DNA from: Bifidobacterium pluvialisilvae
GTDB lineage: Bacteria; Actinomycetota; Actinomycetes; Actinomycetales; Bifidobacteriaceae
Reading direction: 5' to 3'
Assembly (NCBI RefSeq): GCF_019331695.1
Contig: NZ_JAHBBI010000003.1
Location: forward strand, 62,001 to 126,000
DNA length: 64,000 nt
Below the pieces are notes generated by a model. It searched no databases. It was not told the DNA's origin and worked only from the letters and a program-made list of their open reading frames with translations. Below are positions 1-64,000 of this stretch, piece by piece. Numbering within the stretch: position 1 is the stretch's first letter; each line of letters opens with the position of its first letter. Made by a program: the position numbers and the translations under genes.

Positions 1-2
1 AG

Positions 3-95
3 CTGTTCCCCGACTGCGGGCGCGAGGTGCTGTGGCGCTCCATCGACCACTACATCCACCGCGACCGGCGGTTCGGCGCGGTGAAGAAGCAGTGA
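3..95 (+). CDS. C-terminal end of an unidentified protein (partial)
   Basis: An open frame runs in from the left edge and ends at the TGA at 93-95, encoding about 30 residues that finish in ...RRFGAVKKQ. The tail is rich in charged and aromatic residues, with no domain or membrane segment visible. The gene converges on the DUF1963 gene with only about 30 bp between stop codons. The fragment is too short to assign a family. Confidence 0.5.
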   Translation: MFPDCGREVLWRSIDHYIHRDRRFGAVKKQ

Positions 96-126
96 ACACC
101 GCGGCAGCAAGGCCACGGGGCGGCCG

Positions 127-1083
127 TCAGTAGCAGTCCCAGGTGTAGAGCACTTGCGAGAAATCGAGCCGGCGCAGACGGTCCGGCTCGATGAGGAAGT
201 TCATCACGCCCGTATCGCCGAACATGAGGCGGCCGTCGTCGAGCGAATCCAGTTGGAGCAGCAGCGTGGTGGCCCGGTCCATCGTGGAGCCGCCGCCGCG
301 GGGATCGTCCTGGGTGAAGACCGGGTAGCCGCCGATTCGCATGCCGTCGCCTCCCATGACGTCGGTGAGTGTGTCGCGGATCTCCGCGTCGTGCGTGGCG
401 AAGAAGTCGCGGTCGCGGTCGTTCAACGCGTTCAGGCAGCGTTGCAGCATGGCCTCGAACCGGAAATCGGACGTCGACATCGCCTGCGTGGTGAGCTGCG
501 GCTCCAACCGGAACTCGACGTCGGGACCGCCCAGTGGCAGGTCGGTGTCGTCCTTCCAGCGGGGGCGGACGATGCGGCCGTGGGCGGTGTCATCCGGCAT
601 GGGGATGTATCGTATGCGCCATGAGCGTTGCAGGGCCAGCCGGTCCCAATCCATGCCGAACAGCGGGTCGTCGCCGGCGATGAAGAACTGCAGCAGGCCA
701 TCCTGCGGGAAGCCGTCGAGATGGGGCAGCTGGGCGAAGTTGAGCTGGGCGATGAGGAACAGCGGCTCGCCGGTCTCCTTGTTCTTGGGCGTGCCTATGG
801 CCGGGGGCACATAGAATGCGCCGCCGACTTTGGTGTCGGTGATGGACGGCGCGTCGTTCGTGGGGGAGAGCTCGATGGCGGGGCGTTGCGTCTCGTTCCG
901 GATCATCGCGGCGATCATCTGCGCCACGTAGTCGGTCAGCTGGGGGATGCGCTGCGTGTCCAAATAGGCTTCGTCGCGTTGGATTCCCGTGACGTTCGCC
1001 GCTATGGGGTTGGGGGTGTTGCGGGCGATGTTGCGCTCCTCCTTCGAGGCTTTCCCTCCGAACAGCATGTCCATGAGTCCCAT
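127..1083 (-). CDS. DUF1963 (YwqG-like) family protein
   Basis: A 318-residue soluble protein with the features of the DUF1963/YwqG family. It has a 'FLIAQLNFAQLP' block near residue 115, followed by 'LLQFFIAGDDPLFGMDW', and a C-terminal block where a GGYP motif precedes 'LLLQLDS' and 'GVMNFLI'. The family is cytoplasmic and its biochemical role is unknown. The ATG at 1083 is preceded by a strong AAGGAGG Shine-Dalgarno sequence, which settles the start. The gene stands alone, divergent from the NAD operon and convergent with the gene at the left edge, so context suggests no function. The family call rests on motif recall, not on a search. Confidence 0.75.
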   Translation of the reverse strand: MGLMDMLFGGKASKEERNIARNTPNPIAANVTGIQRDEAYLDTQRIPQLTDYVAQMIAAMIRNETQRPAIELSPTNDAPSITDTKVGGAFYVPPAIGTPKNKETGEPLFLIAQLNFAQLPHLDGFPQDGLLQFFIAGDDPLFGMDWDRLALQRSWRIRYIPMPDDTAHGRIVRPRWKDDTDLPLGGPDVEFRLEPQLTTQAMSTSDFRFEAMLQRCLNALNDRDRDFFATHDAEIRDTLTDVMGGDGMRIGGYPVFTQDDPRGGGSTMDRATTLLLQLDSLDDGRLMFGDTGVMNFLIEPDRLRRLDFSQVLYTWDCY

Positions 1084-1200
1084 GGCATCCTCCTTACCGC
1101 ATGACGATGCGTTTCACGCTATGACATAGCCTAATCGCCGGGTGTTGCCTTCGAGGGACCGAATGGTGAAGAAGGCGTGTCCATCGGCGCATACGCCAGT

Positions 1201-1230
1201 TATAGTCATCATGACTATATGTGCTATGCT
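1201..1230 (+). promoter_or_regulatory. Palindromic operator and probable promoter of the NAD operon
   Basis: A perfect 9-1-9 inverted repeat, TATAGTCAT-C-ATGACTATA, occupies 1201-1219. A -10-like TATGCT follows at 1225-1230, about 100 bp before nadA. A site of this kind suits a repressor blocking RNA polymerase. NAD synthesis genes are often controlled by NrtR- or NiaR-type repressors, but no regulator gene is present here and the assignment is inference. The rest of the 248-bp gap (1084-1331) shows nothing else clear. Confidence 0.6.
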
Positions 1231-1331
1231 CATACTGATTTTCACGGGAGACGATGACGGACGGCAATCAGGACAGGCGTTCCGCCACCGTATGACGGTA
1301 CCGCGGAGAACGGTACAGTAAGGACATCGCC

Positions 1332-2600
1332 ATGAGCGTGGCTTCAGTAAACGACATCATCGAACGGCTCGGCGTCACCAGCACCTGCGACGCGGGACTG
1401 ACCAAGGACCCGTGGGCGTTCGACACCACCCGGCCGACCTACGGGCCCGGTGCTTCGGCACTGGACATGATTCCGAAGAACGCGCCGAGGCAGCGGCCGC
1501 TGCCGGCCGAATACCGCGACGCCTCCGACGGCGAGCTGCAGGAGCGCATCCGCGACGCCAAGGCGCGCCTGGGCTCCAGACTGCTCATCCTCGGCCACTT
1601 CTACCAGCGTGACGAAATCATCGTGCACGCCGACTACGTGGGCGACTCCTTCCAGCTGGCCAAGAACGCCACCCAGTGTCCCGATGCCGAGCACATCGTG
1701 TTCTGCGGCGTGCACTTCATGGCCGAGACCGCCGACATCCTCTCCACGCCCGAACAGAGCGTGACCCTGCCGAACCTCTCCGCCGGCTGCTCCATGGCCG
1801 ACATGGCCGACATCGACCAGGTCGAGGACTGCTGGCGGCAGCTCGGCGAGATCTGCGGCACCAAGCCGGGCGCCGACGGACTTCAGCAGATCATCCCCGT
1901 GACCTACATGAACTCCGCGGCATCGCTCAAGGCGTTCTGCGGACGCAACGGCGGCATCGTCTGCACGTCGTCGAACGCGCACGCCGTATTGGAATGGGCG
2001 TTCGCCCGCGGCAAGCGCGTACTGTTCTTCCCCGACCAGCACCTCGGCCGCAACACCGCCCGCGCCATGGGCATCCCATTGAGCCAGATGCCGTTGTGGG
2101 ACCCGTACAAGCCGCAGGGCGGCGCCAGCAACCCCGAGGACTACGCCAAGGCGAGGATGATCCTGTGGAAGGGCTTCTGCTCCGTGCACCAGCGCTTCAC
2201 CGTCGACCAGATCGAACGCGCCCGCAAAGCATACCCCGGCGTGAAGGTGATCGTGCACCCCGAATGCTCCATGCAGGTCGTCGACGCCGCCGACGGCACC
2301 GGATCGACCGCCTACATCGTCAAGGAGATCGCCAACGCGCCCGCCGGCTCCGTCATCGCCGTGGGCACCGAGATCAACCTCGTGAACCGTCTCGCCGCAC
2401 AATACCCCGACAAGACCGTGTTCTGCCTCGACCCGGTCGTCTGCCCCTGCTCCACCATGTACCGCATCCATCCGGCGTACCTCGCCTGGGCGCTGGAAAG
2501 CATCGAACGCGGCGACATCGTCAACCGCATCACCGTGGACGAGGACACCGCCCGCGAGGCCAAGGTGGCGCTCGAACGCATGCTGGAGGTGCATCCGTGA
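1332..2600 (+). CDS. nadA: Quinolinate synthase NadA
   Basis: Condenses iminoaspartate, made by NadB, with dihydroxyacetone phosphate to give quinolinate, using a [4Fe-4S] cluster. The 422-residue protein belongs to the longer NadA class. It has the 'HFYQRDEI' and 'VGDSFQLAK' substrate motifs, 'FCGVHFMAETADI', a 'HPECSMQVV' motif and a Cys-rich 'VVCPCSTMY' near the C-terminus; the cysteines at the first, middle and last blocks are the cluster-ligand candidates. The ATG at 1332 has AAGGA eight bases upstream. Its stop overlaps the nadB start (GTGA). First gene of nadA-nadB-nadC-desulfurase, so it is probably controlled by the palindrome at 1201-1219. Confidence 0.97.
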   Translation: MSVASVNDIIERLGVTSTCDAGLTKDPWAFDTTRPTYGPGASALDMIPKNAPRQRPLPAEYRDASDGELQERIRDAKARLGSRLLILGHFYQRDEIIVHADYVGDSFQLAKNATQCPDAEHIVFCGVHFMAETADILSTPEQSVTLPNLSAGCSMADMADIDQVEDCWRQLGEICGTKPGADGLQQIIPVTYMNSAASLKAFCGRNGGIVCTSSNAHAVLEWAFARGKRVLFFPDQHLGRNTARAMGIPLSQMPLWDPYKPQGGASNPEDYAKARMILWKGFCSVHQRFTVDQIERARKAYPGVKVIVHPECSMQVVDAADGTGSTAYIVKEIANAPAGSVIAVGTEINLVNRLAAQYPDKTVFCLDPVVCPCSTMYRIHPAYLAWALESIERGDIVNRITVDEDTAREAKVALERMLEVHP

Positions 2601-4222
2601 TCGTCGTCATCGGCGCTGGCGTCGCCGGACTGTCCGCCGCGCTCGCCGTGGCCGGCACCGGACGCGACGTCACCTTGGTCACCAAGACCGAGCTCGTGGA
2701 ATCGAACACCTACCATGCGCAAGGCGGCATCGCCGCGGCCATCTTCGCCGACGACGACCCGAAGCTCCACGCACGCGACACCATCGCCGCCGGCCATGGA
2801 TTGTGCGAGCCGCAGGCCGTGGACATCCTCACCCGCGAGGGCGCGGACCGCGTGCGCGAATTCGCCGCGGCCGGCGTGCGCTTCGACCGCGACGCCGAAG
2901 GCCGTATGCTTCGCGGGCTTGAGGCGGCCCATTCCCGCGCCCGCGTCGTACACGCCGGGGGAGACGCCACCGGCAAGGTGCTTGAACTCGACGTGTCCGC
3001 CATGGTGCGGGCCAACCCCCGCATCCACATCATCGAACACGCCTTCCTCGAAGACCTCGTGGTCCGCGACGGCGCCGTCGCCGGCGTACGCGTGCTGACG
3101 GAGTCGGGAAGCGACGTGCTCGCCGCCGACCGCGTCATCCTCGCCACCGGCGGCGCCGGACGCATGTACCCGTACACCACCAACCCGCAGGTCGCCACCG
3201 CCGACGGACTCGCCGCCGCCATCCGCGCCGGCGCCGAAACCGCCGACCTCGAGTTCTACCAGTTCCATCCCACCGCCCTGGCCGTCGGCGAGCACTTCCT
3301 CGTATCGGAAGCCGTGCGCGGCGAAGGCGCGGTCCTGCTCGACGACCACGGCGAACGGTATATGACCCGCATCGACCCGCGGGCCGAACTCGCCCCGCGC
3401 GACGTCGTGGCCCGCGAGAACTTCCGCGTGATGCAGCGGCAGGACGGCCATCCCGTCATGCTCGACGTCTCCCCGATGCGGAAGGAGCATCCCGACCTCG
3501 CCGCGTTCCTCGCCCACCGGTTCCCGACCATCGACGCCTACACCAAATCCCTGGGCTTCGACTGGAGCCGCGAACCCATCCCCGTCGCCCCGGCCGCCCA
3601 CTACTACATGGGCGGCATCCGCACCGACCTCAACGGCCGCGCAAGCATCCCCGGACTGTATGCGGCGGGGGAGTGCGCCCGCACCGGCGTCATGGGATCG
3701 AACCGGCTCGCCTCCAACTCCCTGCTCGAAGGCCTCGTCTTCGGCCGCCGCGCCGGACTCGCCGCAGTGGCCGACGGGCCGGCCGCCATATGGCATCCCG
3801 TGCCGTTCACGAACTCCGCCACCGGCAGGCCATCCGGCGAACAGCCGGTGACGCTTGCCATGCCCGCAATCGACGACCATGACAAAGCGTCCGAAACATG
3901 GGACCGCAATCGCATCGAAGCCACGATGTGGCACGGCGTCGGCGTGCTCCGCAACGCCGACGGACTCGGAGCGGCGATGCATCAACTGGGAGACGGCCTT
4001 GCACTCGCCAATGCCGACGCCGATTCAGGCGGCGACGTCGACTCGTCGTACGACGATCACACGCGCCGCCTCGAAAACCGCAACATGCTCACCGTCGGCT
4101 ACGTGGCCGCCAACGCCGCGCTCGCCCGCACCGAATCCCGCGGCGCCCACGCCCGCACCGACCATCCCGAGCCACGCGACGAATGGGCCCACTCCGTCGC
4201 CTACCGCATGCCCCTTGCCTAG
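2597..4222 (+). CDS. nadB: L-aspartate oxidase NadB
   Basis: A flavoprotein oxidising L-aspartate to iminoaspartate, the first step of de novo NAD synthesis. The 541 residues start with an FAD-binding Rossmann motif (VIGAGVAGLSAALAVAG). A 'YHAQGGIAAA' block follows near residue 37, then 'GGAGRMYPYTTNP', 'FYQFHPTAL' and the 'HYYMGGI' signature of the succinate dehydrogenase/fumarate reductase/aspartate oxidase family. The start is GTG at 2597, overlapping the nadA stop by three bases, so translation is probably coupled. The frame extends far upstream inside nadA, but homology and the Rossmann motif place the start here. Confidence 0.96.
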   Translation: MIVVIGAGVAGLSAALAVAGTGRDVTLVTKTELVESNTYHAQGGIAAAIFADDDPKLHARDTIAAGHGLCEPQAVDILTREGADRVREFAAAGVRFDRDAEGRMLRGLEAAHSRARVVHAGGDATGKVLELDVSAMVRANPRIHIIEHAFLEDLVVRDGAVAGVRVLTESGSDVLAADRVILATGGAGRMYPYTTNPQVATADGLAAAIRAGAETADLEFYQFHPTALAVGEHFLVSEAVRGEGAVLLDDHGERYMTRIDPRAELAPRDVVARENFRVMQRQDGHPVMLDVSPMRKEHPDLAAFLAHRFPTIDAYTKSLGFDWSREPIPVAPAAHYYMGGIRTDLNGRASIPGLYAAGECARTGVMGSNRLASNSLLEGLVFGRRAGLAAVADGPAAIWHPVPFTNSATGRPSGEQPVTLAMPAIDDHDKASETWDRNRIEATMWHGVGVLRNADGLGAAMHQLGDGLALANADADSGGDVDSSYDDHTRRLENRNMLTVGYVAANAALARTESRGAHARTDHPEPRDEWAHSVAYRMPLA

Positions 4223-4246
4223 TCCGACACCAAAGGAACCATCATC

Positions 4247-5134
4247 TTGCTCACCACGCATCTCATCCACACGGTCGTCGACGCCGCACTCGTCGAAGAC
4301 GCGCCATACGGCGACATCACCTGCGCGACCGCCATCCCCGCCGACGAAACCGGCACGGTCTCGCTCGTCGCCCGCGAAAACGGCGTCATGAGCGGCATCG
4401 ACGTCTTCACCGCCGTGTTCGCCCGGCAGAACCCCGCCGTAAACGTCACGCCGTACATCACCGACGGCCGGGACTTCGTTGCAGGACAGCGGCTCGCCGA
4501 CATCGACGGCCCGATGCGCGACATCCTCACCGCGGAACGCGTGGCGTTGAACCTCACCCAACGCATGAGCGGCATCGCCACCATGACCGCCGCCTTCGTC
4601 AAGGAGGCGGCACGCGGCAACGCCATGCCCGACGCCAAGGCGCCGCGAGGCTTCGCCCATACACGCATCGTCGACACCCGCAAGACCACGCCGACGCTGC
4701 GGGCGTTCGAAAAATACGCCGTCACCTGCGGCGGCGGCCACAACCACCGGTTCGGTCTCTCCGACGCCGTCATGCTCAAGGACAACCACCTCGCCGCGCT
4801 CGCCGCCCGGGGCCTCGGCCTTGCCGACGCCATCCGGCACGTGCGCGAACAGGTCGGCCACACCACGCACATCGAGGTGGAGGTCGACCGTCTCGACCAG
4901 ATTCCCGCCGCGCTCGATGGCGGCGCCGACACCATCATGCTCGACAACTTCACGCTTGACGACACCCGTAGAGGCGTTGCACTCATTGATGGGCGCGCGC
5001 TCGTCGAAGCCAGCGGCAACATGACGCTCGACCGCGTCGCCGACGTGGCCGCCACCGGCGTGGACATCATTTCCGTCGGCGCCCTCACCCACAGTGTTCG
5101 CAGCATCGACCTCGGGCTCGACTATGTCCGCTGA
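4247..5134 (+). CDS. nadC: Nicotinate-nucleotide pyrophosphorylase (carboxylating) NadC
   Basis: Quinolinate phosphoribosyltransferase, which converts quinolinate and PRPP to nicotinate mononucleotide and CO2. The 295-residue length is typical. The signature 'DTRKTTPTLRAFEKYAV' is followed by 'GGGHNHRFGLSD' and 'LKDNH', and the C-terminal barrel carries 'DTIMLDNF' and 'EASGNMTLDRV'. The start is TTG at 4247, preceded by AAAGGAACC. It lies 24 bp after nadB and overlaps the desulfurase gene by 11 bp. Confidence 0.97.
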   Translation: MLTTHLIHTVVDAALVEDAPYGDITCATAIPADETGTVSLVARENGVMSGIDVFTAVFARQNPAVNVTPYITDGRDFVAGQRLADIDGPMRDILTAERVALNLTQRMSGIATMTAAFVKEAARGNAMPDAKAPRGFAHTRIVDTRKTTPTLRAFEKYAVTCGGGHNHRFGLSDAVMLKDNHLAALAARGLGLADAIRHVREQVGHTTHIEVEVDRLDQIPAALDGGADTIMLDNFTLDDTRRGVALIDGRALVEASGNMTLDRVADVAATGVDIISVGALTHSVRSIDLGLDYVR

Positions 5135-6311
5135 CACCGCGCTCTACCTCGACGCCGCCGCCACCGAACCGGTGGGCCGCACCGTCATCGACGCCATGCT
5201 GCCGTTCATGACCGACGCCTACGCGAACCCCGCCAGCGTCCATCAGGACGGCAAGACCGCCGCCCGTGCGCTCGACGCCGCCCGTCATTCGTTCGCCGCC
5301 AACCTCGGCGCCGCGGCCGACGACGTCATCTTCACCTCCGGCGGCACCGAATCCGACAACCTCGCCGTCAAAGGCATTGCGTTGGCGCAGATGCGACGGC
5401 TGCCGCACGGCGTTCGTCCACGCATCATCGTCTCCGCCGCGGAACATCCCGCCGTGGCCGAATCGGCCCGATGGATGCAGCGGTTCTTCGGCGCCGACGT
5501 GGTCGTGGCACCGGTCGACGACCATGCCCGCATACGGCTCGACGCCTTGGAGAAGGCCCTTGCCGCCGGTGACGGCGCGGATTCACGGCCGGTGCTCGTA
5601 TCGGTCATGCTCGCCAACAACGAGGTCGGCACCATCCAGCCGGTGGAGGACGTCGTGCGCATCGCGCACTCCCACCATGTCCCGGTGCATGTGGACGCCG
5701 TGCAGGCGGCCGGTCAGATTCCCATCCGCATGCGCGACTGGGATGTGGACGCGCTCAGCGTCTCCGGCCACAAGTTCGGCACGCCCAAGGGGCTTGGCGC
5801 GCTGCTGGTGCGCGGCCGCGTGCCCCTCGAGCCGTTGCTCAGCGGCGGCGGCCAGGAGCGTGGGCTTCGCTCCGGCACGCAGAACGTGGCCGGCGCGGTC
5901 GGACTCGCCATCGCCTTGGACGAGTCCATCCGGTTCATGCGCGCGCATCATGCCGCACTCATCGCATCGCGCGACCGGCTAATCCGGGGCGTGCTCGAGG
6001 CCATACCGCAGGCACGGCTGACCGGCGATCCGGTGAGCCGGCTGCCCGGCCACGCGTCGTTCATCTTCCCCGGCGTCACCGGTGAGGCGCTGCTCGTCGA
6101 CCTCGACGCCCGCGGCATCGAATGCTCCTCCGGCTCCGCCTGCGCCGTCGGCCGTCATGAGGTTCCGCCCACGCTGCTCGCCATGGGCTTGGAGCCGGCG
6201 GCGGCCAGGTCCGCGCTGCGCTTCACCTTCCGCCGTCCGCTCACCGACGCCGACATCGCGCGCATCATTGCCGCGCTATGTGCCTCCTGCAACTCCCTAG
6301 GCCTGCACTGA
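5124..6311 (+). CDS. nifS: NifS/IscS-like cysteine desulfurase of the NAD operon
   Basis: A PLP-dependent cysteine desulfurase of 395 residues. The N-terminal 'YLDAAATEPV' and 'ANPASVHQDGK' blocks, the 'TSGGTESDN' motif, the PLP lysine in 'SVSGHKFGTPKG' and the catalytic cysteine loop 'CSSGSAC' are all present. The ATG at 5124 overlaps the end of nadC; an in-frame start at 5094 would add ten residues outside the family pattern. NadA needs a [4Fe-4S] cluster, and desulfurase genes are known to accompany nadABC in several bacteria, so this one probably supplies sulfur for NadA maturation. That role is inferred from position. Confidence 0.92.
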   Translation: MSADTALYLDAAATEPVGRTVIDAMLPFMTDAYANPASVHQDGKTAARALDAARHSFAANLGAAADDVIFTSGGTESDNLAVKGIALAQMRRLPHGVRPRIIVSAAEHPAVAESARWMQRFFGADVVVAPVDDHARIRLDALEKALAAGDGADSRPVLVSVMLANNEVGTIQPVEDVVRIAHSHHVPVHVDAVQAAGQIPIRMRDWDVDALSVSGHKFGTPKGLGALLVRGRVPLEPLLSGGGQERGLRSGTQNVAGAVGLAIALDESIRFMRAHHAALIASRDRLIRGVLEAIPQARLTGDPVSRLPGHASFIFPGVTGEALLVDLDARGIECSSGSACAVGRHEVPPTLLAMGLEPAAARSALRFTFRRPLTDADIARIIAALCASCNSLGLH

Positions 6312-6440
6312 CCGGCTGCATTACCGCCTGAGATTGTCGATATCGCAGATTTCCTCGTGCAAATCATCACAAAACAGGACGATTGGCGACAAATTGCGCG
6401 AGGCAACCATGGATATCGTTTGTCCGGGGGAGGAAAACGG

Positions 6441-6481
6441 AGGACCCGGCTCCGTGGAATGCGGAACCGGGTCCTTTTTTT
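6441..6481 (+). terminator. Rho-independent terminator of the NAD operon
   Basis: AGGACCCGG at 6441-6449 pairs with CCGGGTCCT at 6467-6475, with further pairing inside, followed at once by a run of seven T. It lies 130 bp after the desulfurase stop and just before the end of the convergent surface-protein gene. Confidence 0.9.
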
Positions 6482-6517
6482 GCAGCGGGACAGTGCGTCA
6501 GGCACTCAGTCAGATGC

Positions 6518-8020
6518 TCAGGCGCGCTTGCGCAGCGTCAGCGCGGCGCCCGCACCCAGCAGGACGAGCATGGCGACGACGCCGGTGGTGACGTCGGCGC
6601 CCGTCTTGGCCAGGCCGTTGGACTTCACGGCGTTGGCGTTCGTCGTGGTGGCGGCGGGCGCGGGCTTCTTGGCAGTGGTGTCGGCGGCCGGCTTCTTGGT
6701 GGTGTCGGTCTCGCCGCCCTTGTTCGGCGTGTTGCTGCCGGGCAGCACCACCTTGTCGAGCATGGTGAACACGTAGGTGATGGTCGCACCGGACTCGCGG
6801 CCGGTGTAGGTCACGGTCTGGGTGTCGTAGTCGGCGCCCAAGCCAACCTTCTTGCCGTTCTTGTAGGTGGCGTAGTAGGCACCGCCCTCGTCCCTGCCGG
6901 TGGCGCCGATGTAGTGGAACAGCGCGTCGGCGTCCTGCACGGAGTAGTTGGGCACGGAGTTCTTCAGGCCCTTAAGATCCGTGGCGGTGAGCTTGGTGTA
7001 CACGGTCTTCGTCGGGGACCATCCGTCGAAGCCCTTGCTGGTGTCCGTCTGGCTCGGGAGAACCCAGTACGAGGCCTCGAGGTAGGCGCGTTCCTTGTCG
7101 TTGAACTTGGCCAGCGGGTCGACGGGCTTGGTCTCCTGCTTCTCCTTCACGGTGATGGTGAGCGTGGCGGAGAGGCCTTCGGCGGCGGTGCCCGTCCTGC
7201 CGGTCAGCGTGACCTTGGCCGTGCCGGCCTTCAGTGCCTTGACACGTACGTCGGTCTTGGGATTCGCGCCGTTGTCGACGAATTCGATGACCTTATCGGT
7301 CTGCGTGAGTCCCCATGTGAAGTAGTCTTTGTCCACGTTCGTGACCTTGGCGCTCAGGCCGAGCTCGACGCCGACCGTCAGGGTGCCGGCGGTGAGGGTT
7401 TCACCCTGCTCGTCGATGATGCTCACCGACTTGGTGGTCGGCTGCGGGTCGGGCTGGGAGGGCGTGGTGCTGGTCAGGTGGATGGTGCCGGTCTTGTCTC
7501 CGCCGAGGACCGTCAGATAGGCGCCGGCGGGGGAGAGGTTCACCTTCTTGGATTCGACGGTGGTGCTGGACTCGTATCCCTTGACGGCGAGGGAGAAGGA
7601 GCTGTACCTGCCATTGGAGTGGAAGATGCCGTCCGTGGTGGCGGACCCGGTGTACATGCCGACCTGCGCGGTCTTCTGCTGGTCGCCGGTCGCCGTATAG
7701 GTCACCGTGTATTCGCCCGGCTTGACGCCGACGTACTTGGTTTCGGTGGTGTGGGCGTCCTTGGTGGCGGTGCCGTCGTTCAACACGGCCTTCGGCACAT
7801 CCTTGTCGCTGTTGACGGCCACGATGCCGAGGGCGCTGGTCTTGACCGAGTCGTTATGCGTCGGCAGTCCCGACAGCTGGAAATCATACGTCTCGTACTT
7901 CGCGTCGGCGGCGGATGCGGCGGTGGTGCCGGCGAATCCGGCCATGCCGAGGGTCAGTGCCGCGGCGAGCAGGCCGGCGGCCGCACGGCCGAGTCGGCTT
8001 TTCTTCTCCATGATCGTCAT
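6518..8020 (-). CDS. Sortase-anchored surface protein with Ig-like domain
   Basis: A predicted secreted, cell-wall-anchored protein of 500 residues. It begins with basic residues and a hydrophobic signal segment ending in an ASAAD-type cleavage site near residue 40. The C-terminus has an LAKTG sortase motif (about residues 470-474), a hydrophobic helix and a final RKRA tail. A region near residues 195-290 ('GTLTVGVELGLSAKV', 'KALKAGTAKVTLTG') resembles a bacterial Ig-like (Big_2) fold. A Lys/Thr/Pro/Ala-rich linker precedes the anchor. The ATG at 8020 has AAGGAAG upstream; a longer frame to 8101 lacks this. No sortase gene is adjacent. The ligand is unknown; adhesion or a wall role is inference. 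Confidence 0.85.
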   Translation of the reverse strand: MTIMEKKSRLGRAAAGLLAAALTLGMAGFAGTTAASAADAKYETYDFQLSGLPTHNDSVKTSALGIVAVNSDKDVPKAVLNDGTATKDAHTTETKYVGVKPGEYTVTYTATGDQQKTAQVGMYTGSATTDGIFHSNGRYSSFSLAVKGYESSTTVESKKVNLSPAGAYLTVLGGDKTGTIHLTSTTPSQPDPQPTTKSVSIIDEQGETLTAGTLTVGVELGLSAKVTNVDKDYFTWGLTQTDKVIEFVDNGANPKTDVRVKALKAGTAKVTLTGRTGTAAEGLSATLTITVKEKQETKPVDPLAKFNDKERAYLEASYWVLPSQTDTSKGFDGWSPTKTVYTKLTATDLKGLKNSVPNYSVQDADALFHYIGATGRDEGGAYYATYKNGKKVGLGADYDTQTVTYTGRESGATITYVFTMLDKVVLPGSNTPNKGGETDTTKKPAADTTAKKPAPAATTTNANAVKSNGLAKTGADVTTGVVAMLVLLGAGAALTLRKRA

Positions 8021-8400
8021 GGGTGAACTTCCTTGTCTCTTGGGTATATGGCCCCGTTCCGCGAGGGTGGGGCGCCATGCGGTGTTATCCGGCAGTGTCA
8101 TCCATCACTGCAACACAAACGGCGATGCCGATAAAACCCCACGACTACGCCCATCGTACCGCTGTTGACGGGGGTTGTCGAGGTTAATGAAAACTACGTA
8201 ATTACTGACGTCGTAGGGATATTTCGCCACAACCTAATTCGGGGGTATTGGTATGTGACCAACCAACCCCTTGTCGTTTGCTTCGTGTTCACCATCCGTC
8301 AACCGTCTCACCATCATCAGGGCGTACGTCGAACTGGCCGATGAGGGCGTAGTGAGGGACGTCCGGGCAAAGGCGCTTTCGTCATCTCGAAAGGCGACAG
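8021..8400. other. AT-richer intergenic stretch without a clear gene
   Basis: About 380 bp upstream of the surface-protein gene. It presumably holds that gene's promoter, but no convincing -35/-10 pair is visible. From about 8308 the + strand encodes short peptide stretches that may continue, in another frame, into the small frame at 8402-8557. Confidence 0.4.
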
Positions 8401-8401
8401 C

Positions 8402-8557
8402 ATGATGAAGAGGCAGCCGACCCAATGGTTGCGCAAGGGATTCGGCGACGTCGTTACGACGGCGAAGCCGGTGGAGATCCCGCTCGCCGAACTGCACGAC
8501 ATGCCTAACGAAGACTATGCCACGCAAGATGCCGCCGGCGACCGTGACGGCTGCTGA
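8402..8557 (+). pseudogene. Possible remnant of a small gene (51 residues)
   Basis: A short frame starting MMKRQPTQWLRKGFGD and ending at TGA 8555-8557, with a weak AAAGG upstream. Codons just upstream in the same frame read GAFVISKGDS and are open back to about 8341. A second frame from about 8308 reads TIIRAYVELADEG. Together they look like pieces of one protein joined by a frameshift, possibly with a winged-helix-like segment. No family is recognised. It may be a decayed gene or chance coding. Confidence 0.25.
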
Positions 8558-8692
8558 TGGGGTGGTACGAAAGCCGTGGACGCATGCTTCAGGTACGTAG
8601 TCCAGACGGGTCGTCGCCGCGTTTGTGGCGTCGTATCGTGTGTTCGTGCGCCGCTATGAGCCCAAGGAGATGTGATTGGCGGCGGAGGGAAT

Positions 8693-8906
8693 GGAATCGG
8701 CCCTCGGCCGATGCGATGACATTGCGGACTGACGTCCGCGATCTCTCCCTCCGTCACGCCTTACGGCGTGCCACCTCCCTCGTCAGAGGGAGGTCGATAC
8801 CGCGAAGCGGCGCCCTCTGACGAGGGAGCTGTCGAGCGTAGCGAGACTGAGGGAGAGACCCGGCCGTAAGGCCGAGACAACACCGCATCGGCCGAAGGCC
8901 GATTCC
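8693..8906. repeat. MITE-like palindromic element (full copy)
   Basis: A 214-bp element bounded by 23-bp inverted repeats (8693-8715 and 8884-8906, one mismatch). Inside are nested inverted repeats: TCTCTCCCTC pairs with GAGGGAGAGA, and CTCCCTCGTCAGAGGG pairs with CCCTCTGACGAGGGAG (16 bp perfect). The whole can fold into a long branched hairpin. Related half-copies occur at 37655-37742 and 38497-38594. There is no coding capacity, so if mobile it would depend on a transposase elsewhere. It sits in the gap between the surface-protein gene and the first GH32 gene. Confidence 0.75.
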
Positions 8907-8935
8907 TCTGGTATATGTGGGGTGCCTTGTACCGC

Positions 8936-10510
8936 TCACTCCAGTCCGATGGACTTCAGGTTGTGAGTGGTGAGCGACGAGACCTTGAGGTCGCCGGATT
9001 CGGCGGCGAGCCGCACGGCGCGCGGGCCCTCGGCCGCGTAGCTGTAGGAGCTCATCGCCTGGTGTCCGTCGTTCACGTAGACCTCCACGGAGCCGCGGTC
9101 CACGAACACGCGCAGCTTCAGCTCGCCGGCCTCGAGCTCGGCCGGGTCGAGCGGGGCCATGCGGTAGCCGCGGTCGCCGTACTTGTTGGCCTGACGGTCC
9201 ACCACGACGCCGCCGATCTGGTCGTCGTAGGCGACGTACGTGTAGGAGCCGTCCTCGGTGGCATGCACCTTGACGCCCGCGCGTTCGGCCGTGGTGGCCT
9301 TGAGGTCGATGGTCATCTCGATCTCCATCGCCTCGGCGTCGTCCGCCACCGTGAATTCGGTGCCGGAGGCGACATCGACCGCGCCGAAATCATTGGAATC
9401 CTCGCGCAGGGCTTCGATCTCCGCGGCCGGCGCGGTGTGCACGTCGCCGTCGTCGCCGAGGAACACCTCGCGCGGCAGGGTCAGCTGGCCGCACCAGCCG
9501 TCCTCCTGCATCGGGATGGGATCGACGAACGGGCTGAGCCAGCCGTACATGATCTGACGGCCGTCGGTGTTGCTCGCCGTGTCGCCGGGAACGGTGTTGA
9601 ACGACTGCGGCGCATAGAAGTTGTGGCCGCAGTCCCACAGACGGAAGTCGGTCTCAGGCTTGAACTCGCCGCCCGGCTCCCACGTGCCGATCATGTAGCC
9701 GGCGTTGTTGACGTTGCGGTTCATGAAGCCGTTCGGCTTCGAGCCCATGGCGGAGAATCCGATGACCCACTTCTCGTTGCCGTCCTTGTCGGTGACGGGG
9801 AAGAAGTCGGGGCATTCGAGCATGAACACGTCCGGGTCCGGATGTTCGAACAACACGGTCTTGAATGTCCATTCGACCATGTCGTCGGAGGTGTACAGCC
9901 ACATCTGGCCGCGCTGTTCGGCGGAGGAGACGCCGAATGTCATGTACCATACGCCGTTCGTCTTCCACACCTTCGGGTCGCGGAAGTGCCAGTGCACCCT
10001 GTCGCGCGGGCAATCGACGACCATGCCCTTCTTCTCGAAGGAGTCCAGCGTGTCGTCGGTCGGTTCGGCGAGCATCTGCACCTGCCATTCGCCGTCGGAG
10101 CCGTCGATGCCGTTGGCCCAGCGGTGGCCCGTGTAGTAGAACTTCGGCTTGCCGTCGTCGCCGATGACTGCGGATCCGGAGAACACGCCGTTCTTCTCCT
10201 CCTCGAGGCTGGGGGCGAAGGCGATGGGTTCGCGGCGCCACGTGACCATGTCTTCGGAGGAGACGTGGCCCCAGTGCATCGGACCCCATTGGGTGCCGTA
10301 GGGGTGCAGCTGGTAGTAGACGTGCCAGCGGCCGTTGTAGTGGCACAGTCCGTTCGGGTCGTTGATCCAGCCGCCGTTGGAGGCGATGTGGAACTTCGGA
10401 TACCAGCGGTCGTTGCGTTCGGCGGCCATCCTGGCGACGCCGGCCTCGGCCTTGGCGAGTTCCTCCGCATGGTCCTTGATGGGGGAGTGGGTGGGCTTGA
10501 AATCACTCAT
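8936..10510 (-). CDS. GH32 beta-fructofuranosidase (first copy)
   Basis: A cytoplasmic glycoside hydrolase family 32 enzyme of 524 residues, cleaving terminal fructose from sucrose and probably short fructo-oligosaccharides. All three GH32 signatures are present: WINDPNG with the nucleophile Asp (about residue 52), the transition-state FRDPKVW block, and ECPD carrying the acid/base Glu. A C-terminal beta-sandwich follows ('FVDRGSVEVYVNDG'). There is no signal peptide, which fits intracellular hydrolysis after uptake by the neighbouring symporter. The ATG at 10510 has AGGAAAGGA upstream. It is the last gene of the minus-strand cluster, about 100 bp after the transporter. Confidence 0.95.
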   Translation of the reverse strand: MSDFKPTHSPIKDHAEELAKAEAGVARMAAERNDRWYPKFHIASNGGWINDPNGLCHYNGRWHVYYQLHPYGTQWGPMHWGHVSSEDMVTWRREPIAFAPSLEEEKNGVFSGSAVIGDDGKPKFYYTGHRWANGIDGSDGEWQVQMLAEPTDDTLDSFEKKGMVVDCPRDRVHWHFRDPKVWKTNGVWYMTFGVSSAEQRGQMWLYTSDDMVEWTFKTVLFEHPDPDVFMLECPDFFPVTDKDGNEKWVIGFSAMGSKPNGFMNRNVNNAGYMIGTWEPGGEFKPETDFRLWDCGHNFYAPQSFNTVPGDTASNTDGRQIMYGWLSPFVDPIPMQEDGWCGQLTLPREVFLGDDGDVHTAPAAEIEALREDSNDFGAVDVASGTEFTVADDAEAMEIEMTIDLKATTAERAGVKVHATEDGSYTYVAYDDQIGGVVVDRQANKYGDRGYRMAPLDPAELEAGELKLRVFVDRGSVEVYVNDGHQAMSSYSYAAEGPRAVRLAAESGDLKVSSLTTHNLKSIGLE

Positions 10511-10574
10511 CGTTGAATGGTCCTTTCCTGGTTGTGGGTTGTGGGTTGTGGATCTGACGTTCGATATGACGGTG

Positions 10575-10597
10575 GGCTCCCCTCGGTGAGGGGAGCC
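10575..10597 (-). other. Intercistronic hairpin between transporter and GH32 genes
   Basis: GGCTCCCC and GGGGAGCC form a perfect 8-bp stem with a 7-base loop, 17 bp beyond the transporter stop. No T-run follows on the minus strand, so full termination is unlikely; it may stabilise the upstream mRNA end or dampen read-through. A triple 7-bp direct repeat (TTGTGGG) lies between it and the downstream start. Confidence 0.5.
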
Positions 10598-10613
10598 GGA
10601 CGGTGCCGCGGAA

Positions 10614-11960
10614 TCAGGCCTTGGCTTCGGAGGTCTTGGCGGCCTCCATCTCGCGCAGCTGCCTGTCGGTGTAGAACGGGTCGCCGCCGACCTCCTGATC
10701 GTCGCGCTTGATGACGAAGAAGCCGTAGATCAGCGCGCACAGCACGATGGCGGAGATGACCCAGAAGGTCACGCGCGAGCCCATGTCGTTGTTCGGCAGC
10801 ACCTGGGCCATCTTGTCATGGAAGGCGCCCAGCGGCGTGGAGAAGATGACCTGGCCCACCTGCGAGGCGATCTGGAAGCCCACCATGTACAGCGTGGCGG
10901 AGAGCTTGGTGTCGAAGTGCAGGGTGAAGTAGCGGAACGCCGGCAGGCAGAACAGCGGCACCTCGATGGAGTGGAACAGCTTGACAATGGAGACGGTGAC
11001 CGGGTCGTGGAACACGCCGCACAGGCCGATGCGCAGGAACATCACGGTGGCGCCGAGCAGCAGGGCGTTGCGCACGCCGACCTTCTTCATGATGATCGGC
11101 ACGACGCCCATCATGGCGGACTCGAGGAACACCTGGAAGCCGTTGAGCGTGCCGTAGGTGGCGTTGCCGATGGCCTCGGTGGGGAAGAGGTTGGCGTAGT
11201 AGGTGGGGAACATCTGCTGGTCGAACACGGTGTAGAAGGTGTTGGTCAGCAGCATGAAGACGATGAGCACCCACAGGGTCGGCATCTTGAGCACGGCCAC
11301 CATCTCCTTGAAGGAGGGGTTGGTGGGTTCGGCGTTCGGGTCGGACTCCTTCTTCAATTCCTCCCTCTGCTCCTTCGGCACCCAGAAGGCGTAGACGAGC
11401 AGCATGCACACGCCGAACGCGGATCCGACCCAGAAGTTGAGCAGCGGGTTGATGTTGAACAGGAAGCCGGCGCACAGGGCGACGATGGCGTAGCCGAAGG
11501 AGCTCCAGGCGCGGGACTGGCCGTATTCGAAACCGAACTTGCGCGAGTAGCGTTCGGTGATGGCCTCGAACAGCGAGCATCCGGACATGAAGCCCGCGGA
11601 GAGCACGACGGCGCCGATGAACGCGCCGATGTAGCGCGTGGTGCCGCCGGCGAGGATCATCGGCGCGTAGACGAACTGCACGAACGGGCCGACGAGCGCG
11701 GCGACCAGGGCCACGAAGACCACGAGCTTGCGCTTGATGCCGAGCTGGTCCTGGATGGTGCCGTAGATGAACATGATGACCAGTGTGGCCAGCGAGTTGA
11801 TGGAGTAGATGGTGCCGACCTCGGCGTTGGTCAGTCCCACTCCGGAGATGAGCCAGCGCTGGAAGAACGACCACCAGATGCCCCAGGAGCAGAAGAACAG
11901 AAAGATGCCGAAGGAGCTTTGCAGATACGAGGGGTTCTGCCAGACCTTTTTGCTTGCCAT
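10614..11960 (-). CDS. MFS oligosaccharide:H+ symporter, probable sucrose permease
   Basis: A 448-residue membrane protein of the LacY/CscB/RafB branch of the major facilitator superfamily. It starts 'MASKKVWQNPSYLQSSFGIF', with the aromatic N-terminal helix 'FFCSWGIWWSFFQRWL' typical of the family, and has about twelve hydrophobic segments with a charged loop rich in Lys/Glu near residues 190-210. Context with two GH32 enzymes and a LacI regulator argues for sucrose or short fructo-oligosaccharide import. The ATG at 11960 is preceded by AAAGGAA; the frame extends 49 codons further without family support. The promoter at 12190-12218 overlaps a LacI-type operator. Confidence 0.92.
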   Translation of the reverse strand: MASKKVWQNPSYLQSSFGIFLFFCSWGIWWSFFQRWLISGVGLTNAEVGTIYSINSLATLVIMFIYGTIQDQLGIKRKLVVFVALVAALVGPFVQFVYAPMILAGGTTRYIGAFIGAVVLSAGFMSGCSLFEAITERYSRKFGFEYGQSRAWSSFGYAIVALCAGFLFNINPLLNFWVGSAFGVCMLLVYAFWVPKEQREELKKESDPNAEPTNPSFKEMVAVLKMPTLWVLIVFMLLTNTFYTVFDQQMFPTYYANLFPTEAIGNATYGTLNGFQVFLESAMMGVVPIIMKKVGVRNALLLGATVMFLRIGLCGVFHDPVTVSIVKLFHSIEVPLFCLPAFRYFTLHFDTKLSATLYMVGFQIASQVGQVIFSTPLGAFHDKMAQVLPNNDMGSRVTFWVISAIVLCALIYGFFVIKRDDQEVGGDPFYTDRQLREMEAAKTSEAKA

Positions 11961-12343
11961 GTCGTTTCCTTTTCTCTCGCGGTTTCCTACAGAGGTCCGC
12001 AGCTTTGCGGCTGTGTGTGGATAAACGCAGACCCGGCGTCCGGGGCACGTCATAGGGGTCGCGCTCGGCCGTGGTGTTGTCTGTGTCGTGTTGTCGGGTG
12101 GTGCCACTGGATTGTGTCTGTGTCACCGGGGTTGCACTCGTTGGCCGGGGCCTCACTGCCTTGCCTCGTCGCCGTGGTCTTGATTAACGATATTAACGTA
12201 TCAACGACGTTTCGTCAAACGATTGACGTCAATGTTGACAATGAAAACGGAGGATATGGTGGAATCACTGGGAAAACTGCGAAAAACGACGGATTCACTC
12301 GGCGTGTCGCGATAATGGAGATGGATGTGGAAGAAGCCTTCCT
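11961..12343. other. Regulatory intergenic region upstream of the transporter
   Basis: About 380 bp with no credible gene. The part nearest the transporter is an untranslated leader of about 225 bp; the distal part holds the promoter and operator listed separately. The region is notably AT-rich around 12180-12320 compared with its neighbours. Confidence 0.6.
12190..12228 (-). promoter_or_regulatory. Transporter promoter with overlapping LacI-type operator
   Basis: The palindrome CGTCAAACGATTGACG at 12213-12228 has 6-bp arms around a central ACGA, the usual architecture of LacI-family operators. Read on the minus strand, its second half supplies a -35 box TTGACG, followed by a 17-base spacer and a -10-like TAATAT (12190-12195). 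Repressor binding would therefore block RNA polymerase directly. The same GTCAAACGATT sequence recurs at 13950-13960, ahead of the second GH32 gene. Confidence 0.75.
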
Positions 12344-12376
12344 GTCATCCTGAGCGGAGCGCCCGCTCAGGATGAC
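12344..12376. repeat. Short palindromic repeat (GTCATCCTGAGC family)
   Basis: GTCATCCTGAGCGG and its exact reverse complement form a 14-bp stem with a 5-base loop, about 40 bp beyond the end of the second GH32 gene. A longer, looser relative with the same GTCATCCTGAGC ends occupies 38625-38740. No T-run is present, so it is a repeat rather than a clear terminator, though it may block read-through. Confidence 0.65.
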
Positions 12377-12416
12377 ATTGGGAGCGTGGCCTGCGCCCGG
12401 GATGACGGTGACGGGG

Positions 12417-13931
12417 CTACAGGCCGATGGGGCGCAGGTGGTGCACGCGCAGGAAGGGGATGTCCAGCGTGCCGGATTCGGCGCTGATCTCCACGGCCTG
12501 CGGTCCTTCGGAGGGGAAGCTGTACGAGGTCATCGCCTGCTCGCCGTCGTTGACGAACACCTCCACGGAAGCGCTGTCGATGAACACCCGCAGCTTCAGC
12601 GAGTTGCTGGTGAACGGCGCCGCACGGTAGCCTCGGTCGCCCCGCGCATTGGAGTGCCGGTCGATGAGGATACGGTGCGTCTGCGCGTCGTAGTAAACGC
12701 ACGTGTGCGCGTTGTCCGACGTCGAATGCACCTTCAGGCCTCCGAACTCGGCCGTGGAGTGGTTGATATCGATCTCCATCTCTATTTCGACGGCACCGCC
12801 GTCCTCGACGATCGTCCGCGTCTCGTTGATGCCCAGCGTGAACGGCGCGAACGTGACGGTGCTCTCCCTCAGGCCTTCCAGCTCGTCGGCGGGGTTCGAC
12901 CGGATGCAGCCGTACGAGTCAAGACGAATCTGCCGGGGCACGGTGAGCTGCCCGCACCAGCCGTCGCCCTGATTGGGGATGGGCGGCACGAACGCGCTCA
13001 TCCAACCGTATTGGAGGCGCCGGCCGTCGGGCGCCGGCATCGACTGCGGGGCGTAGAAGTTATGCCCCCAGTCCCACATGCGGAACTCCGTGCGCGGGGT
13101 GAACGCCTCTCCCGGCTCCCACGACCCGATGACGTAGCCGGCGTTGTGGTGGTTGCGGTTGGCGAACCCGTTCGGGCGCTCGCCCATGGCGGAGAAGCTC
13201 AGGACCCACGACTCGTTGCCCTCCTTGTCCTTCAGCGGGAAGAAGTCCGGGCATTCGAGCATGTACACGCTGGGGTTCGGATGCCGGTAGAGGATGCGGT
13301 CGAAATGCCAGATGCGCATGTCCTCGGAGACGTAGAGCAACACCTGGCCGCGACGGTCCCTCGTGCTCATGCCGAAGACCATGTACCACAGGCCGTCCTG
13401 CTTCCACACCTTCGGGTCGCGGAAGTCGGGGAACCGGTCGATATTGTCGATGACGACGCCGAGCTTCCTGAAATGCACGCCGTCATCGGAGACGGCGGCG
13501 CACTGCACCTCGAAGTTGCCGTCGGCGTCGTCCACGCCGTTGGCCCAGCGGTGTCCCGTATAGAACAGCCACATGCGGCCGTCGTCGCCGACCACCGCCG
13601 ACCCGGCGAACACGCCGTCGCGTTCCGCCTCCAGACTTGGCGCCAGCGCGATCGGCTCGCGCCGCCATGAGACCATGTCGTCGCTGGAGACATGGCCCCA
13701 GTGCATGGACCCCCATTGCGTGCCGTACGGATGCAGCTGGTAGAACACGTGCCAGCGGTCCTTGAAACGGCATGGTCCGATCGGGTCGTTGATCCATCCG
13801 CCGGGTGAGGCTATATGGAACCTCGGATACCACCGGTCGTTGCGTTCGGCCGCCAACGCGGCGACGCCCGCCTCGGCGCGCGCCAGCGCCTCGTCATGGT
13901 CGGTGAACTCCCTGTTGCCGTCATTCGTCAT
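12417..13931 (-). CDS. GH32 family beta-fructofuranosidase (second copy)
   Basis: A second GH32 protein of 504 residues, clearly paralogous to the one at 8936-10510 through most of its length ('AERNDRWYPRFHIAS', 'FYQLHPYGTQWGSMHWGHVSSDDM'). The nucleophile Asp is kept, but the first signature reads WINDPIG, with Ile for the usual Asn, and the next positions (PCRF) also differ from the first copy. FRDPKVW and ECPD are intact, so it should be active, perhaps with altered -1 subsite specificity. No signal peptide. The ATG at 13931 follows an AGAAAGGGC stretch. The LacI-type half-site at 13950-13960 lies just upstream. Confidence 0.93.
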   Translation of the reverse strand: MTNDGNREFTDHDEALARAEAGVAALAAERNDRWYPRFHIASPGGWINDPIGPCRFKDRWHVFYQLHPYGTQWGSMHWGHVSSDDMVSWRREPIALAPSLEAERDGVFAGSAVVGDDGRMWLFYTGHRWANGVDDADGNFEVQCAAVSDDGVHFRKLGVVIDNIDRFPDFRDPKVWKQDGLWYMVFGMSTRDRRGQVLLYVSEDMRIWHFDRILYRHPNPSVYMLECPDFFPLKDKEGNESWVLSFSAMGERPNGFANRNHHNAGYVIGSWEPGEAFTPRTEFRMWDWGHNFYAPQSMPAPDGRRLQYGWMSAFVPPIPNQGDGWCGQLTVPRQIRLDSYGCIRSNPADELEGLRESTVTFAPFTLGINETRTIVEDGGAVEIEMEIDINHSTAEFGGLKVHSTSDNAHTCVYYDAQTHRILIDRHSNARGDRGYRAAPFTSNSLKLRVFIDSASVEVFVNDGEQAMTSYSFPSEGPQAVEISAESGTLDIPFLRVHHLRPIGL

Positions 13932-13949
13932 TGAATGCCCTTTCTCTAT

Positions 13950-13960
13950 GTCAAACGATT
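13950..13960 (-). promoter_or_regulatory. Probable LacI-type operator half upstream of second GH32 gene
   Basis: GTCAAACGATT is identical to 11 bases of the perfect operator at 12213-12228, but the right arm is degenerate (ATAG). A similar CGAACGATTATCG follows at 13971. The placement 19 bp before the start codon would let a bound repressor block transcription or its early elongation. Confidence 0.5.
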
Positions 13961-14010
13961 ATAGGAAAGGCGAACGATTATCGTCGGATATCACCGAGGA
14001 TATGCGGCGC

Positions 14011-14050
14011 CGTCGTGTCGGCGTCGGTATCGTGCGCCGACGACACGACG
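14011..14050 (-). terminator. Hairpin downstream of the lacI-type gene
   Basis: CGTCGTGTCG (14011-14020) pairs with CGACACGACG (14041-14050), with more GC pairing inside, directly after the regulator stop codon. There is no T-run, so it may be a weak or Rho-assisted terminator. Confidence 0.45.
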
Positions 14051-14053
14051 TCA

Positions 14054-15109
14054 TCACATCCCGACGACCGACTTCTTGCGAATCAGCGTGCAGTGGATGC
14101 GAGCCGTGTTGGTGTCCAGCGGCGGGATGGGGGAGCGTGTCTCCGGCAGCGGCAGCCCGCCGAGCGAACGGTGCTCGATGAGCGCGACGAGCTTCAGCGT
14201 GCTCCAGTACCCCATCTCGTAGTGCGGCAGGTCCACGGTGGTCAGCTGCGGTGCCAGCGTTTCGGCGAAGATGCGGTGGTTGTCCACGCCGACGACGCTG
14301 ATGTCGCGGCCGACGACGAGGCCGCGACGGGCGGCCGCCTCGTAGACGTACCATGCGCGGGCGTCGTTGAAGCAGAAGAACCCATCGGGGTGCTGCTCGT
14401 CGAACAGCCGCTCGACGGCGTCGAGCGCCGGCTGGTTGAAGGTCGTGCCGGCCTCGAGCCGGGAGTCGAACGGGCGCCCGGCCTCCTGCAGGGCCCGGCG
14501 GTATCCGGCGCGTCGGCCCGTGTCGGCGGCGTAGGCGCGGTCGACGGCGCCGATGTAGGCGATATGCCGGCATCCGGCTCGGATGAGATGGCGCGTGGCA
14601 TCGTATCCGATGGATTCCTCGTCGGGAACTATGGACGGCGTACGGCCGTCCACGTCGCTGCCGTCGAGCAGCACCGTGGGAAGGGGACTCATCCCGGTGG
14701 GCAGCTTCGTGCGCTGGTTGAACATACGCGCATAGATGAACCCGTCGACCCCGTACTGCTTGAGCGTGCTGATCTCATGGTCCTCAAGGTCGGCGTCGCC
14801 GTTCGTGTTGACGGTCAGCAGCATGTACCCCAGTGATCGCGCGGCGTCCTGGGCCCCCAGGATCAGGCGTCCCGCATATGGCGTGGTGGCGATTTCATCG
14901 CTGACAAAACCGAGGATGCGGGTCTTGCTGGTCCGAAGGCTCCTTGCGAGCGGATTCGGCCTGTATCCCAGTGTCTTGGCGATTTTCCGCACTTTTTCGG
15001 CGACGGATGGTTTCACGCGACCGACGTCCCTGTTGTTCAATACCAACGACACCGTCGAGATTGATACCCCCGTGCGCTCAGCGATCTCCTTCATCGTTGT
15101 CATATGCAC
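14054..15109 (-). CDS. LacI-family regulator of the sucrose/fructan locus
   Basis: A 351-residue LacI/GalR repressor. The N-terminal helix-turn-helix ('MKEIAERTGVSISTVSLVLN') and hinge ('ARSLRTSKTRILGFVSDE') are followed by a periplasmic-binding-like effector domain ('YGVDGFIYARMFN', 'HIAYIGAVDR', 'ISVVGVDNHRI'). It is probably the local repressor of the GH32 and symporter genes, responding to sucrose, fructose or a derived phosphate. Two matching operators support this (12213-12228 and 13950-13960). The start could be 15109 or 15103; no strong Shine-Dalgarno sequence discriminates. Confidence 0.9.
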   Translation of the reverse strand: MHMTTMKEIAERTGVSISTVSLVLNNRDVGRVKPSVAEKVRKIAKTLGYRPNPLARSLRTSKTRILGFVSDEIATTPYAGRLILGAQDAARSLGYMLLTVNTNGDADLEDHEISTLKQYGVDGFIYARMFNQRTKLPTGMSPLPTVLLDGSDVDGRTPSIVPDEESIGYDATRHLIRAGCRHIAYIGAVDRAYAADTGRRAGYRRALQEAGRPFDSRLEAGTTFNQPALDAVERLFDEQHPDGFFCFNDARAWYVYEAAARRGLVVGRDISVVGVDNHRIFAETLAPQLTTVDLPHYEMGYWSTLKLVALIEHRSLGGLPLPETRSPIPPLDTNTARIHCTLIRKKSVVGM

Positions 15110-15143
15110 TACGTTAACGCTTTGCGTGCGATTTTTGCCGCGT

Positions 15144-16244
15144 TTATTGCTTTTGCCTAAGGATTTTGTTCACCAACTCGACTTTTCCGTTCATCTGATG
15201 GTCGAATCCCGGACGCATGTCCATCTGCAAGCTCACCTGGGTGCGGTATCCATGGTCATAGAGCACGAATGCCGCGCGTTTGACCAGATCGAGTACGTCG
15301 TCGTAATCCCCCTCGATGTCGGTGCTCATGGCGTGGGTGCTGTTGTCGAGGCCGGAATCGCGAATGACATCGATAACCTGAGCGACGTATTCGCTGAGCT
15401 CCTCGCCCACGCCGGTCGGCCAGATGGTCAGCTGGGCGAGCGTGTTGACGTAGCGGTTGGCCGCGTTGGCCGTCTCATGGGTCAGCAGGGCCTTCGGACG
15501 GGGCGTGTGGCCGTGGCGTTCGCCACCGCGCACGGCCCGCCACGCGTCCACGAGTTGTTCCGTGGCGAGACGTGGGTCGTCGGCGCCGGCGATGGCCGAG
15601 ACCACGAACCAGCCGGCAGCCTTCGTGCGCGCGAGCGGGGCGATGTCGGCGAGCTTCACGCCGCCGCCCACCACCACCGGATAGTCGCTGGCCTCGCACA
15701 GGCGGGCGATGGCCTCGATGGATTCGGCGTCGTCGTCGGCCTTCTCGATGAGCGTGGCCTCGGGCTTGGTGCCGGTCGGGTGGACGGCGCCCGCGCCGAT
15801 GTAGTCCACCACGCCCGCGGGGAGGTCTTCGATGATGTCGAACAGCTCCGTGGTGTTGGCGGAGAGGCCGACGATGGCGTCCGGCCCGAGCAATTCACGG
15901 CAGGATGTCGCCGGCACGTCGGTCTGGCCCACATGCACGCCGTCCACCTTGATGCCGAGGTCGCGGGCGGCGAGCACCGCGTCGAGACGGTCGTCGATGA
16001 GCAGCGGCACCGTGTCGGACTTGCCGGCCTCGTCGATGACCTGCGCGATGTCGCGCGCCATGTCGATGATCTCGCCGGCGTCGGCGTGCTTGGCTCGCAG
16101 CTGCACGATGGTGACGCCGCCGTCGAGCGCCTGACGGACGACGTCCGTGACAGGGCGGCCGTGCGTGTCGTCGGGGCCGAGCACCAGATACGCGGAAAGG
16201 TCGAACGAATCGCGCATGGAGGCATAGGGGAATCGAAGGGTCAT
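15144..16244 (-). CDS. thiE: Thiamine-phosphate synthase ThiE fused to a thiamine-binding (MTH1187-type) domain
   Basis: Residues 1 to about 245 are thiamine phosphate synthase, joining HMP-PP and HET-P, with 'VQLRAKH', 'LLIDDRLDA', 'DGVHVGQTD', 'DYIGAGAVHPTGTK' and 'VVVGGGV' all in place. Residues from about 262 to the end (366 in total) match the small MTH1187/YqgV thiamine-binding family: 'LTIWPTGVGEELSEYVAQV', then 'DYDDVLDLVKRAAFVLYDHG', and a final 'MNGKVELVNK'. ThiE alone is about 210-220 residues, so this is a fusion. The ATG at 16244 overlaps the thiM stop (ATGA), and the RBS lies inside thiM. Expression should follow the TPP riboswitch upstream of thiM. The C-terminal domain may sense or bind thiamine; that is inference. 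Confidence 0.9.
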   Translation of the reverse strand: MTLRFPYASMRDSFDLSAYLVLGPDDTHGRPVTDVVRQALDGGVTIVQLRAKHADAGEIIDMARDIAQVIDEAGKSDTVPLLIDDRLDAVLAARDLGIKVDGVHVGQTDVPATSCRELLGPDAIVGLSANTTELFDIIEDLPAGVVDYIGAGAVHPTGTKPEATLIEKADDDAESIEAIARLCEASDYPVVVGGGVKLADIAPLARTKAAGWFVVSAIAGADDPRLATEQLVDAWRAVRGGERHGHTPRPKALLTHETANAANRYVNTLAQLTIWPTGVGEELSEYVAQVIDVIRDSGLDNSTHAMSTDIEGDYDDVLDLVKRAAFVLYDHGYRTQVSLQMDMRPGFDHQMNGKVELVNKILRQKQ

Positions 16245-17128
16245 GACATGTCCTTTTCCATGTAGATAGGGGACTGGGCGATCTCGTCGGCCGTGGTGTT
16301 CCACAGGGCGTCGAGGAACGCCGTCTGGAACGATCCGGGGCCGTTCGCCTCGCGTTCGGCGCTGTCCGCGGCGCGGTTGTAGTGCAGGGCGGCGGCGATG
16401 GCGGCGGTCAGCGGCTCGGCCACGCAGGCGTAGGTGGCGGTGACGCCGCCGAGCGAGCAGCCAGCGCCGGTGATCTTGGTCATCCACGTGCTGCCGCCGG
16501 GCAGCCGATAGCCGTCCGTGCCGTCGGTCACCAGGTCGACGGCACCGGAGACCGAGACCACGCCTCCCGTGAACCGCGCCAGCGCGCGGGCGGCGGGGAT
16601 GGCGGCGTCCACCTCGTCGCTGGCCTCCACGCCGGCCCGGCTGCGCGAGTCGGCGCCGTCGAGACCCCAGATGCCGGCGAGGGCGATGGCCTCGGAGGCG
16701 TTGCAGCGGATGATGGTCGGGGGAGTGGCGGCGAACGCGCGCAGGATGGCGCCGCGCAGTTCGCCGGCGCCGGCGCCCACGGGGTCGAGCACCCAGGGCA
16801 GGCCGTGCTCGGCGGCGTCGCGGGCCGCGGCGGGGTACTCGGTGCGGAACGGCTCCAGCAGGGTGCCCATGTTGATGTAGGTGGCCCCGGACGCTCCGCG
16901 GTCGAGCGCGGCGGCTTCCTCGCCGCTGTAGTGCATGGCTGCGGTGCCGCCCACGGCCAGCTGCGCATTGGCGACGAGGTTGATGGTGACGAAGTTGGTG
17001 AGCGACTGCGCCAGCGGCGTGGTGCGCCGCACGGCCGCCACCGCCTCGGCGACGGACTGGCGCAGCGGGCTGCCGATGCCGAGGTTGCGGTGGGCCTCCG
17101 GGGTCGCGGATCGTGTTGTCGAAGTCAT
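16241..17128 (-). CDS. thiM: Hydroxyethylthiazole kinase ThiM
   Basis: Phosphorylates 4-methyl-5-(2-hydroxyethyl)thiazole in thiamine salvage. The 295 residues carry 'SLTNFVTINLVAN', 'MHYSGEEAAAL', 'INMGTL', 'WVLDPVGAGA', 'IIRCNASEA' and the catalytic 'ITGAGCSLGG' loop typical of ThiM. The start ATG at 17128 has GGGAGG, which is itself part of the TPP riboswitch. The open frame runs on upstream across the antisense of glyS, but nothing there is ThiM-like. Cotranscribed with thiE. Confidence 0.95.
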   Translation of the reverse strand: MTSTTRSATPEAHRNLGIGSPLRQSVAEAVAAVRRTTPLAQSLTNFVTINLVANAQLAVGGTAAMHYSGEEAAALDRGASGATYINMGTLLEPFRTEYPAAARDAAEHGLPWVLDPVGAGAGELRGAILRAFAATPPTIIRCNASEAIALAGIWGLDGADSRSRAGVEASDEVDAAIPAARALARFTGGVVSVSGAVDLVTDGTDGYRLPGGSTWMTKITGAGCSLGGVTATYACVAEPLTAAIAAALHYNRAADSAEREANGPGSFQTAFLDALWNTTADEIAQSPIYMEKDMS

Positions 17129-17131
17129 CGA

Positions 17132-17226
17132 ATGCCTCCCTACGATGGTGTTAGCCAACAGGTTCCAAGGGTCAGGCCGTGGCCTTCTCAACCTTGCGGC
17201 CCGAGCCGCGCCGGTTCCCCTGGCAT
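17132..17226 (-). promoter_or_regulatory. TPP riboswitch (THI element) of thiM-thiE
   Basis: On the minus strand the leader has the conserved THI-box parts in order: a GGGGAACC P2 strand, a GC-rich P3 region, GGTTGAGA, ACCCTTGGAACCTG and GCTAACACC followed by GTAGGGA. ATGCC (17222-17226) can pair with GGCAT (17132-17136) to close P1. The Shine-Dalgarno GGGAGG lies within that closing region, six bases before the thiM ATG, so TPP binding should hide the ribosome site: translational control. Confidence 0.93.
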
Positions 17227-17365
17227 GATGCTCCATAACGTATGCGGCGGCTAGGACAGTGGCGGTGCGCGCGGCCGGCGCGGCGACGGGAATGCGTGTC
17301 AGTGCTGGGCGGTAGAGTCGGTGCCGACTATTTCGACATCGTTGACCATATATAGAAGGTGGATT

Positions 17366-18841
17366 GTGGCTGAATCGAAACTTGACGCGGTGGTGTCCCT
17401 GGCGAAGCGCCGCGGATTCGTGTTCCCGGCTGGCGAGATCTATGGCGGCACGCGTTCCGCTTGGGACTACGGCCCGCTCGGCGTCGCCCTGAAGGACAAC
17501 ATCAAGCGTGAGTGGTGGCGCTCCATGGTCGTCACCCGTGGCGACGTCGTGGGCGTGGACACCTCCATCATCCTGCCTTCCGAGGTGTGGGTGGCCTCCG
17601 GCCACGTCTCCGTGTTCAACGACCCGCTCGTCGAATGCCTGAACTGCCACAAGCGCAACCGCGCCGACAAGCTCGAGGAGAGCTACGCCGAGAAGCACGG
17701 CGACAAGCTGCCGGAGAACGGCATGGCCGACATCGTCTGCCCGAACTGCGGCACCCGCGGCAAGTGGACCGAGCCGCGCGACTTCAACATGATGCTGCGC
17801 ACCCACCTCGGCCCGGTGGAGGACGAGAACAGCCTGCACTACCTGCGCCCGGAGACCGCGCAGGGCATCTTCGTGGACTTCAAGAACGTGATGACCTCCT
17901 CGCGCTCCAAGCCGCCGTTCGGCATCGCGAACATCGGCAAGAGCTTCCGCAACGAGATCACGCCCGGCAACTTCATCTTCCGCACCCGCGAGTTCGAGCA
18001 GATGGAGATGGAGTTCTTCGTCCAGCCCGGCACCGACGAGGACTGGCATCAGTACTGGATCGACGCCCGCACCCAGTGGTACCTGGACCTCGGCGTCAAG
18101 CCGGAGAACCTGCGCCACTACGAGCATCCGAAGGAGAAGCTCGCCCACTACTCCAAGCGCACCGTGGACATCGAATACAAGTTCGGCTTCCAGGGCTCCG
18201 ACTGGGGCGAGCTCGAGGGCGTGGCCAACCGCACCGACTTCGACCTCTCCGCGCACTCCAAGCACTCGGGCGAGGACCTGAGCTACTTCAACCAGGCCAC
18301 CGGCGAGAAGTACGTGCCGTACGTCATCGAGCCGGCCGCCGGCCTGACCCGCTCGCTCATGTGCTTCCTGGTGGACGCCTACGACGTCGACGAGGCCCCG
18401 AACACCAAGGGCGGCGTGGACAAGCGCACCGTGCTGCGTCTCGACCCGAGGCTCGCCCCGGTCAAGGCCGCCGTGCTGCCGCTGAGCAAGAAGCCTGAAC
18501 TGAAGTCCGTGGCCGAGGACCTTGCCGCCGACCTGCGCCAGCATGAGTGGATGATCGACTACGATGAGTCCGGCGCCATCGGCCGCCGCTACCGCCGTCA
18601 GGACGAGATCGGCACCCCGCTGTGCGTCACCGTCGACTTCGACACGCTCGACGACCACGCCGTGACCATCCGCGACCGTGACACCATGAACCAGGAGCGC
18701 GTCTCGCTGGACAGGGTCGCCGAATACGTGGACGCCCGCATCGGCGAGCACCGCACCCGCGTGCCGATGAAGCCCGTCTCCATGGGCGGCGAGGCATGGC
18801 CCGACTCCGTGAAGATCAACGAGGCCGGCGGCCTGTACTGA
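17366..18841 (+). CDS. glyS: Glycyl-tRNA synthetase (dimeric type)
   Basis: A class II aminoacyl-tRNA synthetase of the single-chain alpha2 type, 491 residues, charging tRNA-Gly. It opens with '[17 protein letters not shown]' and '[20 protein letters not shown]' (motif 1 region), a Cys pair segment near residues 85-130 ('ECLNCHKRN', 'CPNCGTRG') and motif 2 '[20 protein letters not shown]'. Motif 3 and the C-terminal anticodon-binding domain follow. The GTG start at 17366 follows AGAAGGTGG. It is divergent from the thiM operon, with about 140 bp between the riboswitch and the start. Confidence 0.97.
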
Positions 18842-18896
18842 TTTCCGCGATGCATCCACTCCCCGGGGACGGGGAGCCGCCGGCGACGGCCGGAAC

Positions 18897-18928
18897 AAGG
18901 GTGGCGCCCCTGAGAGACGCCACCCTTT
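18897..18928 (+). terminator. Terminator of glyS
   Basis: AAGGGTGGCG and CGCCACCCTT form a perfect 10-bp stem with an 11-base loop and a short T-run. It lies between glyS and dus, 55 bp after the glyS stop. Confidence 0.8.
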
Positions 18929-18980
18929 AGTCGTCTGTCCGGCCGTACACGACACCAATCATCCCAAGAAGTGAAGGAAT

Positions 18981-20141
18981 ATGGAAGAGAACGTCTCCCT
19001 GCCTCCGGTCGAGCTCGGCCCCATTCATGTGAAGACCCCGGTCGTGCTGTCGCCGATGGCGGGCGTGACCAACTGGCCGTTCCGCGTATTGTGCGAGGAG
19101 TACGGACCCGAGGGGTTGTACGTGGCCGAGATGATCACGGCCCGCGCCCTGGTGGCGCGCAATCCCAAGGCGTTGCGGCTGTGCCGGTTCGCGCCGGGCG
19201 AGCGGATCCGTTCGCTGCAGCTGTACGGCGTGAGCCCCGCCATCGTGGAGATGGCCGCGCGCATCGTGGTGGACGAGGGCATGGCCGACCATGTGGACCT
19301 GAACTTCGGATGTCCCGTGCCCAAGGTGACCCGTCGGGGCGGCGGCTCCGCGCTGCCGTGGAAGACCGGCCTGTTCCGCGAGATAATCCAACGCGTGGTG
19401 AAGGTCTGCTCCGAGGCGGACATCCCCGTGACCGCCAAGATCCGCGTGGGCATCGACCACGACCACGAGACGTTCCTGCAGGCCGGGCGCATCGCACAGG
19501 AGGAGGGATGCGCCGCGGTGACGTTGCATGCGCGCACCACGGCCGAATACTACGGTGGCCACTCCGACTGGAGCCGCATCGCCGAACTCGTGGAGGCGCT
19601 GGACATCCCCGTCTTCGGCAACGGCGACATCTGGAGTGCGAACGACGCGCTGGCGATGGTGCGCGAGACCGGCTGCGCGGGCGTGGCCATCGGCCGCGGA
19701 TGCCAGGGCCGTCCGTGGCTGTTCGCCGATCTCAGGAACGCGTTCGCCGGGTCGGACGAGCGCATGGAGCCCACACTCGGCGAGGTGGGCCGCATCATCA
19801 TGCGGCATGCCGAGCTGCTCACCGAGTTCTATGACGGCGACGAGACCATGGCCGTCCACGACCTGCGCAAGCACGTGGCCTGGTATCTCAAGGGCTTCCC
19901 CGTGGGGGGAGGCGTCCGCAGGGCGTTCATGGAATGTGAAGACTTGGGGGATGTTCGCCGTCAGGTCGATTCCCTCGACCCGGACATCCCCTATCCGCGG
20001 GCCGTCGAGGACAAGCCGAGGGGGAGGGTGCGCTACGCGAAGAAGGTCCATCTGCCCTACGGCTGGCTCGACTCCCAGGAGCTGACCGAGGAGCAGCGAC
20101 GCACGGTGATTAGCGCCGATCCGTTGGATGCCTCATACTGA
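18981..20141 (+). CDS. dus: tRNA-dihydrouridine synthase (Dus family)
   Basis: An FMN-dependent enzyme reducing uridine to dihydrouridine in tRNA D-loops. The 386-residue protein opens with the FMN barrel motifs 'VVLSPMAGVTNWPFRVLC' and has the catalytic Cys in 'DLNFGCPVPKV', then 'TLHARTTAEYY' and 'FGNGDIWS'. It resembles the DusB branch. The ATG at 18981 has GAAGGA upstream. Separate promoter likely, since a terminator precedes it; ftsZ follows after 98 bp. Confidence 0.93.
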   Translation: MEENVSLPPVELGPIHVKTPVVLSPMAGVTNWPFRVLCEEYGPEGLYVAEMITARALVARNPKALRLCRFAPGERIRSLQLYGVSPAIVEMAARIVVDEGMADHVDLNFGCPVPKVTRRGGGSALPWKTGLFREIIQRVVKVCSEADIPVTAKIRVGIDHDHETFLQAGRIAQEEGCAAVTLHARTTAEYYGGHSDWSRIAELVEALDIPVFGNGDIWSANDALAMVRETGCAGVAIGRGCQGRPWLFADLRNAFAGSDERMEPTLGEVGRIIMRHAELLTEFYDGDETMAVHDLRKHVAWYLKGFPVGGGVRRAFMECEDLGDVRRQVDSLDPDIPYPRAVEDKPRGRVRYAKKVHLPYGWLDSQELTEEQRRTVISADPLDASY

Positions 20142-20239
20142 AGACGATAGAGAAAACCCGTACACGCTATACAATATTCACGATTGAACGGTAATACTGC
20201 GATAAAGTTAGGCATAACCGTGAGTGACAGGAGCATACA
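20142..20239 (+). promoter_or_regulatory. ftsZ promoter region
   Basis: The gap contains TATACAAT (around 20167-20174), a good -10 sequence, and TTGAAC further on at about 20183. Either could serve ftsZ. Exact promoter placement is uncertain. AGGAG precedes the GTG start. Confidence 0.4.
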
Positions 20240-21487
20240 GTGAGCGACATTGCCGAAGCTGACAACTTCAACAATAAGACCCTCATCAAGGTCGTTGGTG
20301 TGGGCGGAGCCGGCGGCAACGCGGTGAACCGAATGATCGCCGAAGGACTGCAGAACGTCCAGTTCGTCGCCATCAACACGGATGCCACCGACCTGTTGCG
20401 CTCGGATGCCGATGTCAAGATCTCCCTTTCCGACAACTCCAACCGTGGTCTCGGCGCCGGCGCCGACCCGGAGAAGGGCGCCAAGGCGGCCCAGGACCAC
20501 CAGTCCGACATCGAGGAGGCCCTCAAGGGCGCCGACATGGTGTTCGTCACCTGCGGCGAGGGCGGCGGCACCGGCACCGGCGCCAGCCCCCTCGTCGCCC
20601 GCTGCGCCCGCCAGCTCGGCGCGCTCACCGTGGCCGTGGTCACCCGTCCGTTCAGCTTTGAGGGCCCGCGCCGTTCCGCCTCCGCGGACACCGGCATCCA
20701 GAACCTGAGCAAGGAGGTCGACGCGCTGATCGTCATTCCCAACGATCGTCTGCTCGATTTGTCCGACCGCTCCATCAGCATCATCGACGCGTTCAAGACC
20801 GCCGATTCCGCACTGCTGGCCGGCGTGCAGGGCATCACCGACCTCATCACCATGGTCAACCCGTACATCCACGTCGACTTCGCCGACGTCACCTCCGTGC
20901 TCAAGGACTCCGGCACCGCGCTGTTCGGCATCGGCTCCGCACGGGGCGAGGACCGCGCCAACCAGGCCGCGGAGATCGCCATCAGCTCCCCGTTGCTCGA
21001 GTCGAGCATCGAAGGCGCCCACGGCGTGCTGCTCAACATCGCCGGCCCGATGAACCTCTCCCTGCAGGAGGCCAACGAGGCCGCCGAGCTCGTGCGCGAG
21101 GCCGTCCATCCGGAGGCGCAGATCATCTGGGGTCTCGCCCTCGACGACGCCTACGGCGACGAGGTGCGCGTCACGGTCATCGCCGCCGGCTTCGACGCGA
21201 AGAAGGACGTCAAGAGCTCCTATCGTCCGGTGGAACGCAACACCACGTCGGGCGACCGTGCCGAGGTCTCCAGGCCCGAGGTCCCCGAGCTCCGTCTCGA
21301 CGACATGAGCACCCGCCCCGCCCCGCAGCCCGAGCAGCAGCCGGCTGCCGCGCCCGTGGCCCCGGCCCCCCAGCCCGCGCAGCAGGCCGCACCCGACAGC
21401 ACCAACGAGCAGCCGGCGGTCAACCCGCGCACCACGTTCCCGGATTCCGGCTTCGACGATCTTGACATCCCCGATTTCCTGCGCTGA
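20240..21487 (+). CDS. ftsZ: Cell division GTPase FtsZ
   Basis: A tubulin homologue that forms the division ring. The 415 residues have the nucleotide-binding 'GVGGAGGNAVNRMI', the GGGTGTG phosphate loop and the T7 region. The residues around the loop are unusual: CGEGGGTGTGASP rather than the common AGMGGGTGTGAAP. A Pro/Ala/Gln-rich linker of about 70 residues precedes the conserved C-terminal peptide 'DDLDIPDFLR', which contacts SepF and other partners. GTG start at 20240 with AGGAG. It is directly followed by sepF, yggT, divIVA and lspA. Confidence 0.97.
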   Translation: MSDIAEADNFNNKTLIKVVGVGGAGGNAVNRMIAEGLQNVQFVAINTDATDLLRSDADVKISLSDNSNRGLGAGADPEKGAKAAQDHQSDIEEALKGADMVFVTCGEGGGTGTGASPLVARCARQLGALTVAVVTRPFSFEGPRRSASADTGIQNLSKEVDALIVIPNDRLLDLSDRSISIIDAFKTADSALLAGVQGITDLITMVNPYIHVDFADVTSVLKDSGTALFGIGSARGEDRANQAAEIAISSPLLESSIEGAHGVLLNIAGPMNLSLQEANEAAELVREAVHPEAQIIWGLALDDAYGDEVRVTVIAAGFDAKKDVKSSYRPVERNTTSGDRAEVSRPEVPELRLDDMSTRPAPQPEQQPAAAPVAPAPQPAQQAAPDSTNEQPAVNPRTTFPDSGFDDLDIPDFLR

Positions 21488-21506
21488 CATTTTCTGAAGG
21501 AGAACT

Positions 21507-21980
21507 ATGGCCGGTTTCATGAAGAAGACGATGTCGTATCTCGGCATGGCCGATGTCGACGTCGATGACGACGACATCGTGCAGGAGGAGCCCGACGTCG
21601 TCCCATCGTCGTTCGACTCCGACACCACGGTGACGCCGGCCTCCCCGGTATCCCCGGCCCCCGCGACCGCGTCGCGCTCCCGCCAGACCCCGTTCAAGGC
21701 ACAGCTCAACCGCATCACCACGATTCACCCCAAGACCTATGAGGAGGCGCAGCTGGTCGGCCGCGCCATCCGCGACGGCGTGCCCGTGGTGCTGAACCTC
21801 ACCGGCGTGGAGGAGAGCGTGGCGTATCGCATCGTGGACTTCTCCGCGGGTGTCGTGTTCGGCGTCCGCGGCTCCATCGAACGCGTGACCCCGCGCGTGT
21901 TCCTGCTCAGCCCGGCGCAGGTCAACATCAAGGTCGAGGACACGTCGGCGGACTCCAACGCCGACATCTTCGGTGACTGA
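21507..21980 (+). CDS. sepF: Cell division protein SepF
   Basis: A membrane-anchoring and ring-organising partner of FtsZ, essential in actinobacteria that lack FtsA. The 157-residue protein begins with the amphipathic 'MAGFMKKTMSYLGM' membrane-binding helix, then an acidic, disordered linker, and the DUF552 core from about residue 68 ('TIHPKTYEEAQLVGRAIRDG', 'VVLNLTG', 'YRIVDFSAGVVFG'). The RBS GAAGGAGAAC precedes the ATG. Its gap from ftsZ is 19 bp, so cotranscription is likely. Confidence 0.96.
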   Translation: MAGFMKKTMSYLGMADVDVDDDDIVQEEPDVVPSSFDSDTTVTPASPVSPAPATASRSRQTPFKAQLNRITTIHPKTYEEAQLVGRAIRDGVPVVLNLTGVEESVAYRIVDFSAGVVFGVRGSIERVTPRVFLLSPAQVNIKVEDTSADSNADIFGD

Positions 21981-22034
21981 CGGAACCGTTCGGCGCGGGG
22001 CGAACGGTTCCGCGGGCGTTGATACGGTTGCACT

Positions 22035-22319
22035 ATGAGTTTGATATTTATCCTGCGTCTGATCCTCGACTGGCTGATCAACGCCTACATCTTCGTGCTG
22101 TTCGTGCGTATGATCCTCGATTGGGTCAATGTGCTCGCCCCCCGCTGGTATCCGCGTGGCGTCGTGGCGTCGCTCATCGACATCGTCTACCAGCTGACCG
22201 AACCCCCGCTGCGATGGCTGAGAAGGTACATCCGGCCGATACCGCTCGGCGCATTATATCTTGACGTGAGTTTCATCGTCCTGTATTTTGCCTTGGTGGT
22301 GCTGCAGATCATCATCTGA
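22035..22319 (+). CDS. yggT: YggT family membrane protein
   Basis: A 94-residue protein with two hydrophobic segments: the first begins 'MSLIFILRLILDWLINAYI' and the second 'LYLDVSFIVLYFALVVLQII'. A charged loop with the family motif 'YQLTEPPLRWLRRYIRP' lies between them. YggT proteins sit beside sepF and divIVA in many Gram-positive bacteria; their role is poorly known. There is no strong Shine-Dalgarno sequence before the ATG at 22035. Confidence 0.9.
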   Translation: MSLIFILRLILDWLINAYIFVLFVRMILDWVNVLAPRWYPRGVVASLIDIVYQLTEPPLRWLRRYIRPIPLGALYLDVSFIVLYFALVVLQIII

Positions 22320-22453
22320 ATCATCTGACACCCCAGAACACGCGTCGCAAATGACATGGGTTCCCCGTCCGGTCATAGATGGCGTGCTAGCATAGTTTCG
22401 AGTACGTAATTTCATGAGCTCCTATCGAGCTGAGAGTGAGGTTGGGATCTGCA

Positions 22454-23749
22454 ATGGCCCTGTTGACACCGAATGATATTCGTAACCACATTTTCCAGAC
22501 GGTTCGTTTCAAGGAAGGCTACGACATCGACGAGGTCGATGACTTCCTGGATGAGGTCACCGAAACGGTAGAGGCACTCGGCAGCCAGGCAGCGCAGTCG
22601 GGTTCCACCCAGTCCCTCGGTCCGGATGTGGCGGCGCTGAACGAGAAGATCTCGCAGCTGACCAACGAGAACGGGAAGCTGCAGAACGAACTTGCCCAGG
22701 CCAAGGCGGCCCCCCAGCAGCAGACCTCCTCCGCGGATGCCGAGCAGGTGCAGGCGCTCATCAGCCAGAACGGCCAGCTCAAGTCCCAGGTCGACCAGCT
22801 CAACGCCCAGATCGACCAGCTCACCGCCCAGTCCGCCAAGAGCGACGGCATGTCCGCGCAGTTCGAGGCCGAGCGTCGCCGCTCCGCCGAACTCGCCAAC
22901 CAGCTGCAGGCCGCCAAGCAGCAGATCGCCATGCTGCAGCAGTCCCAGAACTCCTCCAACGGCCAGACCGCCCAGGCCAACAACCAGATCGCCACCCTCA
23001 CCCGCGAGCTCGAAGCCGCCAAGACGCGTGAATCCCAGCTGCGCGAACAGCTCTCCAAGGTCGAACCCTCCACCGAGACCGGCAGCCTGCGCAAGATCGC
23101 CGGTGCCGGTGCCGGCGCCACCACCGAGCCCGAACGCGCCACCGCGATGCTCGCCCTCGCCATGCAGCTGCATGACCAGTATGTCGACAAGGGCAAGGCC
23201 CAGCGTGACCAGCTCATTTCCGAAGGCCAGGCCAAGCACGAGGACGTCATCCAGAAGGCCGACGCCTACAGCAAGCGCATCCATCAGGACGCCGACGCCT
23301 ACTCGCAGCGCGTCCACTCCGAGGCCGACGCCTACAGCAAGAAGACCCGCAGCGAGGCCGACGACTACTCGGTGAAGACCCGCAACCAGGCCGACCAGTA
23401 CTCCAAGAAGACCCATGAGGAGACCGAGGCCTACAGCAAGCAGGTGCGCAGCGAGGCCGACGCCTACAGCGCCCAGACCCGCCAGACCGCCGAGGAGTCC
23501 GCGAAGAAGACCCGCAACGTGGCCGACCAGTACGATCGCCGCACGCGTGACGCCGCCGACGACTACGCACAGCAGGTCAAGGAGAAGCTGTACAACGACT
23601 CCAAGGTCATCGAGGGCAACATCGAGGGCCTCAAGCAGTTCGAAGCCGAGTACCGCAGCCGCCTGACCGAGTTCCTCGGCCAGCTGACCACGCAGATCTC
23701 GGACACGAACAACTACGCGACCATGCAGGACAACCCGCTGAGCAAGTAG
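22454..23749 (+). CDS. divIVA: DivIVA/Wag31-like polar growth protein with 11-residue repeats
   Basis: The actinobacterial polarity determinant, recruiting cell-wall synthesis to poles and the septum. The N-terminal membrane-binding domain is canonical ('LTPNDIRNHIFQTVRFKEGYD', 'EVDDFLDEV'). A Gln-rich coiled-coil fills the middle. The 431-residue length exceeds the usual 250-300, owing to ten tandem 11-residue units of the type ADAYSKKTRSE (residues about 269-378). The end 'TTQISDTNNYATMQDNPLSK' is unrepeated. The ATG at 22454 gives the conserved MALLTPND start. Confidence 0.95.
   Translation: MALLTPNDIRNHIFQTVRFKEGYDIDEVDDFLDEVTETVEALGSQAAQSGSTQSLGPDVAALNEKISQLTNENGKLQNELAQAKAAPQQQTSSADAEQVQALISQNGQLKSQVDQLNAQIDQLTAQSAKSDGMSAQFEAERRRSAELANQLQAAKQQIAMLQQSQNSSNGQTAQANNQIATLTRELEAAKTRESQLREQLSKVEPSTETGSLRKIAGAGAGATTEPERATAMLALAMQLHDQYVDKGKAQRDQLISEGQAKHEDVIQKADAYSKRIHQDADAYSQRVHSEADAYSKKTRSEADDYSVKTRNQADQYSKKTHEETEAYSKQVRSEADAYSAQTRQTAEESAKKTRNVADQYDRRTRDAADDYAQQVKEKLYNDSKVIEGNIEGLKQFEAEYRSRLTEFLGQLTTQISDTNNYATMQDNPLSK
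23258..23587 (+). repeat. Ten tandem 33-bp units within divIVA
   Basis: Ten in-frame 33-bp repeats encode 11-residue units beginning AD-x-Y-S and ending in a basic/acidic pair. An 11-residue period fits a right-handed or hendecad coiled-coil. Individual units vary at the third base and at several codons, so the array is not a recent expansion. Confidence 0.9.
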
Positions 23750-23764
23750 TCCTCCGTATACGGC

Positions 23765-24322
23765 ATGGGTATCAACAACTCGACAAGACGGCCGCGTCTG
23801 TGCGTGGCCGTCTTCGCATGTGTGGCCGTCATCGCGCTGGCGCTCGACCGCGTCACCAAGATGATGGCATTGGCATCACTGGACACGCAGCATGCCGTGA
23901 CGGTGGTCCCCGGGCTGCTGTCGCTGCGTCTGCTGCATAATCCCGGCGCTTCGCTGGGCATGGGCTCGTCGATGACCTGGGCCATCGCGCTGCTGGCCAT
24001 CGTCATGTCCGTGGTCATCCTCGTGGCCGGACTGCGCACCACGTCGCCGATTTGGGCCGTATGTCTGGGATTGGCCCTGGCGGGCGCGGCGGGCAACCTC
24101 ATCGACCGTGTGATCTACGCGACGGGTGTGCTCGACGGCAGTGTCGTGGACTTCCTCGACTATGGGTGGTCGGTCGGCAATGTCGCCGACATCTGGCTCA
24201 TGGTCGCGGGCATCGGATTGGTCATACTCGTGTTCAGGTCCGTGCCATTGCGGACGCCGCGACGGGAGGACGACGCGGATGCGCCGCATGTGGCGGCATC
24301 GTCCACGACGGAGGTGCACTGA
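23765..24322 (+). CDS. lspA: Lipoprotein signal peptidase LspA
   Basis: An inner-membrane aspartyl protease that removes signal peptides from prolipoproteins. The 185 residues include four hydrophobic segments, with 'NPGASLGMG', 'AGAAGNLIDRV' (first catalytic Asp) and 'VVDFLDYG...NVADIWLM' (second catalytic Asp). The first motif is looser than the usual NxGAAFS. A hydrophilic C-terminal tail follows the last helix. It starts 15 bp after divIVA, with no clear Shine-Dalgarno sequence, and its stop overlaps the next start (TGATG). Confidence 0.93.
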   Translation: MGINNSTRRPRLCVAVFACVAVIALALDRVTKMMALASLDTQHAVTVVPGLLSLRLLHNPGASLGMGSSMTWAIALLAIVMSVVILVAGLRTTSPIWAVCLGLALAGAAGNLIDRVIYATGVLDGSVVDFLDYGWSVGNVADIWLMVAGIGLVILVFRSVPLRTPRREDDADAPHVAASSTTEVH

Positions 24323-25254
24323 TGTCGACGATCGTTCCCGCCCCCGACGCCCTGGTGGGCAAGCGCTTCGATGTGGCCGTGGCCAAGATGACCGGCGAAT
24401 CGCGCTCGAAGTCCAGCGAGCTCATCTCCTCCGGGCAGGTGCGTCTTCTGCACCGTTCCAGCGACCGTTCCACCACGCTGCTCGCCGGCGACATGGTGGA
24501 GTTCGACATCGTCGACCGGGCGCCCGAGCCCGAACCGGTGAGCATGGACATGGCGATCGTCTACGAGGACGACGACATCGTCATCGTAGACAAGCCCGTC
24601 GGCGTGGCCGCGCACGCCTCGGTCGGATGGAGCGGACCCACCGTGCTGGGCAGCCTGCTGCAACGCGGCGTGCACATCACCGACTATGGCGCACCCGGAC
24701 GGCAGGGCATCGTCAGCCGGCTCGACGTGGGCACCAGCGGGCTCATGCTGGTGTGCAAGTCCGAACTGGCGTACAAGGAGATGCGACGCCAGTTCTCCGA
24801 GCATGAGGTCGTCAAGACCTACCATGCCATCGCCCAGGGCGACTTGGCGCAGGACAAGGCCACCATCGAGGCACCCATCGGCCGGGCCAAGGTCTCCGAC
24901 TTCCGGTTCACCGTCACACCCGCCGGCAAGCCGGCCGTCACCCACTGGGACGTGCTTGAACGCTTCGGCGAGGCCACACTGGCGAAAATCAATCTGGAGA
25001 CCGGCCGCACGCACCAGATTCGCGTGCACTTCTCATCCATCGGGCACCCGCTGGTCGGCGACCACATGTACGGGGCGAACCCGCGTCTCGCCGAAACGCT
25101 TGGTCTGGAGCGCCAATGGCTGCACGCCATGGCATTGGATTTCCGCCACCCGCGCACCCACGTCTGGACGCATGTGGAATCCCATTATCCGTCCGACCTC
25201 CAGCACGCGCTCGACGTGCTGCGTGAACGCAGGAACCAGCGGGACGAGGCCTAG
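24322..25254 (+). CDS. RluA-family pseudouridine synthase (RluD-like)
   Basis: Modifies uridines in 23S rRNA. An N-terminal S4 RNA-binding domain ('GKRFDVAVAKMTGESRSKSS', then 'GQVRLL') is joined to the pseudouridylate synthase core with 'IVYEDDDIVIVDKPVGVA' and the catalytic 'SRLDVGTSGLMLVCK' (Asp nucleophile). 'GRTHQIRVHFSSIGHPLVGD' closes the family signature. Length 310 residues is normal. GGAGG lies eight bases before the ATG. The rluD-lspA-divIVA neighbourhood is common in actinobacteria. Confidence 0.93.
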   Translation: MSTIVPAPDALVGKRFDVAVAKMTGESRSKSSELISSGQVRLLHRSSDRSTTLLAGDMVEFDIVDRAPEPEPVSMDMAIVYEDDDIVIVDKPVGVAAHASVGWSGPTVLGSLLQRGVHITDYGAPGRQGIVSRLDVGTSGLMLVCKSELAYKEMRRQFSEHEVVKTYHAIAQGDLAQDKATIEAPIGRAKVSDFRFTVTPAGKPAVTHWDVLERFGEATLAKINLETGRTHQIRVHFSSIGHPLVGDHMYGANPRLAETLGLERQWLHAMALDFRHPRTHVWTHVESHYPSDLQHALDVLRERRNQRDEA

Positions 25255-25267
25255 CCCCGGCCGTGCG

Positions 25268-25732
25268 CTACAACGCGTTCAGTTGCGCCCACGCCGCGTA
25301 GCCGAGCGGCGCCAACGACACCAGTATGGCCGTGACCGCCATCCACAGTCCCCGTCTTCGCCGTCCGGTACGGGTGTCGACGCGCAGGCATTGCACCGTT
25401 GCGACGATTCCGGCAAGCATCGCCGCGGCGGCGCACATCAGGGTGAGCAGACCCAGAGCAATGACGGCCAGCAGCACCACTGCATCCTCGGCCCGGTAGT
25501 CGCCCCTCCCCAGATACAGGAAGCCGGCCGCGGCCGACGCCAGCATCAGCAGGCACAGCACGGCGAATATCAGGGCGGCGACCGCGGTCCCGGAGAAACG
25601 GGGCTTCGCCGGACAGGCCGTTTCTTCCAAGCTGGTGGCGCGCGCATCGACTCCGGCGATGGGCGGCGGGGGAGCGGTGGCAGGGGCCTGCGGCCTCGCG
25701 GGGCGCATGGGTTCGGTGGGCTGTGTTCTCAT
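25268..25732 (-). CDS. Small membrane protein with Pro-rich N-terminus
   Basis: A 154-residue protein of unrecognised family. A Pro/Ala-rich N-terminal tail of about 45 residues precedes three hydrophobic segments (roughly 47-73, 84-113 and 128-147). A basic loop (RTGRRRRG) sits before the last. The layout recalls DUF4190-type proteins, but the resemblance is weak. The ATG at 25732 is divergent from dnaE, whose start is 149 bp away. Function unknown. Confidence 0.65.
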   Translation of the reverse strand: MRTQPTEPMRPARPQAPATAPPPPIAGVDARATSLEETACPAKPRFSGTAVAALIFAVLCLLMLASAAAGFLYLGRGDYRAEDAVVLLAVIALGLLTLMCAAAAMLAGIVATVQCLRVDTRTGRRRRGLWMAVTAILVSLAPLGYAAWAQLNAL

Positions 25733-25880
25733 ACATCCATCATTCCGGCCGTGGATGGCCTGCGCAAGCCATGGGCGAAATGTTGACGGATGTGGAACAC
25801 GCCCGGAATCCCGCCGATTCCCCCGCACCGTCATCCATCGGCGGGAAAGCGGGTTGCGCGCGTGCGGTATGGTGGAGCCT

Positions 25881-28800
25881 ATGGCTGAACCGGCAAAGAA
25901 CTTCGTGCATCTGCATAACCACACGCATTACTCCCTGCTCGACGGCGCATCGAAGATCCCGAATCTGGTGAATCGCGTCAAGGAGCTCGGCATGCCGGCC
26001 GTCGCCATCACCGACCACGGCAACATGCACGGCGCCTACGAGATGTGGAGCACCGCGGTCAACGCCGGAGTCAAGCCCATCATCGGCATCGAGGCCTATG
26101 TGACGCCGGAGACCGCCCGGCAGGACAAGTCCCGCGTGCATTGGGGCACCGAGGAGCAGCGCAAGGCAGGCGACGACGTCTCCGGCGGCGGCCTCATCAC
26201 CCACCTGACCATGTGGGCGGAAAACGACGAGGGACTCGTCAACCTGACGAAGGCCAGTTCCGTCGCCAACCTCGAAGGCCGCGTGATGCGCTACCCGCGT
26301 ATGGACAAGGAGGTGCTCTCCACGTACTCCAAGGGCGTCATCGCCTCCTCCGGATGCCCCTCGGGCATCATCCAGACGCGCCTGCGCCTCGGCCAGTTCG
26401 ACGACGCGCTGCGTGTGGCGGGGGAGATGCAGGACATCTTCGGCAAGGACAGCTTCTACATCGAACTCATGGACCATGGTCTGAGAATCGAACGCCAGGT
26501 CACCGAAGGCCTGCTGACCATCGCGAAGAAGCTCAACGCCCCGCTGCTCGCCACCAACGACTCCCACTACGTCAAGGCCGAGGACGCAGGCGCACAGGAC
26601 GCCATGCTGTGCATCAACTCCGGATCGAGGCTCGACGACCCCGACCGCTTCAAGTTCGACGGCACCGGATACTACATCAAATCCGCCGAGGAGATGCGCG
26701 ACCTGTTCAAGGAGTTCCCCGAGGCGTGCGACAACACGCTGGAGATCGCCGAACGGTGCAACGTCATGTTCGACGACCACGAGGACGGCGCGTTCATGCC
26801 CCGGTTCGACTGCCCCGAAGGCTGGGACGAGACCTCCCTGTTCCTCAAGAAGGTGGAGGAGGGCCTCGAGAAACGCTATGACGGCAACGTTCCCGAACAC
26901 GTCTCCAAACAGGCCGACTACGAATGCGGCGTCATCTGCCAGATGCAGTTCCCCGGCTACTTCCTCGTCGTCGCCGACTACATCAACTGGGCCAAGGAGC
27001 ACGGCGTCATGGTCGGCCCCGGCCGAGGCTCCGCCGCAGGCGCCATGGTCGCCTACGCCATGGGCATCACCGAGCTCGACCCGCTCGAGCACGGTCTGAT
27101 CTTCGAGAGGTTCCTCAACCCCGAACGCGTGTCCCTGCCCGATATCGACGTCGACTTCGACCCCGAGGGCCGTATGAAGGTGCTCGAATACGTGGCCGAC
27201 AAATACGGCCACGACAAGGTCGCCCAGTGCGTGATCTACGGCACCATCAAGACCAAGCAGGCGCTCAAGGACTCCGCCCGCATCATGGGCTACGAGTTCT
27301 CCATGGGCGAGCGCGTCACCAAGGCATTGCCACCCGCCGAAACCGGTGGCAAGGACATCAAGCTGCACGACATCTTCGACCCGAAGGCCAAGCGCTACGC
27401 CGAGGCGCGCGAATACCGCGAACTGTACGACACCGACCCCGACGTCAAACGCATCACCGAGGAGGCGATGGGCATCGAGGGCCTGATCCGTCAGACCGGT
27501 GTGCACGCCTGCGCCACCATCATGGGGTCGGAGCCCATCACCGACACGTCGCCGTTGCTGGAACGCACCGACGGCACCGTGACCACCACGTTCGAATACC
27601 ATACGTGCGAGACGCTCGGCCTTGTGAAGATGGACTTCCTCGGGCTTTCCAACCTCACGGTCATCCGCGACACGCTCAAGAACATCGAACACAACGGCAA
27701 GGGAACCATCGACTACACGAAGATTCCCCTGGACGACAAGCCCACGTACGACCTGCTCTCGCGCGGCGACACGCTCGGCGTCTTCCAGCTCGATTCCGAC
27801 GGCATGCGCTCCCTGCTCAAGACCCTCAAGCCCGACAACTTCAACGACATCTCCGCCCTCATCGCCCTGTACCGACCGGGCCCCATGAGCATGGACTCGC
27901 ATACCAACTACGCCAAGCGCAAGAACGGCCTGCAGAAGATCGTGCCCATCCACCCCGAGCTGGAGAAGCCGCTCAAGCAGGTGCTCGACGAGACCTACGG
28001 CCTCATCATCTACCAGGAGCAGGTGCAGTCCGCCGCCCGAATTCTCGCCGGCTACTCCCTCGGCAAGGCCGATGTGCTCAGGCGCGCCATGGGCAAGAAG
28101 AAACCCGAGGTGCTGGCCAAGGAGAAGATCCCGTTCTTCGCCGGCATGAAGGAGCACGGCTACTCCGAGGAGTCCGCCGAGGCCGTGTGGGAGATCCTCG
28201 TGCCGTTCTCCGGCTACGCGTTCAACAAGGCCCACTCCGCCGCCTACGGGCTCATCTCGTACTGGACCGCCTACCTCAAGACCCATTACCCCACCGAGTT
28301 CATGGCCGCGCTGCTGCAGGGCGCCGCCACCAACAAGGACAAGACCGCGCTCTACCTCGGCGAGGCCAGGCGCATGGGCATCCAGGTGCTCTCCCCGGAC
28401 GTCAACGAATCCGTGTACGAGTACTCCGCCGTCGGCGACGTCGTGCGCTTCGGCCTCGGCGCCATCCGCAACGTGGGCGAGAAGGCCGTGGCCGACATCA
28501 TCGCCGAACGCAACGGCCCCCACGGCAAGTACGTGAACTTCATGGACTACATCAAGCGCGTGCCGCTGACCGCGCTCAACCGCCGCCTGGTCGAATCGCT
28601 CATCAAGGCCGGCGCCTTCGACTCCATCGATCCGAACCGCCGCGCCCTCTACGAGATCCACGAGGACGCCATCGACCAGATCGTGCCGCTGAAGCGCAAG
28701 GAGGCCGAAGGCCAGTTCGACCTGTTCGCCGGCCTCGGCGACGACGACGGGGACGCCGCCGGCGACCCGCTCGGCGACGCCGACGTGCAGGTGCCCGACA

Positions 28801-29456
28801 TCGAGGAGTGGCCCAAGAAGGAGAAGCTCAACTTCGAACGCGAGATGCTCGGCCTGTACGTCTCCGACCATCCGCTCTCCGGCATGAGCTCCGTGCTCGC
28901 CGGCCTGCGCGACATGTCCATCGCCCAGCTCATCAACCGGGCGCCCACCATGCCCGACCGCGAGCAGGTGGCGATAGCCGGCCTCATCACCAACGTGGAC
29001 CGGCGCGTCTCCAAGAAGGGCAACCCGTGGGCGATCGTGACCATCGAGGATCTGGAGAGCTCCATCCAATGCATGTTCTTCGGCAAGGCGTACGAGTCCG
29101 CCGCGCCGAACCTGGCCCTAGACAAGATCGTGCGCATCCGCGGCGTGGCCGACGTGCGCGACGAGACCGTGTCGTTCCGCGCCTCCGACATGGAGGAGGC
29201 GGTGCTGGAGGCCGAGGACGAGCGCGCGCTCGTCATCATGCTGCCCGAGGCGGCCATCGACCGGCCGCATATGGAACGGCTCGCCGCCATACTGCGGCAG
29301 CATCCCGGCTACAGCGAGGTCAGGTTGGCGGTGACGCACGACAAGGGCGACGTCACCCTGCTCACCTTCGGCGACAACTTCCGCATCAAACGCGACACGT
29401 CGCTGTTCGGCGAGATCAAGACCATCTTCGGACCCGCCTGCCTCGCCGCGGCCTGA
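25881..29456 (+). CDS. dnaE: DNA polymerase III alpha subunit DnaE
   Basis: The replicative polymerase catalytic subunit, 1191 residues. An N-terminal PHP domain begins 'HLHNHTHYSLLDGASK'. The polymerase core carries 'GPGRGSAAGAMVAYAMGI' and the catalytic aspartates in 'LPDIDVDFDPEGR'. A helix-hairpin-helix region follows, then an OB fold near residues 1030-1110 ('VAIAGLITNVDRRVSKKGNP'). The family start is the ATG at 25881; a longer frame upstream has no homology and the RBS is GGTGGAG. It is the DnaE type, not PolC. Confidence 0.97.
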   Translation: MAEPAKNFVHLHNHTHYSLLDGASKIPNLVNRVKELGMPAVAITDHGNMHGAYEMWSTAVNAGVKPIIGIEAYVTPETARQDKSRVHWGTEEQRKAGDDVSGGGLITHLTMWAENDEGLVNLTKASSVANLEGRVMRYPRMDKEVLSTYSKGVIASSGCPSGIIQTRLRLGQFDDALRVAGEMQDIFGKDSFYIELMDHGLRIERQVTEGLLTIAKKLNAPLLATNDSHYVKAEDAGAQDAMLCINSGSRLDDPDRFKFDGTGYYIKSAEEMRDLFKEFPEACDNTLEIAERCNVMFDDHEDGAFMPRFDCPEGWDETSLFLKKVEEGLEKRYDGNVPEHVSKQADYECGVICQMQFPGYFLVVADYINWAKEHGVMVGPGRGSAAGAMVAYAMGITELDPLEHGLIFERFLNPERVSLPDIDVDFDPEGRMKVLEYVADKYGHDKVAQCVIYGTIKTKQALKDSARIMGYEFSMGERVTKALPPAETGGKDIKLHDIFDPKAKRYAEAREYRELYDTDPDVKRITEEAMGIEGLIRQTGVHACATIMGSEPITDTSPLLERTDGTVTTTFEYHTCETLGLVKMDFLGLSNLTVIRDTLKNIEHNGKGTIDYTKIPLDDKPTYDLLSRGDTLGVFQLDSDGMRSLLKTLKPDNFNDISALIALYRPGPMSMDSHTNYAKRKNGLQKIVPIHPELEKPLKQVLDETYGLIIYQEQVQSAARILAGYSLGKADVLRRAMGKKKPEVLAKEKIPFFAGMKEHGYSEESAEAVWEILVPFSGYAFNKAHSAAYGLISYWTAYLKTHYPTEFMAALLQGAATNKDKTALYLGEARRMGIQVLSPDVNESVYEYSAVGDVVRFGLGAIRNVGEKAVADIIAERNGPHGKYVNFMDYIKRVPLTALNRRLVESLIKAGAFDSIDPNRRALYEIHEDAIDQIVPLKRKEAEGQFDLFAGLGDDDGDAAGDPLGDADVQVPDIEEWPKKEKLNFEREMLGLYVSDHPLSGMSSVLAGLRDMSIAQLINRAPTMPDREQVAIAGLITNVDRRVSKKGNPWAIVTIEDLESSIQCMFFGKAYESAAPNLALDKIVRIRGVADVRDETVSFRASDMEEAVLEAEDERALVIMLPEAAIDRPHMERLAAILRQHPGYSEVRLAVTHDKGDVTLLTFGDNFRIKRDTSLFGEIKTIFGPACLAAA

Positions 29457-29475
29457 CGCACCGGGCCTTATCGCC

Positions 29476-30315
29476 GTGGGCTTCTCGATCCAGCAGTTCG
29501 ATCCGAAGAAGATCAATCCGAACGACGACAAGGCCATCATCCACATCAACACGTTCGTGGAGGACACGGACGCGCACTACTCCACGACGCTCAACATCAT
29601 GGCCGACATCGACCAGACGCTCGCCGCGCTCATCGTCCGTCTACGCCGTGAAGGGGTCGCGTTCGACGATTCGCATCCGGCGATTCGCGAACTGCTCCAT
29701 CGCGAGTACGAGTCCTGCGCGGACGACGATTCGTTCCCGATGAAGCCGCAGCGCATCGTATATGACACGCGCCGCGCCGTGGAGGACGACGGCGTGGTGC
29801 TCGTCGACACGGGCGCGCTCAAGATGTGGATGGCGCGTCTCTACCCCACATACCGGTCCAACACCTGCGTGATCGACAACTCGCTCTCCACGATGGCATG
29901 GACGCTGCCCGGCGCCGTGGCCGCATCGATGGCCGATCCCGGCAGGCCCGTGCTCGCGGTGATGGGCGACGGCAGCTTCATGATGAACGTGCAGGAGATC
30001 GAGACGGCCGTCCGATGCGGCTGCCGCATGGTGATCCTGGTGTGGGTGGACGAGGCGTATGGCCTGATCAAATGGAAGATGGACATCCACGACGGCACCC
30101 ATGAGTACGTGGACTTCAACAACCCCGACGTGGTGGCGCTCGGCGCGAGTTTCGGCGCCAAGGGACACGAGATCGAAAGTGCCGACGAGCTCTACCCGGT
30201 GCTGCATCATGCGCTGCGTTCCGGCAGCGGCGTCGACATCATCGCCTGCCCGGTGGACTACCGCGAGAACATGCGGCTCATCGAGAAGCTGGGTGATATC
30301 GACTTCTCCGGCTGA
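29476..30315 (+). pseudogene. N-terminally truncated acetolactate synthase (catabolic type)
   Basis: The 279 residues match the C-terminal half of a ThDP-dependent acetolactate synthase: the end of the middle domain, then the ThDP-binding domain with 'GDGSFMMNVQEIETAV', 'VWVDEAYGLIKWKM', 'SFGAKGHEIES' and 'PVDYREN'. The Asp in 'VWVDEAY' is what catabolic ALS enzymes carry. Full enzymes are about 550 residues, so the pyrimidine-binding domain and half the middle domain are missing. The matching frame continues a few codons before the GTG at 29476 (LIAVGFS), into the dnaE tail region, as expected of a deletion joint. Possibly a pseudogene; a standalone ThDP-domain protein cannot be excluded. 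Confidence 0.7.
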
Positions 30316-30390
30316 GCGTCGTTGCGCCGTTTCTCCGTCCCCGGGATTAGTATGGTCCGGTCAATCGGACGAGGGAAGGAGCGGCGGCGT

Positions 30391-31215
30391 ATGGGCGCGG
30401 ATGGCACCGAAACGAAAACGGGGACGGGCGGAACCGTCGGCAGGGCGTTCAGGGCGGCGTTCCCGCTGACCCTGCCCATCGCCGCCGGCTTCCTGTTCCT
30501 CGGTTGCTCATACGGCCTGCTCATGCACGCCAAGGGCTTCGCGTTCCTCTACCCGGTGTGCATGGCGTATTTCATCTTCGCCGGTTCGATGGAGTTCGTC
30601 ACGGTGAATCTGCTGCTCAGCGCGTTCAACCCCGTCGCCGCGTTCATGTTGTCGTTGATGGTCAACGCGAGGCATCTGTTCTACGGACTGTCGATGCTCG
30701 GCAAGTACAAGAACATGGGATGGAAGAAGCCGTATCTGATCTTCGCGATGTGCGACGAAAGCTTCGCCATCAACTCGTCGGCCCGCATCCCCGACGGCGT
30801 GGACCACGGATGGTTCATGCTGTTCGTGAACCTGCTCAACCGTTGGTATTGGATAGCCGGCACCGCGCTCGGATGGCTGGTCGGCGGCCTGCTGCCGGTG
30901 AGCACCAAGGGCATCGAATTCGTACTGACCGCATTGTTCCTCGTCATCTTCCTCGACCAGTGGATGGGGGAGAAGCGGCATCTTCCCGCCATGGTGGGCG
31001 TGCTCGCCTCGCTGGGATGCCTCGTCGTGCTCGGTCCCGACCGGTTCATGATTCCGTCGATGGTGCTCATGCTCGTGTTGTTCGTCATTCTGCGTCCGTA
31101 TCTCGACGATCCGCGGCCGGTGGCCGATGATGGCGGTGCCAGGGGAGAAAAGAACGACGTCGATGATGCCGACGACGTCGTGAAGAACGTAGAGGACACG
31201 GAGGCGAACGCATGA
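30391..31215 (+). CDS. azlC: AzlC family branched-chain amino acid exporter, large subunit
   Basis: Forms with AzlD a membrane exporter for branched-chain amino acids or related compounds. The 274 residues include the family opening '[21 protein letters not shown]', then 'FAGSMEFV', '[12 protein letters not shown]' and several hydrophobic helices. The C-terminal tail is unusually acidic (DDADDVV). An ATG at 30391 has AGGGAAGGAG upstream, better than the in-frame ATG at 30322. Its stop overlaps azlD by four bases. Confidence 0.92.
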
Positions 31216-31547
31216 CGATGACCGTGCTGCAGAGCGTACTGACGATAGCGGTGGTCGCGTTGGGGACCATGCTCACCCGCTTCCTGCCGTTCCTGCTGTT
31301 CCCCGAGTCGAAGGAGCCTCCGCGCTTCATCGAATACCTCGGCAAGGTGCTGCCGTATGCGATGACCGGCCTGCTGGTCGTCTACTCCCTCAAGGACGTC
31401 TCGCCCATGACCGGGGACCACGGCGTCCCCGAGCTCATCGCCATGGCGGCCATCGTCGCATTGCACGCGTGGAAACGCAACATGCTGCTGTCGATCGCCG
31501 GGGGGACCGTCCTGTACATGGTGCTCGTCCAGATGGTGTTCGTCTGA
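31212..31547 (+). CDS. azlD: AzlD family small subunit
   Basis: A 111-residue protein with four hydrophobic segments, including the AzlD hallmark '[15 protein letters not shown]' and '[19 protein letters not shown]'. It overlaps azlC (ATGA), so expression is coupled. It is the usual partner of AzlC. Confidence 0.92.
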
Positions 31548-31717
31548 CATCTCGTGGCGATGTGTCGTTTGGTGTTCGCCTGACGATGAACTCGCGCCAC
31601 GATGTTCCGACATGTGGGTTTTCCCGTTCGCGACGGTGATGTGAACGGACTACACTGCTAGTTGACTGAATACCAGCGCAGATGATTCCGTGAGTCATTC
31701 GTGAAAAGGGGCGATGT

Positions 31718-33022
31718 ATGGGCAACGGAAAATCCATGAAAGTCAGCGAGATGATCGGCACGTTCCTCGAACCGGACGCACCGGTGAGGGTCGACGCGTT
31801 CGACGGGTCGTCGTTCGGCCCGTCCGACGCCGACCTGCAGATCGCCATCACCAGTCCGAAGATGATGTACCAGCTGGTGCACAACCCCAACGAGATCGGC
31901 GTGGCCCGCTCGTACATCCTCGGCTACTTCGACATCAAGGGCATCGACTACGCGGACCCGTATCCGCAGCTGCGGCAGCTCGTGGCGCTCTCGCCGTACG
32001 TGCGCAAGCCCTCGCCGGCCGAGCTGGCCCGGCTCGCCGCCGCCGTGCTCAGCCACGGCATCCACAAGGTGGAGGTGCCCGAATCCGAGGGTCCGTCGAA
32101 GTTCGACCGCATCCGCCACGGCCTGATCCCGCACACCGAGAAGGCCGACTCCGAGACCGTCAGCTTCCACTACGACCTGTCGAACGAGTTCTATTCGCGG
32201 TTCCTCGGCCCGTCGATGACGTACACGTGCGCCGTGTTCGACACCCCGGAGACCAGTCTCGATGTGGCCCAGCAGCGCAAGCTCGACCTTGTGCTTGACA
32301 AGCTCGACCTCAAGCCGGGCCAGCGCCTGCTCGACATCGGCTGCGGCTGGGGTTCCATGGTCATCGCCGCCGCGAAGCGCGGCATCAAGGCATTGGGCGT
32401 CTCGCTCTCCCGCGAGCAGATCGAGTACGGCCAGGAGTGGATCCGCCGCGAAGGCCTCGAGGACCTCGCCGAACTGCGCGTGATGGACTACCGCGAAGTG
32501 CCCGAACGCGACTTCGACGGCGTATGCTCCATCGGCATGATGGAACACGTGGGCGCCAAGAACTACCAGCACTACTTCAACGAGATGTACAAGCTCGTCA
32601 AGCCCATGGGCAAGCTGCTCAACCACCAGATCACCATCAGCCACAACAAGCCCAACGGCCGTCCCGGCACCGACGAGTTCCTCGACCGGTACATCTTCCC
32701 CGACGGCGACCTCGCCTCGCCCGGCTTCATCGAGTCGCGCATCCACGACGCCGGATTCAACGTGGTGCATCAGGAGAACCTTCGCCAGCACTACGCGCTC
32801 ACCCTGCACAACTGGAACCGCAACCTCAAGGCCAACTGGGACGCCGAGGTGGCCGAGGTGGGCTTCGAACGCGCCAAGGTGTACGGCCTGTACCTCGCCG
32901 CCTGCGCGCTGAACTTCGAGCTCGACGGCATCCAGGTGCACCAGTTCCTCGCCGTCAAGCCCGACCGTGAGGGCCATCCGATGGGCGACTGGTATCCGCT
33001 GCGCCCGTGGTGGAAGGCCTGA
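31718..33022 (+). CDS. cfa: Cyclopropane-fatty-acyl-phospholipid synthase
   Basis: An S-adenosylmethionine-dependent enzyme that adds a methylene bridge to unsaturated membrane acyl chains, a stationary and acid stress trait. The 434 residues hold 'FHYDLSNEFYSRFLGPSMTY', the SAM motif 'LLDIGCGWGSMVIAAA', 'GVSLSREQIEYGQ' and 'SIGMMEHVGAKNY' in the expected order. A poorly conserved N-terminal domain of about 130 residues precedes them. The ATG at 31718 is preceded by AAAAGGGGC. It is a single gene, 170 bp after azlD. Confidence 0.95.
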   Translation: MGNGKSMKVSEMIGTFLEPDAPVRVDAFDGSSFGPSDADLQIAITSPKMMYQLVHNPNEIGVARSYILGYFDIKGIDYADPYPQLRQLVALSPYVRKPSPAELARLAAAVLSHGIHKVEVPESEGPSKFDRIRHGLIPHTEKADSETVSFHYDLSNEFYSRFLGPSMTYTCAVFDTPETSLDVAQQRKLDLVLDKLDLKPGQRLLDIGCGWGSMVIAAAKRGIKALGVSLSREQIEYGQEWIRREGLEDLAELRVMDYREVPERDFDGVCSIGMMEHVGAKNYQHYFNEMYKLVKPMGKLLNHQITISHNKPNGRPGTDEFLDRYIFPDGDLASPGFIESRIHDAGFNVVHQENLRQHYALTLHNWNRNLKANWDAEVAEVGFERAKVYGLYLAACALNFELDGIQVHQFLAVKPDREGHPMGDWYPLRPWWKA

Positions 33023-33160
33023 CCGTTCCCGCAATCCCACGCCGTCCGCGCCCCGATGGGCCGGACGGCGTTTCCGTCTCCGAAGTATGAGACGATGCGT
33101 CTGATTCGCCGGTTTTCGTCAGTGGCGGTTTCTACCATCGTGAACATGGCAGAGAACATT

Positions 33161-34543
33161 ATGCGAATCATTGACCTTCGAGGCAAGAGCCTCAGCCGAG
33201 CCGAACTGCTGGCCGCGATGCCGCGCGCCGCGATGGGAACCTCCGAGGCCACCGACCTCGTGCGACCCATCCTCGACGACGTGAAGGAGCGCGGCGCCGC
33301 CGCCCTGCGCGACTTCGAGGAGAAGTTCGACCACGTGCGTCCCGCGAACCTGCGCGTGCCCAAGGAGGCCATCGCCGCGGCGCTCGACACCCTCGACCCC
33401 GAGGTACGCGCCGCCATCGAGGAGTCCGTGCGCCGCGCCCGCGCCGTGGCCGCCAACCAGGTGCCGAAGGACTTCCACACCGACCTGGCCGAAGGCGCCC
33501 GCGTGGCCGAACGCTGGATTCCCATCCAGCGCGTGGGCCTGTACGTGCCCGGCGGCAAGGCCGTCTACCCGAGCTCGGTGATCATGAACGCGGTGCCGGC
33601 CCAGGCCGCCGGCGTCGAATCGCTCGCCATCGCCACCCCGCCGGCCCGTGACGACGCCGAGGGCCTGCCGAACAAGACCATCCTCGCCACCTGCGCCATC
33701 CTCGGTGTCGACGAGGTGTACGCCGTCGGCGGCGCCCAGGCCATCGCCATGTTCGCTTATGGCGCCAAGGGCTCCGAGCCGCAGGACGGCGACGTGCTGT
33801 GCGATCCGGTCGACAAGATCACCGGTCCTGGCAACATCTTCGTGGCCACCGCCAAGTCGCTCGTCTCCGCGTTCGTGGGCATCGACGCCGTCGCCGGCCC
33901 CACCGAGATCGGCATCATCGCCGACAAGGACGCCAACCCGAGCCTCGTGGCCGCCGACCTCATCGGCCAGGCCGAGCACGACGAGCTCGCCGGCTCCGTG
34001 CTGTTCACCGATTCGCCGGAACTCGCCGACAAGGTGCAGGAGAACCTGAACTACCGCGTGCCGCGCACCGAGCACGCCGAACGCGTGCACACGTCTCTCT
34101 CCGGCACCCAGTCCGCCATCGTCCTCACCGACGGCCTCGACCAGTCCATCGACGCCGCCAACGCCTACGCCGCCGAACACCTCGAGATCCAGACCGCCGA
34201 CGCGGACGCCGTCGTCAAGCGCATCAGGAACGCCGGCGCCATCTTCCGCGGCCCCTATTCGCCGGTGCCGCTCGGCGACTACATGTCCGGCTCCAACCAC
34301 GTGCTGCCCACCGGCGGCACCGCACGCTTCGCCGCCGGACTCGGCGTGCACACGTTCATGAAGCCCGTCGAGGTCATCGAATACGACGAGGAGGGCCTGA
34401 AGGCCCTGGCCGCGCGCATCAACGCGTTCGCCGTCTCCGAGGACCTGCCCGCCCACGGCGAATGCGTGCTCTCACGCTTCGTCAAGGACCCCTACGACAA
34501 GGCCACCCTGCGCGAGCAGGAGAAGGAAGCCGGCCTGCGATGA
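33161..34543 (+). CDS. hisD: Histidinol dehydrogenase HisD
   Basis: Oxidises histidinol to histidine in two NAD-dependent steps. It begins 'MRIIDLRGKSLSRAEL', then has the family blocks 'ERWIPIQRVGLYVPGG', 'GPGNIFVATAK' and 'GPTEIGIIAD', with zinc and catalytic residues in 'GQAEHDELAG' and 'PTGGTARF'. 460 residues, normal length. The ATG at 33161 gives the family N-terminus; an ATG at 33146 is also possible. First gene of the his operon, with hisC overlapping its stop by four bases. Confidence 0.96.
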   Translation: MRIIDLRGKSLSRAELLAAMPRAAMGTSEATDLVRPILDDVKERGAAALRDFEEKFDHVRPANLRVPKEAIAAALDTLDPEVRAAIEESVRRARAVAANQVPKDFHTDLAEGARVAERWIPIQRVGLYVPGGKAVYPSSVIMNAVPAQAAGVESLAIATPPARDDAEGLPNKTILATCAILGVDEVYAVGGAQAIAMFAYGAKGSEPQDGDVLCDPVDKITGPGNIFVATAKSLVSAFVGIDAVAGPTEIGIIADKDANPSLVAADLIGQAEHDELAGSVLFTDSPELADKVQENLNYRVPRTEHAERVHTSLSGTQSAIVLTDGLDQSIDAANAYAAEHLEIQTADADAVVKRIRNAGAIFRGPYSPVPLGDYMSGSNHVLPTGGTARFAAGLGVHTFMKPVEVIEYDEEGLKALAARINAFAVSEDLPAHGECVLSRFVKDPYDKATLREQEKEAGLR

Positions 34544-35712
34544 GCGAGACGACCAGCAACGCCATCCCCGCAAGCCTGCCGCTGCGCAACGACCTGCGAG
34601 GTGAGGAACCGTACGGCGCACCCCAGCTCGACGTCCCCGTCTGCCTCAACGTCAACGAGAACCCGTACCCGCCCGCCCCCGACGTGGTCGACACCATCGC
34701 CGAGCGCGTGCGCGAGATCGCCCCGACGCTTAACCGCTACCCGGACCGCGAGCACATCGCCCTGCGCAAGGCCTTCAGCGACTACCTCGCCAAGGAGTCC
34801 GGCACCCGCCTCGCCGTCGACCAGCTGTGGGCCGCCAACGGCTCCAACGAGATCATGCTCCAGCTCTTCCAGGCGTTCGGCGGCCCGGGACGCAAGGCCC
34901 TGAGCTTCACGCCCACATACTCCATGTACCCGGAGTACGCGCGCGACACGTTCACCGAATGGGTCACGGTGCCCCGCAACGACGACTTCACCATCGACAC
35001 CGACGTGGCCGTCGAAGCCATCAAGACCATCCGGCCCGCCATGGTGCTCGTCACCAGCCCCAACAACCCCACCGGCACCCCGCTGCCCATGGACCAGACC
35101 CGCGCCCTCCTCGCCGCATGCGAGCAGGCGTCCGTCGACGGCGCGCCCGACGGCGTGCACCCGATCCTCGTGGTGGACGAGGCCTATGTGGAGTTCCGTA
35201 CGCCCGGCGTGCCCTCCGCCGTGAGCCTCGTGGACGAGCATCCGAACCTCGCCGTCAGCCGCACGATGAGCAAGGCATTCGCCTACGCCGGCGCCCGTGT
35301 CGGCTACATCGCCGCAAGCAAGGGCATCATCGATTCCATGCGCATCGTGCGCATGCCCTACCATCTGAGTGCCGTCACCCAGGCCGCGGCCCTCGCCGCC
35401 CTCGAGCACACCGACGAACAGCTCAGCACCGTCGCCCACCTGCGCGAGACCCGCGAGCAGACCGCCGCATGGCTCGAAACGCTCACCTACAAGGGCCGTA
35501 ACCTCACGGTGGCACACTCGGAATCGAACTTCGTGTACTTCGGCGTCTTCGACGACCGCGACCTCATCTTCGACGAACTGCTCAAGCGCGGCGTGCTCAT
35601 CCGCGACGTCGGCCCCGACGGCTGGCTGCGCGTATGCATGGGCACCGACGAGGAGATGGCCACGTTCCGCAAGGCGTTCGTGGAAGTGCTCGAACTGGCC
35701 CAGAAGGCCTGA
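34540..35712 (+). CDS. hisC: Histidinol-phosphate aminotransferase HisC
   Basis: A PLP enzyme of fold type I producing histidinol phosphate. The 390 residues contain '[12 protein letters not shown]', '[15 protein letters not shown]', 'ANGSNEIM', '[10 protein letters not shown]', 'VVDEAYVEF' and the PLP lysine in '[17 protein letters not shown]'. It overlaps hisD with an ATGA junction and is followed by hisB after 11 bp. Confidence 0.96.
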
Positions 35713-35723
35713 AAGGAGTCGGG

Positions 35724-36326
35724 ATGGCAAGAACAGCCACCATCACACGCGAGACCAGCGAGTCCTGCATCGAGCTGACGCTCAACCTCGACGGCACCGG
35801 AAAGACGAACATCGACACCTCCGTGCCCTTCTACAACCACATGATGACCGCACTCGGCAAGCATTCGCTCATCGACCTCGACATCAAGGCCCATGGCGAC
35901 ACCGACATCGACGTGCACCACACCGTCGAGGACACCGCCATCGTCTTCGGCGAGGCGTTGAAGCAGGCCCTCGGCGACAAGCGCGGCATCCGCCGCTTCG
36001 CCGACGCCACCGTGCCCCTCGACGAAGCCCTCGCCAAGGCCGTCGTCGACATCTCCGGCCGCCCCTACGCCGTATGCACCGGCGAGCCGGAAGGATTCCA
36101 GTACGCCATGATCGGCGGCCACTTCACCGGCTCCATGGTGCGTCACGTCATGGAATCCATCGCACTGCACGCCGGCCTGTGCCTGCACCTGCAGCTGCTC
36201 GCCGGACGCGACCCCCACCACATCGCCGAAGCCGAGTTCAAGGCCGTCGCCCGCGCACTGCGCTTCGCCGTCGAACCCGACCCGCGCATCCAGGGCCTCA
36301 TCCCCAGCACGAAGGGATCGCTATGA
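35724..36326 (+). CDS. hisB: Imidazoleglycerol-phosphate dehydratase HisB
   Basis: A metal-dependent dehydratase of histidine synthesis, 200 residues, the monofunctional form. It has '[10 protein letters not shown]'-type opening strands, '[14 protein letters not shown]', the metal-binding '[11 protein letters not shown]' and '[12 protein letters not shown]' with '[15 protein letters not shown]'. The ATG at 35724 follows GAAAGGAG. Its stop overlaps the next gene by four bases. Confidence 0.96.
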
Positions 36327-36943
36327 GCGACCAGACACCCAACACCCCGAACGACGCCGACCGCGACCCCGACTCACTCAGCGAGGAGGAGATCAACGCC
36401 GCACTCGCCGGATTCGAGGACGAGCTCAACGGCATGGACTCGTTCGACGCGGAGCTCCAGGGGCTGCTCGGCAACAAGGCCAAGGCCGCAGTGCTCATCA
36501 CCCAGCTGAGCGCCGCCGACCTGCTCGCCGCGTTCTGCCAGCTCGCCGACATCTCCGCCCAGTGCGTGGCCGCCAAGACCGGGGCGGTCGCCGTGCTGCG
36601 CAACGTGGACGGCGACGGGCCCGAGGCCGCGGCACGCGACCTCACCACCGTGATCTCGGGGCTTTCGGTCGTGCTGGCCGTGAACCGTGCGGACAAGCTC
36701 GAAGCCACCCTGTGGGTCAACGGCAAGCCCGGTACACAGTTCGCGCCGCCCGTGCTGTTCATGTCCACGCCCGAATTCGTGGAGGACCTGCTCATCGGCA
36801 CCACCGACATCGACAGCCTCCAGAAACAGGACCTCACCATCGTGGACTCCGGCGCGATGGAACGTGCCGAGGCGCTGAACGTGATAGCCCAGCATACGAA
36901 ATTCGGCCGCGGTGGCTCCACCAAAGGTTCCAGCGTCGACTGA
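36323..36943 (+). CDS. Conserved-position unknown protein in the his operon
   Basis: A 206-residue protein of no recognised family. The first 45 residues are acidic and probably disordered. The rest alternates helices and strands ('[17 protein letters not shown]', '[18 protein letters not shown]', '[13 protein letters not shown]'). There is no signal peptide, transmembrane segment or obvious catalytic motif. It overlaps hisB (ATGA) and precedes hisH by 60 bp, so cotranscription with the his genes is likely. A helper of HisH/HisF or a regulatory role would be guesswork. Confidence 0.8.
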
Positions 36944-37003
36944 GATTCCGACCGAGACATCCCGATGGCCGGCGGGCAGACGGCCCGAACAGAAAGGCAT
37001 GAC

Positions 37004-37645
37004 ATGACATCCGTAGTGGTATTCGACTATGGCTTCGGCAATGTGCGCTCCATGGTGCGTGCGTTGGCGAACCTCGACGTCGATGTGACCCTGACCAGCG
37101 ACTACCGCCAGTCCATGGACGCGGACGGACTCGTCGTCCCCGGCGTCGGTGCGTTCGCCGCCTGCGTGAAGGGACTGAGGACCGTGGGCGGCGACCGTGT
37201 GATCGCCGAACGCCTCCAGGCCGGCAAACCCGTGCTCGGCGTATGCGTCGGCCTCCAGGTGATGTTCTCGCAGGGCGTCGAAGGCGGCACGCCTGCCGAC
37301 GGCCTCGGATACTTCGGGGGAGTGGTCGAACCGCTCGACGCCGACGTGGTGCCCCACATGGGTTGGAACACCATCGAGGCTGCCGAAGGATCCCGTCTGC
37401 TCAAGGGCCTTGGGAACGAGCGCTTCTACTTCGTCCATTCCTACGCCGTAAGCCATCCGACCGATGACGGCGCGAACGGCGGCGTGCTCGCCGGCGACGA
37501 CGAGCGCATCACCTGGTGCGAGTACGGCCGCAGCCGCTTCGTCGCGGCGGTGGAGCAGGGGCCGCTCAGCGCCACCCAGTTCCATCCCGAAAAGTCCGCC
37601 GAGGCCGGCGCCCAGCTCCTGCGCAACTGGATCGCCACCTTCTAG
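37004..37645 (+). CDS. hisH: Imidazole glycerol phosphate synthase glutaminase subunit HisH
   Basis: Supplies ammonia from glutamine to HisF. The 213 residues show class I glutamine amidotransferase features: the '[10 protein letters not shown]' oxyanion strand, nucleophile Cys in '[12 protein letters not shown]' and the His/Glu pair in 'ATQFHPEKS'. The start is ATG at 37004 after AGAAAGG. HisF is not encoded in the window. Confidence 0.95.
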
Positions 37646-37654
37646 CCTCTCCGG

Positions 37655-37742
37655 CCCTCCGACGAGGGGACTGTCAGCGAAGCTGACCGGGGGAGAGACC
37701 GCGGCGCAGCCATACCATCACATCGGCCGCAGGCCGATTCCA
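37655..37742. repeat. Half-copy of the MITE-like palindrome upstream of hisA
   Basis: This resembles the right half of the element at 8693-8906: CCCTCCGACGAGGGG, then CTGTCAGCGAAGCTGACC, GGGAGAGACC and a terminal CATCGGCCGCAGGCCGATTCCA. It fills the gap between hisH and hisA, ending 12 bp before the hisA ribosome-binding site. A hairpin here may separate hisA expression from hisH. Confidence 0.7.
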
Positions 37743-37766
37743 CAACTTTTCCGAAAGGACCACATC

Positions 37767-38492
37767 ATGCTCACCCTTCTTCCCGCCGTCGACGTGCGCG
37801 ACGGCAAGGCCGTACGCCTGCGTCAGGGCGAATCCGGCTCCGAGACCGACTACGGCAGCCCACTCGAGGCCGCCCGCACCTGGGTCGAATCCGGCGCCCA
37901 GTGGATTCATCTCGTCGACCTCGACGCCGCCTTCGGCACCGGCGACAACCGCGCCCAGCTCAAGGCCATCGTCGGCGAACTCGGCGACAAGGTCAACATC
38001 GAGATGAGCGGCGGCGTACGCGACGACGCCAGCCTCGACGCCGCGCTCGACGCCGGCGCCGCCCGCGTCAACATCGGCACCGCCGCACTCGAAAACCCCG
38101 AATGGACCGCCGCAGTCATCAAGAAGTACGGCGACCGCGTGGCCGTCGGCCTCGACGTGCGCGGCCACACCCTTGCCGCCCGTGGCTGGGTCAAGGAGGG
38201 CGGCGACCTGTTCGAGACCATGAAGTTCCTCAACGACGCCGGCTGCTCCCGCTACGTCGTCACCGACGTGGCCCGCGACGGCATGATGAGCGGTCCGAAC
38301 ATCGAACTGCTGCGCGAGGTCGCCGAACGCACCGACGCCAAGGTCACCGCATCCGGCGGCATCTCCAGCCTCGACGACCTGCGCGCCATCAAGACGCTCG
38401 ACGGTCTCGGCGTCGACTCCGCCATCCTCGGCAAGTCCCTCTACGCCCGCGCCTTCACCCTCCAGGAGGCCCTCGAAGTCGCCAACGCCTAA
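37767..38492 (+). CDS. hisA: Phosphoribosyl isomerase HisA/PriA
   Basis: A (beta-alpha)8 isomerase of ProFAR in histidine synthesis. In many actinobacteria this enzyme (PriA) also performs the TrpF step. The 241 residues include '[19 protein letters not shown]', the catalytic Asp of strand 1, '[18 protein letters not shown]', '[12 protein letters not shown]' and '[14 protein letters not shown]' with the second Asp. The ATG at 37767 follows GAAAGGAC. It is bracketed by half-copies of the palindromic element. Dual function is inferred from the lineage, not shown here. Confidence 0.95.
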
Positions 38493-38496
38493 GGAG

Positions 38497-38594
38497 GGAA
38501 TCGCCTTCGGCGATGCGGTGTCCATAGCGGCTTCGCCGCGGTCTCTCCCTCCGTCACGCCTTACGGCGTGCCACCTCCCTCGTCAGAGGGAGGT
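38497..38594. repeat. Half-copy of the MITE-like palindrome downstream of hisA
   Basis: Matches the left half of the element at 8693-8906, including a stretch of about 50 identical bases from TCTCTCCCTCCGTCACG to CGTCAGAGGGAGGT. Its outer end, GGAATCGCC followed by GGCGATGCG, is next to the hisA stop. It is inverted relative to the half-copy at 37655-37742. Confidence 0.75.
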
Positions 38595-38624
38595 GTTGCC
38601 GTTTTGGGCAAGCGTTCCTTTTCC

Positions 38625-38740
38625 GTCATCCTGAGCAATCATTCCCCATATGCATCCTGAGCGAGCGGAGCGAGTCGAAGGAGTCACCTAGCTCGGAGAA
38701 GATCCTTCGACTCCGGCCTACGGCCTTCGCTCAGGATGAC
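38625..38740. repeat. Palindromic repeat with GTCATCCTGAGC ends
   Basis: The segment starts GTCATCCTGAGC and ends GCTCAGGATGAC. Inside, a second ATCCTGAGCGAGCGGAGC copy and a GTCGAAGGA/TCCTTCGAC pair give nested pairing. It is related to the compact palindrome at 12344-12376. With the adjacent element it accounts for nearly all of the 267-bp gap between hisA and the DUF2252 gene. Confidence 0.65.
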
Positions 38741-38759
38741 ATAGGGGAGACACCCTATG

Positions 38760-40238
38760 TCACTTCGCGCAGGGGAGGCGGCCGGACCTGATGGCGTCCA
38801 TGAACACGGCGTAGTCCAACTCGTTCTGGTCCGCATACTGCTTCGCGAACGCCATGATCGCATTATCGAACGTGTCGTCGTCGCCCATATACGCGCTGAT
38901 CGCGATCGCATCGCCCGTGCGCGCATGCGCGTGCGCCAACGCCCACGCGCTCATACGGGCCGTATTGATGATGCCCTCCTTGCCGGCATGGTCCAGATCG
39001 ATCGACCCCTTGCCGTTCCACAGCTGACGCACGTAATAATCCTTGCGCAGGCCCTCCGGCGTCGTCATGCTCGTCCAGCCCAGCAACACATCCGACGTCG
39101 TCTGGATGACCTTCTGCCCCTGCACCACACGCTCGCCATGCGTGCGGAACCGGCTGCGGCCCACGAACCGCTCCAGCACCGACTCCTCGGCCTCCTTGAT
39201 CTGCAGCACCAGCGCGTCGTTCACATCACGGCCCGACAGCAGCATCACCCACACGCGCGTGCCCACACTGCCCACGCCCACGACCTTGCGCGCCGCATCA
39301 TGATAGCGGTGGTACGAATCCAGCACCTGACGGCGGTCCGCATACAGATTGTCCTTGTACCGGCTGAACAGCGTCTCGATCGTCACATCCAACGGACCCT
39401 CATGGTCATAGCCCTTCAGCTCGCCGATCGGCACCAGTTCAGGCGGATCGGAACGGAAGCGCGGCTCGCCATCCACCAGCTCGCCGAACTTGCGCGCCGC
39501 ATGGTTCGAATCCTTCGACAACGCCTTGTTCACCGCCTTGCGCAGCGTCTTGCTCGGCATGCCGTTGCGTGAATACTCCTGCAGCGTCTTCTCCACATCG
39601 AGATTCGCATACCAGACGTCGAGATTGTCCATCTTCGCGAACTCGTCCATCGACTCATGATACGAACGGATGCACGCCTGCACCGCACGCCGGCTCGTCT
39701 CCCCGTCGAAGCCGCGGTCACGCGCGCAGATCTCCACGCTCGTCACCAGACGCTTCACATCCCACTCCCACGGACCAGGCAGCGTCTCATCGAAATCATT
39801 CACATCGAACACCAGATGCTGCGTCGGCGACATGAAAATACCGAAATTCGCGATATGCGCATCGCCCACGCACTGCACCGGAATCCCGCTGACCGGCGTC
39901 TGCGCCAGATCCGACGCCATGATCAGCGCCGTGCCCCGGTAGAACGTGAACGGCGAAACACTCATCCTCGCATACCGCAGCGGAATCAGCTCCTGCACGC
40001 GAATCGCCGACTGCTCCTCCAGCAAGGCGATCTTCTCCACACGGTTCGGCAACGGATGCCACATCGCATGACTGCCCAACGGCGCCCGACGCCTCGCGAT
40101 CGTGCCCATCAACGCACGGTCCTTGGGATTCGAGGCCTCCACCCAATCCAACGTCACCGGAGGCTCCTCCACGCCATCCGAGGCGCCGCCGAACGGGGCG
40201 GAAAACCGCGTCGTCGCGGAAATCCCAATCGCAGTCAT
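38760..40238 (-). CDS. DUF2252 family protein
   Basis: A 492-residue cytoplasmic protein with the DUF2252 landmarks: 'PFTFYRGTALIMASDLA', 'CVGDAHIANFGIF' and 'VFDVNDFDETLPGPWEWDVKRL'. These parts resemble the active-site loops of kinase-like phosphotransferases (H-x-D-x-x-N-type and D-F-D-like), although activity has not been established for the family as far as I know. The ATG at 40238 has AAGGAG seven bases upstream. It lies on the opposite strand between hisA and glnA, divergent from glnA. Confidence 0.88.
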   Translation of the reverse strand: MTAIGISATTRFSAPFGGASDGVEEPPVTLDWVEASNPKDRALMGTIARRRAPLGSHAMWHPLPNRVEKIALLEEQSAIRVQELIPLRYARMSVSPFTFYRGTALIMASDLAQTPVSGIPVQCVGDAHIANFGIFMSPTQHLVFDVNDFDETLPGPWEWDVKRLVTSVEICARDRGFDGETSRRAVQACIRSYHESMDEFAKMDNLDVWYANLDVEKTLQEYSRNGMPSKTLRKAVNKALSKDSNHAARKFGELVDGEPRFRSDPPELVPIGELKGYDHEGPLDVTIETLFSRYKDNLYADRRQVLDSYHRYHDAARKVVGVGSVGTRVWVMLLSGRDVNDALVLQIKEAEESVLERFVGRSRFRTHGERVVQGQKVIQTTSDVLLGWTSMTTPEGLRKDYYVRQLWNGKGSIDLDHAGKEGIINTARMSAWALAHAHARTGDAIAISAYMGDDDTFDNAIMAFAKQYADQNELDYAVFMDAIRSGRLPCAK

Positions 40239-40357
40239 GACAACAAACTCCTTCGCAAACAAGAGGACAGCCGACCATAACACCATACCCGCAAACACGT
40301 CCACAATGCGACACGCAACCCTTCTGTTAACGACACGTGAAACAAACTCATGAAACC

Positions 40358-41704
40358 ATGTCACACATGGACAGACAGCAGGAGTTTGCTTTGCGCACGG
40401 TCGAAGAACGCGACGTGCGCTTTATTCGTTTATGGTTCACCGACGTTCTCGGCACCCTCAAATCAGTGGCCATCGCGCCCGCCGAACTCGAAGCCGCCTT
40501 CGAAGAGGGCCTCGGCTTCGACGGCTCCGCCATCGAAGGACTCACCCGAGTCTCCGAAGACGACATGATCGTCAAGCCCGACCCCTCCACCTTCCAGATC
40601 CTCCCATGGCGGGGCGGCCCCCAAGGCACCGCCCGCATGTTCTGCGACGTGCTCACCCCCGAAGGCGAACCCAGCCTCGGCGACCCGCGCCACGTGCTCA
40701 AGCGCACCCTCGCCAAAGCCAAGGAAAAAGGCTTCACCTTCTACATCCACCCCGAAATCGAGTTCTACCTCTTCGAACTCCAGGACGACTGGTCCAAGTC
40801 GCCCAAGCCCGTCGACGAAGGCGGCTACTTCGACCACGTGCCGCGCAGCCCCGGCATGGACTTCCGCCGCGCCACCGTCAACATGCTCGAACAGATGGGC
40901 ATCTCCGTCGAATACTCGCACCACGAAGGCGGACCCGGCCAGAACGAGATCGACCTGCGCTACGCGGACGCCCTCACCATGGCCGACAACATCATGACCT
41001 TCCGCACCGTCGTCAAGGAAATCTCCCTCGAACGCGGCATCCACGCCAGCTTCATGCCCAAGCCGTTCTCCAACCACCCCGGCTCCGGCATGCACACCCA
41101 CCTCAGCCTCTTCGAAGGGGACGCCAACGCCTTCTACGAAGCCGGCCAGGAATTCAACATGTCGCTCACCGCGCGCCAGTTCGCCGCCGGCATCCTCTAC
41201 CACGCCGCCGAAATCACCGCCGTCTGCGACCAGTTCGTCAACTCCTACAAGCGCCTCTGGGGCGGCAACGAAGCCCCCAGCTACATCTGCTGGGGCCACA
41301 ACAACCGCTCCGCACTCCTCCGCGTGCCCCAATACAAGCCCGGCAAAGGCAACTCCGCGCGCATGGAGTTCCGTGCCCTCGACCCCGTCACCAACCCCTA
41401 CCTCGCCTATTCGCTCCTCCTCGCCGCCGGCCTCGACGGCATCGACAAGCAAATGACCCTCGGCGAACCCACCAGTGACGACGTCTGGGAGCTCACCGAC
41501 GAGGAACGCCAGGCCATGGGCATCGAACCCCTGCCCGACTCCCTCGACACCGCCCTCAAGATCATGGAGAAATCCGACTTCGTCGCCGACGTCCTCGGCG
41601 AACACGTCTTCCGCTACTTCCTGCGCAACAAGCGCAAGGAATGGGAGGACTACCGGGGGCAGATTACTCCCTACGAACTCCAGCACTACCTCCCCAAGCT
41701 GTAG
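40358..41704 (+). CDS. glnA: Glutamine synthetase (GSI, alpha-like)
   Basis: Assimilates ammonia into glutamine. About 448 residues with 'LGFDGSAIEG' metal-site region, 'EIEFYLFE', 'HHEGGPGQNEIDLRYADAL', 'NHPGSGMHTHLSLF' and 'NSYKRLWGGNEAPSYI'. The short length, and no adenylylation-loop motif that I can see, fit the GSI-alpha group rather than the adenylylated GSI-beta enzymes. The start is uncertain among GTG 40337, ATG 40358 and ATG 40367, none with a strong Shine-Dalgarno sequence; alignment favours the last two. The structured element beginning at 41710 directly follows. Confidence 0.95.
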   Translation: MSHMDRQQEFALRTVEERDVRFIRLWFTDVLGTLKSVAIAPAELEAAFEEGLGFDGSAIEGLTRVSEDDMIVKPDPSTFQILPWRGGPQGTARMFCDVLTPEGEPSLGDPRHVLKRTLAKAKEKGFTFYIHPEIEFYLFELQDDWSKSPKPVDEGGYFDHVPRSPGMDFRRATVNMLEQMGISVEYSHHEGGPGQNEIDLRYADALTMADNIMTFRTVVKEISLERGIHASFMPKPFSNHPGSGMHTHLSLFEGDANAFYEAGQEFNMSLTARQFAAGILYHAAEITAVCDQFVNSYKRLWGGNEAPSYICWGHNNRSALLRVPQYKPGKGNSARMEFRALDPVTNPYLAYSLLLAAGLDGIDKQMTLGEPTSDDVWELTDEERQAMGIEPLPDSLDTALKIMEKSDFVADVLGEHVFRYFLRNKRKEWEDYRGQITPYELQHYLPKL

Positions 41705-41709
41705 AAAAT

Positions 41710-41806
41710 CCGTTTCACGGAGCGTTATCCGGCTATGGGAAACTCGACGTACTTTTGTACGCCTTCGTTTCCCAACGCCGGATACCGCACGCGTGAAACG
41801 GCTTTT
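41710..41806 (+). terminator. Structured 3' element after glnA, unit A1
   Basis: Four nested, perfectly paired stems: CCGTTTCACG/CGTGAAACGG (41710-41719 with 41792-41801), TATCCGGC/GCCGGATA (41726-41733 with 41777-41784), GGGAAAC/GTTTCCC (41737-41743 with 41767-41773) and CGTAC/GTACG with a TTTT loop (41748-41761). A T-run follows the outer stem. It begins five bases after the glnA stop. It probably ends the glnA transcript, but is far more elaborate than an ordinary terminator and shares its core with the elements after ldh. Confidence 0.8.
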
Positions 41807-41811
41807 TACTT

Positions 41812-41894
41812 AGGCGGTAAAAAACTCGACGTACTCTTGTACGCCTTCGTTTTTGTCCATGGCGATACCGCACACATGGAACGGCTTTTTTTTT
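41812..41894 (+). repeat. Second, partial unit A2 of the glnA 3' element
   Basis: A tandem relative of A1 with the same core (TCGA, CGTAC-TCTT-GTACG, CCTTCG). GCGGTA pairs with TACCGC and AAAAAC with GTTTTT. The right arm GATACCGCACA...GGAACGGC plus a run of nine T nearly copies A1, but the matching left outer arm is missing. It follows A1 within 6-10 bases. Confidence 0.7.
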
Positions 41895-41919
41895 ACTTTG
41901 GCGGTGAAAAAACGGGGAA

Positions 41920-42084
41920 GTGGGTCTAACCCGTTTATGAGGAAGGGGTTTTCGGCGTCCCCGTGTATGTCATAGACCCACAAACCTTTTTATGAGCCTT
42001 TTGACCCACGGTTATTGAATGGCCGAGACCCACAAATCTATTCCGGAGACCTTTCCATCATCGAATTATTGCGGACGTGGGTCT
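41920..42084. repeat. Cluster of AGACCCAC motifs in both orientations
   Basis: Five near-identical 7-8-bp motifs: GTGGGTCT at 41920 and 42077, AGACCCAC at 41974 and 42026, and GACCCAC at 42003. The outer pair is inverted relative to the inner ones, so several alternative hairpins are possible. The 41895-42220 gap is AT-richer than the genes and holds no credible frame. The final part presumably contains the formate-channel promoter, but I cannot place it. Confidence 0.55.
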
Positions 42085-42220
42085 TCGACAACGTCGGCTA
42101 GCTCACAATGCGATGTGGGGAATCTCACGGCAACATGGCGCGGGAACATCCCATCGTGAATTACTGTGAAAGTGGTATCTCAGAGGAAAACACAGCAATT
42201 CACGAATAGAGAGACGGTTC

Positions 42221-43321
42221 ATGTCATCGAATCCCGAACAGACGTCAACAACATCCAGCCAGATGGAAGCCCCCGCGGCCGCACCCGCCACCGCCCCTGA
42301 TGCGGCCACAGCCGCCGCCGCAGCGGCAGCCACCGCGGCAGCGGCCGCCGCGTCGGCCGCCGCGACCGCCGCCGACGCGGCCAACAGCGCCGCCAACACC
42401 GCGGCCACGGCAAGCGCGACACCCACGGCGACGGCAGCGCCCGCGTCCCCGCTCGGCGCCGCGCCCAAGCTGCATCCGCTGTTCCCCGGCAACGTGTTCG
42501 TCTCCACCGTGCTGGACGTGCTCAACAGCAAGGAGACCATGACCGGCCGCCTCGTGAGCAAATACATGCAGCGCGCCCTCATGGCCGGCCTGTTCGTCGG
42601 CATCTTCTTCACCGCGTTCTTCGCCATCTCAGCCACCTTCGCCGCCGCCGGCCCCGCCATGGCGCTCGCCGGAAAGGTGCTCGGCGCATGCACGTTCGGC
42701 TGGGCGCTCGTGCTCATCTACTACACGAACTCCGAACTGCTCACCTCGAACATGATGATCGTGTCCATCGGCGTCTACCACAAGCGCATCAGCTGGCTGC
42801 ACAGCCTGCGCATCCTCGGCCTGTGCCTCGTCGGCAACCTGCTCGGCGGCCTCGTCGTCGCCCTGCTCATGCGGTTCTCCACCATCATCAGCGGCGACAT
42901 CTACACCGTCATGGTCACCGCCGTCGCCACCAAGACCGGCTACCTCACCCAGGGCGCCTTCGGCATCGCCGACCTGTTCGTCCGCGCCATCTTCTGCAAC
43001 TTCTGCATCAACATCGCCATGCTCATGTGCTACAACGGCAAGATCGTCAACGACTTCACCAAGTGCATCATCATGATGGTCGCCGTGTTCGTGTTCGCCT
43101 ACCTCGGCTTCGAACACTCCGTCGCCGACTCCGTGCTGTTCCTCATCATGGGCCTGCACGGCGTAGGCGACCCGGTCATGGAGGTGCTCGCCATCATCGT
43201 CGTCATACTCGGCAACTTCGTGGGCGGCGGCCTGCTCATCGGCATCAACTTCGCCGTCATGAACGACCAGCACACCCACCATGCCGAACGCAACCTGCGC
43301 CACAACATCGGCCGCCGGTAA
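42221..43321 (+). CDS. focA: Formate/nitrite transporter (FocA family) with Ala-rich N-terminus
   Basis: A pentameric channel of the FNT family, probably exporting formate made by pyruvate formate-lyase in the bifid shunt. Of 366 residues, the first 80 or so are extremely Ala/Thr-rich and look disordered. The FNT core follows: 'SKYMQRALMAGLFVGIFF', 'FGWALVLIYYTNSELLTSNM', 'LFVRAIFCNFCINIAML' and 'FLIMGLHGVGDPVMEV'. The central channel histidine motif is not certain from reading alone. ATG at 42221 with AGAGAGAC upstream. Confidence 0.9.
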   Translation: MSSNPEQTSTTSSQMEAPAAAPATAPDAATAAAAAAATAAAAAASAAATAADAANSAANTAATASATPTATAAPASPLGAAPKLHPLFPGNVFVSTVLDVLNSKETMTGRLVSKYMQRALMAGLFVGIFFTAFFAISATFAAAGPAMALAGKVLGACTFGWALVLIYYTNSELLTSNMMIVSIGVYHKRISWLHSLRILGLCLVGNLLGGLVVALLMRFSTIISGDIYTVMVTAVATKTGYLTQGAFGIADLFVRAIFCNFCINIAMLMCYNGKIVNDFTKCIIMMVAVFVFAYLGFEHSVADSVLFLIMGLHGVGDPVMEVLAIIVVILGNFVGGGLLIGINFAVMNDQHTHHAERNLRHNIGRR

Positions 43322-43344
43322 CCGCCGACGCCGGCATGACGTGA

Positions 43345-43387
43345 AAGAGGACGGCCACGGTTCCCCATGGAACGTGACCGTCCTCTT
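43345..43387. terminator. Bidirectional terminator between focA and hrpA
   Basis: AAGAGGACGG (43345-43354) and CCGTCCTCTT (43378-43387) form a 10-bp stem, with an inner GGTTCC/GGAAC hairpin. It lies between the two convergent genes, 24 bp past the focA stop and 48 bp past the hrpA stop. Confidence 0.75.
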
Positions 43388-43434
43388 CCATATTGTCGCC
43401 GTGCCGTTTCGACGGCGCGGTTTCGACGGCGCGG

Positions 43435-46400
43435 CTACTCCTTCAACGCCTTCGTGATGCGTTTGAGGCTCACCGGCCGTGGTGTGCCGAGCTCCTGCGC
43501 CCACAGGCTCACACGGAACTCCTCCACCATCCACCGGGCCTTCTCCACACGGGCCGACATCTCATCGTGACGCGGACCGGCCGGCAGCTTGCCCGCCTGC
43601 TCGCGCGCCTTATCGACAAGCCGTTGCGCCTCGTCGACCTCCCACGCCCAGTTCACGTCACGCGACTTGTTCGTCTTCGCCTTCTCCAGACGCAGCAGGT
43701 CCGCATGCAGATACCGTTCCAGCGAGCGCAGCGCCTCCGGAGGCATGGCGCCGATGAAGCCGGGCGTGACGAGCGAGCCGATATGCTCGCGGATGGACTG
43801 GAGCACCGACAGCAGCGGCAATGACGCCGTGCCCGAAACCGCCTTGTCCACCTCGGCGTAGCGGCGCAGGGCGGCGATCACGTCACGCGCCACCTGATAC
43901 ACCGTGTCCTCATACACCTGCGTCACATCGCCGACCGCGTCCGCCAGCTGCGCGTCGTCCCTGATCTTCCCGACGTCCGGAAGCAGACGCTTCACCGCGG
44001 CCAGCTGCAGGTCCTCGACCAGGTCCTTCGTATTCTTGTACGGCGCGGAGGCCAACATCAGCGCCTCGCCGCCCAGCCAGCGCGAGGAGATGCGCTCATC
44101 CGGCAGCCGCAGCGCGTCCAACGCCGCCTTCCAGAGCATCGACGAACGCGACACCATCGTGGCGCCGGCCTTGTGCAGCAGGTTCGCCGACTGCACCACC
44201 TTGCCCTGGTCCGCCGCCTTCGTCGCCTGCCGTTTCACCGTCTGCCGGGCCGACTCGGCCGCCTGCTCGGCGAACCTCGCCTGCAATTCGGCCAACGACT
44301 TCGATGACGCCAGCACCGTCATGCGCTGCGGGCCACGTCCGCGGCCCCGGCCATGACGGGAATTGCGGCCGCCGGCCGGCTTCTCCACCACGAACGTCAT
44401 GCGCACATGCTTCGGCAGCCGTGCCAGCTGCTCCTCGTTGAACACCTCCGGATGCAGCTGTGCGCCGACCACATGGATCGCCGCCTGCGTGAAGACATGC
44501 CTGAGGTCGGGCCACTGCGCCACGCCCGTCGTGTCATCGACCGGGGGAGCGGCGGGATGGCCCTGCTCGCCCGAGCCGGGGAGCGCATCATAATGGTCGT
44601 CGATCCATGCGCGGATCTTCCTCGCCGTGTCCGGCGCCGGCACGAACTGCACGCGCAACGCCTTCGGCAGCGACTTGATCATCGCCACGATCAGCTCGTC
44701 AAGCAGGCCCGGCACGTTCCATGTGAACTGCTCGGGCGTGATGCGCGAGAGGAACTTCAACGGCACGTGCACCGTCACGCCGTCGTTCTCCGCCTGCGGA
44801 TCGTAGACGTATGAGAGCTTCAGGTCGATGGGGGAGCCGTCCGAGCCCAGCGTATGCCAATGGTCCGGATAGTCGTCGAGGCTCACCTCCTCGGAATCGG
44901 CAAGACGCTCCACCTTCGACGGGTCGAAGTCAAGCAGCGTCGGATCCTCATCGTGATGATGCCGCCACCACGACCCCAGCCTCGCCATCGACGTGATGTC
45001 CGCCGGCAGCTTCGCATCATAGAAGTCGACGAGATCCTCATCCGTCACCCGGTCGACCACGTGACGGGTGCGGGCCGTCTCCTCATCCGACTCCTCCAGC
45101 ACCGCGCGGTTGTTGTCGATGAAATCGTCATACGGGAAGCGCTGCTGCACCTCGCCGGCCACCAGACCTTCGCGGATGAGGAAGTCACGGGCCTCGACGG
45201 GGTTGATGGCCCCCCACTGCACCGTCCGATCCTGCACGATGGGCAGGCCATACAGCAGGACCTTCGCGCTCGCCACGGCCGCGCCCTTCGACGCCGACCA
45301 ATGCGGCTCCGCATACGTGGTGCGCGTCAGCTTGCCCGCCAGCGGCTCCGCCCACGCCGGATCGATCGCCGCGGCCGACCGCGCCCATAGGCGCGACGTC
45401 TCCACCAGCTCCGCCGCCATCACCCACTGCGGCGTGGACTTCGCCACCGCCGACGCCGGAAACAGCGCGAACCGCGTGCCGCGCGAACCCAGATACTCAT
45501 TGCGCGACTGCTTCTGCGCGCGCTTCATCGCGCGGGCCTTCGCCGCACCACGAAGACCCGCGAAATCGGAGGCCTTCGGCTCACGCACCTGCTGCATGCC
45601 GATGCTCGACAGCAGTCCCGACAGCATAGCCTTATGAATTCCCATGGAATCCCACGAGCATGTGAGCGAATGCGCCGCCTGCTGGTTCTCCGGCAGCTGA
45701 CGGACCTCCAACGCCGGACGCGAACCCGGCAGCGGGTCGCCCACCGTGAACTTCAGCTCACGGCACATCTGCACCAGCTGACGGTACAGGTCACGCCACT
45801 GGCGCATACGGGGATAGTTCATGAACTCTGCCTTGCACAGGCGCCGCAACGCCGAATTCGACGTCTCCCCATCCGCTTGGAAGAACCGGTCCCACATGTT
45901 CAGCGCCGTCAGGAAATCACTCGACTCGTCCGCATAGCGGTTATGCAGACGGTCCGCCTCGTCACGCTTCTCCTCCGGACGCTCGCGCGGATCCTGCAGG
46001 CTCAGGAACGCGACCACCACCAGCACCGCCGCCAGCGTGTTCGGCGCATCCTTCGCCGCCTCCACCACCATGCGTGCCAGGCGCACGTCGATCGGCAGAC
46101 GCGACAGCTGACGGCCGATACGCGTGAGCCGCACCTCGCCGCGCGAGCGCGTGATCGCCCGCAGCTCCGTCAGATCGTTGAAGCCGTTCGTCACCGCACG
46201 CGTGTTCGGCGGGTCGATGAACCCGAAATCCGTGATGTCCTCCGCCGTATGCGCCACACCCACCGACAGCATGTGCAGCACCACCGACGCCAGACCCGTG
46301 CGCAGGATCTCCGGCTCCGTGAACCGCGGCCGCGTCTCATAATCCTCGCGGGAGTACAGGCGAATCGCGATACCATCGGCGATACGGCCGCAACGACCCG

Positions 46401-47502
46401 CACGCTGGTCCGCGCTCGCCTGGCTGATCGGCTCGATCGGCAGCCGCTGCACCTTCGCCGCCTTCGAATAGCGGGAGATACGCGCCGTGCCCGGATCGAC
46501 CACATACCTGATGCCCGGCACCGTCAGCGACGTCTCCGCCACATTCGTCGCCAGCACGATGCGCTGATGCGAATGCGGCTCGAACACCCGATGCTGCTCC
46601 TTCGCCGAAAGACGGGCGAACAACGGCAACACCTCGATGGCGTCCGGACGACGCATGTCCGCCGTGCGCTGGCCGAAATGACGGCGCAGCGCCGATTCGA
46701 AATCATGGATGTCGCGCTCGCCGGACGCGAATACGAGAATGTCGCGCGCGCCCCGCTCATGCGAGGAATGAATCACCAGTTCGGCGCAGGCGCGTGCCAC
46801 GGCCGTGGCCGCATCAGCCGAATCGGCGTCATAGTCGTCGTCATCGCCGCCCGACCGTTCGAAACCGGGCACGTCATGCATGAGCGCCGGGGGAGCGCCC
46901 AATGGCTCATACACCACCTGCACGGGGAACGTGCGCCCCGACACCTCAATCACCGGCACGTCCGTATGCAGCGCCTTGGCGAAATGCTCCTGGAACTTCA
47001 CCGAATCGATGGTCGCCGACGTGATGATGAGCTTCAGATCACGGCGCTTCGGCAGCAGGGCCGTGAGATACCCCAGCAGGAAATCGATGTTCAGGCTGCG
47101 CTCATGCGCCTCGTCGATCACGATCGTGTCGTAGGCGTACAGCTTCGGATCGCGTTGGATCTGCGCCAGCAGAATACCGTCCGTGACCACGCGCAGACGC
47201 GTCTTCGGCGAACTCTCGTCGGTGAACCGCACCTGGAAGCCGATCTCGTCACCCAGACGCGCACCCATCTCGGCGGCGATGCGCTCCGCCACCGTGCGCG
47301 CCGCGATACGACGCGGCTGCGTATGCACGATCTGGCGGCCATGCGAACCCCGGCCCAGCTCCAGCAGGATCTTCGGCAGCTGCGTGGTCTTTCCCGAACC
47401 GGTCTGACCGGAGACAATCACCACCTGATGGGTGCGCACCGCCTCGGCGATCTCATCCTTCGCGGCGCTGACCGGCAGTTCGGCAGGATACTCAAATTTC
47501 AC
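43435..47502 (-). CDS. hrpA: ATP-dependent RNA helicase HrpA
   Basis: A DEAH-box helicase of 1355 residues. Walker A 'SGQTGSGKTTQL' is near residue 30, 'DEAHERSLNIDF' near 130, 'SATID' near 160 and 'QRAGRCGRIADG' near 370, followed by the helicase-associated, OB and DUF3418-type C-terminal domains characteristic of the long HrpA. The GTG start at 47502 has GAGGGAAC upstream. HrpA acts on mRNA and stalled ribosomes in the cytoplasm. It forms a minus-strand pair with the upstream methylase gene, with 132 bp of hairpin-rich DNA between. Confidence 0.95.
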   Translation of the reverse strand: MKFEYPAELPVSAAKDEIAEAVRTHQVVIVSGQTGSGKTTQLPKILLELGRGSHGRQIVHTQPRRIAARTVAERIAAEMGARLGDEIGFQVRFTDESSPKTRLRVVTDGILLAQIQRDPKLYAYDTIVIDEAHERSLNIDFLLGYLTALLPKRRDLKLIITSATIDSVKFQEHFAKALHTDVPVIEVSGRTFPVQVVYEPLGAPPALMHDVPGFERSGGDDDDYDADSADAATAVARACAELVIHSSHERGARDILVFASGERDIHDFESALRRHFGQRTADMRRPDAIEVLPLFARLSAKEQHRVFEPHSHQRIVLATNVAETSLTVPGIRYVVDPGTARISRYSKAAKVQRLPIEPISQASADQRAGRCGRIADGIAIRLYSREDYETRPRFTEPEILRTGLASVVLHMLSVGVAHTAEDITDFGFIDPPNTRAVTNGFNDLTELRAITRSRGEVRLTRIGRQLSRLPIDVRLARMVVEAAKDAPNTLAAVLVVVAFLSLQDPRERPEEKRDEADRLHNRYADESSDFLTALNMWDRFFQADGETSNSALRRLCKAEFMNYPRMRQWRDLYRQLVQMCRELKFTVGDPLPGSRPALEVRQLPENQQAAHSLTCSWDSMGIHKAMLSGLLSSIGMQQVREPKASDFAGLRGAAKARAMKRAQKQSRNEYLGSRGTRFALFPASAVAKSTPQWVMAAELVETSRLWARSAAAIDPAWAEPLAGKLTRTTYAEPHWSASKGAAVASAKVLLYGLPIVQDRTVQWGAINPVEARDFLIREGLVAGEVQQRFPYDDFIDNNRAVLEESDEETARTRHVVDRVTDEDLVDFYDAKLPADITSMARLGSWWRHHHDEDPTLLDFDPSKVERLADSEEVSLDDYPDHWHTLGSDGSPIDLKLSYVYDPQAENDGVTVHVPLKFLSRITPEQFTWNVPGLLDELIVAMIKSLPKALRVQFVPAPDTARKIRAWIDDHYDALPGSGEQGHPAAPPVDDTTGVAQWPDLRHVFTQAAIHVVGAQLHPEVFNEEQLARLPKHVRMTFVVEKPAGGRNSRHGRGRGRGPQRMTVLASSKSLAELQARFAEQAAESARQTVKRQATKAADQGKVVQSANLLHKAGATMVSRSSMLWKAALDALRLPDERISSRWLGGEALMLASAPYKNTKDLVEDLQLAAVKRLLPDVGKIRDDAQLADAVGDVTQVYEDTVYQVARDVIAALRRYAEVDKAVSGTASLPLLSVLQSIREHIGSLVTPGFIGAMPPEALRSLERYLHADLLRLEKAKTNKSRDVNWAWEVDEAQRLVDKAREQAGKLPAGPRHDEMSARVEKARWMVEEFRVSLWAQELGTPRPVSLKRITKALKE

Positions 47503-47542
47503 GGAAATCCGTTCCCTCTACATCTTCTGTATATACATAAAC

Positions 47543-47625
47543 GCATACGTCGCGTACGCCGACGTATGCGAAACGACATACGTATGCATGACAAATGGCA
47601 TGACGCGACGTGTCGTACGCGTCAT
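47543..47625 (-). other. Two hairpins between methylase gene and hrpA
   Basis: GCATACGTCG/CGACGTATGC (47543-47569) is a perfect 10-bp stem, and ATGACGCG/CGCGTCAT (47600-47625) an 8-bp stem. Both lie after the methylase stop and before hrpA. Neither has a T-run. They may reduce read-through into hrpA. Confidence 0.5.
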
Positions 47626-47634
47626 CGACGTCGA

Positions 47635-48252
47635 TCATCGCGATCGAAGGACCTCGATCACACGATACCCCTTCGACGACGCGTATTTGCGGACGGTGAA
47701 ACCGTCGCCCAGCGCATCGGCAAGCCAGGGAATCAGCGAATCGGCGCCCAGATTGCGCTGCACCACCAGATACGCCTCACCCGCCGGGGCCAGCCGCGGC
47801 AGATACGTCATCAGCAGTTCGTGCAACGGCTCCTTGCCGATGCGGATCGGCGGATTCGACCAGATGACGTCGAACCGCAGGCTATCGTCGAGATCGGCGT
47901 TCAGGACCGCGCGCACATTATCGCAGCCGGCCTTCGCGGCATTGTCCTTCGTCAGCGCGACCGCGCGCTCGTTCACGTCGACGCCCCACACCGCGGCCTT
48001 GGGCGACTCCAGCGCCAACGCCAGCGAAATCGGACCCCATCCGCAGCCGACATCAAGGAACACGCCCTCCTCGGGCGGCATCGGCGCATGGCGCAACAGC
48101 ACCGACGTGCCCAGATCGAGACGCGAACCCGAGAACACGCCATGCGACGTCTCCACATCGACGTCATGCCCGCGCAACGTCACATGCAGCGTGCGGCGGA
48201 CGTCCTGCGATGACGGCGAGGCCGAAAAATACTGTTCGTTTGGTGTCGTCAT
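47635..48252 (-). CDS. RsmC-like class I methyltransferase
   Basis: A 205-residue SAM-dependent methyltransferase of the small-MTS/RsmC type, which modifies guanines in rRNA. The SAM motif 'LDVGCGWGPISLALAL', an acidic loop 'VWGVDVNERAV' and the catalytic 'SNPPIRIG' are clear, with 'YFSASP' near the N-terminus as in the family. The ATG at 48252 has GGAG six bases upstream. The exact rRNA site is unknown. Confidence 0.88.
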   Translation of the reverse strand: MTTPNEQYFSASPSSQDVRRTLHVTLRGHDVDVETSHGVFSGSRLDLGTSVLLRHAPMPPEEGVFLDVGCGWGPISLALALESPKAAVWGVDVNERAVALTKDNAAKAGCDNVRAVLNADLDDSLRFDVIWSNPPIRIGKEPLHELLMTYLPRLAPAGEAYLVVQRNLGADSLIPWLADALGDGFTVRKYASSKGYRVIEVLRSR

Positions 48253-48390
48253 CGGAACTCCATATCTCCTTACGGTTCTGGACGGTGAACGTCGCGTCGA
48301 TGGTCCGGTGCGCAGGCGTATCGGGGCTCCCGCGCACATGTCTTCTCACACGATGATAATAAGGAGCCGGAATAGAACAGCGTTCAAGAG

Positions 48391-49929
48391 GTGTCAGTGA
48401 CCAATACCAGCACAACGACCAACGCCGATGAGGCATGGAACAACGATGACCGCACCGGTGCCCGCGACGGCGAGCCGTACTCGCAGTCCTCGCCCCTGAA
48501 CGAGCAGTCCGAGGTGCTCCAGGACGCCCGCGGCACCGGGTTCGCCGAGGACAGCGAGGAATGGTCCGAACGCGAATCACGCAACCAGCTCAAGCACGTG
48601 ACCGGCCTCGGCGAACTGCAGGACATCACCGAAGTCGAATACCGTCAGGTGCGTCTCGAACGCGTGGTGCTCGTCGGCGTATGGTCCAGCCTCGAAACCA
48701 CTCAGGCCAAGGCCGAGGAATCGTTGCGCGAGCTCGCCGCACTGGCCGAGACCGCCGGCGCCGAGGTCATGGACGGCCTGCTCCAGCACCGTCTCAAACC
48801 CGACTCCGCCACCTACGTCGGCTCCGGCAAGGCCAAGGAGATCGCCCGCATCGTCGGCGAACTCGAAGCCGACACCATCGTCGTCGACGCCGACCTGCCG
48901 CCCTCGCAGCGACGAGGGCTCGAGGACGTCGCCAAGGTCAAGGTCGTCGACCGCACCGCCGTCATCCTCGACATCTTCGCCCAGCACGCCACCAGCCGCG
49001 AAGGCAAGGCGCAGGTCGAACTCGCCCAGCTCGAATACATGCTGCCGCGACTGCGCGGCTGGGGCGGCTCCCTATCCCGCCAGGCCGGAGGCCAGGCCGC
49101 GGGCCAGGCCGGTGGCATCGGATCGCGAGGCCCCGGCGAGACGCAGATCGAAATGGACAGACGCGTCATCCGCACCCGCATGGCCCGGCTGCGCCGCCAG
49201 ATCCGCCAGATGGCCCCCGCTCGCGAGGTCAAACGAGGTTCGCGCCGCCGTCACGGACTGCCGTCCGTCGCCGTCGTCGGCTACACCAACGCCGGCAAAT
49301 CCTCACTCACCAACCGGCTCACCGGCTCCGTCGAACTCGTCGAAAACGCCCTGTTCGCCACCCTTGGCACCGCCGTGCGACGCACCAAATCGGCCAACGG
49401 CCGCATCTACACGTACGTCGACACCGTCGGCTTCGTACGCCGCCTGCCCACCCAGCTCGTCGAAGCGTTCAAATCCACGCTCGAGGAGGTCGGCGAAGCC
49501 GACGTCATCCTCCATGTCGTCGACGCCTCCCACCCCGACCCGTTCTCCCAGATCGACGCCGTCAACGACGTGCTCGCCGACATCCCCGGCGTCGAAGGCA
49601 TCCCCCGCATCCTCGCCTTCAACAAGACCGACCTCACCGACGACACCACCCGCGAACGGCTGCACAGCCTCGAACCCGACGCGTTCCTCGTCTCCGCGGC
49701 CACCGGCGAAGGAGTCGACGCCCTGCGCGACGCCGTCGAGGCCCTGCTGCCCGTTCCCGACGTGCACGTCACCGCTCTCCTGCCCTACGACGCCGGCGCC
49801 ATACTCTCCGCCGTGCGCGAATACGGCGTCGTCTCCGTCGTCGACTACCGCGCCGACGGTGTCTACCTCGAAGCCGATGTCGACCGGCATCTCGCCGCCC
49901 AGATCGTCGACCACGCCATCGACGAATAG
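48391..49929 (+). CDS. hflX: Ribosome-associated GTPase HflX
   Basis: A translational GTPase that splits stalled ribosomes. Of 512 residues, the first 80 are hydrophilic and unlike most HflX. The HflX domain follows ('TYVGSGKAKEIARIV', 'IVVDADLPPSQRRGLEDV', 'GPGETQIEMDRR'), then the G domain with 'GYTNAGKSSLTNRL', 'VDTVGFVRRLPTQLVEAFKS' and 'NKTDL'. Start is GTG at 48391 (or 48397), with AAGGAG rather far upstream. Divergent from the methylase. Confidence 0.94.
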   Translation: MSVTNTSTTTNADEAWNNDDRTGARDGEPYSQSSPLNEQSEVLQDARGTGFAEDSEEWSERESRNQLKHVTGLGELQDITEVEYRQVRLERVVLVGVWSSLETTQAKAEESLRELAALAETAGAEVMDGLLQHRLKPDSATYVGSGKAKEIARIVGELEADTIVVDADLPPSQRRGLEDVAKVKVVDRTAVILDIFAQHATSREGKAQVELAQLEYMLPRLRGWGGSLSRQAGGQAAGQAGGIGSRGPGETQIEMDRRVIRTRMARLRRQIRQMAPAREVKRGSRRRHGLPSVAVVGYTNAGKSSLTNRLTGSVELVENALFATLGTAVRRTKSANGRIYTYVDTVGFVRRLPTQLVEAFKSTLEEVGEADVILHVVDASHPDPFSQIDAVNDVLADIPGVEGIPRILAFNKTDLTDDTTRERLHSLEPDAFLVSAATGEGVDALRDAVEALLPVPDVHVTALLPYDAGAILSAVREYGVVSVVDYRADGVYLEADVDRHLAAQIVDHAIDE

Positions 49930-50036
49930 GCGCCGGCGACGAATACATCAAGGTTTCATAAACAATTCGTGAACACCCGCATTCCGCGTCAGCAGTGTCA
50001 AAAGGTGCGGATAAAGTAAAGCCGAAGTTGGCATGA

Positions 50037-51047
<1,011 letters not shown>

Positions 51048-51048
51048 T

Positions 51049-51155
51049 AAAAAAAGACTCCCACGGAGTGTCATCCGCGTTGCGGAGAGTTCGACGTACC
51101 TTCGTACGCCTTCACTCTCCGCGCCTTGATGACACACACGTGGGAGTCTTTTTTT
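51049..51155 (+). repeat. Structured 3' element after ldh, unit B1
   Basis: Nested perfect stems: a 17-bp outer stem from A7GACTCCCACG to CGTGGGAGTCT7 (51049-51065 with 51139-51155), GTGTCATC/GATGACAC (51068-51075 with 51128-51135), GCGGAGAGT/ACTCTCCGC (51082-51090 with 51114-51122) and CGTAC/GTACG with loop CTTC (51095-51108). The architecture and core equal those of unit A1 after glnA, while the stem sequences differ. The A/T-bounded outer stem could end transcripts from both strands. Confidence 0.85.
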
Positions 51156-51438
51156 ACCTCAGTCGGGTCCACGGCGTTTGTGCGTGCGCCTTCATTCTCC
51201 GCGCCTTGTTGACACACGCATCGGTCCCTTTTTTACCTCAGTGGGATTCTGTGGAGTCATTTTCGTTGCGGAGAGTTCGATGTGCCTTCGTACGCCTTCA
51301 CTCTCCGCGCCTTGATGACACACACGTGGGAGTCTTTTTTTACCTCAGTCGGGTCCAAGGCGTTTGTGGACCTTGGCGTACTTTTCGTATGCCTTTGTTT
51401 CCCGCGTCTTGATGACATGCGCGCGGGATGTGTTTTTT
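51156..51438 (+). repeat. Three further units (B2-B4) of the ldh 3' array
   Basis: Three more relatives follow, each ending in a T-run: B2 (about 51160-51236, core degenerate), B3 (about 51245-51341) and B4 (about 51351-51438). The block 51268-51366 repeats 51082-51180 almost exactly at an offset of 186 bp, so B1-B2 were duplicated to give B3-B4. In B3 the core left arm is TGTGC instead of CGTAC, which still pairs with GTACG through wobbles. In B4, GGCGTAC pairs with GTATGCC. No protein-coding frame is credible here. Confidence 0.8.
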
Positions 51439-51528
51439 ACCGTGCTAGCAGCCCGTGATGCGATTCGCATTGCGGGATTGTTGTATTCCTTCCGACGCGG
51501 TAAACACGCCTGATGCAGCAGCGGCGTT

Positions 51529-52272
51529 TTACAGCTTACGGAGGACTGTCACGACCTTCCCCATGATCGTCGCATTGCTGCCATCGATGGGGGAGTATGC
51601 GGGATTGTGGGGAATGAGCCACACATGCCCGTTCTCCTTGCGGAAGGTCTTCACCGTCGCCTCCCCGTCGAGCAGGGCTGCGACGATATCGCCGTTCTCG
51701 GCCTCGTTCTGCTCTCGGACGACGACGAAGTCCCCATTGCAGATGGCGGCATCGATCATGGAATCGCCATGCACCTCCAGCATGAACAGGTGCCCGGCCC
51801 CGGTCAGCCGTTCCGGCAGCCGCATGACGTCGTCCACATGTTGTTCCGCGGTGATGGGGACGCCGGCGGCGATACGCCCGACAAGGGGAACGTCGTGCGA
51901 TTGCATGATCGACTCGCTGGAATCGGGGGAGGGGTCGGTATCGGCCTGCACCGCGAACCCAAGGACGGCGGCGTCGTTCCGATTGCCGCGACGCAGGGCG
52001 TCATGCTGGTCGGACAGCAATTCGATGGCACGCCCCTTGTTGGCGCTGATACGGATGAACCCCTTGTCCTCCAACGCCTGAAGCTGATGCTTGACTGAAG
52101 ACGGGCTTTTCAGGCCGACGGCCTCGCCGATCTCGCGGAACGAGGGGGCGAATCCCCGTTCCCGCACATGGGAGCGGATAGCCGCGAGCACATCGCGCTG
52201 ACGCTCGGTGAGGGCATCCTCGCCGTGGCCGAGGGAAGGGTGCCCGTTGCTGGTGAAAGAAATGGTGCTCAC
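51529..52272 (-). CDS. lexA: SOS repressor LexA
   Basis: The SOS regulon repressor, 247 residues. The winged helix N-terminus ('LTERQRDVLAAIRSHV', 'APSFREIGEAVGLKS') precedes the self-cleavage AG bond in 'GRIAAGVPI' and the catalytic Ser and Lys in 'VHGDSMIDAA' and 'GEATVKTF'. GTG start at 52272 with AAAGGAG. It is divergent from the LysM gene, with probable LexA boxes in the 148-bp gap. Autoregulation follows from that. Confidence 0.97.
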   Translation of the reverse strand: MSTISFTSNGHPSLGHGEDALTERQRDVLAAIRSHVRERGFAPSFREIGEAVGLKSPSSVKHQLQALEDKGFIRISANKGRAIELLSDQHDALRRGNRNDAAVLGFAVQADTDPSPDSSESIMQSHDVPLVGRIAAGVPITAEQHVDDVMRLPERLTGAGHLFMLEVHGDSMIDAAICNGDFVVVREQNEAENGDIVAALLDGEATVKTFRKENGHVWLIPHNPAYSPIDGSNATIMGKVVTVLRKL

Positions 52273-52324
52273 GGAATGCTCCTTTCGATTGGTTCAACTG
52301 TACCGTGCCCATAACGAAAAATCA

Positions 52325-52405
52325 AACAGATGTTCGAAGTCGATGTTGCGACATTCGAACATCTGTGCCATACTTAGAACACGTGTTCGATAGCACAAAC
52401 GTTCG
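52325..52405. promoter_or_regulatory. Cluster of SOS (LexA) boxes
   Basis: GAACACGTGTTC at 52377-52388 is a perfect palindrome and, extended to CG on the right, matches the CGAAC-N4-GTTCG box of Gram-positive bacteria. AACAGATGTTCG (52325-52336) and CGAACATCTGTG (52356-52367) are two imperfect boxes, inverted copies that also pair as AGATGTTCGA/TCGAACATCT. A further ACGTTCG lies at 52399. The arrangement fits LexA control of both divergent genes. Confidence 0.85.
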
Positions 52406-52420
52406 AGAAGGGTGGTTGCC

Positions 52421-52900
52421 ATGTTGGACACAGCGATGCGGGACGCAAGGGAACAGGGGACTCCGGTGCGGTGCGGTGCTGCTCGGGGTGAGTCGGTATC
52501 GTCGGGTTCGGCGTTGACGGAGCCGGCGGGGCCGGCGCGGCATGGGCGTGCGTGGTTTGGGGGGACTCCCATGATGCTGCATGTCCTGTTGCGAACCTTC
52601 CGTTCATGGCAGGAGCGGGTGGGCATGCTCATGCTGGTGGGGGTGATTGTCGTGGTCGGCGGCGTGATGCTCGTTCCCGCGCAGCGCGCCGACTCCGACC
52701 CGGGGCCGCAGGAGGTGGTCAGCTATGTGGTCGCCCCGGGCGACACGCTGTGGTCGTATGCCGAGGAGATCACCCCGCCCGGCGGAGACGTCAACGACAC
52801 CATCGACGAGCTCAAGGCCATGAACCATATGCGGACATCGTCGCTGCGGGTGGGGGACCGCATCGTCGTGCCGAAGCACGCCTCGCAAATTCCGCGATGA
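52421..52900 (+). CDS. LysM-domain membrane protein, probable SOS division inhibitor
   Basis: A 159-residue protein. An N-terminal hydrophilic region of about 60 residues precedes one transmembrane helix ('[18 protein letters not shown]') and an extracytoplasmic LysM domain ('[17 protein letters not shown]', then '[10 protein letters not shown]'). The ATG at 52421 has AGAAGGG upstream; an earlier GTG at 52412 is less likely. Position and topology match the lexA-linked LysM division suppressors such as YneA of Bacillus and Rv2719c of mycobacteria. With SOS boxes upstream, DNA-damage-induced division arrest is likely. The function is inferred. Confidence 0.82.
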
Positions 52901-52940
52901 CCCCGGGTATGGGACTGTGGCCGGGAGGGGACACGCTGAT

Positions 52941-53432
52941 ATGGGAACACCAACGTTTACTCTTATGCATATGCATTGTCCTTTTTGCCAGAACCCGGAT
53001 ACGAAGGTCGTGGATACCCGCGTAGGAGAGGACGGCTATGCCATTCGCCGTCGTAGAGAGTGCCCGAAATGCCAGCGGCGGTTCACCACGGTGGAGACCG
53101 CGACGCTTATGGTGGTGAAGCGTTCCGGCAACGTCGAGCCGTTCAGCCGCGACAAGGTCATCGCCGGCGTGCGTAAGGCGTGCCAGGGACGTCCCATCCG
53201 TGAAGAGGATCTCAAACAACTGGGGCAGAAGGTGGAGGAGGACCTTCGGTCCCGGGGTCTCGCCCAGGTCAAATCCGAGGATGTGGGCAGGGCCATTCTC
53301 AAACCGCTGCGCAACCTTGACGAGGTGGCGTACATGAGATTCGCCAGCGTGTATCAGGAATTCAACAATCTTGAGGATTTCGAACGGGCGATACGCCAGT
53401 TGCGCGCACAGGACGGCACCGATGCCGATTAA
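52941..53432 (+). CDS. nrdR: Ribonucleotide reductase repressor NrdR
   Basis: An ATP/dATP-sensing repressor of ribonucleotide reductase genes. The zinc ribbon has its Cys pairs in 'MHCPFCQ' and '[13 protein letters not shown]', followed by the ATP-cone domain ('[19 protein letters not shown]', '[13 protein letters not shown]'). Start ATG is either 52941, with GGGAGGGG about ten bases upstream, or 52971, which begins the family-like MHCPFC; I chose the one with the better ribosome site. The usual core length is about 150. It follows the LysM gene by 40 bp. Confidence 0.94.
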
Positions 53433-53707
53433 TGGCGCAATGGCGCCGTTGTCGATGAAGCCGGATTGCTGATGCCAATCGATGACGCTGATAGATGACG
53501 CTGATTGATGACATCGATTGGCCGGTGCGATTGGTCGGATGCCATTGACGGCGGTGTCCGGCATGACGGACGGTTGTGTCGGAAACCCTCCGCGCGTAGA
53601 CAATGTTCGTGTACACAAGATTGTGGGCCCCCACCAAACATGGTGGGGGCCCACAATCGTTCCGTCCGGCAATCGCGGACGGCCTCTTCGCGGATCGCGA
53701 ATCGTCG
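53433..53707. other. Gap between nrdR and serA with a perfect hairpin
   Basis: The 275-bp region separates two convergent genes. It contains short direct repeats (GATGACGCTGAT at about 53481 and 53497) and, at 53619-53658, a perfect 18-bp stem of GATTGTGGGCCCCCACCA with its complement around an AACA loop. No T-run follows on either side, so it may be a strong bidirectional pause or mRNA end protector. Confidence 0.6.
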
Positions 53708-54904
53708 TCACAGGACGCGCACGCGGATGGTGCCCTGCAGCGACCTGAGCGCATCGAGGGCGGAGGGGCTGGGCGTGGTCGCCACATCGGTGACCACATA
53801 GCCGAGCTCGTCCTCCGTGGCCAGCGCCTGCGCGGTGATGTTGATGTTCTCCGAACCGAGCACGTGGTTCACGCTGGCGAGCACGCCGGGCAGGTTCGCA
53901 TGCAGGTGGGCGATGCGGGCGGCGCCCTGGCAGGGGTTCATGTTCAGCGTCGGCAGGTTGACCGACAGCGAGGTGACGCCGTTGCTCCAGTAGTCGAGCA
54001 GCTTATGGGAGACGAAATGGCCGATGGCCTCCTGCGCCTCAAGCGTCGAACCGCCGATGTGCGGGGTGAGGATGACGTTGTCCTCCTCGCTCAGCGGCGT
54101 CCTGAACGGGTCGCCGGACTTCTTCGGCTCCACCGGATACACATCCACCGCGGCACCGGCGATGTGGCCGGAGTCCAGATGCTTCTTGAGCGCGTCGAGG
54201 TCGGCCACGAACCCGCGGGAAAGATTGATGAACACGGCGCCCGGCTTCATGCGTGCGAACTGCGGTTCGCCGAAGAAGTTCGTGTTCGACTTGCGGCCGT
54301 CCACATGCAGGGTGACGGCGTCGGACTGTTCGAGCAGGTCCTCCAGGCTGCTGGCGCGCTCGGCGTTGCCCAGAGCCAGCTTCTCCTCGATGTCGTAGAA
54401 CACGACATGCATGCCGAGCGCCTCCGCAAGCACCGAGACCTGGGATCCGATGTTGCCATAGCCGATGATGCCGAGCGTCTTGCCGCGGACCTCGTGCGAG
54501 CCGCTGGCGCTCTTGTCCCATACGCCGGAACGCACATGATGCGAATGCGCCGGGAGCCGGCGCATCAGGGCGATGATGTCGGAGATGACCAGTTCCACCA
54601 CGGAACGGGTGTTGGAGTAGGGGGCGTTGAACACGGCGACGCCGTGGGCGCCCGCATACCCCAGATCCACCTGGTTCGTGCCGATGGAGAAGCAGCCGAC
54701 GGCGGTGAGGTCCGGACGGGCCTTGAGCACCTTCTCGGTGACGTTGGTCTTCGAACGGACGCCGAGCAGGTCGACGCCGTCGAGCGCGTCGATCAGCTCG
54801 TTCTCGTCCATCGCGCCTTTGGTGGTCACGACCTCGAAACCATGCTGACGCAGGTTCTCGGAGGCGAAGGGATGGATGTTTTCCAGAAGTAAGGCTTTAG
54901 GCAT
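53708..54904 (-). CDS. serA: D-3-phosphoglycerate dehydrogenase SerA
   Basis: The first step of serine synthesis. The 398-residue protein is the shorter SerA form: catalytic and NAD domain ('GIIGYGNIGSQVSVLAEALG', 'GAVFINLSRGF', 'TPHIGGSTLEAQEAIG' with the active-site His) and a C-terminal ACT domain ('HLHANLPGVLASVNHVLG', 'AQALATEDELGYVV') that would bind serine. The ATG at 54904 gives the family N-terminus 'MPKALLLENIH'. Stop-to-start spacing to the upstream helicase is 10 bp. Confidence 0.95.
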   Translation of the reverse strand: MPKALLLENIHPFASENLRQHGFEVVTTKGAMDENELIDALDGVDLLGVRSKTNVTEKVLKARPDLTAVGCFSIGTNQVDLGYAGAHGVAVFNAPYSNTRSVVELVISDIIALMRRLPAHSHHVRSGVWDKSASGSHEVRGKTLGIIGYGNIGSQVSVLAEALGMHVVFYDIEEKLALGNAERASSLEDLLEQSDAVTLHVDGRKSNTNFFGEPQFARMKPGAVFINLSRGFVADLDALKKHLDSGHIAGAAVDVYPVEPKKSGDPFRTPLSEEDNVILTPHIGGSTLEAQEAIGHFVSHKLLDYWSNGVTSLSVNLPTLNMNPCQGAARIAHLHANLPGVLASVNHVLGSENINITAQALATEDELGYVVTDVATTPSPSALDALRSLQGTIRVRVL

Positions 54905-54914
54905 ACGCCCTACT

Positions 54915-57194
54915 CTATATCGCAAGGTGGTCTAAGTCATCCTGCGTTCGGACAATGACCAGTTTCTGCGTGGGGCGGGTCATCGCCACATACAGGTCGG
55001 ATGCGGCCACCAGGCGCGAGGGTGCATTGTCCTCGATGAGACCGGGCTCCACCAGCACCACCGCATCGAATTCAAGGCCCTTGACGTCCTGCGGGCCGCA
55101 GAGGCTCACCTGGCTGTCCCATGCCGGCTGGGCGCGCAGGGCGTCCGCCCGTCGTTCGCCGAGACGGCGCCGTACGGGACTCCATACGGCCTCCTCAAGA
55201 CGGGGGCGGATCTCGTCGTCCGCGATCACCGCCACACGGCCGGTGCCGTCCTCGGAGACGAACCGCGTCGCCAGGTCGGCGGCATACTCGCCGGCCGACT
55301 CCAACGCCTGGCCGATGTCGCCGACCGTGACGGTCTCGACCGAATCGGGCATACGTCGCACGGCCTTCACGGTGGAGATGTAAAGCCCCTCGCCTTCGGC
55401 GAAGCGGGAGGCGAGGTCGGATACCTCCTGCGGATTGCGGTAGTCGATCGTCAGCTCGTTGAGGTCCCAGCCGTCCTCGCCGAACAGCGGGTCCAAGGTG
55501 CGCTCCCAGGAGCGTGAGCCCGCCAGCGACGAGGTCTGGGCGATGTCGCCGACGATGGTGAACGAGCGTGAGGGGCAGCGGCGCATCAGCATACGCCACT
55601 CCATGGGGGTGAGCTCCTGGGCCTCGTCGACGACGATGTGGCCGTACGTCCACTCGCGTTCGCTGGCCGCCCGCTGCGCCGCGCTCTCCTCGTCGAAGCC
55701 GTTGATCTGGTCGAGCAGCATCCCGGAGGAGACGATGCCCGACCCGATGCCGGCCTGGGCGAGCGTGTCCTTGGCGAACTGCTCGTCCCGGCGCCGCTGC
55801 TCGTCCTTCTGCGCCCTTGCGGCGTCTTCTCGCGGATCGGCCCCCAGCAGCTCCATCGCCTCGTCCAGCAGCGGTACGTCGGATACGGTGAACGGGGCGT
55901 CCTTGGCGCGCGTCAGCGCGGTGACGTCGTCGTCGGACAGCCACGGCGCATAGCGGCGCAGCTTGTTCGGCTTGGCGAACATGTCGGAGATCATCCACTG
56001 CGCGGTCATGGGCAGCCAGGCCAGATTCAACGTCCGGCGGACCTGGTCGTTCATCCTCAGCAGGGAACGGGCCTGCGCGATCTCGGAACGGTCGGGGTCG
56101 TAGTCGAGCTGTTCGATGTACCGGTTCGTCATCAGGTGGAGCATGGACTCCACAAAGATCTCTCGTGCCTTGTTGTGGGGCTTGCGGGTGCGCTTCGCGT
56201 CCGTCTGCGCCGTCGTGATGTCGGCGGGGAGCATGGGCACCGCCACACCGTTGATTCGCACCGTCGGCAGCGGTTCCGGCACGCGCTGGCGGGCCGAGAC
56301 GGCGTTGGCGACGGCCGTCCTCATGCGGCGATCGCCCTTCAGCGCCGCGGCGCGGGGCTCATCCACATGGGTGGCGTTGATTCCGGGGATGAGGTTGGCT
56401 ATGGTCCGCGAGACCACACCGGTCTCGCCGAGGGAGGGCAGCACCTGGTCGATGTAGTGCAGGAACGCCGGGCTGGGGCCGACCACCAGCACGCCGGAGC
56501 GCTGGAGCTTGCGGCGGTGGGTGTACAGCAGGTATGCGGCACGGTGCAGGGCCACCGCCGTCTTGCCGGTGCCCGGGCCTCCCTGCACGACGACCGCGCG
56601 GTCCATCGGCGCGCGGATGATGCGATCCTGCTCCCCCTGGATCGTGGCGACGATGTCGGTCATCTTGCCGGTGCGCCGTGAGCTCAGCGACGCCAGCAGC
56701 GCACCCTCGCCCGTCAGGGTGCCGGAGGTGGACGCTTCGCTGACCTGCGACGAGTGGACGTCAAGCACCTCGTCCTCCACGCCGACCACTTCGCGGAACC
56801 GAAGCGTGATGTGGCGCCGCATGACGATGTCGCCGCGATGCGCCGGCGTGGCCTCGTAGAACGGACGCGCGGCCTCCGCCCTCCAGTCCACGAGAATCGA
56901 TTCGTGGTCCCGCCCCGACAGCCCGATGCGGCCGATGTACCGGCGGCTGCCGTCCGCGGTGTCCAGACGGCCGAAAACCAGACGGTCCTCCACGGCGCGC
57001 AGCTGCGTGAGCCGGTCCTCGTACATGGTGGCGAACGAGTCGCGTTCCGCGCGCTGCGTGGGCGAGCCATGGGAGCCGGCGGCACGGACGCGGTCAAGAC
57101 GCTCGCGCAGCTGCGACCGCATCTCGTCCAGACGGCCGTAGGCGCGGTCCACGGACCGTTGCTCGTCGTGCAATTGGGAGGAATAGTTCGACAT
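54915..57194 (-). CDS. HelD-like superfamily 1 helicase (RNA polymerase recycling factor)
   Basis: A 759-residue UvrD/Rep-type protein of the HelD/HelR class. A long N-terminal helical region ('LHDEQRSVDRAYGRLDEMR') precedes the Walker A 'VVVQGGPGTGKT' at residues 201-212, 'HIVVDEAQEL', 'IVGDIAQT' and 'YVAMTRPTQ'. HelD proteins push the N-terminal arm into the RNA polymerase secondary channel and release stalled complexes; HelR variants in actinobacteria protect against rifamycins. I cannot tell the two apart here. The ATG at 57194 has AAGGAG. Confidence 0.87.
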   Translation of the reverse strand: MSNYSSQLHDEQRSVDRAYGRLDEMRSQLRERLDRVRAAGSHGSPTQRAERDSFATMYEDRLTQLRAVEDRLVFGRLDTADGSRRYIGRIGLSGRDHESILVDWRAEAARPFYEATPAHRGDIVMRRHITLRFREVVGVEDEVLDVHSSQVSEASTSGTLTGEGALLASLSSRRTGKMTDIVATIQGEQDRIIRAPMDRAVVVQGGPGTGKTAVALHRAAYLLYTHRRKLQRSGVLVVGPSPAFLHYIDQVLPSLGETGVVSRTIANLIPGINATHVDEPRAAALKGDRRMRTAVANAVSARQRVPEPLPTVRINGVAVPMLPADITTAQTDAKRTRKPHNKAREIFVESMLHLMTNRYIEQLDYDPDRSEIAQARSLLRMNDQVRRTLNLAWLPMTAQWMISDMFAKPNKLRRYAPWLSDDDVTALTRAKDAPFTVSDVPLLDEAMELLGADPREDAARAQKDEQRRRDEQFAKDTLAQAGIGSGIVSSGMLLDQINGFDEESAAQRAASEREWTYGHIVVDEAQELTPMEWRMLMRRCPSRSFTIVGDIAQTSSLAGSRSWERTLDPLFGEDGWDLNELTIDYRNPQEVSDLASRFAEGEGLYISTVKAVRRMPDSVETVTVGDIGQALESAGEYAADLATRFVSEDGTGRVAVIADDEIRPRLEEAVWSPVRRRLGERRADALRAQPAWDSQVSLCGPQDVKGLEFDAVVLVEPGLIEDNAPSRLVAASDLYVAMTRPTQKLVIVRTQDDLDHLAI

Positions 57195-57354
57195 CCGATG
57201 GCTCCTTGGCTGGGGATGGGGCAAAAGTTCGGCAATCCACTATACTCCCAGCCCTAAATCGGCCGGCGGGTCATGGGGCGGAGCATCGCGCACGCCCCGG
57301 ACCGCGCCGCCCGACACGCGTCTTCGGCCATTGATGACGGAGAATGTGGTGGTA

Positions 57355-57412
57355 TGGGGATGGAAAACACCATTGGGTGGGGAGAATTGGGGATATGTGG
57401 GGTAGAGTGGTG
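57355..57412 (+). promoter_or_regulatory. MraZ binding boxes upstream of mraZ
   Basis: TGGGGA, TGGGGA, TGGGGT and TGGTGA begin at 57378, 57388, 57398 and 57408, an exact 10-bp period. An extra TGGGGA lies at 57355. Direct TGGG-type repeats with 10-bp spacing are the known operator of MraZ, which represses its own dcw operon. They lie 47-81 bp before the mraZ start. Confidence 0.85.
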
Positions 57413-57458
57413 AATTGTTGGTCGCGGTTCCGACATACCGGGCAAGGAGGTGAACGCG

Positions 57459-57956
57459 ATGGCCGATGCTCCACGGGAGTCAGCCGTCGCCGAATCCGAC
57501 GCCCCGGGGGATCTGCCGCCCCTGCTGCTGGGCACGTACACCCCGAAGATCGATGCCAAGGGGAGGCTGGCGTTGCCGGCGAAACTCCGGGGACAGCTCG
57601 GCTCGGGCCTGGTGATGGCACGCGGACAGGAGCGATGCGTCTATCTTCTGCCCCACAGCGAATTCCGTCGCGTGGCCATGCAGATCCAGCGCACCTCGTT
57701 GGGCAACAAGGCGGCGCGCGACTATCTGCGCGTGTTCCTGTCCGGGGCGGTGGACGAGCAGCCCGACAAGCAGGGCAGGGTGGTCATTCCGCCCATGCTC
57801 CGCGACTATGCGGGATTGGGCAGCGAGGTCGTCGTCATCGGCGTCGGCACACGCGCCGAGATCTGGAACAGGGAAGCGTGGGAGGCGTATCTGACCGAAC
57901 AGGAGCAGGGGTACGCCGACATAGCGGATGACGTATTACCGACGGTGGAGTTCTGA
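57459..57956 (+). CDS. mraZ: Transcriptional regulator MraZ
   Basis: A ring-forming DNA-binding regulator of the division and cell-wall cluster. The 165-residue protein has two SpoVT-AbrB-like halves: 'GTYTPKIDAKGRLALPAKLR' and 'DEQPDKQGRVVIPPMLRDYAG', each with the DxKGR or DxQGR signature. It carries an extra Pro/Ala-rich N-terminus of about 25 residues. The ATG at 57459 has AAGGAGG at good spacing. Confidence 0.96.
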   Translation: MADAPRESAVAESDAPGDLPPLLLGTYTPKIDAKGRLALPAKLRGQLGSGLVMARGQERCVYLLPHSEFRRVAMQIQRTSLGNKAARDYLRVFLSGAVDEQPDKQGRVVIPPMLRDYAGLGSEVVVIGVGTRAEIWNREAWEAYLTEQEQGYADIADDVLPTVEF

Positions 57957-57960
57957 ACAC

Positions 57961-59043
57961 ATGGATATCACAGCGATTCATCAGCCGGTCCTTCTGGAGG
58001 ACTGCGTGCGTCTCGTGACGTCGGCCGCCGGACGGCCCGGCGCCATCATCGTGGACTGCACGCTCGGACTGGCCGGCCACGCCACGGCGTTCCTCCGGAA
58101 CGCTCCCGAGGCGACGCTGATCGGCATCGACCGTGACGAGGAGGCATTGGCGCTGGCCACCCGTCGCATGGAGGACAACGGGTTCGGGGACCGGTTCGTC
58201 CCCGTCCACGCGGCATTCGACGAATTCTCCGACGTGCTGGCCGCGCACCGCATCGACAAGGTCGACGCGGTGTTCATGGACCTGGGACTCTCCAGCCTGC
58301 AGATCGACGAGACGGAACGGGGCTTCTCATACTCCCACGACGCCCCGTTGGACATGCGCATGGACCCGGGCCAGACGCTCACCGCCGAGACGGTCCTCGC
58401 GCAGTACCCGGTGGAACGGCTGCGCTGGATATTCCGCGAATACGGCGAGGAACGCTTCTCCGGACCGATTGCAAAGGCCGTCGTCGAGGCCCGCGGCAAA
58501 GACGGACTGCACACCTCGGCCCAGCTCAACGAACTGGTCGACCGTGTGGTGCCCAAGGCCCACCGTCCCGCCGGAAACCCGGCCAAGCGAGTCTTCCAGG
58601 CGCTGCGCATCGAGGTCAACGGCGAACTGGACAAACTTGCCTCCACACTGCCCCAGGCCGCGCTGCATCTCGCCGTCGGCGGCCATCTGGTCGTCGAGTC
58701 CTACCACTCCTTGGAGGACAAGACGGTCAAACGATTCATGGCCAACGGATTGAAGGTCGACGTCCCCGCCGACATGCCGGTCGTGCCGCCGGACGCCCGC
58801 CCGTTCTTCGCCGACCTCACCCATGGCGCCATCAAGGCCGACCGGGAGGAGACCGCATCCAACCCGCGGTCCGCGTCGGTCCGCCTGCGTGGCATCGAAC
58901 TGACCAGGCCGATACCCGAACGATGGGCCGAGAGATACGACAGGCAGCAACACGAGGGATACGCCGAACTGACGGGCGCGGGCGGACGCCGTCCACGCGA
59001 CGTACGCCATACCACCAACCGCACGAGGAGGGGACGCCGATGA
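57961..59043 (+). CDS. rsmH: 16S rRNA m4C1402 methyltransferase RsmH
   Basis: Methylates C1402 of 16S rRNA. The 360 residues include 'HQPVLLEDCVRL', the SAM region 'DCTLGLAGHATAFL', 'GIDRDEEALALA', 'FMDLGLSSLQID' and 'GFSYSHDAPLDMRMDP'. The C-terminus is basic and Arg-rich. It follows mraZ by 4 bp and its stop overlaps ftsL by four bases. Confidence 0.97.
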   Translation: MDITAIHQPVLLEDCVRLVTSAAGRPGAIIVDCTLGLAGHATAFLRNAPEATLIGIDRDEEALALATRRMEDNGFGDRFVPVHAAFDEFSDVLAAHRIDKVDAVFMDLGLSSLQIDETERGFSYSHDAPLDMRMDPGQTLTAETVLAQYPVERLRWIFREYGEERFSGPIAKAVVEARGKDGLHTSAQLNELVDRVVPKAHRPAGNPAKRVFQALRIEVNGELDKLASTLPQAALHLAVGGHLVVESYHSLEDKTVKRFMANGLKVDVPADMPVVPPDARPFFADLTHGAIKADREETASNPRSASVRLRGIELTRPIPERWAERYDRQQHEGYAELTGAGGRRPRDVRHTTNRTRRGRR

Positions 59044-59498
59044 GCGCATCACCAAGAACCGCACGAACCCGGTCGTCGGCGCCGCGCGGCGCCCAGGCGC
59101 GAGCCCAATCGCGTCCCGAGCTGCGGGTCTCCGCGGAGAAGCCCCAGTCTCCCGCCACATTCCCCGAACGCGTCCGTCAGGCCGTGACCGGCGCCCGTCC
59201 GCGACGCGTGCGCGTGTTCCATTTCGTCTGCGCGCTCGTGTTCCTGGCCGCCAGCCTCATCGGGTCGCTCGTGCTGCGCACCCAGATGGTGGAGGACTCG
59301 TTCGCCATCACCGAGACACAGCAGTCCATCGGCCGCCTGACGCAGGACATCCAGGAACGGCAGACCAAGCTCGACTCCCTGCAGGCGTCACTGCCCCAGA
59401 AGGCCCAGAAGCTGGGCATGGTCCCGGGGACCGACTCCCTGACCGTCGATCTGAACGGCTATGATGCCTCGAACAGCAACACGAAGGGGAACAAGTGA
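59040..59498 (+). CDS. ftsL: FtsL-like septum protein
   Basis: A 152-residue bitopic membrane protein. It has a basic, Ala/Arg-rich cytoplasmic N-terminus of about 60 residues, a single transmembrane helix ('FVCALVFLAASLIGSLVL') and a short periplasmic coiled-coil ('TETQQSIGRLTQDIQERQ'). The layout and position between rsmH and ftsI identify FtsL. Start and stop overlap both neighbours. Confidence 0.88.
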   Translation: MSASPRTARTRSSAPRGAQARAQSRPELRVSAEKPQSPATFPERVRQAVTGARPRRVRVFHFVCALVFLAASLIGSLVLRTQMVEDSFAITETQQSIGRLTQDIQERQTKLDSLQASLPQKAQKLGMVPGTDSLTVDLNGYDASNSNTKGNK

Positions 59499-61297
59499 GC
59501 CGCAGGCCAAAGGTATACCGCACCGAAGGCGACATATTCCGCCGCAGGGCGCTCGCCGTGGGCATCGTCCTCGCCGTCCTCGCCTCGATGTGCATCGGCA
59601 AGCTCTCCTACATCCAGCTCGTCGCGGCCGGCTCGGTGGCCGAGGCCGCCACCGCCAGCCGCACCGTCACCAAGCCGCTGCAGTCGCAGCGCGGCACGAT
59701 CGTCGACACCAACGGCGTGGTCCTCGCCCAAAGCGTGGAACGCTACACCGTATACGCCGATCAGAAAGCCATATCCGAGTTCAAGCCCATAGACTGCAAT
59801 GGCAGCAACGACAGCGTCTGCCATTCCATCGACGGCCACGACGTCGAAGGCACCGGCGCGGCGGCCGTGGCCAGGCTGCTCGCCCCCGTGCTGGGCATGA
59901 ACACCATGGAGCTCGGCGGCAAGCTGGTGGGCACCAGTCGGTACGTCATCCTCAAGAAGAACGTGGTCCCCGCCGTCAAACGCTCCATCGACAAGCTGCA
60001 CCTTTCCGGGGAGATCAACTACGAGCTCACTTCGGATCGCTCCTATGCCGATGACGGAGGCCTGATGGGCAGCATCCTCGGCGGCGTCGACAGCTCCGGG
60101 ACCGGCGTGGCCGGTATCGAGAAGATGACCAACGCGTCGCTCGTCGGCAAGGACGGCGAGACCAGATACCAGCGGGGCGCCAACGGCCAGGAGATTCCCG
60201 GGACGCGCACCGAATCCAGGGAGCCGGTCGACGGCGGCAAGGTGAAGCTCACCATCGACCGTGATGTGCAGTGGTATGTCAAGAAGGCGCTGACCGACGC
60301 GAAGAAGAAGACCGGGGCCAAATGGGGCATCGGCGTGGTCCAGCGGGTCAAGGACGGCAAGATCGTCGCCATCGCCGACACCGACACCTACGAGGCCGGC
60401 AGCGACCAGGCGAAGCTCAACACGTCCCAGGCCGTCACCACCGTGTTCGAGCCCGGATCCACCGGCAAGCTCATCACCGCCGCCGGACTGCTCCAGGAGG
60501 GGCTCCACAAGCCCACGGATCATTTCCAGGTCCCCTATCAGATGGAGCTGAACGGCCAGACCTACCACGATTCGCACGAGCACGAGACGAAGAACCTCAC
60601 GCTGGCGGGCATCCTGAAGGAGTCCTCGAACGTGGGAACGGTGATGGCCTCCAAGAACTATTCGCTGAAGAAGCGGTACGAGTACATCACCAAGTTCGGC
60701 ATCGGCCAGAGCACGGGGCTGAACTTCCCGGGGGAGTCCCGGGGCCAGCTCTCGCCCTACCAGTCGTGGGACCTGCGCACCCGTAACACGGTCCTGTTCG
60801 GACAGGGGTATTCCGCCTCCGCGCTGCAGATGACGAACGTCGTGGCGACCATCGCCAACAAGGGCGTGCGCTGCGGCCAGTCGCTCATCGAATCCTCGAC
60901 GGACGCGCAGGGCAACGACACCACGCCGAAGCCCAACCAGCCCGTCAGGGTCATCGACGAGTCCGTGGCCAAGGAGATGCTGGACATGATGGAGTCGATG
61001 GCCGAGCAGTACAAGAGCATCGTCAACGTGAAGGGCTACCGCATCGCCGGCAAGTCCGGCACCGCGCAGGTCGCCGGATCCGACGGCGCGCTCACCAGCC
61101 ACATCGGCGACTTCATCGCCGCGATCCCCGCCGACAACCCCCAGTACGTCGTCACCGTGGTGCTCAAGGACCCGGAGGGGGTGTACGGCGGTGAGACCGC
61201 CGGCCCCGTGGTCGCCACCATTGGTGAATTCCTTATGCAGAAGTACGAGGTGCCGAATTCGCCCGCACGCAAGAATGCTATTCCTACAGAATGGTGA
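59495..61297 (+). CDS. ftsI: Division-specific penicillin-binding protein FtsI (PBP3)
   Basis: A septal peptidoglycan transpeptidase of 600 residues. An N-terminal membrane anchor (about residues 20-40) is followed by the PBP dimerisation domain starting 'QRGTIVDTNGVVLA'. The transpeptidase domain has the active-site STGK (SxxK) in 'FEPGSTGKLITA', the SSN in 'KESSNVG' and the KSGT in 'AGKSGTAQ'. The Gly in STGK is less common than Met or Phe. GTG start at 59495, overlapping ftsL. Confidence 0.96.
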   Translation: MSRRPKVYRTEGDIFRRRALAVGIVLAVLASMCIGKLSYIQLVAAGSVAEAATASRTVTKPLQSQRGTIVDTNGVVLAQSVERYTVYADQKAISEFKPIDCNGSNDSVCHSIDGHDVEGTGAAAVARLLAPVLGMNTMELGGKLVGTSRYVILKKNVVPAVKRSIDKLHLSGEINYELTSDRSYADDGGLMGSILGGVDSSGTGVAGIEKMTNASLVGKDGETRYQRGANGQEIPGTRTESREPVDGGKVKLTIDRDVQWYVKKALTDAKKKTGAKWGIGVVQRVKDGKIVAIADTDTYEAGSDQAKLNTSQAVTTVFEPGSTGKLITAAGLLQEGLHKPTDHFQVPYQMELNGQTYHDSHEHETKNLTLAGILKESSNVGTVMASKNYSLKKRYEYITKFGIGQSTGLNFPGESRGQLSPYQSWDLRTRNTVLFGQGYSASALQMTNVVATIANKGVRCGQSLIESSTDAQGNDTTPKPNQPVRVIDESVAKEMLDMMESMAEQYKSIVNVKGYRIAGKSGTAQVAGSDGALTSHIGDFIAAIPADNPQYVVTVVLKDPEGVYGGETAGPVVATIGEFLMQKYEVPNSPARKNAIPTEW

Positions 61298-61343
61298 TGT
61301 GGATGATCGACACCATATTCCAACCGACGCCAAGAGGTGAGCG

Positions 61344-62225
61344 ATGAGTGCATTGAGTGAGGCAAGTACGGAGCACCTCACCGTTTCCGACCTGCGGGAA
61401 CGATACGGTCTGATTACCGACTCCAAGGCCTGTGGCAAGGTGACGGTCACCTCCCTGGCCGACGACATGGCCTCGGTCACCCCGGGTGCGCTGGCCATGC
61501 CGCGATCCGACGAAATCGACGCCGACACGATTCTCGAGGCGGAGCGTCGTGGCGCCTATGCGGTGCTGCTGCCGCTTTCCGCACAGCGGTTCGGGTTCCG
61601 GGGGAACATCCCCGTGCTGTACGGGGACCTGTCGACGGTCGAGCAGGGGCAGATGGCCGCGGACATCTCCGGCCACCCCTCCAATTCCATAGCCGTGTTC
61701 CTCCTCGTCGGGGAGCGAACGTCCCAGCAGGTCTCCGACCTCGCCGGCCTGCTGCATGTGCTGGGCAATCCGGTGGGTCAGATCAGTCTGCGACATTCCA
61801 CATCGCTGGAGCGGCATCTTGTGGAGGACTACCCGCTTGGCGTATTGGACGTCGAACGTATGCTGAGCGTCTTCGTCGAGGACGGCGCATCCGCCGTGGT
61901 CATCGGCGCGGATGAGCAGACGCTGGCCGAGGGCGCGCTGTCCGCGGTGGTCGTGGACGTATGCGCGCTGAGCGAGCCCGACGACCCGCTGTCGCCGCAG
62001 CCCTCCCTGAAGGAGGCCATGGACCGGTACGGCGTCGTCCTGCGCGAACGCACCCATGTGGCGCACCGCACCGCGGAGACCGACGACATGGCCCGCCACT
62101 ATGAGGGCGCCGTGGATGAGGCCTCCGACAGAAGACTCTCCCTGGCCATAGCGATGGTCATGAAGGCCGGCGTGCGCAAGGGGAACATCCGCAGTGCCCT
62201 GCGGGTGACCAAGGAAATGATCTGA
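61344..62225 (+). CDS. MurE-like protein without an ATP-binding loop
   Basis: A 293-residue protein where murE normally sits. The first half resembles the Mur ligase N-terminal domain ('VTSLADDMASVTPGALAMP', then a 'RRGAYAVLLPL' strand). 'AADISGHPSNSI' matches the AAxFYGHPS motif that leads into the MurE ATP-binding domain. Where the P-loop GTNGKT should follow, the sequence is LLVGERTSQQ, and the protein ends before the ligase C-terminal domain. So it may be a catalytically dead remnant or a scaffold. The similarity is read by eye and needs testing. ATG at 61344 with AGAGGTGAG. Confidence 0.65.
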   Translation: MSALSEASTEHLTVSDLRERYGLITDSKACGKVTVTSLADDMASVTPGALAMPRSDEIDADTILEAERRGAYAVLLPLSAQRFGFRGNIPVLYGDLSTVEQGQMAADISGHPSNSIAVFLLVGERTSQQVSDLAGLLHVLGNPVGQISLRHSTSLERHLVEDYPLGVLDVERMLSVFVEDGASAVVIGADEQTLAEGALSAVVVDVCALSEPDDPLSPQPSLKEAMDRYGVVLRERTHVAHRTAETDDMARHYEGAVDEASDRRLSLAIAMVMKAGVRKGNIRSALRVTKEMI

Positions 62226-62325
62226 GCCGGACGCATCGGCGGACCATGGTCCCGTAAGAGGCCGCGGGAACCGAAAACGGCAAGAGGACAAGAGAACGAC
62301 AAGACGGAAGAGGTTGAGCGATATC

Positions 62326-63846
62326 ATGATGGCGATGACGGTGCAGGATGCGGCGAAGTCGGTTGCGGGCCTGCTGCACGACACGCAGGGGGACGGCGGT
62401 TCCGCGGGCATCACGTCGGTGGTCACGGATTCCAGGAAGGTGGGGCCGGGCGCGCTGTTCGTCGCCATTGCGGGCGAACATGTGGACGGCCACGATTTCG
62501 TCGGATCGGCGGCGAAGTCGGGGGCCGTGGCCGCATTGGTCGACCACGTCGTCGAGGACGCGCCGGTCGCGCAGATCGTGGTGAAGGACACCATAGCCGC
62601 TTTGGGACTGCTGGCGAAGGCCAACATCGCGCTGCGCCGGGCGGCGCAGGCCCCGTTCACCGTCGTGGGCATCACCGGCTCGGTCGGCAAGACCACCACC
62701 AAGGACCTGCTCAAGGCGCTGCTCGCCAGCCAGGCGGAGACCATCGCGCCGATCGGCTCGTTCAACAACGACATCGGCATGCCATTGACCGCGCTCGAAG
62801 TGGGGGAGCGCACGCGCTTCCTCGTGTCGGAGATGGGCGCCAGCCATCTGGGGGAGATCGCATATCTGACCTCGCTGGTGCGTCCCGACATCTCCATCGT
62901 GCTCAAAGTCGGCGTCGCGCACCTGGGGGAGTTCGGTTCCGTCGAGAACATCCAGAAGGCGAAGAGCGAGATCGTCGAGGCCCTCGACGAGCATGGCGTG
63001 GCGATACTGAACGCCGACGACGAGCATGTGGTGCCCATGGCGGCCATCGCCCCCGGCAAGGTGTTCTGGTTCGGCCAGGGCAGCGACGCGCAGATTCGCG
63101 CCTGGAACGTGACGACCGACGAGCACGACCGGGCCGAATTCGACATGATGCTGCCGGATGTCTCCGACCCCTGCCACGTCAGGCTGGCGATTCCCGGCCG
63201 CCACAACGTGATGAACGCCCTTGCCGCGGCCTCGGCCGCATGGTATCTGGGCGTGCCGGCCGATGACATCGTCCGCATCCTCGGCGAGCAGCGGCACATC
63301 AGCCCCCACCGCATGTCCGTGTTCCGACTGGAGCGCGGAGGAGCCGACTTCACCGTCATCGACGATTCGTTCAACGCCAACCCCGATTCCATGAAGGCCG
63401 GCCTCGATGGTCTCGCCGGCTGGTCCGCCGTCTCCGGAGGACGCCCCTTCCGCATCGCCGTCCTCGGCTCCATGCTGGAGCTCGGTGGCGACGAGGCGGC
63501 CCTGCACCGTTCCATCGGCGAATACGCCGTGCATGCCGGCGTCGACGCGGTGATCGCCGTCGGAGGCGAGCACGACGCCCTGCTCGACTCCCTCGCCGGC
63601 GATCTCGCCGAGGGCGCGCGCGCCGCGTCCGGGGATGCCCCGACACTGGTCGAGACGGCCCACAACGTCGACGAGGCCGACCTCGCCGTGATACGGCTGG
63701 CCCGGGACCACGACCACGCCGTCGTGCTGCTGAAGGGGTCGCACGCATCGGGACTCAGCGCGCTCGCCTCGCGCTGGGAGCGCAACGACCATGTGCCGGA
63801 TTCGGTGAATGCCGGTGCCGCTACGAAGAATGGAGAAACACTGTGA
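62326..63846 (+). CDS. murF: UDP-MurNAc-tripeptide D-Ala-D-Ala ligase MurF
   Basis: Adds D-Ala-D-Ala to the peptidoglycan precursor. About 506 residues, starting 'MMAMTVQDAAKSVAGLL'. The N-terminal domain has 'SRKVGPGALFVAIAGEHVDGHDF'; the P-loop is 'GITGSVGKTTTKDLL'; then 'NNDIGMPLTALEV', 'GRHNVMNALAAASA' and 'IDDSFNANPDSM' with the active-site residues. The start could be ATG 62326 or TTG 62314; neither has a well-spaced Shine-Dalgarno sequence. Its stop overlaps mraY by four bases. Confidence 0.95.
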   Translation: MMAMTVQDAAKSVAGLLHDTQGDGGSAGITSVVTDSRKVGPGALFVAIAGEHVDGHDFVGSAAKSGAVAALVDHVVEDAPVAQIVVKDTIAALGLLAKANIALRRAAQAPFTVVGITGSVGKTTTKDLLKALLASQAETIAPIGSFNNDIGMPLTALEVGERTRFLVSEMGASHLGEIAYLTSLVRPDISIVLKVGVAHLGEFGSVENIQKAKSEIVEALDEHGVAILNADDEHVVPMAAIAPGKVFWFGQGSDAQIRAWNVTTDEHDRAEFDMMLPDVSDPCHVRLAIPGRHNVMNALAAASAAWYLGVPADDIVRILGEQRHISPHRMSVFRLERGGADFTVIDDSFNANPDSMKAGLDGLAGWSAVSGGRPFRIAVLGSMLELGGDEAALHRSIGEYAVHAGVDAVIAVGGEHDALLDSLAGDLAEGARAASGDAPTLVETAHNVDEADLAVIRLARDHDHAVVLLKGSHASGLSALASRWERNDHVPDSVNAGAATKNGETL

Positions 63847-64000
63847 TCTCGCTGCTCATCGGCCTTGGCGTCTCCCTGATCGTCGCCCTGGTCGGCACGC
63901 CGCTGCTCATTCATCTGGTGCACAAGCTGCATTACGGCCAGTACATTCGCCAGGACGGACCGCAGTCCCATCTGGTCAAGCGAGGTACGCCGACGCTCGG
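63843..64000 (+). CDS. mraY: Phospho-MurNAc-pentapeptide transferase MraY (5' end)
   Basis: The start of a polytopic membrane enzyme that transfers phospho-MurNAc-pentapeptide to undecaprenyl phosphate, making lipid I. The GTG at 63843 overlaps the murF stop. The visible 52 residues have a hydrophobic first helix and '[22 protein letters not shown]', the MraY signature. The gene runs off the right edge. Confidence 0.92.
   Translation, partial: [52 protein letters not shown]

Follow-up and report, generated by a model that had tools for sequence, protein, structure and literature searches.

REP and BIME elements are short palindromic sequences scattered between genes, many of them 3' of genes, and some stabilize mRNA. 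The attC sites of integrons are imperfect palindromes with variable stems and fixed unpaired bases that lie behind stop codons in gene orientation, and their complementary strand is the more stable one, and paired core sites (RYYYAAC / GTTRRRY) mark their outer ends. Intrinsic (Rho-independent) terminators place a hairpin, at times with a T-run, behind the stop codon. The portion available of a study on template switching reports multi-base compensatory changes in RNA hairpins arising from a single template-switch event (PMC8794818, Monttinen and Loytynoja 2022), and the available portion of a transcript-end study in Bifidobacterium breve reports that ends often fall at GC-rich stem-loops not classed as Rho-independent terminators (PMC5746004), which we take only as a lead for the role of the element described here.

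The window analyzed in the present study, a 64,000-nt stretch of Bifidobacterium pluvialisilvae DNA, contains hairpin units behind ldh and glnA that are members of an apparently undescribed family of ~108-nt hairpin elements; the observation made in the preliminary description is real and larger than first noted. The units resemble REP/BIME with RAYT in being short palindromes dispersed intergenically, unlike which they are recognizable by geometry instead of stem sequence, stand in sense orientation at stop codons, and occur in eight element-rich genomes devoid of Y1_Tnp; a further likeness is the GGAG, one of the REP tetranucleotides, at the foot of the element's inner hairpin. With attC sites, as generally understood, they share variable stems, fixed unpaired bases, adjacency to stop codons, and a more stable complementary strand, and they differ from these in that integrase matches stay below cut-off, gene cassettes are lacking, and the hosts are fixed housekeeping genes. 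Intrinsic terminators are similar in lying as hairpins behind the stop codon with an occasional T-run, whereas the present units span ~108 nt with conserved internal loops and in many carriers have ordinary terminators further downstream. Multi-base compensatory changes from one mutation event are common to our units and the hairpins of PMC8794818, which in the portion available belong to rRNA and other RNA genes, whereas ours form a dispersed bacterial gene-end family with the host's stop codon in one arm. The features of the window are listed below, with bit scores from a covariance model (R1) and z values from folding against shuffles.

50085..51047, + strand: L-lactate dehydrogenase ORF (ldh), with its stop codon at the foot of B1
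51047..51157, + strand: B1, the intact element after ldh, with 19-nt perfect arms at 51047-51065 and 51139-51157; its parts are, in order, outer stem, GGAG/CRCACRC loop, stem 2, loop 2, stem 3, TCGA/CCTTC loop, and terminal hairpin
51095..51108, + strand: terminal hairpin of B1, CGTAC-CTTC-GTACG, between TCGA (51091-51094) and CCTTC (51109-51113)
51172..51234, + strand: B2, degenerate, chiefly the 3' part; repeat family D1 at 78% identity; z -1.45
51234..51342, + strand: B3, degenerate or chimeric; 64.9 bits with R1; z -2.35
51375..51437, + strand: B4, strongly degenerate; repeat family D1 at 63% identity; z -1.72 for 51340-51445
41700..41809, + strand: first glnA unit; 93.7 bits with R1; stop codon TAG (41702-41704) at the foot of the 5' arm
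41820..41854, + strand: core of the second, degenerate glnA unit; partial R1 match of 32.9 bits; z -1.86 for 41805-41900

B1, which the model scores at 113.5 bits over 51046-51156, folds at -64.8 kcal/mol (z -11.7) and the first glnA unit at -59.2 kcal/mol (z -9.8), with 0 of 200 shuffles equaling the native energy in either case; the order and core that the preliminary description had seen as common to the glnA and ldh units are indeed shared, and these two units have the folds it described. Unlike them, B2, B3, B4, and the second glnA unit do not fold far better than shuffles when taken alone. Degenerate relatives of B1 continue to ~51440; among these, B2 gave no match in an R1 search at E 0.01, and B3 is 97% alike to B1 in its 3' part and differs in its 5' part. 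The change from CGTAC to TGTGC reported earlier for B3 is present, and two G-U wobbles would let it pair with GTACG, but it sits in a degenerate unit (64.9 bits, against 113.5 for B1), and the range first proposed, 51082 to 51308, covers real units but has limits that cut through both B1 and B3. Elsewhere in the window, a 59-nt palindromic intergenic repeat unrelated to the hairpin family occurs at 8736-8794 and 38536-38594 (98% identical) and contains the inverted repeats CTCCCTC ... GAGGGAG and CGCC-TTA-GGCG, and an ORF holds 33-nt tandem repeats at 23258-23533 that look in-frame and have a coiled-coil-like spelling.

An exact pattern of the core matches 30 times in the 2.66-Mb genome, and the reversed pattern 0 times. 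R1 was built from 22 of these 30 copies, the eight with odd spacing being left out, and returned at least 45 matches in the same genome; two of these are the same site read in reverse, and a few are remnants of the core. All counts of matches are minimum values, as no more than 150 candidates per genome were scored within the genus, 25 across the family, and 9 across the phylum. In the other eight genomes of the genus, it found from at least 30 to at least 46 matches in seven and a single one in G003, which is also alone in the genus in having a Y1 transposase. Matches occur in at least 56 of 151 genomes and 5 of 16 genera of Bifidobacteriaceae; across the phylum, among the candidates scored, matches came from 2 of 396 genomes, being the source genome itself and G496, whose 37-bit match (L097) fits both strands and was taken for a chance palindrome. 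Presence is patchy also among close relatives, the guaA unit being found in 4 of 8 genomes of the genus (G000, G004, G002, and G006) and absent from G007, G008, G001, and G003. In Rfam 15, the only feature of the window to reach its gathering threshold is a TPP riboswitch on the minus strand (17120-17231, 60.5 bits), and a search of 51000-51560 at E values up to 5 returned two unrelated matches far below threshold. No description of the element was found in the open-access papers searched, and the portions available of PMC2864571 and PMC8040213 do not mention it. The covariance model, Rfam search, and survey of actinobacterial genomes that had been proposed as a check yielded a family with supported covariation (see below), and the units stand as a candidate to which no Rfam family corresponds. 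Neither result that was to refute the proposal, a significant Rfam hit or a lack of covariation, was obtained.

Intact units each form a single long hairpin whose geometry is fixed and whose ~17-bp outer stem is nearly free in sequence. Its internal loops are, from the outside in, GGAGYG/CRCACRC, a loop centered on NCGTT/GCCTT (in either of two forms), and TCGA/CCTTC below CGTAC-YNTY-GTACG. The distance from the GAGYG-type motif to the core is 29 nt in 24 of the 30 exact-core copies and that from the core to CRCACRC is 24 or 25 nt, and the outer stem measures 15-18 bp in 62 of 87 measurable copies and exceeds 19 bp in none (this count and that of T-runs cover 87 of 94 rows, the seven without anchors being omitted). 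Over 94 distinct copies, G20, G22, TCGA, CCTTC, CRCAC, and the letters of loop 2 hardly vary, all four Watson-Crick pairs are freely exchanged in the stems, and the outer arm sequences differ at every locus. One subtype (L017, L096, L131, L174, L175, and others) has an imperfectly paired stem 3 of GCTCCTCRG / CCTYGGTGC, and its recurrence at unrelated genes and in different species suggests the spread of a subfamily.

Placement was assessed for the best 30 of 45 own-genome matches and 32 of the 38 loci L059-L096 (six omitted): a sense-strand ORF of at least 100 codons ends at -8 to +15 of the model start in 53 of these 62 loci, compared with 7 of 62 for the antisense strand in the same 24-nt window and 61 of 1454 and 73 of 1552 random positions, and of the nine loci lacking such an ORF end, five are second units in arrays. 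An ORF end at this position puts the stop codon inside the 5' arm or at its foot, opposite its complement in the 3' arm. At pntB, the final coding codons are also inside the stem, and the C-terminus of PntB is unchanged in species that have no unit there (e.g., L225 and L238). The Ldh protein has 80 relatives, with 98% identity to Bifidobacterium species, the nearest named ones at that identity being B. catulorum, B. simiarum, B. saimiriisciurei, and B. primatium; 63 of the 80 orthologous loci were scored with the model (17 left out), and in 22 of the 63 an element starts ~1 base or less from the ldh stop codon, with stem sequences that differ between loci yet remain paired. At the ldh locus of B. 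catulorum (L098, from 3961), the element is reduced to its 5' half and diverges past the core. The host genes, read from translated ORFs, include nrdE, trpS, murA, guaA, nusG, araA, pntB, glgP, acnA, purD, glnA, aspS, upp, dapB, and ldh, and have no common pathway. Where units form arrays, the gene-proximal one scores higher in 11 of 11 cases in the source genome and in 12 of 14 in relatives (exceptions L074 and L092), a pattern in favor of selection acting at the gene end, although these scores may be flattered by a model made mostly from such units and the proximal unit could simply be the youngest.

Pairing is maintained throughout these changes in stem sequence, as the preliminary description had stated. 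The covariation score was 0.533 against 0.186 when shuffled for the 22 copies of alignment A1, which were picked by the exact core pattern so that an invariant core was forced, and 0.613 against 0.178 when shuffled, with slid controls at or below 0.114, for 94 distinct copies (alignment A3, fitted to the model with copies above E 1e-10 omitted), in which both sides have changed in 33 of 37 pairs. If pairing were kept for the sake of a sense-strand RNA, G-U would be tolerated far above A-C, and the element has no such excess: the 3452 stem cells of all 94 copies include 70 G-U and 61 A-C, with 54 and 60 after removal of two Y-Y mismatch columns, 38 and 36 at interior pairs, and 12 and 33 in the 76 cleanest copies. 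An RNase P control from Bifidobacteriaceae gave 26 G-U and 6 A-C (5 of 7 alignments), a ratio that differs from 70:61 at a Fisher P of 0.005, the cells not being independent. Folded with RNA parameters, 5 of 94 copies are more stable as the sense strand, and with DNA parameters 3 of 94, compared with 7 of 7 for RNase P; it is the loops and not the stems that make the strands differ. In 34 pairs of closely similar copies, which overlap and are not independent, 150 double changes (50 of them transversional) stand against 63 single ones, 21 of the latter producing G-U and 17 A-C; the event and strand tests excluded the two Y-Y mismatch columns.

Two copies retain traces of how such double changes may arise. 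The pntB loci L219 (G001) and L220 (G008) are 97.7% identical over the upstream 300 nt and have the 3' arm in common, and in L220, the 5' GGAG loop has been rewritten as the exact complement of that arm, the fold being -75.0 kcal/mol compared with -56.3 in L219; in the second unit of L090, the complement of CCTTC stands in place of TCGA. Such rewriting of an arm to match its partner is the mark of template switching. A scan for further rewriting, confined to four fixed patterns, found one new case, for a total of two, and did not find L220 again. A template switch during replication rewrites an arm in one step, so a mutation process in DNA is able to preserve the pairing, and this suggests that slips in DNA copying, besides selection on RNA structure, keep the arms matched. 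Arrays at pntB additionally contain the final codons of the gene a second time, with ELIA-stop in synonymous codons, and the ELIA-stop of the second unit in the source genome is spelled as in the gene end of the sister genome G006, which suggests recombination between units or species.

We tentatively read the family, from sequence comparison, as Bifidobacteriaceae-specific gene-end hairpins that form a predicted mRNA 3'-end module, with stems renewed by template switching. This is the best of the readings considered because of the sense placement and the better preservation of the gene-proximal unit, and the placement makes it likely that the hairpin acts as RNA. The patchy distribution and the absence of a pathway common to the host genes count against this reading. 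The main rival, a possible but less probable one, is an element working at the level of DNA, in which the template strand would fold as single-stranded DNA during replication and be recognized by its structure, as attC and REP are, the mRNA hairpin being a by-product. The equality of G-U and A-C in the stems and the lack of a sense-strand preference in stability are at least as compatible with a DNA-level role; such a role would also give dispersal, tandem arrays, and stem renewal, and it agrees with a more stable antisense strand under both sets of parameters, with the observed tandem arrays and patchy occurrence, and with the pntB arrays whose second ELIA-stop copies match a sister genome's gene end. 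Against it stand the strictly sense orientation at stop codons, gene sites that are common across species, the origin of the strand difference in loops rather than stems, and the outcome of searches for a mobile element, which gave no support for a transposase, integrase, virus, or plasmid: Y1 (RAYT) transposase was found in none of the 8 element-rich genomes and, within the genus, only in G003, integron integrase (TIGR02249) in 0 of 9 genomes above the cut-off, with weaker matches also in all 14 controls, the exact core in no viral contig of IMG/VR, and plasmids gave only two 30-nt matches.

The original interpretation, that of a classical cis-regulatory or structured RNA in which selection on RNA pairing alone makes the stems covary, agrees with the covariation, the loops conserved at fixed spacing, and the sense orientation, but we consider it quite improbable in view of the indifference between G-U and A-C, the less stable sense strand, the many double transversions between close copies, and the two template-switch traces; the covariation had been taken as the classic sign of selected RNA structure, and on these grounds, that it proves such structure is not supported. 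Somewhat less improbable, though still unlikely, is a species-specific intrinsic transcription terminator. A-runs and T-runs flank the stem foot in several copies, among them B1 and the first glnA unit, and an ordinary terminator is detectable within 250 nt behind only 4 of 27 own-genome elements, by a detector that finds about half; a T-run of at least four at the foot is, however, present in just 22 of 87 copies. The detector, positive at 15 of 30 element-free ldh loci against a background of 1 in 30 (twice), reports a terminator-like site behind the element in 12 of 22 ldh carriers, a frequency like that behind the non-carriers' stop codon (15 of 30), in 6 of 9 pntB carriers compared with 1 of 21 listed non-carriers (one of which, L216, holds a variant unit that escaped the search pattern), and in 1 of 5 guaA carriers compared with 12 of 25 non-carriers. 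With T-runs rare and results mixed among ldh, guaA, and pntB, the equation of the element with a terminator was rejected, and a terminator role fits some copies only.

Under the reading as an mRNA 3'-end module, the transcribed element would form the beginning of the 3' UTR, where the hairpin would bar 3'-to-5' exonucleases and so set or protect the mRNA end, sometimes helped by a T-run or a terminator behind it, and the three open loops would offer a putative binding site for a factor. Template switching, of which there are two direct traces, would copy one arm onto the other and largely keep complementarity, and the 3' arm would in this way follow the changing end of the host gene. A bolder proposal, which we put forward as speculative, is that the element is defined by structure and free of sequence: only loop motifs and helix lengths would be fixed, the ~17-bp stem would be copied by template switching from the last bases and stop codon of the host gene and rebuilt for each gene, and a putative factor sensing loop spacing would read it as RNA or single-stranded DNA. 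Were this so, covariation alone would mislabel such elements as RNA families.

Whether or not the elements are active in mRNA ends, tests of strand asymmetry (G-U versus A-C, and sense versus antisense stability) are cheap checks for other candidates. If they are not, the family would be a case of textbook covariation produced by a DNA mutation process, with a bearing on how RNA families are called; if they are, tens of bifidobacterial housekeeping genes would carry a 3'-end device specific to the lineage, and a putative protein would read it.
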